Origin: Opitutia bacterium
Lineage (GTDB): Bacteria > Verrucomicrobiota > Verrucomicrobiia > Opitutales > Opitutaceae
Reading direction: 5' to 3'
Length of the DNA stretch: 32,144 bases
Assembly: GCA_947472765.1 (NCBI GenBank)
Contig: CANJCM010000058.1
Coordinates: forward strand, 1 to 32,144
Shown: positions 1 to 32,144 of the stretch, piece by piece
Position numbering within the stretch: position 1 is the first letter of the stretch
Layout: each line of letters opens with the position of its first letter
The notes under the pieces: model-generated
Databases searched by the model: none
Seen by the model: only the letters and a program-made list of their open reading frames with translations
Told to the model about the DNA's origin: nothing
Made by a program: the position numbers and the translations under genes

Positions 1-881
1 GCCAGTTGCCGGCTGAGCCGGCCGGCGTAGCGGCGGCCGAGTTCGCGGTTGAACTCGATCGCACCGGGCAGGTTCTGGCTGCGCAAGAGCGGCGGTTGAT
101 GGCCGTGGGCGACGAGCCATTCGATCGTGGCGAGCGTGAGCCAGTTGAGAACCGAGCAGCCAATGAGCGTGGACGTGGGTCCCGCCTTCGCTGAAGCTTC
201 GGCGGGCAGGCCCGCTTTCGGTGAAGCTTCGGCGGGCAGGCCCGCTTTCGGTGAAGCTTCGGCGGGCAGGCCCGACTTCGGTGGAGCTTCGGCCGGCAGG
301 CCCGGTTTCGCTGGAGCTGAGGTGGGCGGGCTCGCCTTTGTCGCGGTCGGGGGGCTGATCTCCACGATCGCGTCGCCGGGGACGCCGCCGTTGTCGAGGA
401 CGTGATCGGCGATCTCGAAGAGCCGCTGGCCACTCGGGTGTTGGGACGGGGTGACCTTCGACATCGCGAGGCAGGTCAGCACGACGACCGTGAGGCCCTT
501 GGCCTTGGCGTAGCGGGCGACGTCGATCGGCGAGCCGTTTTTGCCGGAGTTGGAGATGACGATGATCACCTCGCCGCGCCGCAATTCGTGCTGCCGGTCG
601 TAGCGCTCGACGAGCCGCGTGCCGTAGCCGGGAAGATTTTCGATAAAGCCGTTGGTGGGATCGATGATGCCGCTGACGCAAACGAGTCCGCCGGCGCGGC
701 CGATGATTTCGCGCGAGATGAGTTCGCTGTGCCCGCTGCCGAACGTGTGAATCACTTCGCCGCGGGCGACGCTGGCGCCGACGAGCGGGGCGAGTTGCGC
801 GATCGTGGCGGCGTTGGTGGTCCACGCGGCGGCGAGGAGATCGTTGGCGCGGTCGCGGTAACTTTCAGCGAGCGAAGGCAT
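1..881 (-). CDS. SIS-domain sugar isomerase-like protein (UPF0309 type), 3' end cut by window edge
   Basis: The reading frame opens at an ATG at 881-879 and stays open to the window edge, giving about 293 residues with no stop. The protein begins MPSLAESYRDRANDLLA. It contains a phosphosugar-binding SIS core: an early TFGSGHSELISRE segment, then VIIVISNSGKNGSPIDVA, the usual serine-rich sugar-phosphate loop, and later GPTSTLIGCSVLNWL. SIS proteins bind or isomerise phosphosugars in the cytoplasm; the substrate cannot be read from sequence, and the match to UPF0309-like proteins is from memory. The odd feature is a run of about 50 residues built from the decapeptide GLPAEAS-x-KA, inserted between the strand ending DAIVEI and the GPTST segment, where relatives have a short loop. 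The insertion keeps the frame. The gene is transcribed away from the response regulator. Confidence 0.85.
   Translation of the reverse strand, partial: MPSLAESYRDRANDLLAAAWTTNAATIAQLAPLVGASVARGEVIHTFGSGHSELISREIIGRAGGLVCVSGIIDPTNGFIENLPGYGTRLVERYDRQHELRRGEVIIVISNSGKNGSPIDVARYAKAKGLTVVVLTCLAMSKVTPSQHPSGQRLFEIADHVLDNGGVPGDAIVEISPPTATKASPPTSAPAKPGLPAEAPPKSGLPAEASPKAGLPAEASPKAGLPAEASAKAGPTSTLIGCSVLNWLTLATIEWLVAHGHQPPLLRSQNLPGAIEFNRELGRRYAGRLSRQL
181..330. repeat. 30-bp tandem repeat, about five units, inside the SIS gene
   Basis: Units start at 181, 211, 241, 271 and 301. The second and third are identical; the first and fourth differ from them by a few bases; the fifth is clearly diverged. Each good unit contains GAAGCTTCGGCGGGCAGG or a close variant. 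Because 30 is a multiple of three, the array adds ten residues per unit to the SIS protein and the + strand is also open. There are no spacers, so this is not a CRISPR array. Confidence 0.95.
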
Positions 882-968
882 CGGGCGATGTTAGGGGAGC
901 GTCGGGCCGAGCAAAGCCGGAAAGGGAAAGCACAACCGCGGGGCGCGCGAGCCGGCGCCGAGCCCGGA

Positions 969-1118
969 TGTCATCCATTACTTTGATTCCGAAGTTGCCT
1001 TCGTAGCCCGCTGCGTGAGCAGCGGGACGGCTTTAGGCGATGCGATCAAGAAGTCCCTGTCCTCACGGACAGGGCCACGCCAATCCGTTTAACTTCGGAA
1101 TCCAGACATTAGATGACA
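969..1118. repeat. 150-bp double-hairpin repeat, family 1, copy A (complete)
   Basis: The ends are imperfect inverted repeats of about 28 bp, running inward from TGTCATC at 969 to GATTCCGAAGTT at 985-996 and mirrored by AACTTCGGAATC at 1091-1102 and GATGACA at 1112-1118. Inside are two perfect 8-bp hairpins: CCCGCTGC-gtga-GCAGCGGG near 1008-1027, and CCCTGTCC-tcac-GGACAGGG near 1057-1076. The element fills most of the 349-bp gap between the SIS gene and the response regulator. No open frame is evident, so it looks like a non-autonomous MITE or BIME-like element. Confidence 0.85.
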
Positions 1119-1230
1119 AAATCGCAGCGGGACGGAGGTTGTCGCGAAATGGGTCGGACAAAGCGAGGGCGGTGCGATATGCCTAAATGTCCCTACGGCG
1201 AATTTTTACGGATCGTTGAGGAAGTTTCCG

Positions 1231-1692
1231 ATGGCGCGTCGGAACGGTCCCATTACCTTTTGCAGCCACGTGGAGAAACCTCGCCAACCCCGCCTCATGA
1301 TCGTGGAAGACGATCCGGATTTGCGGATTCTCGTGGAAGTGGCTGCGAATCGAGCGGAAGCCTATTCGAGCATTGTCACGGAATCCGACGGCCAGGCCGC
1401 GCTCGCGCGGATCCGGGAGTTGTCGGCCGTGGCGGATCATCCGGCATGCCCGGACGTCGTGTTCACCGACCTGGACATGCCGGGGCTCACCGGCATTCAG
1501 CTCACGCGCGAGCTGCAGCGCGATCCCGTGACGAAGCACATCCGCGTCGCGGTGTTCACCGCCTCCAACATTCCGCATGACAACGAGGCGGCGCGGGCAG
1601 CGGGCTGTTACGCCGTTTTCAAGAAACCGGTCGGTCTGCGGGAGCTGACGGAGATCATGAGGTCGCTCGCGATCGGCCCGGCGAAGGCGTGA
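1231..1692 (+). CDS. Single-domain response regulator (CheY-like receiver)
   Basis: The 153-residue protein is a receiver domain with a short N-terminal tail and no output domain. The signature residues are present: the acidic pair D27-D28 in IVEDDPD, the phospho-acceptor D80 in FTDLDMPG, T110 in VFTAS and K132 in FKKP. It should pass a phosphoryl signal from a histidine kinase to a protein partner rather than bind DNA. I chose the ATG at 1231 because GAGGAAG lies just upstream, one of few Shine-Dalgarno-like sites in the window; a TTG at 1216 would add five residues. There is no kinase next to it; the nearest in this window is the hybrid kinase at 19654-21372, and a link is only a guess. The gene lies between two like-oriented copies of repeat family 1. 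Confidence 0.93.
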   Translation: MARRNGPITFCSHVEKPRQPRLMIVEDDPDLRILVEVAANRAEAYSSIVTESDGQAALARIRELSAVADHPACPDVVFTDLDMPGLTGIQLTRELQRDPVTKHIRVAVFTASNIPHDNEAARAAGCYAVFKKPVGLRELTEIMRSLAIGPAKA

Positions 1693-1725
1693 CGGAGCGA
1701 ACGGAATTCCGCGCGCAGCTGACCC

Positions 1726-1859
1726 GGATTCCGAAGTTGGCTTCGTAGCCCGCTGTGTGAGCCGCGGGTCTGCTTGAGGCGATGCGATCAAGAAGTCCCT
1801 GTCCTCACGGACAGGGCCACGCCGAACCATTTCGCTTCCGAATCCAAGCACGGGATGAA
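1726..1859. repeat. Double-hairpin repeat, family 1, copy B (degraded)
   Basis: This copy has the same orientation as copy A. It begins GGATTCCGAAGTT at 1726-1738 and its right end reads CTTCCGAATCC at about 1835-1845, with further weak match to about 1859. The second hairpin (CCCTGTCC-tcac-GGACAGGG, about 1797-1816) is intact. The first has lost pairing because of substitutions near 1751-1770, which suggests an older copy. Confidence 0.8.
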
Positions 1860-1871
1860 AACGAGACAGCG

Positions 1872-1938
1872 GGCGTGGTCGAGCCACGCCACTGCGAATA
1901 CGACCGCCGTTTTGTAGGGGCGCGCCTCGTGCGCGCCC
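1872..1938. repeat. Paired-hairpin repeat, family 4 (GTAGGGGCG type), copy 1
   Basis: One hairpin is GGCGTGG-tcgag-CCACGCC at 1872-1890. The second is GGGCGCGC-ctcgt-GCGCGCCC at 1918-1938, preceded by GTAGGGG. The same two hairpin types recur at about 15833-15908 in the opposite order and orientation. The element lies just downstream of the methyltransferase stop codon and could also weakly stop transcription, although there is no T-run. Confidence 0.75.
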
Positions 1939-1947
1939 GGTGGTCGC

Positions 1948-2910
1948 TCAGGCCTCCCAGCGGCCGTAAATTCCGCAGGGCAGCACCTTGCCGTCCCGCT
2001 TGATCGGGAGGCCGACTTCCCCGGCGGTGATGGTGCCGCCGCGGCCGGACATCAATTCGGCGAGCAGGTTGGCGACGACGGTCGGGGAGAGCCGCGCGGT
2101 GTAGGCGTTGATGAGGAAGAACGACGGCTGCTCGCTTAGCAGGGCGCGGCACTCGACGAGCAACTCCCACAAATGGTCCTCGAGCCGCCACATTTCACCG
2201 GTGCTGCCGCGGCCATAGGTGGGCGGGTCCATCACGATGCCGTCGTATTTGCGGCCGCGCTTCAACTCCCGGCGGGCGAACTTGAGGCAATCGTCGACGA
2301 TGTAACGGATGGGCGCTTCCGCGAGCCCGCTGAGCGCGGCGTTCTCGCGACACCACTTCACCATACCCTCGGCGGCATCGACGTGGCACACGCTCGCCCC
2401 GGCCTTTGCGGCCGCGACGGTGGCGGCGCCGGTGTAGCCAAACAAGTTCAACACCTGACTGGTGCGGCCCTCAGCCCTGGCGGCCGCGATTCGGCCGCTC
2501 ATCCAATCCCAGTTCACCGCCTGCTCGGGAAAGAGCCCGGTGTGCTTGAAAGAGGTCGGGTGGATTTTGAAGGTAAGTCCGAGCGGCTCGTAGCCGATGG
2601 TCCAATGATCCGGCACCGGCCGGCGAAACTCCCATTTGCCCCCGCCACTTTCAGCGCGGTGGTAGAATCCATCCCAATTGGTCCAGGAATTGGCCGCGTC
2701 GGCCTTCGACTCTCCTCCGGTCCGGTCCACCGTCGCGGCGGAGCCGCGACGGGGCCAGATGATTTGCGGGTCGGGACGCACGAGGGTCACTTTGCCCCAG
2801 CGTTCCTGTTTCATGCCGTCGCCGCAGTCGATCAGCTCGTAGTCACGCCAGCGATCGGCGATGAGGAGAGCAGGACGTTGGATGGGCGCGGCCACAGGTC
2901 GGGGAGGCAA
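1948..2910 (-). CDS. Class I SAM-dependent methyltransferase, RlmI-like (rRNA cytosine-C5 type)
   Basis: The protein is about 320 residues. The Rossmann SAM-binding motif is clear at about 154-178 (LNLFGYTGAATVAAAKAG followed by a VDA strand end). The catalytic-region motif IVMDPPTYGRG lies at about 225-235. DPP followed by an aromatic residue, and the overall length, fit the COG1092/RlmI group that methylates cytosine or related bases of 23S rRNA; the exact target cannot be assigned. The N-terminus is not a clear PUA domain, unlike RlmI itself, so it may belong to the shorter SAM-methyltransferase relatives. The start is uncertain: the longest frame opens at TTG (2910-2908), and a GTG at 2895-2893 is an alternative. 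It is divergent from the DUF481 gene. Confidence 0.88.
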   Translation of the reverse strand: MPPRPVAAPIQRPALLIADRWRDYELIDCGDGMKQERWGKVTLVRPDPQIIWPRRGSAATVDRTGGESKADAANSWTNWDGFYHRAESGGGKWEFRRPVPDHWTIGYEPLGLTFKIHPTSFKHTGLFPEQAVNWDWMSGRIAAARAEGRTSQVLNLFGYTGAATVAAAKAGASVCHVDAAEGMVKWCRENAALSGLAEAPIRYIVDDCLKFARRELKRGRKYDGIVMDPPTYGRGSTGEMWRLEDHLWELLVECRALLSEQPSFFLINAYTARLSPTVVANLLAELMSGRGGTITAGEVGLPIKRDGKVLPCGIYGRWEA

Positions 2911-3047
2911 AGCGTGGGGAGAGGGAGTGTCGAGAGAGACTTAGCGGGCAGGCTGCGGGCGCAGCCCGCCGCGCCCGCCGCCTCCGTAGTTCTCACCCCG
3001 CAACTTTTCTGGACCCTGCGTACGGCGTTGGGGTATAAAGACTTTCT

Positions 3048-4088
3048 ATGAGTTCAACGCACCTCCCTGTTCTCCGCCTGATGCTGTGTCTGTTCGCCAT
3101 CGGGGCTTCCCGGCTGGCGGCCGATACCGTCGAAACCAAATCCGGCGCAAAAATCGTCGGCAAGGTCGAGAAAATCGACGGCGGCTCGGTCGTCGTCTCG
3201 ACCGACTACGCCGGGACAATCACCATCAAACAGGCCGAAGTGACCTCGATCGTCACCGACGCCCCCGTGGCGGTGCGGCTGTCCAGCGGCACCCGCGTGG
3301 ATGGCAAGGTCTCCGGTTCCGCCGGCGCCGTTCAGATCGCGGGCGCGGAGGGGACGGTTAGCACCACCGTCGACAAGGTCGCCGCTTCCTGGGCCGCCGG
3401 TGGCAAGGATCCGGCGGTGGTCGCGCTTGAGCGCGGTTGGGCCTACGAAGCGTCCGTGGACGTGGCCGGCAAGTCCGGCAACAAGAGCCAGCTCGGTACC
3501 GCGGCCGGACTGCGGGCCACGCTGGCGGGGGTCGCCGACACGCTCGTGTTCTACACCGCTTACGACCGCCAGGTCACCGATGGCTCAAAGTCCGCCGACC
3601 AGTTCAAGGCCGGCGTCGATTACCAAAGCAACTTCTCGGGCAAGAACTCGTGGTACGTCCGCAACGAAGGCGGCTTCGACCGCATCAAGGATATCAATTT
3701 CTACGACGTCGCGGCCTTCGGTTTTGGCTATGACTTGATCAAGAAGCCGAAGCAGACGCTCACAAGCCGCGTCGGTCTTTCGTTCCGCAATGAGAATTAC
3801 CGCAACCCGCTCACGACGGACATGAACTCGGCCGGTATGGACTTCTCGCTGAACCACACCCTCGGCTTCGATCACGCGTCCCTCGTCAACCGGATCAACA
3901 TCGTGCCGTCGTTCAAGGACACGTCGAATTACCGTCTGACGCACGAGAGCTTCCTCGAGCTGCCCACCGCGAACCCGCAGTGGAAGCTCCGGCTGGGCGT
4001 GAGCAATGATTACAACAGCCGCCCGGGCACCGGCGTCGAGAAACTCGACACCGGCTACTTCACGCGCCTGAACCTGAACTGGAAGTAA
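3048..4088 (+). CDS. DUF481 (YdiY-like) outer-membrane beta-barrel protein
   Basis: The 346-residue protein starts with a signal peptide (hydrophobic stretch at about residues 8-20, cleavage likely near RLAAD). Residues 25-115 hold two similar beta-rich blocks (SGAKIVGKVEKIDGG and SGTRVDGKVSG), which look like a tandem N-terminal repeat. From about residue 130 the sequence alternates polar and aromatic residues as in a beta barrel and ends in a terminal aromatic strand (YFTRLNLNWK). This fits the DUF481 family, whose function is poorly known. A TATAAA box at 3034-3039 lies only 9 bases from the ATG and no Shine-Dalgarno sequence is visible. A strong terminator follows the gene, so it is probably monocistronic. 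Confidence 0.88.
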   Translation: MSSTHLPVLRLMLCLFAIGASRLAADTVETKSGAKIVGKVEKIDGGSVVVSTDYAGTITIKQAEVTSIVTDAPVAVRLSSGTRVDGKVSGSAGAVQIAGAEGTVSTTVDKVAASWAAGGKDPAVVALERGWAYEASVDVAGKSGNKSQLGTAAGLRATLAGVADTLVFYTAYDRQVTDGSKSADQFKAGVDYQSNFSGKNSWYVRNEGGFDRIKDINFYDVAAFGFGYDLIKKPKQTLTSRVGLSFRNENYRNPLTTDMNSAGMDFSLNHTLGFDHASLVNRINIVPSFKDTSNYRLTHESFLELPTANPQWKLRLGVSNDYNSRPGTGVEKLDTGYFTRLNLNWK

Positions 4089-4110
4089 AACCAGGTCCCT
4101 GGTTTTACTG

Positions 4111-4143
4111 AAAAGGCCGACGCGTTTGCGCCGGCCTTTTTTT
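4111..4143 (+). terminator. Rho-independent terminator after the DUF481 gene
   Basis: AAAAGGCCG pairs with CGGCCTTTT around a small mismatch and a GTTT loop, and the hairpin runs into seven T residues. A smaller hairpin (AAAACCAGG-tc-CCTGGTTTT, about 4087-4106) sits directly before it. Confidence 0.9.
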
Positions 4144-4156
4144 ATGGGTTGCTCCA

Positions 4157-4229
4157 GTGGCCCTGCCCGTGAGGGCAGGGATGGGTTTGTCATTACGAAA
4201 CCATCCCGCCGCTCACGCAGCGGACCACA
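4157..4229. repeat. Double-hairpin repeat, family 1, copy F (partial, inverted)
   Basis: GTGG then CCCTGCCC-gtga-GGGCAGGG at 4161-4180 corresponds to the second hairpin of copy A read from the other strand. CCGCTCACGCAGCGG at about 4209-4223 corresponds to the first hairpin. The outer inverted repeats are missing. The copy lies between the DUF481 terminator and the DUF6807 gene. Confidence 0.65.
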
Positions 4230-4298
4230 ATTCTGCGTCAGAGCCGGCCGCGTACTCGATCGTTGCCGGATCCTTGGGACTTCCTACGTTGGCGGCCG

Positions 4299-5312
4299 AT
4301 GAAACCCCGGCTCCTGCCCCTCTTTGCCTTCGTTTTTCTCGGTGCCTCCGGCACGGTCCTCAACGCCGCCACTCCGTCGGCACCCGTCACGCTGACGCGG
4401 AACTTCGACCGCGTGCGCGTCGAGATCGGGGGCAAACTTTTCACCCAATACGTCTTCGCCGACGGCGCGTCGCGGCCCTATCTTTATCCGATCCTCGCGC
4501 CGGACGGGACGTCGCTGACCCGCGATTTTCCGATGAAGGAAACTGCGGGCGAGGACACCGATCATCCGTGGCATCGCTCGTTCTGGTTCGCGCACAGCAT
4601 GATGAACGGGGTCGATTTTTGGAACGAGGGCACGGGCGACATCGGGCGTTCGCCGAAGGAGAAGGGCCGCAGCGAGCACGTCACGCTGCTGGAAACGACG
4701 AGCGGCGCGGTTGGCGTGATCCGGGCGAAGAATCGCTGGGTCGCGCCGGATTACCGGCTCATTTGCACCGACGAGCGCACGCTCCAGTTTCGTCCCGGTC
4801 CGGACGGAAACTACGTCGATCTCGAGATCACGCTCCAGGCGCTGCCGGACCAGCCGCTGCATTTCGGCGACAACAAGGACGGGACGATGGCGCTGCGGCT
4901 CGCGCAGTGGATGACGATGCCGCACAAGATGGGCGGCAAGGACACCGGCGGGAACGGCCACATCGTGACCGCGACGGGCTTCCGCGATGCCGAAGCCTGG
5001 GGCAAGCGCGCCGCGTGGTGCGACTATCACGCCGAGTACAACGGGAAGACCTACGGCGTGGCGATTTTCGATCACCCGCAGAACCTGCGGCATCCGACCT
5101 GGTGGATGGCGCGCGACTACGGTCTCTTCGGCGCCAATCCGTTCGGCTGGCACGATTACGAGAAGGAGTTCGCGAACGATCCGCACAAGGGCGACTACAC
5201 CGTCCCGGCCGGTGGGACGCTGACGCTCCGCTATCGTTTCTACTTCCACTTCGGCGACGAGAAGGCGGCCAAGCTTGCCGCCCGCTACGCCGAATACGCC
5301 GCCGGGAAGTAA
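4299..5312 (+). CDS. Exported DUF6807 ('PmoA-like') family protein
   Basis: From the ATG at 4299 the protein has 337 residues and a signal peptide (MKPRLLPLFAFVFLGASG, cleavage near NAATP). A TTG at 4263 would add a non-signal-like leader, so I rejected it. The mature part is beta-rich with many His, Trp and Asp residues: HPWHRSFWFAH, GVDFWNEG, FDHPQNLRHPTWW and YGLFGANPFGWHD. These match the family often labelled 'methane oxygenase PmoA' in Planctomycetota and Verrucomicrobiota. That label is misleading, because there is no relation to membrane methane monooxygenase subunits. Members typically lie beside sugar-catabolism genes, as here, with an oxidoreductase and an amidohydrolase downstream. 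The fold may resemble sugar mutarotases, but this is a guess; the reaction is unknown. Confidence 0.88.
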   Translation: MKPRLLPLFAFVFLGASGTVLNAATPSAPVTLTRNFDRVRVEIGGKLFTQYVFADGASRPYLYPILAPDGTSLTRDFPMKETAGEDTDHPWHRSFWFAHSMMNGVDFWNEGTGDIGRSPKEKGRSEHVTLLETTSGAVGVIRAKNRWVAPDYRLICTDERTLQFRPGPDGNYVDLEITLQALPDQPLHFGDNKDGTMALRLAQWMTMPHKMGGKDTGGNGHIVTATGFRDAEAWGKRAAWCDYHAEYNGKTYGVAIFDHPQNLRHPTWWMARDYGLFGANPFGWHDYEKEFANDPHKGDYTVPAGGTLTLRYRFYFHFGDEKAAKLAARYAEYAAGK

Positions 5313-5336
5313 GTTAGCCCGAACGATGCCGTTGAA

Positions 5337-5468
5337 TGTAGGGCCGGCGCCTTTCGACTAGCTCAGAGCCTTAAATTTAGGCGAACGACAGGCCGCCCGG
5401 CCGCATTCGGCATTTGGCATTTGGAAATCGGCAATGAACGAGGCCTGCCGACGAGCGGCAGCCCTACA
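5337..5468. repeat. TGTAGGG-ended inverted-repeat element, family 5, copy 1 (132 bp)
   Basis: The element starts TGTAGGGCCGGCGC and ends GCGGCAGCCCTACA. The right part GCCTGCCGACGAGCGGCAG is identical to that of the copy at 9448-9522. The middle contains a motif, CTTCGACTAGCTCAGAGCCT, that is shared with about 23352-23372. Confidence 0.85.
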
Positions 5469-5478
5469 TCCAACGCAT

Positions 5479-5560
5479 GGAGTCCGAAGTTAATCGGTTC
5501 GGTGTGGCCCTGTCCGTGAGGACAGGGATTTTCCCATCGCTTCTCTTAAAGCCGTCCCTC
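5479..5560. repeat. Double-hairpin repeat, family 1, copy E (inverted, truncated)
   Basis: The sequence reads as the reverse complement of the right half of copy A: GG-GTCCGAAGTTAA, then GTGGCCCTGTCC-gtga-GGACAGGG, and later TAAAGCCGTCCC. It breaks off inside the first hairpin. The copy starts ten bases after the family 5 element ends, so the two are packed together. Confidence 0.8.
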
Positions 5561-5567
5561 GCCCCCA

Positions 5568-5593
5568 AGCTTCGGCGGCGCGGCGCCGAAGCT
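5568..5593. repeat. Perfect 10-bp hairpin AGCTTCGGCG / CGCCGAAGCT
   Basis: The arms at 5568-5577 and 5584-5593 are exact inverted repeats with a 6-base loop. The arm AAGCTTCGGCG is also the core of the 30-bp tandem repeat unit at 181-330, so the two may share an origin. Confidence 0.8.
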
Positions 5594-5700
5594 GGCGAAC
5601 GTCCGACTTCGTGCTTTATTGGCGGACCCTCCGCTGACAAGTTGGCGCTCCGTCGAACGTCTCGACGCGTGCCTGCCACCCCCTCGAACCCCGGCCTCCC

Positions 5701-7245
5701 ATGCATCATCTCTCCCGTCGTACGTTCCTGAAGCAGTCCGCCCTCGCCGCCGGCGTCGCGCTCACCGCGCGTTCCTGGGGTCAGGTGTCCGGTTCCAATG
5801 GCGACCTTCGCGTGGCCGTCATCGGCCTCAACGGCCGCGGCCGCAATCACCTCACGAGCCTGCACGGTATCAAGGGCGTGCGCGTCGCCGCCCTCTGTGA
5901 CGTCGACACCGCGGTCCTCGAGCGGACCAAGGCGATCGATTACAATGGCGTGCGGCCGTACACGAACGTCCCGACTTACACCGATCTGCGCGAGGTGCTC
6001 GCGTCGAAGGACATTGATGCGGTCACGATCGCGACGCCCAATCACTGGCACGCGCTCGCCGGCATCTGGGCCTGTCAGGCGGGCAAGGACGTGTACGTCG
6101 AGAAGCCCATCTCGCATAACATCTGGGAAGGCCGCCAACTCGTGGCCGCCGCGACGAAGTACAACCGGGTGATGCAGGCCGGCACGCAGATCCGCTCCGG
6201 CGAAGGTCTGCAGGAAGCCGTTGCCTGGGTCCGCGCGGGCAACCTCGGAAAAATCACCGCGGCCCGCGGCTTCTGCTACAAGGCGCGTCCGAGCATCGGA
6301 AAGACGAGCGCGCCCACGCCGCCGCCGGCTTCGCTCAACTATGATCTTTGGACCGGCCCGGCCCCGCTGGTCACGCCGCATCGGAATTTCCCGAAGAACG
6401 GCCCCGTGCACTACGACTGGCACTGGGTTTATCTCTACGGCAACGGCGACGTCGGCAACCAGGGCATCCACCAGATGGACGTCTGCCGCTGGTTCCTTGG
6501 TGAAGGCATGCCGCTCCGCACGCTCAGCGTCGGCGGTCGGCTCGGCTACGTCGATGACGGCGATACCCCGAACACGCAGGTCGTGATTCACGAGTACGCC
6601 TCGGCGCCCCTGATTTTCGAGGTGCGCGGATTGCCGCGCGAGGCCGGCATTCAGGCGATCACCGCGACGGGCGGCCCGAACGGCACGCCGGAGAAGACCG
6701 GCATGGACGGCTACCGCAACACCAAGGTCTCCGTCGGCAACGTGATCGAGTGCGAGGGTGGCAGCATCATCACGACCGAGTACTTCAGCGCCACGGCCTA
6801 CGACAAGGCGGGCAAGATGCTGAAGCACTTCGAGGGCCGCGATCGGCACATGCAGAACTTCGTCGACGTCATTCGCAGCCGGAAGACTTCGCAGCTCACG
6901 GGCCCGATCGAGGAGGCGCATATTTCCAGTGCGCTGTGTCACCTCGGCAACATCTCGCATCAGATCGGGCGCACCACGCCCCCGGGCGAATTGCAGGACA
7001 AGATCAAGGGCAACGGCCTGATGGCCGAGGCCTGCGGTCGCCTGACCGAGCACATTGCCGCGAACAAAGTGGACCTGAAGACCACGCCGCTCGTGCTCGG
7101 CGTGCCGCTCGAAATCGATGCCAAGTCCGAACAGTTCAAGGGTGAGTTCGCGGCCGCCGCGACTCCGCGGCTGACCCGGAATTACCGCAAGGGCTTCGAA
7201 GTGCCCGTGATCGCGCAGGCCGGCAGCAAAGTCACCGCGGTCTGA
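5701..7245 (+). CDS. Tat-exported Gfo/Idh/MocA family oxidoreductase
   Basis: The 514-residue protein begins with a twin-arginine signal (SRRTFLKQ, then AALAAGVALTA-like h-region; cleavage near SWGQ). An NAD(P)-binding Rossmann motif follows at about 37-50 (RVAVIGLNGRGRN). The family signature EKPISHN sits at about 134-140, with its lysine as the expected catalytic residue. A later GNQGIHQMDV segment fits the substrate-site histidine/aspartate pair of the family. Such enzymes oxidise or reduce sugars, inositols or glycosides. Tat export implies that the protein folds with its cofactor in the cytoplasm and acts outside it. It is about 100 residues longer than typical cytoplasmic members, as is common for exported Verrucomicrobiota and Planctomycetota versions. 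It lies between a DUF6807 protein and an exported amidohydrolase on the same strand. Confidence 0.95.
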   Translation: MHHLSRRTFLKQSALAAGVALTARSWGQVSGSNGDLRVAVIGLNGRGRNHLTSLHGIKGVRVAALCDVDTAVLERTKAIDYNGVRPYTNVPTYTDLREVLASKDIDAVTIATPNHWHALAGIWACQAGKDVYVEKPISHNIWEGRQLVAAATKYNRVMQAGTQIRSGEGLQEAVAWVRAGNLGKITAARGFCYKARPSIGKTSAPTPPPASLNYDLWTGPAPLVTPHRNFPKNGPVHYDWHWVYLYGNGDVGNQGIHQMDVCRWFLGEGMPLRTLSVGGRLGYVDDGDTPNTQVVIHEYASAPLIFEVRGLPREAGIQAITATGGPNGTPEKTGMDGYRNTKVSVGNVIECEGGSIITTEYFSATAYDKAGKMLKHFEGRDRHMQNFVDVIRSRKTSQLTGPIEEAHISSALCHLGNISHQIGRTTPPGELQDKIKGNGLMAEACGRLTEHIAANKVDLKTTPLVLGVPLEIDAKSEQFKGEFAAAATPRLTRNYRKGFEVPVIAQAGSKVTAV

Positions 7246-7267
7246 ACAGTACGGCGAGCGCTCGAGT

Positions 7268-7336
7268 GTGGCACGGGTCTCCCGACCCGTGATTTACTTT
7301 CCGTGCCGTCATCATGGGTCAGGAGACCCATGCCAC
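7268..7336. repeat. Paired-hairpin repeat, family 2 (CACGGGTC type), copy 1
   Basis: GTGGCACGGGTC-tccc-GACCCGTG at 7268-7291 faces CATGGGTC-agga-GACCCATGCCAC at 7313-7336 across about 21 bases. Each arm is itself a hairpin, and the two arms together form terminal inverted repeats of about 24 bp. Confidence 0.9.
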
Positions 7337-7468
7337 GCCTCGCAGCGGCGGCCGCCGGCGCACGCGTTGAAAACTCGCCGCTGGCATTGGATAGGCTTGT
7401 CCGTCGAAGTCGTTTCCGTAGCCTCACGACGTTTTCGTCGCGTCGCGTCCCCCCAACCCAATCCGCTC

Positions 7469-8401
7469 ATGTCCTCCGCTGATTCCCTCTCGCGTCGTAA
7501 ATTTCTGAAGCTGACCGGGGGCGCGGCCGCCCTTGCGACCGTCGGCAGTACCGTGGCCCCGGCGGCCGAGCCGGCCTCGAGCGTCCCTCCCGTCCGGGCC
7601 GGCCGCAGTCAGCCGCGCCGGTTCACGATCGACTGCCACCTGCACTACCAGGAGCGGCCGTTTTATTTCGAAAGCATGCTGACGTTCTACAAGGAACGGA
7701 ACGCCATGGGCTGCTGCAATGGCTGGCGCGCCCAGTTCCCCGCCATCGTCGAGGCGGCGAAGAAACATCCCGATGTGGTGATTCCGTTCGGCCGCATCTC
7801 GGTCGACGATCCCAATGTCCTGGGCGATCTCGATTACTTCGCGGCCAACGGCGCCAAGGGCATCAAGCTCCGCGATCCCCGCTATAATTGGGACGACGAG
7901 CGTTACTTCCCGATCTACGAGCGAATCCAGAAGCACGGCCTCGTGGGCCTGTATCACACTGGCATCGCCGGGTTCGGCACGCTCGGATTTCCCCGCATGC
8001 GGCCGGAGTATCTGCTCACGATCGCGGCCAAGTTTCCGGAGTACCAAATCATCTGCGGCCACTTCGGTAATCCCTGGTATTCCGAAGCCGCCGAGGTCGT
8101 GCGCTGGTGCAAGAACGTCCATTGCGACATCACCGGCTCGACGCTCACGAAGTTGCAGGGCCGGCTCGCCGAGGTGAAACAGTACCTCTGGTGGGAAGGG
8201 CCCTCGCAGCACAGCGCGCCCGACACGGTCTACGCGTTTGAAAAGATCGTCTTCGGCACCGACGAACCGCCGGAGAAAATCGACAACATGCTGAGCCGGA
8301 CCGAGGACATGCTCGAGGCGTGTCAGGTGCCCGAGGACACGCGTCGTCGGATCTACGGCGGCACGATGGCCAAGCTGCTGAAAATTCCGGTCCCCGCCTA
8401 A
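7469..8401 (+). CDS. Tat-exported amidohydrolase-2 family metal-dependent hydrolase
   Basis: The ATG at 7469 gives 310 residues starting with a Tat signal (SLSRRKFLKLTGGAAALA). The upstream in-frame extension to 7268 runs through a repeat element and is not coding. The fold is a TIM-barrel amidohydrolase of the PF04909 type. The metal-site motif DCHLH is near residue 50, GLYHTG is mid-protein, IICGHFGNPW supplies the later histidine, and FGTDEPP supplies the catalytic aspartate. The family hydrolyses or decarboxylates cyclic and lactone-like substrates; the substrate here is unknown. It follows the Gfo/Idh/MocA gene by 223 bases, separated by a family 2 repeat. The context suggests joint work on a sugar or lactone outside the cytoplasm. 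A bidirectional terminator follows. Confidence 0.92.
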   Translation: MSSADSLSRRKFLKLTGGAAALATVGSTVAPAAEPASSVPPVRAGRSQPRRFTIDCHLHYQERPFYFESMLTFYKERNAMGCCNGWRAQFPAIVEAAKKHPDVVIPFGRISVDDPNVLGDLDYFAANGAKGIKLRDPRYNWDDERYFPIYERIQKHGLVGLYHTGIAGFGTLGFPRMRPEYLLTIAAKFPEYQIICGHFGNPWYSEAAEVVRWCKNVHCDITGSTLTKLQGRLAEVKQYLWWEGPSQHSAPDTVYAFEKIVFGTDEPPEKIDNMLSRTEDMLEACQVPEDTRRRIYGGTMAKLLKIPVPA

Positions 8402-8446
8402 GGGCGACGCTAGGGCCAAGGCCTCCTCCCTGCCGAACGAATCCCC

Positions 8447-8475
8447 AAAGAAGCCGGCCTCAGGCCGGCTTCTTT
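8447..8475. terminator. Bidirectional rho-independent terminator between the amidohydrolase and upp
   Basis: AAAGAAGCCGGCC and GGCCGGCTTCTTT form a perfect 13-bp stem with a 3-base loop. It serves the two convergent genes; the A- and T-rich ends give short U-tracts on both strands. Confidence 0.9.
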
Positions 8476-8503
8476 GCCAGGTTCGCCGTGAAACGGCGAA
8501 CCC

Positions 8504-9124
8504 TTAGGTGCCGTAAAGCCGGTCGCCGAAATCGCCGAGGCCGGGGAGAATGTACTTCTTCTCGTTCAGCTCGCGATCGAGCGTCGCGATGTGAATGACG
8601 GTGCCGGGGTGGTGTTTCTCGACCTCGGCCACCCCTTCGGGCGCGGCCACGATCGAAACCAGCGTGGGATTCACCGCGCCCTGGGCCTTGATGACGTCGA
8701 GCGCCGACACCGCGGAGCCGCCCGTCGCCAGCATCGGATCGACGACGAAGACGTGCCGGCCGGCGAGCGGGGGAAGTTTGCAGTAATAACTCCGGGCCTT
8801 GGCCGTGGCGTGATCCCGCTCGAGGCCCACGTAGCCCACGCTCACGTCGGGAAAAAGATCGGTGAACGGCTGCACCATGCCGAGTCCCGCGCGGAGAATC
8901 GGCACCACCACGAGCGGCTGGTGCTTGAGCACGCGGCTGGTCATGCGCTCGAGCGGGGTCTCGATTACCTTCGGCTCGGTCTCGATTTCCGACGTCGATT
9001 CGATCGCGAGCAGCAGGCTGATCTGGTACGCCAGCGTGCGAAACGTCGCCGGCTTCGTGGTCTGATCGCGCAGGTGCGTGATGATGTGCGCGGCGAGCGG
9101 GTGATCGAGAATGTGGACGGGCAT
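8504..9124 (-). CDS. upp: Uracil phosphoribosyltransferase
   Basis: From the ATG at 9124 the protein has 206 residues, close to the usual 208-210. It joins uracil and PRPP to make UMP in pyrimidine salvage in the cytoplasm. The PRPP-binding loop VVDPMLATGGSA is intact, as are RAGLGM in the middle and the C-terminal uracil-binding stretch YILPGLGDFGDRLYGT. ERMTSRVL near the N-terminal third also fits the family. An in-frame upstream extension to 9235 has no family match. The bases before the ATG (on the coding strand GCCTCCCTTTTCCGCG) are pyrimidine-rich, with no Shine-Dalgarno sequence. It is convergent with the amidohydrolase and shares its terminator. Confidence 0.97.
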   Translation of the reverse strand: MPVHILDHPLAAHIITHLRDQTTKPATFRTLAYQISLLLAIESTSEIETEPKVIETPLERMTSRVLKHQPLVVVPILRAGLGMVQPFTDLFPDVSVGYVGLERDHATAKARSYYCKLPPLAGRHVFVVDPMLATGGSAVSALDVIKAQGAVNPTLVSIVAAPEGVAEVEKHHPGTVIHIATLDRELNEKKYILPGLGDFGDRLYGT

Positions 9125-9235
9125 CGCGGAAAAGGGAGGCGGGTTCGGGGGTTCCAGTAACCGCGGCTTCAAGCCGGCGTTGCCTGAGCTGGCAGACAAC
9201 GCGCCGAGCAAGCGCCCAACCGCGGAGCGGCTCAA

Positions 9236-9453
9236 GCCATGTTTGAGCCACCCCCCGCCCCGACGGGCACCCCTCTCGCGCCGGAACGATGCAGTGGAAA
9301 GAAACCGGCGGGTGTGGGCACCCGCCCTCCATGGCCGGAGAACTTTTCGTAGGACCTACGTTTCTCCTCTAAAGGAGCAATCAATGGAGGGACGGTGCCC
9401 TCACCGTCCAAGTCGGTATAATGTCCGACTGAACGTTCACCGTTCGGTGTAGG
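9236..9453. repeat. Composite paired-hairpin repeat, family 3 module, copy 1
   Basis: In order the stretch holds CACCCCTCTCG-CGCCGGAACGATGCAG, the hairpin GGCGGGTG-tgggc-ACCCGCC followed by CTCCATGG, a CGTAGG-a-CCTACG palindrome (about 9348-9360), CTCCTCT and GAGCAATC, then TGGAGGGACGGTG-ccct-CACCGTCC. The same modules in the same order occur on the other strand at 29395-29620. A third, shorter match covers 31945-31998. Confidence 0.8.
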
Positions 9454-9522
9454 GCCGGCGCTCGCCGCCGGGCCGGTTCTCGAATGAAGGACAGAGGCCT
9501 GCCGACGAGCGGCAGCCCTACA
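9448..9522. repeat. TGTAGGG-ended inverted-repeat element, family 5, copy 2 (75 bp)
   Basis: It starts TGTAGGGCCGGCGC and ends GGCAGCCCTACA, and it shares GCCTGCCGACGAGCGGCAG with copy 1 at 5337-5468. The middle is shorter and different, consistent with a deletion in this copy or an insertion in the other. Confidence 0.85.
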
Positions 9523-9706
9523 CCTTTTTGTGACTTTCCAAGTCCTCGTGCTCGTTATCGTAATCGTGCTCGTTCTCTCTCGTCCGACTCGAGCACGAGC
9601 ACGACTACTGGGACGTTCGCGAAACGGCCCAACTGCATCGTTCCGGCTCGAGAGGGGTGGCGCGAAGCGATGGGGTGTGTTCCGCAGCCAGGCGAAAAGC
9701 CACCCC

Positions 9707-9780
9707 TGGAGGGCCGGTGTCCCCACCGGCCAGTTTCAGGACGTCGAATGACTCTGGCGGGTGAGGGCACCCGCCCTCCA
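9707..9780. repeat. TGGAGGGC-ended paired-hairpin element, family 3, copy 2
   Basis: The hairpin GGCCGGTG-tcccc-ACCGGCC at the left faces GGCGGGTG-agggc-ACCCGCC at the right, and the element is bounded by TGGAGGGC and GCCCTCCA. An inverted version with both hairpins exchanged occurs at 23265-23337. Confidence 0.88.
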
Positions 9781-9798
9781 TTTATAGCAGCGCCACCG

Positions 9799-12225
9799 CT
9801 ATTCCTTCCGCAACGTCAGTGTGTGCACGGGCGGGCCCGGCAGGAACGGCGTTGGTTCGCCACTGGCCCAGGCGGAGTGCCCCGCTCGATAGAAGGGTGA
9901 AAGCGGATGTCCGCTTTGTCCACCGGGCATGTGAAAAATTCCCTCCGCCTCGCGGCCGGGGGAGACGACCATGCGTTCACTGGATCCGTGGTTCGGCGTC
10001 TGCACCCGGGGCATGTCGACGTCGCCCGGCAGGGGTTCGGCCGGCATGTCGAGCCAGCCCGAGAGAAAGGAGTACGACCGGCTGAACGGATGCCGCATCC
10101 GCAGCGTGTTGTGCCAGCCCCAGTTCGCCTGCGGCAGCTTCACGCCGTCGCGATCGACCGCGGCGATCACATCGTCAATGGCGGACACGAGCAGGTCGTC
10201 CCAGGTCAGAAATTCCGTGCTGAGCAGGTTTTCCGGACGGTCCCGCAGCAGCGTCCAAAGCGGCGCCTCCAGCGGCAGCTCCTCCCAGTCGAATTCGGGG
10301 TCCGTCTCCACGCACGGCGCAAAGATCGGCGAAAACACGCGCCGATAAACCGCGGCGCGAAACTCCCGCACGAGCCGATAACTCACGGCCTCGGTGCTGG
10401 CGCGGCCTTCCCACGTTTCCGTGAACTCCCGCAGCCGCGCCCGCGCCTTCTGCGGCGCGATCGCGGCGGGCGTCAGCGTTTTCATCAACAGCTCGTGCCA
10501 GGGCTTGAGGAACAGCGCCCGGTCGTCGAGCTGCACCGCCAGGAGATCCCGCGGCGCCGCCCCCCGCAGTTCCCGGAGGCGGTCGCGTATCTGCGCCGCC
10601 CGCGCGGGACGCGGATAGCCCCCATCGCCGATTTTCTGCAGCGCCGCGCCTCCCAGCATCCGCTGGTTGCCGGACCAGAGTCGATCGGCGGCGGGGTTGC
10701 CCGACTCGGTCCGTACCACGGGCACTTCCGCGGACGGAAGGAATCCATCCCAGCGCCGATCGCCATACGTCCACGCCACGGGGAGTCGTCCGTCGTAGCC
10801 CAAGCGCTTTGGCAGCCGGCCCATGATGGTCCAGGCCGCAGCGCCGGCGCGATCTGTGACCAGGAAGTTCAGCGCCGGGGTGCCAGCTTGGTGGGCGGCT
10901 TCGATGGCCTGCGTCACATTCTCCGCGTCCTCCATCGCCAGCAGTCCGAGGTTTGTAGCCGCCGGGTCATGCGCGGTCCACCGCAGCGCGAGCGGCTTCC
11001 CGAGATCGTTTTTCCCCACGACCGGCCCCCAGCGCGTCCAGCGATAACTCACCTTCACGTCATCGTCGCCCTTTACGCGGATCACTTCCTCGCGTTCGTC
11101 CATCGTCACGAGCTCGGCGCCGGGCACGAGATATTGGAAGACGTCGTTCGCCTCCACGACGATGACATCGCTGGTGTCGGCATAGGAGGCGGTCATGCCC
11201 CAGGCGACTTGGCCGTTGCTGCCCGCGATCATCAAGGGCGTGCCGGGCAGAGTGATGCCAGTGATCTTCCGCCCACCGTATTCGAACGACGCGCGGTACC
11301 AGGTGTTCGGCACCCCGAAGTCGAGGTGCATGTCGTTCGCGAGCAGTCCCGCACCTGAGGCGGTGGCAGAGCCGGCGAGGGCCATCGCGCTCGAGCCAGG
11401 CGCCGTGCCGGGTTCGCGCGGCCCCTCGAGGAAGAAAGCGGAATTGCGCGCCGTGCCGGCGTCGGCCGCCGCAGCATGAGGGGCCGCTTTCATCGTGCGC
11501 AGGTTCAGCACCTTGGGTCCGGGTATGGGGGCGATCGCCGCGGTGCTGCCGTCGAGCGCGGCGTCCGAGGGCGTTAGCAGTGGAGCAAAAAACGCGAGGC
11601 CCGGCAGGCCGAAGTGATCGCGGATCGTCATCACTGTGCGCTCGTAGCGGCCGGATTCGTCCTCAAGAACAAGCGCCATCGCCAGGCCGGCCAGAATGCT
11701 GTCCTCGGGGCGCCAAGGTTGGGGCTCCTGTCGGAGCATCAGATATTCGAAGGGCCGCTCGCCGAGCGCGGTGAGCCCCGCGTTTACTCCCGCCGTGTAG
11801 GCGTCGAGCACCGCGCGTTCACGGCCGGGCAGGGTGGCCACGACCTGTTCCGCGATCCGGCGGAAGCCATGGATGCGGCGCGCCCGATCGAGGCCCACGG
11901 CGCGAGTGCCGAACATTTCCGCGAGTTCGCCGGCGGCGCTGCGTCGCAGCAGGTCCATTTGAAAATACCGATCCTGTGCGTGCAGCCAGCCGAGGCCGCG
12001 CGCGACATCCGTCCGCTCGGGGCCGCGAATGGTCGGGACGCCCTGCATGTCCCGCGTGACGGTGACGTCGCCGGTCAAACCCGCGAGGGCTGCCGTGCCG
12101 TCGAGTTGCGGCAGGCTCGAGCGGATTCGCCAGTACAACCAGCCGAGGGCCAGGACGGCGACCACCAGCAGCACGCTGACGACGCTGGCGAGGAGACGGA
12201 ATCGCTTGGTGACTTCAGGATTCAT
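9799..12225 (-). CDS. Penicillin acylase family protein (Ntn hydrolase), membrane-anchored
   Basis: The 808-residue protein has an N-terminal membrane segment at about 11-31, then the A-chain region (VTVTRDMQGVPTIRG, LGWLHAQDRYFQMDLLRR, RAVLDAYTAGVNAG). It also has the family's B-chain landmarks: SGAGLLANDMHL at about 290-301, GWGMTASYADTSDV-like segment, and a C-terminal SGHPLSPFY. In this family the precursor cuts itself before a serine, which becomes the catalytic N-terminal nucleophile, normally in S-N-x-W context. Here the aligned site is S278 in GSSAMALAG, so the conserved asparagine and tryptophan are replaced. The protein probably hydrolyses amide bonds of acylated amino compounds, such as acyl-homoserine lactones or beta-lactam side chains, outside the membrane. 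The substrate cannot be assigned, and activity is less certain because of the altered motif. Confidence 0.93.
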   Translation of the reverse strand: MNPEVTKRFRLLASVVSVLLVVAVLALGWLYWRIRSSLPQLDGTAALAGLTGDVTVTRDMQGVPTIRGPERTDVARGLGWLHAQDRYFQMDLLRRSAAGELAEMFGTRAVGLDRARRIHGFRRIAEQVVATLPGRERAVLDAYTAGVNAGLTALGERPFEYLMLRQEPQPWRPEDSILAGLAMALVLEDESGRYERTVMTIRDHFGLPGLAFFAPLLTPSDAALDGSTAAIAPIPGPKVLNLRTMKAAPHAAAADAGTARNSAFFLEGPREPGTAPGSSAMALAGSATASGAGLLANDMHLDFGVPNTWYRASFEYGGRKITGITLPGTPLMIAGSNGQVAWGMTASYADTSDVIVVEANDVFQYLVPGAELVTMDEREEVIRVKGDDDVKVSYRWTRWGPVVGKNDLGKPLALRWTAHDPAATNLGLLAMEDAENVTQAIEAAHQAGTPALNFLVTDRAGAAAWTIMGRLPKRLGYDGRLPVAWTYGDRRWDGFLPSAEVPVVRTESGNPAADRLWSGNQRMLGGAALQKIGDGGYPRPARAAQIRDRLRELRGAAPRDLLAVQLDDRALFLKPWHELLMKTLTPAAIAPQKARARLREFTETWEGRASTEAVSYRLVREFRAAVYRRVFSPIFAPCVETDPEFDWEELPLEAPLWTLLRDRPENLLSTEFLTWDDLLVSAIDDVIAAVDRDGVKLPQANWGWHNTLRMRHPFSRSYSFLSGWLDMPAEPLPGDVDMPRVQTPNHGSSERMVVSPGREAEGIFHMPGGQSGHPLSPFYRAGHSAWASGEPTPFLPGPPVHTLTLRKE

Positions 12226-12298
12226 GCGCCGTCGGTCAGAGGGAAAAAATGATACGCGGACTGGCCATCCCAGTCGAACTTCGCTGCGGGAGCGACAC

Positions 12299-12757
12299 TC
12301 AGCTCTTCGCCGCCCAGGGCGGACTGGCCACCGGGTCGCGGCCCTCGTCGAAATCGATGTAGTCGAACATCGTCAGGATCGATTTGTCGCCGAGGTTGCT
12401 CTCATGGATCCGGCGCTGCAGCAGCGGAATCACGTCATCACGCCATCCGCGCTTCATCATGTAGCCGTTCCAAACTTCGGATTCCTCGTCGGAACGGCGC
12501 CCGCCGCGTTCTTCGGCCCAGGCCAATGCCTGTTCATCGGTAAGGCCGCGGCCGAGCACCTGCTCCTTGAGTTCGTCGTAGCTGATGCGGAGGAAGCTGC
12601 AGGTGCGGCCGTCGAAGCCCTTGCCGAGATTCGCGGCGTAATCCGCCACCGGCAGCTGGCCGGCGGAGTGCAGCCGCATCTTGTCGTACATGCGGCCGAA
12701 ATAAAAGAGGCGGCCAACTTTCGCGTAACAACTCCGCAGACCGGGAACGATGGGCAT
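12299..12757 (-). CDS. DUF5069 domain protein
   Basis: The ATG at 12757 gives 152 residues (MPIVPGLRSCYAKVGRLFYFGRM start). The longer frame to 12949 overlaps the downstream-strand membrane-protein gene in another frame and lacks family likeness. The protein matches DUF5069, a small soluble family common in Verrucomicrobiota. Recognisable parts are VGRLFYFGRMYDKMRLH, LGKGFDGRTCSFLRISYDEL and an acidic C-terminal DYIDFDEGRDP. Its function is unknown. It lies 73 bases upstream of the penicillin-acylase gene on the same strand, so co-transcription is possible. Confidence 0.85.
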   Translation of the reverse strand: MPIVPGLRSCYAKVGRLFYFGRMYDKMRLHSAGQLPVADYAANLGKGFDGRTCSFLRISYDELKEQVLGRGLTDEQALAWAEERGGRRSDEESEVWNGYMMKRGWRDDVIPLLQRRIHESNLGDKSILTMFDYIDFDEGRDPVASPPWAAKS

Positions 12758-12798
12758 GGCGCAGGTTGACGGGATCCGCCGAGCCGGCGAAGCCGAAA

Positions 12799-13083
12799 TT
12801 AACGCCGCCGCACCCGGGCGTAGTACACGCCGGTGCCGAGTGCGCCGAGCAGCCAGGTCGGGAAGTTGATCCAGAGCTGGTGAAAGGGCACCGGGTAGTG
12901 GGCGACGGCCCAGATCACCAGGACGTGTTTCACGGCGATCAGGATCCAACAGATGAGAATGAAACGTTCGACCCGCAGGTTCCGCGGCTCCGACGACGTC
13001 ACTCGCACCTCCTCGATGAACGGGTTGCGTTCGAAGTCAGAAGGCGGGCGGCCGGTGATCAGTTGGAGGAGATTGGCGAACAT
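12799..13083 (-). CDS. Small two-helix membrane protein of unknown function
   Basis: The ATG at 13083 gives 94 residues; a GTG at 13095 would add four. The N-terminal third is soluble (FANLLQLITGRPPSDFERNPF). Two hydrophobic segments follow: FILICWILIAVKHVLVIWAVAHY at about 41-63, which is longer than one helix turn and includes a His, and LWINFPTWLLGALGTGVYY near the end. The tail VRRR is basic. I recognise no family. It stops 41 bases before the DUF5069 start on the same strand, so the two genes are probably co-transcribed. Confidence 0.7.
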   Translation of the reverse strand: MFANLLQLITGRPPSDFERNPFIEEVRVTSSEPRNLRVERFILICWILIAVKHVLVIWAVAHYPVPFHQLWINFPTWLLGALGTGVYYARVRRR

Positions 13084-13152
13084 GCGGACCCGCACACGAT
13101 ACCGACAAAGCCGAAAAGGAAAACAGGGAAGCCAGTTCGCCTGCGGCGAACT

Positions 13153-13305
13153 GGCATTTGAAATTTGAGATCTGAGATTTGAGAACCGGACTTCGGGCGA
13201 GGCGTCTGACCGGTCGATGCCGGTCCCTTCTCAACTTTCAAGTCGCAAATCCCGTCGACGCAGGCGGCCGTTCCCTTTCAAATTTCAAATCTCAAATTTC
13301 AGATC
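13153..13305. repeat. A/T-rich inverted repeat with TTTGAAATTTGAGAT motif
   Basis: The left arm (about 13153-13183) is made of near-repeats of ATTTGAGAT. The right arm (about 13275-13304) reads the same words on the opposite strand (CAAATTTCAAATCTC). The arms are unusually AT-rich for this window. The stretch lies in the 311-bp gap upstream of the molybdopterin oxidoreductase, where no gene is seen. Confidence 0.7.
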
Positions 13306-13347
13306 CCCGGCCCCGTTGTCATTCATCAGATGACAACGGGGCCGGGG
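13305..13347 (+). promoter_or_regulatory. Perfect 18-bp stem-loop 47 bases before the molybdopterin oxidoreductase start
   Basis: CCCCGGCCCCGTTGTCAT at 13305-13322 pairs exactly with 13330-13347 around the 7-base loop TCATCAG. The stem is very GC-rich and has no T-run, so it is not a standard terminator for either strand. It could be an RNA leader structure, a protein-binding palindrome or another mobile palindrome; sequence alone does not decide. Confidence 0.75.
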
Positions 13348-13394
13348 GTGCGCGCGGGATTGAAGTCGTGGCAGCAGGCAATCACGGTCGGGAC

Positions 13395-15755
13395 ATGTCC
13401 GAGGCCATGCCTTCCGCGCAACCCCCGCTTGAGCCCACGCCAGCCCGGATCGGCCCGGCGAGTGCATCGGCGGCCGGGCTGACCGCGGTCGCCAAGACCG
13501 CCGGACTCGTTGGCGCAATGGGCTTCGTTCGCGGCACGCGGGCGCTGCTCGAGGTTAACCAGCGCGACGGCTTCGACTGTCAGTCCTGCGCCTGGCCGAG
13601 TCCCGATGAGCACCGGCATGTCTTCGAATTCTGCGAGAACGGCGCGAAGGCGGTGGCCGACGAAGCGACCCTGCGCCGCGTCACGCGGGAATTTTTCGCC
13701 GCCCACAGTGTCGCGGCGCTGGCGGCGGAGAGCGACCACTGGCTGAACGCGCAGGGGCGGCTCGCCGAACCGATGGTGCTGCGCCCGGGTGCCACGCACT
13801 ATGCGCCCGTGGGCTGGGACGAGGCGTTCGCCCTCACGGCACAAGCTTTGCACGCGCTGCCGTCGCCCGACGCCGCGGCGTTCTACACCTCGGGGCGGAC
13901 GAGCAACGAAGCCGCGTTCCTCTGGCAGCTGTTCGCGCGTCTCTTCGGCACCAACAATCTCCCCGATTGTTCCAACATGTGCCACGAGTCGAGCGGCGTG
14001 GCGCTGACGGAGGCCATCGGGATCGGAAAGGGCACGGTGAAGCTCGAGGACTTCGACCGGGCCGACGCGATTTTTGTCATCGGTCAGAATCCCGGGACGA
14101 ATCATCCGCGCATGCTCTCGGCGCTGCAGTCGGCGAAGGCGCGGGGCGCAAAAATCGTCTCGATTAATCCACTCCCCGAAATCGGCACGGAGCGCTTCAA
14201 GAACCCGCAGGATTTTCTCAATCCGCTGAAGCTGGCGCAGACGCTCGCCGGCGCGGGCACGCAGCTCTCGGATCGGTGGTTGCAGGTCCGGATCGGTGGC
14301 GACCTCGCGCTCTTCAAGGGCCTGATGAAGGTCGTGCTGGCCGCCGAGGCCGACGCGCCGGGCTCAGGGGTGGACGCGGAGTTCATTGCGCAACACACGC
14401 ACGGATATGATGCGCTCGTGGCCGATCTGAACGCGACGTCGTGGGACGACGTGGTGGCGGACAGCGGCGTCACCCAGGCGGAGATCGAGGCGGCGGGGCG
14501 GATTGCGCTGCGTTCGCAGGCGACCATCTGCTGTTGGGCGATGGGGCTGACGCAGCAGCCCGCGGCGGTCGCGACGATTCAGCAGATCGTGAATTTTCTC
14601 CTGCTGCGCGGGCAGATCGGGAAGCCGGGCGCCGGGGTGTGCCCCGTGCGCGGCCACTCGAATGTGCAGGGCGATCGCACGATGGGCATTTCGGAGCGGA
14701 TGCCCGAGGCGTGGCTGGCGCGGCTGGACGCGGAGTTCGGGATGCGTTCGCCACGGTCGCACGGGCTGGACACGGTCGACACGATTCAGGCGATGCACGC
14801 CGGGCGCGTGCGGGTCTTCGTGGGGCTCGGCGGTAATTTTCTGTCGGCAACGCCGGACACGGAGTTCACCGCATCCGCACTGCGCCGCTGCGATCTCACG
14901 GTCCAGATTTCGACGAAGCTGAATCGCTCGCACCTCATCACGGGACGGACGGCGCTGATTCTGCCGTGCCTCGGCCGCAGCGAACGTGACGTCCAGGCCG
15001 GCGGCCCGCAGTTCGTCACCACCGAGGACTCGATGGGCGTGATCAACTCCTCGCGCGGAAAACTGGAGCCTGCTTCCGGGAATCTGCGCAGCGAACCAGA
15101 CATCGTGTGCCGGCTGGCGCGCGCGGTGTTTGGCTCGGACGAGGCGGCGCCGGGAGGCCGGGTTCCATGGGAGCAACTGGCGGCCAACTACGATCTCATT
15201 CGCGAACACATCGCGCGGGTCGTGCCGGGCTTCGAGTCGTACAATGCGCGGGTTCGTACCGGGCCGTTCCATCTCGCCAATGCGCCGCGCGATCGGCGCG
15301 AGTGGCGGACCGCGACGGGACGGGCGAACTTCATCGTGGCGCCGCTGCCACCGCGGCGGAAATCGCCGGCGGGTCCGGCGGAGTACGTGATGATGACGAT
15401 TCGCACGCACGATCAGTTCAACACCACGGTCTACGGGCTCGATGATCGCTACCGCGGCGTGTTTGGCGGGCGGCGCGTGGTCTTCATGCACGAGGCCGAC
15501 ATCCGGGAGGCCGGTCTTCAGCCCGGCCAGAAAGTGGATCTGACGAACCGTTTCGGCGGGGTCACCCGCGTGGCGGCCGACTTCATGATCGCGCCGTATC
15601 GAATTCCGCGCGGCTGCGTGGCGACGTATTTTCCGGAGGCGAATGTGCTCGTGCCAATCGACAGCGTCGCCGCCGGGAGCAACACGCCGACGAGCAAGTT
15701 CGTGGTCGTGACGATCGCGGCCGCCCGTCCCGGCAGCGGGCTCCACCCGGTCTGA
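13395..15755 (+). CDS. YdeP-type molybdopterin oxidoreductase (formate dehydrogenase alpha-like)
   Basis: The ATG at 13395 gives 786 residues; the extension back to 13179 runs through repeats. The protein has the molybdopterin-oxidoreductase core. The metal-ligand region SNMCHESSG carries C196 as the likely Mo ligand, with FVIGQNPGTNHPRML and ICCWAMGLTQQ following. GVCPVRGHSNVQGDRTMGI lies mid-protein, and a C-terminal MopB-binding domain begins near YVMMTIRTHDQFNTTVYG. Only two cysteines (C62 and C65, in DCQSCAWP) stand where catalytic subunits of FdhF type carry a four-cysteine iron-sulfur motif; this is typical of the YdeP/Fdhalpha-like subfamily. There are no Tat signal and no electron-transfer partner genes, so it is a cytoplasmic enzyme of unknown substrate. 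In E. coli, YdeP is linked to acid resistance. A strong stem-loop precedes the start. Confidence 0.93.
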   Translation: MSEAMPSAQPPLEPTPARIGPASASAAGLTAVAKTAGLVGAMGFVRGTRALLEVNQRDGFDCQSCAWPSPDEHRHVFEFCENGAKAVADEATLRRVTREFFAAHSVAALAAESDHWLNAQGRLAEPMVLRPGATHYAPVGWDEAFALTAQALHALPSPDAAAFYTSGRTSNEAAFLWQLFARLFGTNNLPDCSNMCHESSGVALTEAIGIGKGTVKLEDFDRADAIFVIGQNPGTNHPRMLSALQSAKARGAKIVSINPLPEIGTERFKNPQDFLNPLKLAQTLAGAGTQLSDRWLQVRIGGDLALFKGLMKVVLAAEADAPGSGVDAEFIAQHTHGYDALVADLNATSWDDVVADSGVTQAEIEAAGRIALRSQATICCWAMGLTQQPAAVATIQQIVNFLLLRGQIGKPGAGVCPVRGHSNVQGDRTMGISERMPEAWLARLDAEFGMRSPRSHGLDTVDTIQAMHAGRVRVFVGLGGNFLSATPDTEFTASALRRCDLTVQISTKLNRSHLITGRTALILPCLGRSERDVQAGGPQFVTTEDSMGVINSSRGKLEPASGNLRSEPDIVCRLARAVFGSDEAAPGGRVPWEQLAANYDLIREHIARVVPGFESYNARVRTGPFHLANAPRDRREWRTATGRANFIVAPLPPRRKSPAGPAEYVMMTIRTHDQFNTTVYGLDDRYRGVFGGRRVVFMHEADIREAGLQPGQKVDLTNRFGGVTRVAADFMIAPYRIPRGCVATYFPEANVLVPIDSVAAGSNTPTSKFVVVTIAAARPGSGLHPV

Positions 15756-15832
15756 GCAAATTGGTTGGAGCCTGAAATCAGGAAGCCGCGAACGGGAGTA
15801 GATGGGATTGAAGGTTAGCCGATAAGACTTCG

Positions 15833-15908
15833 CGGGCGCGCACGAGGCGCGCCCCTACGATGCGACGTTGCAGGATCCGTTGTAGGGGCGTGGCTCGTCC
15901 ACGCCCGC
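15833..15908. repeat. Paired-hairpin repeat, family 4 (GTAGGGGCG type), copy 2
   Basis: A GGGCGC...GCGCGCCCCTAC hairpin at the left faces GTAGGGGCGTGG-ctcgt-CCACGCCC at the right. Both hairpin types are present in copy 1 (1872-1938), with exchanged order. The left arm boundary is approximate. Confidence 0.75.
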
Positions 15909-15963
15909 CGGTTACGCTGATTCTTAATCTGCCCTGTCCGCCCGCGCCAGCTCCCGTCAGATT

Positions 15964-16032
15964 CCGTGCAGTCTGTGCGCTCCGTGGTCCAAGATTTCGG
16001 CGGTGAACCACAGAGTGGACAGAATGCACGGA
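15964..16032. repeat. 69-bp imperfect inverted-repeat element (CCGTGCA ends), family 6
   Basis: The left arm begins CCGTGCAGTCTGTG and the right arm, read on the other strand, begins CCGTGCATTCTGTC. They agree over about 27 bases with a few mismatches and meet at a GTGGT/ACCAC inner edge. No open frame or internal promoter is seen. Confidence 0.75.
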
Positions 16033-16270
16033 TTGGAAGCCCTCGCCTCCCGCAGGTTGCACGATGCGCCGGGCGTTCATTGCGATCCAGGCTGCGTCAG
16101 AACGAATCGGTTGGCTCCGTCGTCGGGCGCACGTTTTGCGCCGACGCTTTTCCGGAGCGGTGCGATCCAACGGGTTCCGGCTTCTGGTCCGCGCTGTTCA
16201 GATCCCCGCCTAGAAACCACGAGGGAACTTTCCTCTCCTCCTCGCAATCCAACGGGCAATTACAAATCCC

Positions 16271-16801
16271 ATGAAACTCAACCGACTCCTTCTCGTTACA
16301 TTAACGGGCCTCGCGCCCGCGTTCGTCTTCGCGGTCAGTCCCAAGCCCACCGCTGCTTCCCATTCCTCCGGCCGTTCCGAGGTCATGTTCCTTGAGTCCG
16401 GGAAATTCACCGATGCCAGCGGCAGTCTCGATGACAAGAGCGACAGGAACGGCTATCTCACCATGCTGCGGGATCACGTGGACCGCCTCGCCGGCGAATT
16501 CGTGCCCGAGGGTCAGAAGATCGCGCTGACGTTCACCGACATCGACCTCGCAGGCGACTTCCCGCCGGCGTCGAAGGCGTCGCGGGACGGCGTTCGCGTG
16601 ATGAAGGACATCTACCCGCCGCGCATGGCGTTCAGCTATCGGATCACGGATGCCAGTGGCGCCGTGGTGAAGGAAGGGAAGGAAGAGCTCACCGATAAGA
16701 ACTTCCTCACGACCGGATCGCTGACGGACCGCTCCGACCCGCTGCGCTATGACAAGGTGCTTCTCAGCGATTGGTTCCGCACGCAGTTCGGGAAGAAGTA
16801 A
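16271..16801 (+). CDS. Exported DUF3016-like protein
   Basis: The 176-residue protein has a signal peptide (MKLNRLLLVTLTGLAPAFVFA, cleavage likely after VFA). The mature part contains VMFLESGKFTDASG, then a helix (YLTMLRDHVDRLAGEFVPEGQKI), a strand LTFTDIDLAGDF, YPPRMAFSYRITDASGAVVKEGKEEL and a C-terminal KVLLSDWFRTQF. This order fits DUF3016, a family of small secreted proteins of unknown role. There is no Shine-Dalgarno sequence; the leader is ACAAATCCC before the ATG. A hairpin follows the stop codon. Confidence 0.8.
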   Translation: MKLNRLLLVTLTGLAPAFVFAVSPKPTAASHSSGRSEVMFLESGKFTDASGSLDDKSDRNGYLTMLRDHVDRLAGEFVPEGQKIALTFTDIDLAGDFPPASKASRDGVRVMKDIYPPRMAFSYRITDASGAVVKEGKEELTDKNFLTTGSLTDRSDPLRYDKVLLSDWFRTQFGKK

Positions 16802-16837
16802 GTCGCGCGGCTGACCGCCGCCAAAACGGAATTGTCG

Positions 16838-16870
16838 AGGGCCGCGGGTGTCACACACTCGCGGCCCTTT
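16838..16870 (+). terminator. Probable terminator after the DUF3016 gene
   Basis: AGGGCCGCG pairs perfectly with CGCGGCCCT (9 bp) around a 13-base loop and runs into TTT. The T-tract is short, so it may be inefficient. Its presence argues against starting the next gene at a TTG at 16832. Confidence 0.65.
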
Positions 16871-16927
16871 GCATGTGATCTCATCAAGGTTGTTTCCTCG
16901 CGGGCGCGGGCCGGTTCCCGTGGGGTC

Positions 16928-17320
16928 GTGAGCGAACCGGAGGACAAATCCGCCGCCCGGCTCGACAAGTGGCTTTGGGCCGTGCGGATTTTCAAGGCGC
17001 GCAGCCTCGCGACGAGCGCCTGCCGGGCGGGCAGCGTCACCGTCAATGACCTCGTCGCCAAACCCGGGCGCGATGTGCATGCCGGAGAAACGATTCGCGT
17101 CCAGCTTGGGCTGATCATGCGCACGCTGACGGTGGTCGCGGTGCCGCGTTCCCGCGTCGGGGCGAAACTCGTGCCGACGTATTGTCACGATCTGACCCCG
17201 CCCGCGGAATTCGAGAAGGCGAAGGCGCATCACGTGCAACAACTCCTCGCCCGCGAGAAGGGCAGCGGGCGCCCGACCAAGCGTGATCGCCGGCTGATGG
17301 GCGATCTTTTTGGATCGTGA
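16928..17320 (+). CDS. S4-domain RNA-binding protein (Hsp15-like)
   Basis: The GTG at 16928 gives 130 residues, near the 133 of E. coli Hsp15. The S4 fold begins at about residue 11 with ARLDKWLWAVRIFKARSLA, continues with CRAGSVTVNDLVAKPGRDVHAGE and then basic segments. The C-terminus KGSGRPTKRDRRLMGDLF is the positively charged tail typical of the family. Hsp15 binds 50S subunits that carry stalled nascent chains and helps recycle them. The longer in-frame start at TTG 16832 would run through a terminator hairpin, so I rejected it. No ATG start exists in frame. Confidence 0.9.
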   Translation: MSEPEDKSAARLDKWLWAVRIFKARSLATSACRAGSVTVNDLVAKPGRDVHAGETIRVQLGLIMRTLTVVAVPRSRVGAKLVPTYCHDLTPPAEFEKAKAHHVQQLLAREKGSGRPTKRDRRLMGDLFGS

Positions 17321-17409
17321 ATGCGATTCGGACCTTGGCCGGCGGTTGCGAGCCAGAGTGATTGAGCCTGAAACCAGGAAGCCGGGAACCGATTCAGTGG
17401 CCCCTGCTT

Positions 17410-17480
17410 GTCATTCTGAGCGCAGCGAAGAATCCACTCGCACGACTCAGCCATGGATTCTTCGCTGCGCTCAGAATGAC
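17410..17480. repeat. 71-bp element with 26-bp perfect terminal inverted repeats
   Basis: The left arm at 17410-17435 begins GTCATTCTGAGCGCAGCG and the right arm at 17455-17480 is its exact reverse complement, with a 19-base centre. This GTCATTCTGAGCG...GAAGAATC word occurs in many unrelated bacterial genomes. It lies between the S4 gene and the end of the GDSL hydrolase gene. Confidence 0.92.
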
Positions 17481-17541
17481 AGAAAAGGGAATCCCATCCT
17501 GCTGAATCCTGTCATCCTGTCCAAAGTCCGGGGAGATCCTG

Positions 17542-18372
17542 TCAGTGCCCAAGTTCCTTCGCCAGCATCCGGCCGACGACGCGCTGCACTGCGGTGGAGG
17601 GATGTCCGGAATGGTAGAAGTAGTAGGTCTCGGGATCGCCCTTCTCGGTCGTGTCCTCGTCGAACAAGGCGCGACCAGCGCACGCGTCGGTGACGTTCAC
17701 GAACCCGTAGACATCCGGTGCGTCCATCACCGCATCGAAGTATTCGCCCCAGAGGCTCAGTCGGATGGTGGCGCCGGGCAGTTCGGTTTGTGCCGGGAGG
17801 TTTCGCAGCGCCGGATTCAACCGCAGGCCGACTTCGCTAAAGGCGCGAATCTTCGTGGGCAGCACGGCGATCGAGAAATGCCGGGCGCCCGCCGCGTGCA
17901 GGTTGCGCAGGATGGCCTGGAGGTTCGCGACCGTGGTTTCGGTCGGGAGTTTTCGATCGTTCAGGCCGCCGGCGAGGAAGAAGAGCGTGTGCTCGGGATC
18001 GAATCGCACCGCGCCGGATTTCACGCGGGCGATGAAGTCGTCGACCTGATCCTGCATGCCGCGACCGAGGAGGGCGTCCTTGATCTTCCGACCCTCACCC
18101 CGGCCGGTCTGCGCGCCGCTGACGGCAAAGTTGAGGCTCTTGGCGCCGCGGGCCGGATCCTGGGCGTGGGTGAAGGGAATCCCGAGTGCCTGGGCCAGAT
18201 GCACCACGGCGGTCGGGCCGTTGCCGTCGAGATATCCCGCGCCGCTGTCGGAGTAACTGTCGCCAAAAACGTAGAGGGCTTTCCACGGCTCGGCGGCGCA
18301 CCCGGTCGCAAAGCCGCCGGCCAGCAGGGCAAGAAACCCCAGCGTGCCGAGGAAACGGCGGCGAAGTGACAT
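17542..18372 (-). CDS. Exported GDSL/SGNH hydrolase (lipase/esterase)
   Basis: The ATG at 18372 gives 276 residues. A signal sequence (FLGTLGFLALLAGGFATGC) ends in a cysteine that could be a lipobox (ATGC), though it is a weak match. Block I is YVFGDSYSDSG with nucleophile S39. The middle has LNFAVSGAQTGRG (block II Gly), and FFLAGGLNDRK supplies the block III Asn. Near the C-terminus, YFYHSGHPSTAVQRVV supplies the catalytic His. These are the SGNH landmarks of the plant-type GDSL lipase group. It hydrolyses ester bonds outside the cytoplasm; the substrate is unknown. It starts 23 bases after purC stops, on the same strand, and may be co-transcribed, although the functions are unrelated. Confidence 0.92.
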   Translation of the reverse strand: MSLRRRFLGTLGFLALLAGGFATGCAAEPWKALYVFGDSYSDSGAGYLDGNGPTAVVHLAQALGIPFTHAQDPARGAKSLNFAVSGAQTGRGEGRKIKDALLGRGMQDQVDDFIARVKSGAVRFDPEHTLFFLAGGLNDRKLPTETTVANLQAILRNLHAAGARHFSIAVLPTKIRAFSEVGLRLNPALRNLPAQTELPGATIRLSLWGEYFDAVMDAPDVYGFVNVTDACAGRALFDEDTTEKGDPETYYFYHSGHPSTAVQRVVGRMLAKELGH

Positions 18373-18395
18373 CAGCGTCCGGGAGTTCGCCGGGC

Positions 18396-19307
18396 TCAGC
18401 CGAGCAGATTGCGCAGCGCGGCGAGGTACTTCTCCTTCGTGCGGTCGATGACCTCGGCCGGGAGGCGCGGGGCGGGCGGCTTCTGATCCCATTTGATCGC
18501 GAGCAGGTGATCGCGGACGAACTGCTTGTCGTAGCTCGGCGGGGACTGGTTGGGAGCGTAGCTCTCGGCCGGCCAGTAACGGGAGGAGTCGGGCGTGAGC
18601 ACCTCGTCGATCAGGAACAGGTTGCCGGCGGCATCGGTGCCGAACTCGAACTTCGTGTCGGCGAGAATCATGCCGGCCTGCTTCGCGCGATCGTGGCCGA
18701 ACTGGTAGAGTGCGAGGCTGGTGGTCTTCACGCGCTGGTAGAGATCGGCGCCGACGGTGGCGATGCCCTGGGCGTCGTTGATCGGCTCGTCGTGCTGGCC
18801 CTTGGGCGCCTTCGTCGTCGGCGTGAAAATCGGCTCGGGCAGGCGGTCGGCCTGGCGGAGGCCGGCGGGCAGCTTGATCCCGCACACGTCACCGGTCTTC
18901 TGGTACGAGGACCAGCCGCTGCCCACGAGGTAGCCGCGGACGACGCACTCGATCGGCACGGTCTTCAGCTTGCGCACGACCATGCTACGCAGCTGGAGGT
19001 CGAGGCTGTTGATCCCGCGCCGCTTGAATTCACCGGCCTGATCGGGAAAGAGGTGGTTCTGGATGATGCCGGCGGTCTGCGCGAACCACCAGTTGCTGAT
19101 CTGGGTGAGGATGGCGCCCTTGCCCGGGATGCCGTCGGGCAGGATCACATCGAAGGCGGACAGTCGGTCGGTCGCGGTGAGGAGCAGCGCATCGCCGAGG
19201 TCGAAAATCTCGCGGACCTTGCCCGACGCGATGCGCGGGAAGGGCACGTTGTCGATCGCGGTGACGGCGGTCTTGGGCAGGGCGGCGGCAATCTCGGCGG
19301 ACGTCAT
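18396..19307 (-). CDS. purC: Phosphoribosylaminoimidazole-succinocarboxamide synthase
   Basis: The 303-residue protein makes SAICAR from CAIR, aspartate and ATP in purine synthesis. Early motifs are GKVREIFDLGDALLLTATDRLSAFDV, the ATP-binding glycine-rich strand pair, with ECVVRGYLVGSGW in the middle. A FEFGTDAAGNLFLIDEVLTPDSSRYW segment carries the signature with the active-site Asp and the SSR. At about 300 residues it is the long form, as in yeast Ade1, rather than the 237-residue E. coli form. The ATG at 19307 is preceded by a pyrimidine/GC-rich leader without a Shine-Dalgarno sequence. Confidence 0.97.
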   Translation of the reverse strand: MTSAEIAAALPKTAVTAIDNVPFPRIASGKVREIFDLGDALLLTATDRLSAFDVILPDGIPGKGAILTQISNWWFAQTAGIIQNHLFPDQAGEFKRRGINSLDLQLRSMVVRKLKTVPIECVVRGYLVGSGWSSYQKTGDVCGIKLPAGLRQADRLPEPIFTPTTKAPKGQHDEPINDAQGIATVGADLYQRVKTTSLALYQFGHDRAKQAGMILADTKFEFGTDAAGNLFLIDEVLTPDSSRYWPAESYAPNQSPPSYDKQFVRDHLLAIKWDQKPPAPRLPAEVIDRTKEKYLAALRNLLG

Positions 19308-19461
19308 GGAGGCGAGGCAAGCGGACGGACGGACGGCGTCAAAGACTTATCCGCAATCGGGCCGCCCGTGGGCGTTTGGTGCGCATAAGGCCACGGCGCG
19401 GGAGCTCGACGAATTGGCGCGGTAACCCGGGTCTCTCGTCTGCCCTGGCCCCGAAATTGCA

Positions 19462-19610
19462 CGTCACGTATTGCGTGGATTCCGAAGTCCCTTCGTAGCC
19501 CGCTGCGTGAGCAGCGGGACGGCTTTAGGCGAAGCGATCAAGAAGTCCCTGTCCTCACGGACAGGGCCACGACAATCCGTTTATCTTCGGAATCCAGGCA
19601 TTAGCTGACA
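19462..19610. repeat. Double-hairpin repeat, family 1, copy C (complete)
   Basis: The copy is 149 bp, in the same orientation as copy A and nearly identical to it inside: TCGTAGCCCGCTGCGTGAGC, GACGGCTTTAGGCGA and CAAGAAGTCCCTGTCC all recur. The outer arms run from CGTCACGTATTGCGTGGATTCC at the left to the mirrored GGAATCCAGGCATTAGCTGAC at the right. The arms differ from those of copy A yet remain complementary to each other. It lies in the 346-bp gap between purC and the hybrid kinase; nothing else is seen there. Confidence 0.88.
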
Positions 19611-19653
19611 ACCCACAGCCGCGGACGGCCGTGGTGCCCGGCCGGTTCTGCTC

Positions 19654-21372
19654 CTATCCGATCGCCGGTCGCAGCGAGGCGCGCCGGCGCAGGATGTCAG
19701 TGAGGTCGGCGAGCCGGATCGGTTTCGTGAGATAGCCGTCCATGCCCGCGGCGAGGAATTGCTCGCGGTCGCCGGCGAGCGCGTGGGCCGTGACCGCGAT
19801 GACCACGGGCTGGCGGTGGGCGGGGAGTTCCGCGCGCAGGGCCCGGGTCGCAGTGGGGCCGTCCATCTGCGGCATTTCCACGTCCATGAGGACGACATCG
19901 AACGGCTGGCGGCGCAGGGCCGCCACCGCCGCGAGTCCGTCGCCGGCCACCTCGGGGGCATAGCCGAATTTCTGCAGGGTGCGGACCATGACCTTCTGGT
20001 TAATCAGGTTGTCCTCGGCGATGAGGATGCGAGCCGGGTGCTGGACGGCGAAGCCTTCGTCGAATCCCACCACGGCGTCGCGCGCCGGCGCACTGACCGC
20101 CACCACCGCGGCCGCAATCGTGAAATAGAACGTGGAGCCGCGCCCGGGCTCGCTCTCGACGCCGATCCCGCCGCCATGCAACTCGGCCAGTCGCTTGCTG
20201 ATCGCAAGGCCGAGGCCGGTGCCGCCAAAGTGCCGGCTGGTCGAAGCATCGACCTGGCTGAACCGCTGGAACAGCCGGTCGCGGCGATCGAGCGGGATGC
20301 CGATGCCGGTGTCCCGCACGCGAAACTCGATCTCCGCGAGTCCATCGGGCCGCGGCCGCGAGGAAACCTGGACGTGAATCCCGCCGTGCTCCGTGAACTT
20401 CACGGCGTTGGAAAGCAGGTTGACGAGGATTTGGCGCACGCGGGTTTCGTCGCCCTTGATCACCGCCGGGGTGCCAGGCGCAATATCGGTGCGGAGCTCG
20501 AGCTTTTTCTCCCTGGCACGGCCCGCGAGCAGATCGACGGCACCCGCCACGCAGTCTGCGACGTTGAACGGTACGGATTCGAACTCGAGCTTCCCGGATT
20601 CGATCTTCGAGAAGTCCAGGATGTCGTTGATGACGGTGAGCAGGATTTCGCCGCTGGTGCGGATGATATCCACGCTTTCCCGTTGCTCGGCATCGAGCTG
20701 GGTGGCCCGCAGCAGCGCCGCCATCCCGATGACGGCGTTCATGGGGGTGCGAATCTCGTGGCTCATCGCCGCGAGAAACTCGCCTTTGGCCCGCATGGCC
20801 TGGTCGGCGAGTCCCCGCGCGGTCTCGAGCTCCTGATGGGTGCGTTCGAGGTCGAGGATGATGCGATCCCGGTTCGCCACGACGCGGCGCAGCTCAATCG
20901 CGTTGACGACATGCCGGCTCAGCGAGGTGAGGGCGCGGCGCTGGTCGGCGGTGAGCTCGCGCGGCTGCCGGTCAATCACGCAGAGGGTGCCGAGCGCCCA
21001 ACCGTCGTGGGTCACGAGCGGTGCCCCGGCATAAAAACGGATCTTGGGATCGCCGCTGACCAGCGGGTTGCTGGCAAAGCGGGCGTCCTCCCGGGCGTCG
21101 CGGACGATAAAGAGCTCCTGATCGGGCTCGCAAATGGCGTGGGCGCAAAACGAGTCCTGCCGCGGCGTCGAAGTCGCCTCGAGTCCGATCCGAGACTTGA
21201 ACCACTGCCGGTCGGCATCGATCAGCGAGATCAGCGCGATCGGAACCTGGCAGATTTGCGCGGCGATCTGGGTAAGGTCATCGTAGTCTGGCTCCGGCGG
21301 GGTATCGAGGACCCCGAGGGACCGCAAAACTTTCACTCGATCGGCATCATCGGCGGGAATCGGAGGCATCAT
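19654..21372 (-). CDS. Hybrid histidine kinase: GAF - HisKA - HATPase - receiver
   Basis: The 572-residue cytoplasmic protein begins with a GAF domain at about 20-165 (QDSFCAHAI and [24 protein letters not shown] are its hallmarks). A short coiled coil at about 166-195 follows. HisKA has the phospho-acceptor H205 in [14 protein letters not shown]. The ATPase shows an N box ([13 protein letters not shown]), G1 (DTGIGIP), an F box (FQRFSQVD) and G2 (GGTGLGLAI). The C-terminal receiver starts ILIAEDN, with phospho-acceptor D497 in [11 protein letters not shown] and K550. It has no membrane segment, so the GAF domain probably senses a cytoplasmic signal. No partner gene is adjacent; the lone receiver at 1231-1692 lies 18 kb away. 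Start: ATG ATG at 21372. Confidence 0.96.
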
Positions 21373-21483
21373 GCGGCAATCGAAAAGCAGGTCTGGAAGC
21401 TGGCGGACCTGTCCGGGTACGCAACGAGCATTCGGTTCTCCCCGGCGGGTCCAGGCCCGTTCTGGCGTCCGTCCCGGCTCCGC

Positions 21484-22074
21484 TCACATCGTCGGCGTCA
21501 GCATGATATGCGCGCGGTGCGTGCCCGGGTCCATGATCCACGGTCCACCGGGAATCTCCGGCTTGAGTGGCAGGCCCGTGCTCTCGGAAGTCGCGAAGGG
21601 AATGTAGATCACGTAGCGGAGCGCGCCCTTCACCTCGCCGGTGACCCGATCGTAGTTCTCCTCCGAAGCATAGTACACGGCGAGGGTTGAGGGGCCGGTC
21701 GGCATCGGCAGCTTGCCCGCCTTCACCTCGGCTTCGCGCAGGTCGAAGACCTGCTTGGCGTTCTTACCTTCCTTTCGCAGCGCGCGGCCGCGGGCCATGA
21801 AAGGCTCGAGATCCTTGTGATAGCACGCCGCGCTGAACCCTTTCGCCGCGGGGTCGTCGGCGAGGCAGATGAGCGGGTTCGTGCCGGGCCGCAGGACGAC
21901 GAGTTCGCCCTTCTCGTCGTAGCCGTAAACCATCGCGCCGTCGCGCCACTGCGGGGCGGCCGCGAGCAGCGCCGTCTTGATCTGCACTTCCCGCGAGGGA
22001 ATGACGGGCGCTACGGGCTCGGCAGCGAACAGGGCGGGGACGACGAGAAGCGGAAGGAGGCGGAGCAGTTTCAT
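21484..22074 (-). CDS. Exported protein of unknown function
   Basis: The 196-residue protein has a signal peptide (MKLLRLLPLLVVPALFAAEP, cleavage near FAA). I do not recognise a named family. Visible in the mature part are REVQIKTALLAAAPQWRDGAMVYGYDEKGELVVLRPGTNPLICLADDP, with a single C in ICLAD and another in SAACYHKDLEPF, then YYASEENYD and a C-terminal WIMDPGTHRAHIM. The tail with Asp and His residues could bind a metal, but this is a guess. It ends 111 bases before the hybrid-kinase start on the same strand. Confidence 0.8.
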   Translation of the reverse strand: MKLLRLLPLLVVPALFAAEPVAPVIPSREVQIKTALLAAAPQWRDGAMVYGYDEKGELVVLRPGTNPLICLADDPAAKGFSAACYHKDLEPFMARGRALRKEGKNAKQVFDLREAEVKAGKLPMPTGPSTLAVYYASEENYDRVTGEVKGALRYVIYIPFATSESTGLPLKPEIPGGPWIMDPGTHRAHIMLTPTM

Positions 22075-22306
22075 GGCGCGCGGGGTTGCCTAGTTCTATG
22101 CGCCCGGTCCGCCGGGCGGTCACGCTGAAATCCCGGGCCCGGCCCACCCGTTCCCGGCACGCGCACCAGCGGCCCGCCGACGCAGAGAAAATCTGCGAGC
22201 CGCGACGCCCGTCGTTACAATTTTCGCTCGCGCCCGGTGGCAGCCTTCACGACAAACAACCCGCCTGAAAAGGCCTAGATCGATAGGCCGTAACGGATCC
22301 GAGTCG

Positions 22307-22615
22307 ATGTCCTCCTCCCATCCCCTACCGAGGAACGCCGCGCTGGCGCTGATGGTTTATTTCGCCGGGTACATCATGGTCGGTGTCACGGTTGGGGCGC
22401 GGCTGGTGCTCGCGCCCCGTTTTCAGGATGAGCTGCGCGAAATGGTCGGTTGGAGCGCGGCGGTCCTGCTGGTCGGTCAGTTGCTGTGCTGGCGCTGCGG
22501 TTGGGCGGAATTCCGGCGCGATTCCGCCGGACGCGGTTTCGCGCGGTTTTTTCGCGTCGTGATCCTCGCCCCCATTACATTGTGGCAGAAGCCAGGGCCG
22601 TCGGGCGCGTCCTGA
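22307..22615 (+). CDS. Small predicted membrane protein, unknown
   Basis: The frame encodes 102 residues from the ATG at 22307. Two hydrophobic segments are visible: AALALMVYFAGYIMVGVTVGARLVL at about 11-35 and VGWSAAVLLVGQLLCW at about 47-62. Basic patches separate a third, shorter hydrophobic run near the end (FFRVVILAPITLW). No family is recognised. The length, composition and lack of overlap with neighbours favour a real gene, but support is weaker than for its neighbours. The leader has no Shine-Dalgarno sequence. Confidence 0.5.
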   Translation: MSSSHPLPRNAALALMVYFAGYIMVGVTVGARLVLAPRFQDELREMVGWSAAVLLVGQLLCWRCGWAEFRRDSAGRGFARFFRVVILAPITLWQKPGPSGAS

Positions 22616-22759
22616 GGCAGGGGACGGTGAGACGTGTCCGGGGTGCCGGCCTCGGATGCCGGATCCACCGCGGAGGCGGAACTTTGGCCCTGATAAGATA
22701 GTCCGCCAAATTCTTGCGTCCGGGCCCGGCGTGGCCATTTTTCACGCCCTTATCCTTTC

Positions 22760-23191
22760 ATGAAAATCCGTCTCCTGCTCGCCTCGCTCACCATCGCCTT
22801 TGCCCCGCTGTTCTCGTTCGCCGCGGACAGTTCGCCGTCGGAACTCGACGACTTGATGGAGCAGATGAACACCGCCTATCGGAAGCTGACGCGTCAGATT
22901 TCGAATTCGGCCAAGAACGCCGACTCGCTGGCCGCCGTCGCCACGATGCACGATCGCGCGGTCGAATCGGCGAAGCTCGAGCCGAAGCGCAAGGCCGAGG
23001 TCCCCGCCGCCGAGCAGGCCAAGTTCGTCGCCGACTACCAGGCGGGCATGAAGACCCTGATCGGCCAGCTCGACAAGTTGAAGGCGTCGCTCGAGGCCGG
23101 GAAGAACGATGAGGCCGCTGAGATCCTGAAGACGCTCAAGCAGTCGCAGGAGGACGGCCACAAGCAGTTCAAGAAGGCCAAGAAGAAGTAA
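22760..23191 (+). CDS. Exported cytochrome b562
   Basis: The 143-residue protein has a signal peptide (MKIRLLLASLTIAFAPLFSFA, cleavage after FAA or before ADSS) and an all-helical, Lys- and Glu-rich mature part. It aligns with the four-helix cytochrome b562 fold. ELDDLMEQMN at the start of helix 1 matches the E. coli LEDNMETLN, so M33 would be the axial methionine. EDGHKQFKK at the end of helix 4 matches the region of the axial histidine, giving H134. Spacing between the two ligands is 101 residues, against about 95 in E. coli. If right, it is a periplasmic haem-b electron carrier; its redox partner is unknown. No CxxCH is present, so haem is not covalently bound. The match is by eye and could be a haemless relative. 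A strong terminator follows. Confidence 0.72.
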   Translation: MKIRLLLASLTIAFAPLFSFAADSSPSELDDLMEQMNTAYRKLTRQISNSAKNADSLAAVATMHDRAVESAKLEPKRKAEVPAAEQAKFVADYQAGMKTLIGQLDKLKASLEAGKNDEAAEILKTLKQSQEDGHKQFKKAKKK

Positions 23192-23217
23192 GAGCCGCGC
23201 GGGGCTCGGTCACTTTC

Positions 23218-23249
23218 GGGGCGGGCGTTTTCGCCCGCCCCTTTTTTTT
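23218..23249 (+). terminator. Rho-independent terminator after the cytochrome b562 gene
   Basis: GGGGCGGGCG pairs perfectly with CGCCCGCCCC around a TTTT loop and is followed by eight T residues. It is the strongest terminator in the window. Confidence 0.95.
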
Positions 23250-23264
23250 GACGTACGGCATGGA

Positions 23265-23337
23265 TGGAGGGCGGGTGCCCTCACCCGCTGAAAGTCTTTC
23301 GGTTGGTCCTTTGGCCGGTGGGGACACCGGCCCTCCA
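23265..23337. repeat. TGGAGGGC-ended paired-hairpin element, family 3, copy 3 (73 bp)
   Basis: GGCGGGTG-ccctc-ACCCGC at the left and GGCCGGTG-gggac-ACCGGCC at the right lie inside TGGAGGGC / GCCCTCCA ends. It is the inverted counterpart of 9707-9780. The following bases, about 23350-23400, share CTTCGACTAGCTCAGAGCCT and a GGCAGGCCGT-type segment with the family 5 element at 5337-5468. No gene lies in the 314-bp gap around it. Confidence 0.88.
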
Positions 23338-23505
23338 ACACACCCCGGCGCTCTTCGACTAGCTCAGAGCCTCTATTTTTAGCGAACGGCAGGCCGTGAG
23401 CCTGTCGAACGGCTTCGCGGCACCCCACTCCCAGAGGGGATTCCAAACCGTATATTCGTCGAGAGAGGGATCCTCGTTCCCTCATGATCGTGGGAACCCG
23501 GACGA

Positions 23506-24351
23506 TCACGCCCCCGGCCCGCGCGCCACCGGCCGCGCTGGATCGGCGATCCATTCGCTCCACGAACCCGCGTGCAACTTCGATCCGGCGAGCCCGGCGT
23601 ATTCCATCGCAAAGAGATTAACGCACGCCGTCACGCCGGAGCCGCACTGATGCGCAACCTGATCCGGGGTGCGCGAGCCGAGGAGGGCTTCGAACTCGCG
23701 ACGCAGCTCGGCGGCGGGTCGCATCGTCAGGTCGGGCTGAAGGTTCGCTTTGAAGAACCGGTTTTGCGCCCCCGGAATGTGCCCGGCGATGGGATCGATC
23801 GGTTCGGTCTCTCCGCGGTAGCGCTCGGGGGCGCGGGCATCGACGACGAGCCGCGGTCCGGAGTTCAGTTCGGCGGCGATCGTTACCGAGTCCACCACCC
23901 GCGAGAATTCCGGACGCGCCACGATTGTCCCCGCGCCCCGCGGGGCCGGGATGTCCGACGTCACGGGCTGACCGGCCGCGGTCCATTTCGGCAGGCCGCC
24001 ATCGAGCGCGGCCACGCGGGTCAGCCCGATCCAACGGGCGAGCCACCACAGCCGCGTGGCGTATTGGCCGCCGACATCGTCATAGGCGACGATCTGCGTG
24101 TCGGCGGTGACCCCATGCCGGTTGAGAAACGCGGCGAAGTCCTCCGGGCGCGGCAGCGGATGCCGGCCGTTGCGGCCATTCTTCTCGCCGGCGAGCGCGG
24201 TGTCCATCGGGGCGAAGAATGCGCCCGGGAGATGGCCTTCCTGATAGAGCCGCGGGCCCTTGGCGTAGTCGAAGAGATCATGCCGGCAGTCGAAGACGAC
24301 CCAGGACGGATCCGACACGTGCCGCGCCAGGGTGGAGACATCAATCAACAT
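23506..24351 (-). CDS. Two-domain sulfurtransferase (rhodanese / 3-mercaptopyruvate type)
   Basis: The 281-residue protein has two rhodanese domains. The inactive N-terminal one is at about 1-125 (VVFDCRHDLFDY, GHLPGAFFAPMD, DDVGGQYATRLWW). The catalytic C-terminal one is at about 150-281 (LVVDARAPERYRGETEP, GHIPGAQNRFF). The active-site loop is HQCGSGVTAC, with C236 as the persulfide-carrying cysteine. CGSGVTA is the loop of 3-mercaptopyruvate sulfurtransferases rather than thiosulfate ones (CRKGVTA), so 3-mercaptopyruvate is the likelier donor. The length is normal. It has no export signal, so it is cytoplasmic. It stands alone, with no sulfur-metabolism neighbours. Confidence 0.95.
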   Translation of the reverse strand: MLIDVSTLARHVSDPSWVVFDCRHDLFDYAKGPRLYQEGHLPGAFFAPMDTALAGEKNGRNGRHPLPRPEDFAAFLNRHGVTADTQIVAYDDVGGQYATRLWWLARWIGLTRVAALDGGLPKWTAAGQPVTSDIPAPRGAGTIVARPEFSRVVDSVTIAAELNSGPRLVVDARAPERYRGETEPIDPIAGHIPGAQNRFFKANLQPDLTMRPAAELRREFEALLGSRTPDQVAHQCGSGVTACVNLFAMEYAGLAGSKLHAGSWSEWIADPARPVARGPGA

Positions 24352-24430
24352 GCTGGCGACGTTACCGGGCCGTGCCCACCGAGGTAAAAAGAAAACCTGT
24401 CGGGTCTTCGGGATCCGCGCGCGCCGGATT

Positions 24431-24511
24431 CACGGGTCGGGAGCCCCGTGCCACACAGCGGCCGGCTTTTTCACCGTCCCTCCAAGAGTGGCACGGGTCT
24501 CCTGACCCGTG
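24431..24511. repeat. Paired-hairpin repeat, family 2 (CACGGGTC type), copy 2
   Basis: CACGGGTC-ggga-GCCCCGTGCCAC at 24431-24454 is followed by GTGGCACGGGTC-tcct-GACCCGTG at 24488-24511. The arms face outward here, the reverse of the arrangement in copies 1, 3 and 4, so this locus joins halves of two elements. It lies between the divergent sulfurtransferase and DUF3311 genes. Confidence 0.9.
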
Positions 24512-24598
24512 AGCGCCGCAGCCGCGCGGAAGCCGCTTCGCCGTCCTGATCCAAATTCAAATTGCGTTCGCCCGAGGCGGCGTGGATTTTCCCGCGCG

Positions 24599-24838
24599 AT
24601 GTCACGCGCGGTCCCACCCCGTCCCTCGCTCGCGGCGCTTGGTTGCGGCCTGATTCCTTTCATCGCGATCTGCGGAGCGGTGCCGCTGTGGGATCGAATC
24701 ACGCCCACCGTGTTCGGTCTGCCTTTCAACCTCGCGTGGCTGATTGCGTGGATTGTGCTGACGCCGATCTGCATGACTTTCGCGAACCGAATCGAAACGG
24801 CGCGCGAAGCGGAGACGGAGAAGAAGGGCGATTCCTGA
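24599..24838 (+). CDS. DUF3311 small membrane protein, partner of the symporter
   Basis: The ATG at 24599 gives 79 residues; the in-frame extension to 24509 crosses a repeat and is rejected. Two transmembrane helices are visible: LAALGCGLIPFIAICGAVPLW and LPFNLAWLIAWIVLTPICMTFA. The IPFIA...PLWDR segment and the following pattern match DUF3311. In B. subtilis the DUF3311 protein YhjC is encoded next to the sodium-solute symporter YhjB, and such pairs are common. The stop codon TGA ends at 24838 and the symporter ATG begins at 24840, so translation is probably coupled. The role is likely as an accessory subunit or assembly factor of the symporter. Confidence 0.9.
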   Translation: MSRAVPPRPSLAALGCGLIPFIAICGAVPLWDRITPTVFGLPFNLAWLIAWIVLTPICMTFANRIETAREAETEKKGDS

Positions 24839-24839
24839 C

Positions 24840-26285
24840 ATGACTCCGAGCACGATCGCCCTCTCGGTCATTGGCGGCATCGTTGGCCTGGGCTCGCTGC
24901 TCGGCTTTCTGGCCGGCGCGCGGCGGCAGATGAATCTCGAGCAGTGGACGGTGGGTGCCCGCGGCTTCGGCACCGTGCTGCTGTGGCTGCTGATGGCAGG
25001 CGAATCGTTCACGACCTTCTCGCTGCTCGGGGCGAGCGGCTGGGCGTTCTCGCGCGGGGCGCCAGCGCTCTACATCCTCGCCTATCTGACGCTCGGTTTC
25101 GTCCTCTCCTTTTATATTCTGCCGCCGATCTGGGAGCTGGGCCGGAGGCACGGGCTGCAGACGCTGCCGGATTTCTTCCAGCGCCGTTATGGCAGCCGGA
25201 CGCTCACCGCGCTCGTCGCTTTGATCGGCGTGATTTCCATCGTGCCCTACCTGCAACTGCAGATCACCGGGCTCGGGATCATCGTGGGCGTCGCGAGCTT
25301 CGACGGCATTGCGCGGACCGCGGCGATGAGCATCGGCTGCGTGTTGGTCTCGGCCTTCGTCTTCGCCGGCGGTATCCGCGCCGTGGCCTGGATCAGCGTG
25401 CTGAAGGACTTCCTGCTGGTTTTCGTCGTGATCTTTGTCGGCATCGCGATCCCGGTGATGCACTTCGGCGGCATCGGGAAAATGTTCGACGCCGTGATCG
25501 CGGCGAAGCCGGCGCATTTCGTGATGCCGGGTTCCACGCCGAATCTCGGCCATGGCTGGTTCATCTCCTCGGTGCTGCTGAGCACCTTCGGGTTCTACAT
25601 GTGGCCGCACCAGCTGGGCGCATGCTACACGGCCCGCAGTCGCGAAACCATCCGCCGGAACGCGATCATGATGCCGCTCTACACGCTGTCGCTGCCGTTT
25701 GTATTCTTCATCGGTTTCGCCGCGATCCTGATGCTGCCGGAGCTGAAGAATGGGGATCTGTCGTTCCTCATGGTCGCACGGGATTCGTTTCCGCCGTGGT
25801 TTCTCGGCGTGGTTGGGGGCGCCGGCGCGCTGACGGCGATGGTACCGGCGGCGGTGCTGCTGCTGAGCGCGGCCGCATTGTTCACGAAGAATTTTTTCCG
25901 CCCGCTGTTCGCGCCGCACCTGACCGACGATCAGGTGGCGCGCGGGGCGAAGTGGATCGTCGTGGCGATCAGCCTGACGAGTCTCGGTTTCGCCGTCTTC
26001 AGTTCGAGCACCCTGGTGTCGCTGCTGCTGATGGGCTACGCGGGCGTGACGCAGTTTTTCCCGGGCGTGATCTTCGGTCTCTTCTGGCCGCGGGCCACGA
26101 CGACCGGTGTGACGTCCGGATTGGTCACTGGCGCCGGGCTCGTCGCGTTCTTCGTCCTCACTGGTCGCGATCCGTTCCTCGGATTGAATGCCGGCTTCAT
26201 CGCGCTTCTCGCCAATTTCCTCGTCGCCGTCGTGGTGAGCCTGGCGACGCCCGCGCAGCGCAACGGCTTCGAGCCTGAGGATTGA
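24840..26285 (+). CDS. Sodium-solute symporter family permease
   Basis: The 481-residue protein is hydrophobic throughout, with about 13 transmembrane helices expected. Family landmarks are RQMNLEQWTVGARGFGTVLLWLLMAGESFTTFSLLGASGWAF in the first third (unwound helix 1-2 region), then RRHGLQTLPDFFQRRYGSRTL and MWPHQLGACYTARSRE in the middle loops, which are typical SSS motifs. The C-terminal helix ends GFEPED. It imports a solute with sodium; the pairing with DUF3311 suggests an organic-acid or similar substrate, but none can be named. AAGAAGGGCG upstream of the ATG is one of few possible Shine-Dalgarno sites here. Confidence 0.95.
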   Translation: MTPSTIALSVIGGIVGLGSLLGFLAGARRQMNLEQWTVGARGFGTVLLWLLMAGESFTTFSLLGASGWAFSRGAPALYILAYLTLGFVLSFYILPPIWELGRRHGLQTLPDFFQRRYGSRTLTALVALIGVISIVPYLQLQITGLGIIVGVASFDGIARTAAMSIGCVLVSAFVFAGGIRAVAWISVLKDFLLVFVVIFVGIAIPVMHFGGIGKMFDAVIAAKPAHFVMPGSTPNLGHGWFISSVLLSTFGFYMWPHQLGACYTARSRETIRRNAIMMPLYTLSLPFVFFIGFAAILMLPELKNGDLSFLMVARDSFPPWFLGVVGGAGALTAMVPAAVLLLSAAALFTKNFFRPLFAPHLTDDQVARGAKWIVVAISLTSLGFAVFSSSTLVSLLLMGYAGVTQFFPGVIFGLFWPRATTTGVTSGLVTGAGLVAFFVLTGRDPFLGLNAGFIALLANFLVAVVVSLATPAQRNGFEPED

Positions 26286-26301
26286 GTCTGGCCGGGGTCG
26301 C

Positions 26302-26376
26302 GTGGCACGGGTCTCCTGACCCGTGAAAGCGGGATGATTTTCTTCATGCCCTCCACGGGTCGGAGACCCGTGCCAC
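26302..26376. repeat. Paired-hairpin repeat, family 2 (CACGGGTC type), copy 3
   Basis: GTGGCACGGGTC-tcct-GACCCGTG at 26302-26325 faces CACGGGTC-gga-GACCCGTGCCAC at 26354-26376. The centre is 28 bases. It lies in the 97-bp gap between convergent genes (symporter and MBL hydrolase) and might also act as a weak transcription stop for both. Confidence 0.92.
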
Positions 26377-26382
26377 CCCGCG

Positions 26383-27405
26383 TTACTTCGTATCCCCGCT
26401 GACCATTCGCCAGGCCTTCTCGATCGTGCCGGGGGCGCGCTGCGCGAAGTCGGGGAAGCTCGTGTTGTACTTCGCCGTCAGCTTCGGGAGCACCTGCGCG
26501 ACGGTTTCGTTCATCGTCGCGCCGGTGCTGTAGGCCTGCGTCGTTTCCGCGAGGAGATCCGTCAGAAAACTCTTCCAGACCTTGATCTGCTCCTTGCCGT
26601 GGAAGACACCACCATGGCCGCCCAAGAAGTGTTCGAAATCCAGCTTCTCCACCGCCTCGAGCGTCTTGATCCAGTCGTACGGATAGCTGTCCGACATGAA
26701 CGGCACCCAGCCGTGTAGCGCGTCGCCACAGGCGAGGACCTTTTCCTTCGGCAGGTACACCCAGATGTCGCCGTCGGTGTGCGCATTGCCGAGAAAGAGG
26801 AACTGCACCGTCCGTGAGCCGCGACGGAGGATCATGCTGCGTTCGAAGGTCAGGGTGGGGAGCTGGAGTTGCATCTGCTTCAACTCCTCGAGGAAGCCCT
26901 CCGCCTGCTTCAGGTCGTCCTGCAGTTTCGCCTGCACCTTGGGATCGGTCGCCTTGGCCAGCTCGCCCTTGATCCGGTAGATGTCCTTCGGCATCCCGAG
27001 CAGCTGCGTCTTTACCCGCGGAATGCCGACGCGCTCGATGTTCTCGCGCGTCTTTTCGGAAGAGATGATTTCCAGGTTCAACGGCCACGCCGCGGGATAC
27101 GCCTGGCCGCCCTGGGTGTGATCCCAGTGGAAGTGGGTGTTCACGACGAACCGCACCGGCTTGTCGGTGATCTTCTTGATCTCGGTAATCAGAGCGCGGG
27201 CGGCCGACGGCTTCGAGTGGGTGTCGACCACCAGCACCGAGTCATCGAGCACGATGATCATCGCGTTGCAGTTGGTCTTGTACTGCGGCGTGGAGATCGC
27301 CGCGTAAACGCCGTCGGCGATGGGCGTGATCGTGAAGAGCGGTTCGGCGGCGGGCGTGACGGCGGCGGCCGCAATGAAGAGGAGGAGCGAGACGAGACGT
27401 TTCAT
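26383..27405 (-). CDS. Exported MBL-fold metallo-hydrolase
   Basis: The ATG at 27405 gives 340 residues with a signal peptide (MKRLVSLLLFIAAAAVTPAA). The zinc-site motif is HFHWDH at 91-96, with H209 in GNAHTDGD, D228 in ACGDALHGW and H264 in LGGHGGVFHG, a complete two-metal set. Between the first motif and H209 lies a charged helical insert at about 140-182 (KGELAKATDPKVQAKL, QAEGFLEELKQMQLQL) that is not part of the core fold. The family hydrolyses ester, thioester or lactam bonds, and exported members include beta-lactamase-like and quinoprotein-associated forms. No beta-lactamase loop signature is seen, so I do not call it a resistance enzyme. The TTG-started extension to 27495 is rejected because the ATG gives a proper signal peptide. 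Confidence 0.92.
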   Translation of the reverse strand: MKRLVSLLLFIAAAAVTPAAEPLFTITPIADGVYAAISTPQYKTNCNAMIIVLDDSVLVVDTHSKPSAARALITEIKKITDKPVRFVVNTHFHWDHTQGGQAYPAAWPLNLEIISSEKTRENIERVGIPRVKTQLLGMPKDIYRIKGELAKATDPKVQAKLQDDLKQAEGFLEELKQMQLQLPTLTFERSMILRRGSRTVQFLFLGNAHTDGDIWVYLPKEKVLACGDALHGWVPFMSDSYPYDWIKTLEAVEKLDFEHFLGGHGGVFHGKEQIKVWKSFLTDLLAETTQAYSTGATMNETVAQVLPKLTAKYNTSFPDFAQRAPGTIEKAWRMVSGDTK

Positions 27406-27537
27406 GGGTAAGGGTCCTTGGGCCGGGGAGGGGCGGGGTGGAGCCGGGCGTGCGCATCGACGATTAAAACCGTCCCGGCCGCCAGCCAATTTCACCCGGG
27501 ATTTTGTGGGGTCGGCGGAGATTCTCCTTCCTGTTTC

Positions 27538-27556
27538 GAATGAATTAAATTCATTC
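27538..27556. promoter_or_regulatory. 19-bp perfect palindrome upstream of the ammonium transporter gene
   Basis: GAATGAATT-a-AATTCATTC is an exact inverted repeat, AT-rich in a GC-rich window, 72 bases before the amtB start in the divergent gap with the MBL hydrolase. It looks like a site for a dimeric regulator of nitrogen genes. I do not see an exact sigma-54 (TGGCAC-N5-TTGCW-type) promoter close to it. Confidence 0.6.
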
Positions 27557-27627
27557 AGCGCGTCCGCTTAACTCACTATCTTCATTGTTCCGGCTGTCTT
27601 CCTCCGGCCGGGGCGACCCCCAACCCC

Positions 27628-28929
27628 ATGACTCGTTCCGTTGCCGGCTCCCGCTGGCTTCTCGCGTTCCTTCCTCTGCTCTGGCCGTTGACGGCCCAGG
27701 CCCAGCCCGCGGCGACCGCGACTCTGAATACCGGTGACACCGCGTGGATGATCACCGCCACGGTCCTCGTGTTGTTCATGACCCTGCCAGGGCTCGCGCT
27801 CTTCTACGGCGGACTCGTCCGGGCGCAGAACGTCCTCTCCGTCCTTATGCACTGCTTCGCGGTCACGTGCATCGCGTCGGTGCTCTGGGTCGCCGGGCTC
27901 TACAGCCTCTCGTTCTCCGAGGGCAACGGCTGGATCGGCGACCTGCAGCATATCGGATTGCGCGGCATCGGCGTGGGCGAACTGAACGGGCGGACCTATC
28001 CCGAGACCGTCTTCGTGATGTTCCAGATGACCTTCGCGATCATCACGCCGGGCCTGATCATCGGCGCGCTCGTCGAGCGGATGAAGTTCACCGCGATGAT
28101 GCTCTTCACCGCCTTGTGGCTGATCGTGGTGTACGCGCCGGTCGCGCACTGGGTGTGGGGTGGCGGCTGGATGCAGAAGGAAGGCGTGCTCGATCTCGCC
28201 GGTGGCATCGTCGTCCACACCACGGCGGGCGTCTCGGCCCTTATCCTCGCGTGGTTCCTTGGACCGCGCGCCGACTTTCGTGCGCGGATTCACCCGCCCC
28301 ACAGTCCGGGCATGGTGATGATTGGCGCGTCCATGCTCTGGGTCGGCTGGTTCGGTTTCAACGCCGGCAGCCAGGGTGGCGCGAACGCCGCCGCGGGCAT
28401 GACGATGCTCGTGACGCACATCGCGGCCGCCGTCGCCAGCCTCACCTGGACCCTGATCGAATGGCGCAAGGCCGGGAAGCCCGGCCTCGTTGGCATCGTC
28501 ACCGGCATGGTGGCCGGACTGGCCACCGTCACGCCGGCTTCCGGCAACATCGGCCCCATGGGCGCGGTCATCCTCGGAGTTCTCGCGGGCATCGTTTGTT
28601 ATTTTGCCTGCGGCCTGATCAAGCAGCGCCTCCAGATCGACGACGCCCTCGACGTCTTCGCCGTGCACGGCGTCGGCGGGATGATGGGCTCGATTCTCGT
28701 CGGCGTTCTCGGAACCGCGACCTTCGGCGGCTCCGGGGTGACGAGTGCCGGCGCGCAGCTCGTGACCCAAATCAAGGCGGTGGGCTTCACCGCGCTTTGG
28801 TCCGCCGCCGGGACCGTCCTGATTGTGCTGGTGATCAAGGCCACGGTCGGACTCCGCGTCGGGCAGGAGGCGGAGTACACCGGGCTCGACCAGGCTGAGC
28901 ATGGCGAAACCGCGTACCATCTCGATTGA
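27628..28929 (+). CDS. amtB: Ammonium transporter (AmtB/Amt family)
   Basis: The 433-residue protein has a signal peptide (LAFLPLLWPLTAQAQP), as in E. coli AmtB, then 11 transmembrane helices. The pore residues are present: D189 in DLAGGIVVHTTAG with twin histidine H197, and H347 in FAVHGVGGMMG. LFYGGLVRAQNVLS and WVGWFGFNAGS are further hallmarks, as are MFQMTFAIITPGLIIGA and the SPMV-like region. It conducts ammonia/ammonium across the inner membrane and should be gated by the P-II protein encoded 64 bases downstream. The upstream in-frame extension to 27568 lacks a signal peptide. There is no Shine-Dalgarno sequence; the leader is CCCCCAACCCC. A palindrome at 27538-27556 may serve its regulation. 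Confidence 0.97.
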   Translation: MTRSVAGSRWLLAFLPLLWPLTAQAQPAATATLNTGDTAWMITATVLVLFMTLPGLALFYGGLVRAQNVLSVLMHCFAVTCIASVLWVAGLYSLSFSEGNGWIGDLQHIGLRGIGVGELNGRTYPETVFVMFQMTFAIITPGLIIGALVERMKFTAMMLFTALWLIVVYAPVAHWVWGGGWMQKEGVLDLAGGIVVHTTAGVSALILAWFLGPRADFRARIHPPHSPGMVMIGASMLWVGWFGFNAGSQGGANAAAGMTMLVTHIAAAVASLTWTLIEWRKAGKPGLVGIVTGMVAGLATVTPASGNIGPMGAVILGVLAGIVCYFACGLIKQRLQIDDALDVFAVHGVGGMMGSILVGVLGTATFGGSGVTSAGAQLVTQIKAVGFTALWSAAGTVLIVLVIKATVGLRVGQEAEYTGLDQAEHGETAYHLD

Positions 28930-28972
28930 GCGAACTCCGGGCGTCCGCCGGCGTCTGTCCCTCTGTCCCTAA

Positions 28973-29332
<360 letters not shown>

Positions 29333-29860
29333 GAAAGTAGAAAGTAAGAAGGCTGAATTAAGAAACCGGGCAGGTGAAACACACCCCGGCGCTGCGCGCC
29401 ACCCCTCTCGAGCTGGCCCTCCACCGATCCGTGGACGTTCCGTCGGACGTTAGGCAGCCTTGGACGGTGGGGGCACCGTCCCTCCATGGATTGCTCTTGG
29501 AGAGGAGAGCGAACTGAAGTCTGAACGATCCGCCTCCCATGGAGGGCGGGTGCCCACACCCGCCGACTTCGTCCCACTGCCTCGTTCCGGCTCCAGAGGG
29601 GAGCTCGGAAGTGTCCTCAGAATACTCCTCGTTCGATCCAATCATATCGAGGTCCCCTCTCGAGTGCCGGGCGGAGCGACATTCACCCTGGGTCTCGCGC
29701 TGCGCACGGGCGCTTCGCGAAATCGTTCCTGCATGGGTGCCCGTAGGGCGGGGTGGGTGCAGAACGGGCTCACGCGCTCCACGACCGCCTTGCGGCCCCA
29801 ACGAAACGCGGCCACACCCACCGTGACGTTTTCGATCTCCGCACGTCTCCGCGTACCGCG
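29333..29860. other. 528-bp gap with a composite repeat
   Basis: No gene is seen. The stretch holds the inverted composite copy at 29395-29620 and then about 240 bases without a visible element. Open frames crossing it on both strands are repeat or GC-content artefacts. The promoter of the gene at 29861 should be at the right end. Confidence 0.7.
29395..29620. repeat. Composite paired-hairpin repeat, family 3 module, copy 4 (inverted)
   Basis: Read on the minus strand it gives GGAACGAGGCAGTGG, GGCGGGTG-tgggc-ACCCGCC then CTCCATGG, CTCCTCT and GAGCAATCCATGGAGGG, then ACGGTG-ccccc-ACCGT, the same order as 9236-9453. On the + strand the first hairpin is at about 29462-29480 (GGACGGTG) and the second at about 29540-29563 (GGCGGGTG). 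The module near its left end, CACCCCTCTCGAGCTGG, also recurs near 9640-9690. Confidence 0.8.
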
Positions 29861-30580
29861 ATGCCCCACTTCCTTCGCCGGCTTCTTCTCCTCTGTCTGC
29901 TCGCGCTGCTGCCGGCGCGGGGACTCTGTGCCGACGGCGAGGACGGCCCGACGGCCGAGCCCTTGGTGACCGTGCGGGCCAGCGATCGCGTGATGCTGTA
30001 TGTCCGGCGTCCCTACATGACGATGACCGAGACGATCGTGCTCGCGCCGGCCGGACCGAAGACGACGACCACGCGCCCCGGCGTGAACAATGTGATTCAT
30101 CTGCTGGTGGCGCCGTTCTGGCTCCGCGACGGAAGTGTCGAGGGGCTCGCTTTTCCCATGCTGCGTCCGCAGCTCACGCTCTCGCATGGCCGAGTGAAGC
30201 GGTTTGCCCTCACGCGGCCCGATGGCGAGGCGGTGCGCCATGTGTCGGAGGCCACGGCGGATTGCCGCTATGTGCTCACGCTCGAGTTCGGTCACATGAT
30301 GCCGGACCAGTTGACGGTCACCATGCACTTTTCCGCGCCGGTTGGCCTCAACCCCGGCGCTGAACTCCTCTACACGCCAAGCAACGATGGGCATCCGCTT
30401 CGCTCGGGGCCGACGGAGTCGGTGCAGACCGTGGTCCGGGTAATCGCCGACGAACCGCTCGAGTCGTGGCAGGTGACGAAGGACGGAGCCGTCATCGAAC
30501 GCCCGTCCGGCTACCCCGCCGTCACCCTGGACCGCGACGCCGCGCACGTTTTCCGCTTCGGCGTGAAGGAAGCGCGGTAG
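29861..30580 (+). CDS. Exported protein of unknown function
   Basis: The ATG at 29861 gives 239 residues with a signal peptide (FLRRLLLLCLLALLPARGLC, cleavage near CADG). The upstream frame to 29753 does not improve it. I recognise no family. The mature part is beta-rich with a P/T-rich patch (PAGPKTTTTRPGVNN), FWLRDGSVEG, two cysteines at the signal peptide end and in ATADCRYVLTLEFGHMMPDQLTVTMHF, and a C-terminal YPAVTLDRDAAHVFRFGVKEAR. It could be an extracytoplasmic beta-sandwich protein. It stands alone between a repeat-filled gap and a family 2 repeat. Confidence 0.75.
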   Translation: MPHFLRRLLLLCLLALLPARGLCADGEDGPTAEPLVTVRASDRVMLYVRRPYMTMTETIVLAPAGPKTTTTRPGVNNVIHLLVAPFWLRDGSVEGLAFPMLRPQLTLSHGRVKRFALTRPDGEAVRHVSEATADCRYVLTLEFGHMMPDQLTVTMHFSAPVGLNPGAELLYTPSNDGHPLRSGPTESVQTVVRVIADEPLESWQVTKDGAVIERPSGYPAVTLDRDAAHVFRFGVKEAR

Positions 30581-30601
30581 TACGACCCACGAATGCTCCG
30601 G

Positions 30602-30677
30602 GTGGCACGGGTCTCCTGACCCGTGTAGATCGAAACGTTGAACGTTAGATGTCCACGGGTCAGGAGACCCGTGCCAC
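30602..30677. repeat. Paired-hairpin repeat, family 2 (CACGGGTC type), copy 4
   Basis: GTGGCACGGGTC-tcct-GACCCGTG at 30602-30625 and its exact mirror at 30654-30677 give perfect 24-bp terminal inverted repeats, each itself a hairpin. It is the best preserved copy. After it, about 30715-30748, comes a short AT-rich run of GAAAATC words, then the stop of the esterase gene. Confidence 0.95.
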
Positions 30678-30756
30678 GTCGAGCCGCTCCGTCGTCAAAT
30701 CGGACCGGCTTCCGAAATCGAAAATCGAAAATCTAAAATCGAAAATTCGGCCGCTC

Positions 30757-31851
30757 TCAGCGGCCGAGATGCCGATCGAAGAACGCCGCGATCTCCCCAA
30801 ACGCCTCGCGGGTCTCCGGCGCGTCGACGTCCCGCATGTAGCCGCCGTGGGACTGTCCTTCGTAGACGTTGAGGTCGGCGATGACGCCGGCGCGGCGCAG
30901 CTTCCGGTGCGTGCGGACCGTGTTCGAGAGAAAGAGATCGCGCGTGCCGCTCGTCAGGATTGTCGGGGGAAATCCCTTGTAGTCGCCGTAGATCGGCGAG
31001 AGCTGCGGGTCCTTGAGATCGCGACCATTGGCATAGAGCAGCGCGGCGCGACCGAGGAAGCCGTCCCACGTCACGAGGATGTTATCGATCCACTCGTTCG
31101 TTTCGTAGGTGTCGCCGATCTTGCCGATGTCCGACCACGGCGTGCCCGGTGCAATCGCGGCGGGCAGGGGCAATTTTTCGTCCCTGGCCCGCAGTACGAG
31201 CGACAGCGTCATCGCCCCACCGGTCGAGGTGCCGAAGACCGCCATGTTCCGGGCGTCGTGCGTCTTCACCAATTCCTTCCAGACCGCGACCGCGTCATCC
31301 ATCGCAGCCGGGTAGGGGAAGTCGGGCGGCATCCGATAATCGACCGACACGACGGTGAACCCCCCGAAGCCCGCCATGACGATCGCTTCGGGCAGGGCGG
31401 CCTCGCCGGGACTGAACACATAGGCGCCACCGTGGACGTGCAGCAGCAGCCGGTTGCGGTTCTGGGGCGGAATCGTTTTCGGGGTGACGGTGAACACAGT
31501 CACGCCGGCGATCTTGGACTTTGCGTAAGTGACGCCGAACTTCTCCGCGAGGGCCGGCATCGCGGCGCGCACCGGAGCGGCGCGGAACTCGACCAGTTCC
31601 TTCCACTCCGCGGCGGTTTTCGGGTTGGCGTTAAAGTGCGGCGGGTAGGCGATCGCGATTTGCGCCTGCGTTGCGGGGCTCACGTCAGCCGTCGGCACGG
31701 GCAGCACTTGGGCCGGCGAACGGCGCACGCCGTTCTGCGCGTTGGCGGCAGCCTGGGCGGCGGCGAGCGCCTCGTATCCCGGCGGAGGCGTGGCGGCGGC
31801 GAAAAGCGCGGGGGAAAGTCCGAGGACAGTCAGGGCGAACAGGGATTTCAT
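30757..31851 (-). CDS. Exported alpha/beta hydrolase, HSL-type esterase
   Basis: The ATG at 31851 gives 364 residues with a signal peptide (MKSLFALTVLGLSPALFAAA). The fold belongs to the hormone-sensitive-lipase esterase group. The oxyanion motif HGGAYVF is at about 140-146, and the nucleophile elbow GTSTG carries S209. D305 in SGTRDLF and H335 in GQSHGGYM complete the triad. A polar N-terminal cap region with PAQVLPVPTADVSP precedes the core. It hydrolyses short-chain carboxyl esters outside the cytoplasm; the substrate is unknown. The in-frame extension to 32112 crosses repeats and is rejected. The bases before the ATG (CGCCATCCCC on the coding strand) lack a Shine-Dalgarno sequence. Confidence 0.94.
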   Translation of the reverse strand: MKSLFALTVLGLSPALFAAATPPPGYEALAAAQAAANAQNGVRRSPAQVLPVPTADVSPATQAQIAIAYPPHFNANPKTAAEWKELVEFRAAPVRAAMPALAEKFGVTYAKSKIAGVTVFTVTPKTIPPQNRNRLLLHVHGGAYVFSPGEAALPEAIVMAGFGGFTVVSVDYRMPPDFPYPAAMDDAVAVWKELVKTHDARNMAVFGTSTGGAMTLSLVLRARDEKLPLPAAIAPGTPWSDIGKIGDTYETNEWIDNILVTWDGFLGRAALLYANGRDLKDPQLSPIYGDYKGFPPTILTSGTRDLFLSNTVRTHRKLRRAGVIADLNVYEGQSHGGYMRDVDAPETREAFGEIAAFFDRHLGR

Positions 31852-31944
31852 GGGGATGGCGGAAACCGTGAGTGCTGCGCCGGCCGCAGACAATCCCGCG
31901 TGTCGGTGGGAATTTTCGGCGGTCGTCCCCGCGCGGAGTTCATC

Positions 31945-31998
31945 GAGCCATCCCCCCGCCCTGAGGGTACCCCTCTCGAGCCGGAACGATGCAGGAGA
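31945..31998. repeat. Fragment of the composite repeat module seen at 9236
   Basis: CATCCCCCCGCCCTGAGGG then TACCCCTCTCGAGCCGGAA and CGATGCAG follow the same order as 9236-9292. No hairpin of the GGCGGGTG type is present after it. Confidence 0.65.
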
Positions 31999-32038
31999 AA
32001 ACCGCGAAGAGCGCGAAGAGACGCGAAGGTTTAAAATC

Positions 32039-32131
32039 GTTGGCCTTTGTAGCCCGCTGCGTGAGCAGCGGGACGACGTGAGGCGAAGCGTTGGAGAAGT
32101 CCCTGCCCTCACGGGCAGGGCTACATTCGGA
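32039..32131. repeat. Double-hairpin repeat, family 1, copy D (partial)
   Basis: GTAGCCCGCTGCGTGAGCAG with its 8-bp hairpin (about 32053-32072) and CCCTGCCC-tcac-GGGCAGGG (about 32101-32120) are in the same order as in copy A. The long outer arms are absent or strongly decayed (only ATTCGGAA remains at the right). The gap from 31852 to the end of the window holds no gene. Confidence 0.8.
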
Positions 32132-32144
32132 ACAGGTCACCGAA

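Follow-up and report, generated by a model that had tools for sequence, protein, structure and literature searches.

GGAG-tagged hairpins in an Opitutaceae genome form BIME/REPIN-like dimers and are probably elements of a RAYT gene in the same genome

A 32,144-nt stretch of DNA from an Opitutia bacterium (Opitutaceae; contig CANJCM010000058.1), referred to here as the window, contains short hairpins that resemble one another and recur in inverted arrangements. This raises the question of what kind of element these hairpins are, how they are combined and which enzyme might move them. We found that the window holds eight copies of a single hairpin family, organized into two composites and two simple pairs. 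Each unit consists of a GGAG tag, an 8-bp stem (GGCGGGTG, GGCCGGTG or GGACGGTG), a 4-nt loop and the return arm, and it is because of the GGAG tag that we count these hairpins as REPs. All of the hairpins named in an earlier note on this DNA were recovered in this form, including a pair that it placed at 9707–9780 and an inverted pair at 23265–23337. The first of these is a tags-outward (HH) dimer, with a GGCCGGTG REP on the (+) strand at 9708–9731 (tag at 9708–9711) and, after a 24-nt gap, a GGCGGGTG REP on the (−) strand at 9756–9779. The second HH dimer has a GGCGGGTG REP as its left half (23266–23289, (+) strand), in which 7 of 8 stem positions pair and the last stem base is mismatched, followed after 23 nt by a GGCCGGTG REP at 23313–23336 on the (−) strand.

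The remaining four hairpins lie in the composites. Composite copy 1 (9264–9453, (+) strand) reads left arm, GGCGGGTG REP on the (−) strand (9307–9330, with its (−) strand tag at 9327–9330), 55-nt spacer, GGACGGTG REP on the (+) strand (9386–9409, tag at 9386–9389) and right arm, with the tags facing each other (a TT dimer). Composite copy 2 (29418–29607, (−) strand) is inverted relative to copy 1 and holds a GGACGGTG REP at 29462–29485 (−) and a GGCGGGTG REP at 29541–29564 (+). A composite at 9236–9453 recurring inverted at 29395–29620 had been proposed; the inverted recurrence stands, but the outer ends at 9236, 29395 and 29620 were drawn somewhat too wide. The proposal that these two distant loci share about 200 bases was borne out by an alignment of 190 bp at 79% identity. 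The earlier note had also named the result that would speak against it, namely a likeness that is lost outside the hairpins. This did not occur, as the arms and spacer are still alike there, with 32 of 40 positions identical in the left arm, 32 of 55 in the spacer and 39 of 50 in the right arm. The likeness of the two composites extends past the hairpins, but it has limits: farther to the left (40–120 nt out) successive 20-nt bins hold 5, 3, 7 and 8 identical positions, and farther to the right (40–140 nt out) they hold 11, 6, 4, 5 and 10.

To describe the family across the 4.97-Mb genome, we searched for the pattern GGAGGGNNGGTG-N3-6-CACCNNCC, which carries the tag GGAG, and obtained 207 + 209 = 416 exact matches, with 0 + 0 in the reversed control. 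Pairing and position were analyzed in 40 mechanically chosen stretches of 20 kb (800 kb in all), where 98 tagged hairpins with at most two mismatches to the three types fell into 55 clusters. In 77 of the 82 frame-matched hairpins of this sample the NN positions were complementary (34 CG/CG, 22 AC/GT and 21 CC/GG; 5 were not), which upholds the common stem plan with compensating changes put forward from the raw sequence, although that plan had omitted the GGAG tag. Among 43 adjacent pairs of the sample (at most 150 nt apart), 41 joined GGCGGGTG to another type, to GGACGGTG in 23 and to GGCCGGTG in 18, where random pairing would give half mixed pairs (p 1e-10). Partners of the GGACGGTG type were placed tags-in (TT) in 19 of 23 cases, and GGCCGGTG partners tags-out (HH) in 15 of 18. 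Of the 18 simple ACGG/CGGG tags-in pairs, 16 were separated by exactly 55 nt, and simple CCGG/CGGG tags-out pairs (n = 10) had gaps from 21 to 138 nt. The pairing grammar is strict, with one common type and two partner types. Single hairpins, HH dimers and arrays all occur, yet the hairpins are not the freely reorderable modules once suggested: they nearly always form mixed pairs with GGCGGGTG, and the partner type largely sets the orientation.

With genes called by a home-made codon-usage gene caller, 95 of the 98 sampled REPs lay outside called genes at a coding density of 85.3%. Of 52 REP clusters, 18 fell in convergent, 29 in tandem and 5 in divergent gaps, compared with 96, 408 and 98 among all neighboring gene pairs (n = 602), giving an excess in convergent gaps (p 0.002) and a deficit in divergent ones (p 0.24). 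This mostly intergenic placement with its convergent excess favors an explanation in which the hairpins are kept as RNA-level signals, such as 3′ mRNA stabilizers, attenuators or terminators, and their copying is incidental. Folding lends it support as well, since both arrangements fold better than shuffled sequence as single-stranded DNA, the composite into nested arms (z −3.8) and the one HH dimer folded, at 9700–9786, into one long hairpin (z −5.0). However, by eye, a T run followed none of the eight window copies, and the window gave no matches to Rfam covariance models at gathering score. The window does contain a likely intrinsic terminator, a separate GC hairpin with T8 after it (23218–23249); it lies 16 nt ahead of the tag of one REP dimer, and it also counts against the RNA-level explanation. 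Neither a GGAG tag nor mixed pairing has, to our knowledge, a role in termination. On balance we consider it quite unlikely that RNA-level function accounts for the family.

Copying of whole composites, as claimed in the earlier note, was then assessed genome-wide. With the 190-bp composite as query, a DNA search gave 45 matches, at least 40 of them 164 bp or longer, on 29 contigs; this number of long composites is a lower bound, as 40 of 291 first-look candidates were scored, and it includes the query and the second window copy. The query aside, the long copies are 78–93% identical to it. After merging double matches caused by the pseudo-palindrome (88 rows, both strands), 48 distinct composite cores were left, of which 41 contained the two stem types exactly (main order in 38, the other order in 3) and 7 deviated. 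Core length was 103 nt, corresponding to a 55-nt gap, in 37 of the 48, and both arms were kept in 37 of the 48. The long matches, together with the fixed 55-nt gap in both simple pairs and cores, support copying of the composite as a whole.

The same data bear on how such copies arose. One possibility is that the RAYT is no longer active and that whole composites spread through exchange between existing copies, by ordinary homologous recombination or gene conversion. That no long copy looks very recent relative to the query fits this idea, as do the single copy of the RAYT in this genome (described below) and the description of TnpA-REP as a domesticated transposase (PMC8266576, in the sections covered). 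Conservation, however, is down to background by about 60 nt from the hairpins, in a profile of 88 rows in which many copies are represented by both strands. Gene conversion, moreover, does not place copies at new sites, and the long copies lie on 29 contigs. We therefore regard this route as unlikely. A second possibility is that a DDE transposase mobilizes the 190-bp composite as a MITE; its pseudo-palindromic form, fixed spacing and dispersal could be cited in favor. Its conservation fades over 40–60 nt without sharp terminal repeats, and the same hairpins are found single, as HH dimers, in arrays and flanking a Y1 gene, and we consider it very unlikely that the composite is a MITE. Transposase-mediated copying of REP units is the reading that we pursue below.

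Other repeat families recur around the composite. A dimer of another REP family (GTAG + GGCCGGCG..., with an inverted partner ending in CTAC) occupies 9449–9521 on the (+) strand and shares 5 nt with the right end of composite copy 1, and a GTAG-tagged element of a different family lies at most 110 nt to the right of the core in 18 of the 48 composite cores. Elsewhere in the window, a two-hairpin repeat (CCCGCTGC..GCAGCGGG and CCCTGTCC..GGACAGGG, often about 40 nt apart) occurs at 1007, 1055, 1797, 4161, 5508, 19499, 19547, 32053 and 32101; its two parts had 76 and 84 matches in the 800-kb sample, counted on both strands of near-palindromes, and 2 and 0 in the reversed control. A perfect 28-nt inverted pair, TGTCATTCTGAGCGCAGCGAAGAATCCA, is located at 17409–17481, with 27 related matches in the 800-kb sample and none in the reversed control. 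There is also a tandem 30-bp repeat (unit like CCCGCTTTCGGTGAAGCTTCGGCGGGCAGG) at 151–360, inside a predicted gene at 3–881 on the (−) strand.

To identify a candidate enzyme, we turned to the seven Y1 transposase domains of the genome. One Y1 gene, L036 on contig C32, has GGCGGGTG and GGACGGTG REPs on both sides, as the earlier note had anticipated by proposing to look for a Y1 transposase gene bordered by one of these hairpins. The L036 protein scored 99.5 bits against NF047646 (REP-associated tyrosine transposase; cut-off 80) and matched E. coli TnpA-REP (4er8) with an E value of 8.6e-9. In the alignment, E. coli W94, Q95, E100, H101, R104, Y115 and N119 correspond to L036 W101, Q102, D107, H108, R111, Y122 and N126, and the HUH motif (H61, H63) and catalytic Y122 are conserved in at least 90% of 46 RAYTs. 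Its nearest named relatives come from Opitutia/Opitutaceae genomes and are about 51–61% identical, and from this one gene the host would be Opitutaceae-like. In the array beside this RAYT, about 20 nt separate the tags-in REPs, versus 55 nt in the genomic composite; the composite is therefore not simply a copy of the flanks of the RAYT gene.

The flanking of a RAYT on both sides by these hairpins marks them as a REP/BIME family with its RAYT, and the REP/BIME-like label given at first sight was right: the hairpins are tagged, numerous and matched by a RAYT in the same genome. As in REPs generally, a 5′ tetranucleotide tag stands by a short stem-loop, copies are many and intergenic, and the RAYT is flanked by inverted copies. 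As in BIMEs, inverted REPs alternate with conserved inter-REP modules, and as in REPINs, the doublet at 9700–9786 is able to fold as one long hairpin. The tag, however, was GGAG in the 416 exact matches and not GTAG (or GT(A/G)G), and for this reason we call the family a variant and not a standard GTAG REP. Judging from sequence comparison, these hairpins are very probably REPs that are paired into BIME/REPIN-like dimers and belong, as non-autonomous elements, to a RAYT (TnpA-REP) gene of the same genome. The kind of element is known, but its tag is outside the GTAG/GTGG definition as far as the literature searched reaches.

A second Y1 gene, L037 (C37), is flanked on both sides by a GTGG + CACGGGTC family and scored 74.8 against NF047646, below the cut-off of 80; it is probably the RAYT of that family. 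This second REP-like family (GTGG + CACGGGTC..GACCCGTG) is represented in the window at 7272, 24431, 24492, 26306, 26354, 30606 and 30654, with a near-match at 7313. The larger Y1 genes of the genome (L031–L035) are like the TIRYTs (TIR-associated tyrosine transposases) of PMC3733652, as far as the sections covered describe them, but unlike L036 these genes with their inverted ends had no GGAG-family REPs alongside in the stretches read. By eye, L031, L032, L033 and L035 have ends with inverted repeats, GGGGTCATG or similar, resembling the GGGGWSAS given for TIRYT ends in the part of PMC3733652 seen. GTAGGGGCGCGC..GCGCGCC hairpins, found in the window at 1917 and 15833, also occur around L031 and L032.

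Comparison with known systems places the family close to several of them. The REP/BIME elements of E. coli (y, z1 and z2), as described in the covered sections of PMC8266576, are likewise tagged hairpins with a same-genome RAYT, TnpA-REP, and there y is common to the partners z1 and z2 as GGCGGGTG is to its two partner types here. Unlike E. coli REPs, the present ones have GGAG in place of GTAG and perfect 8-bp stems without a conserved bulge, and their orientation follows partner type. The GTAG-17, -19 and -20 repeats of Opitutus terrae are also verrucomicrobial and form both HH and TT dimers, in a genome termed 'highly enriched' in REPs, but their tags are GTAG or GTGG (excerpts of PMC3733652). 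According to a rule of thumb in the same excerpts, the TT spacer is variable and the HH spacer conserved; the reverse holds here, with a near-constant TT gap and varying HH gaps. Pseudomonas REPINs resemble our family in that an inverted REP doublet is the spreading unit and clusters lie beside RAYT genes, but they are doublets of one REP group (PMC3116915, in part), in contrast to the mixed pairs and the tags-in, long-arm composite found here. Tags listed in the sections of PMC3733652 covered are GTAG and the degenerate forms GYAG, GYRG, GTRG, GTMG and GTGG, and the REP search of PMC6006769, as excerpted, used GTAG or GTGG. The string GGAG had no matches in the available portions of PMC3733652, PMC8266576, PMC2817692, PMC6006769 and PMC3686654, and in the literature searched, whose coverage is incomplete, we found no GGAG-tagged REPs in print.

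We next asked how REPs and RAYTs are distributed among 56 relatives of the bacterium. The exact REP pattern was found in three congeners (5, 2 and 1 matches) and had no matches in the remaining relatives, whereas relatives of the RAYT are present in 38 of 57 genomes, its own included. Another stem, GCGGGGTG, occurs with a GTAG tag in G013 (170 copies), G001 (42), G015 (33), G030 (28), G017 (26), G020 (7), G023 (5) and G027 (1), with no copies in the window's own genome. When GCGGGGTG stems with any GNAG tag were counted, the tag was GTAG on 170 of 184 copies in G013. The closest RAYT, L098, is encoded in G193, where a wider pattern gave 82 GGAG-tagged matches; 71 of these were GGAG + GCGGGGTG by hand count, and by this count 71 of 74 GCGGGGTG stem copies with any GNAG tag carried GGAG. 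These are near-minimal natural pairs, in which the GCGGGGTG stem has GTAG in one genome and GGAG in another. At 74 of 80 RAYT loci in named genomes, retained for having at least 250 nt on both flanks, tagged hairpins were present on both sides in 44, on one side in 15 and on neither in 15, compared with 9 of 246 control windows nearby. REP and RAYT are not strictly coupled, since G017 and G030 hold their GTAG + GCGGGGTG copies despite only weak best matches to the C32 RAYT (E 1e-12 and 4e-20).

The recurrence of one stem with two tags bears on how the enzyme and tag relate. At 109 of 212 RAYT loci there was no repeated tagged hairpin within 400 nt; the commonest tag at the other 103, duplicates included, was GTAG at 50, GGAG at 42, GTGG at 6, GGGG at 3 and another at 2. 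Removal of duplicates and ambiguous loci left 94 RAYTs (GTAG 46, GGAG 40, GTGG 6, GGGG 2), a sample drawn partly by similarity to the C32 RAYT. Those left out were L177, L237 and L307 (tied tags), L303 (low complexity), L228 (a copy of L036) and identical proteins. In an earlier, smaller RAYT set, L036 (called GAGG) and L153 (called GTGG) had been relabeled GGAG and L122 and L177 dropped; the later tag caller assigned GGAG to L036 and L153 unaided. Of 129 columns tested in the 94 RAYTs, position 108 (C32 RAYT numbering) was the most associated with the second tag base, with columns 106 and 109 ranking second and fourth. His108 was present in 49 of 52 GTAG/GTGG RAYTs versus 2 of 42 GGAG/GGGG RAYTs. 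This position aligns with E. coli TnpA-REP H101, which is among the residues of GTAG guide contact (PMC6006769, in the sections covered). GGAG is combined with His108 in two exceptions, L098 and the RAYT of the window genome itself. Both have Tyr105 and Phe109, as do the GGAG/GGGG relatives L100–L103; the GTAG relatives L069, L071, L072 and L074 have Thr105 and Ile109. Two RAYT trees contained 3 and 4 tag changes, giving 1 and 2 independent pairs on supported branches, and with too few tag switches the independent-pair tests on these trees did not reach significance. Because the switches are few, the association between residue 108 and tag partly reflects shared ancestry.

We then applied a rule fixed beforehand, by which His108 predicts T at tag base 2 and any other residue G, to a held-out genome set centered on G194 (the genome of L160). 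This set had 90 loci and 87 RAYTs, of which 27 were labeled, and 24 loci were scored after dropping three with GAAG. The rule was correct in 15 of 24 (GGAG 8/8, GTAG 6/7, GTGG 1/9), with p 0.054 for the association over all 24; in a contrast chosen after seeing the data, His108 was found in 6 of 7 GTAG versus 0 of 8 GGAG loci (p 0.0014). The base-2 form of the rule failed this test, on GTGG. The GTAG/GGAG contrast at residue 108 is reproducible, and the simple base-2 reading is not. A tag code in the enzyme is possible. A broader proposal is that GGAG REPs form a large, separately evolving REP/RAYT specificity class, nearly as common as GTAG in our sample and outside the GTAG/GTGG definition, in which the RAYT guide-binding loop encodes the tag and both consequently switch together; we hold the chances for and against it to be about even.

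How these REPs would be mobilized can be outlined from the flanks of the C32 RAYT and from REP/RAYT correspondence, which suggest that this RAYT is the enzyme that moves them. RAYTs, that of E. coli among them, have been described as recognizing their tag and hairpin in single-stranded DNA, cleaving close to the hairpin and joining strands (PMC8266576, in part). We propose that the C32 RAYT may similarly bind tag and hairpin on single-stranded DNA, cut beside the hairpin and join the strand elsewhere. By analogy with those enzymes, the unit processed would comprise the inverted pair together with its spacer and arms, and with cutting beside the hairpin and rejoining elsewhere, such a pair would travel as one. 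The RAYT loop W-Q-x4-D-H-x-x-R may partly set tag choice, GGAG here and GTAG in sister lineages, in which case tag and enzyme would change together and the stem would change on its own.

A repeat noticed in raw sequence is now tied to its probable enzyme, and the residues by which a RAYT might choose its tag become a testable code. How RAYTs recognize REPs and how new REP families originate are questions still being worked out, and genome pairs with the same stem and different tags make RAYT recognition directly testable. Our results also suggest that surveys looking for GTAG/GTGG REPs alone may overlook a large part of the REP families in this group of bacteria.
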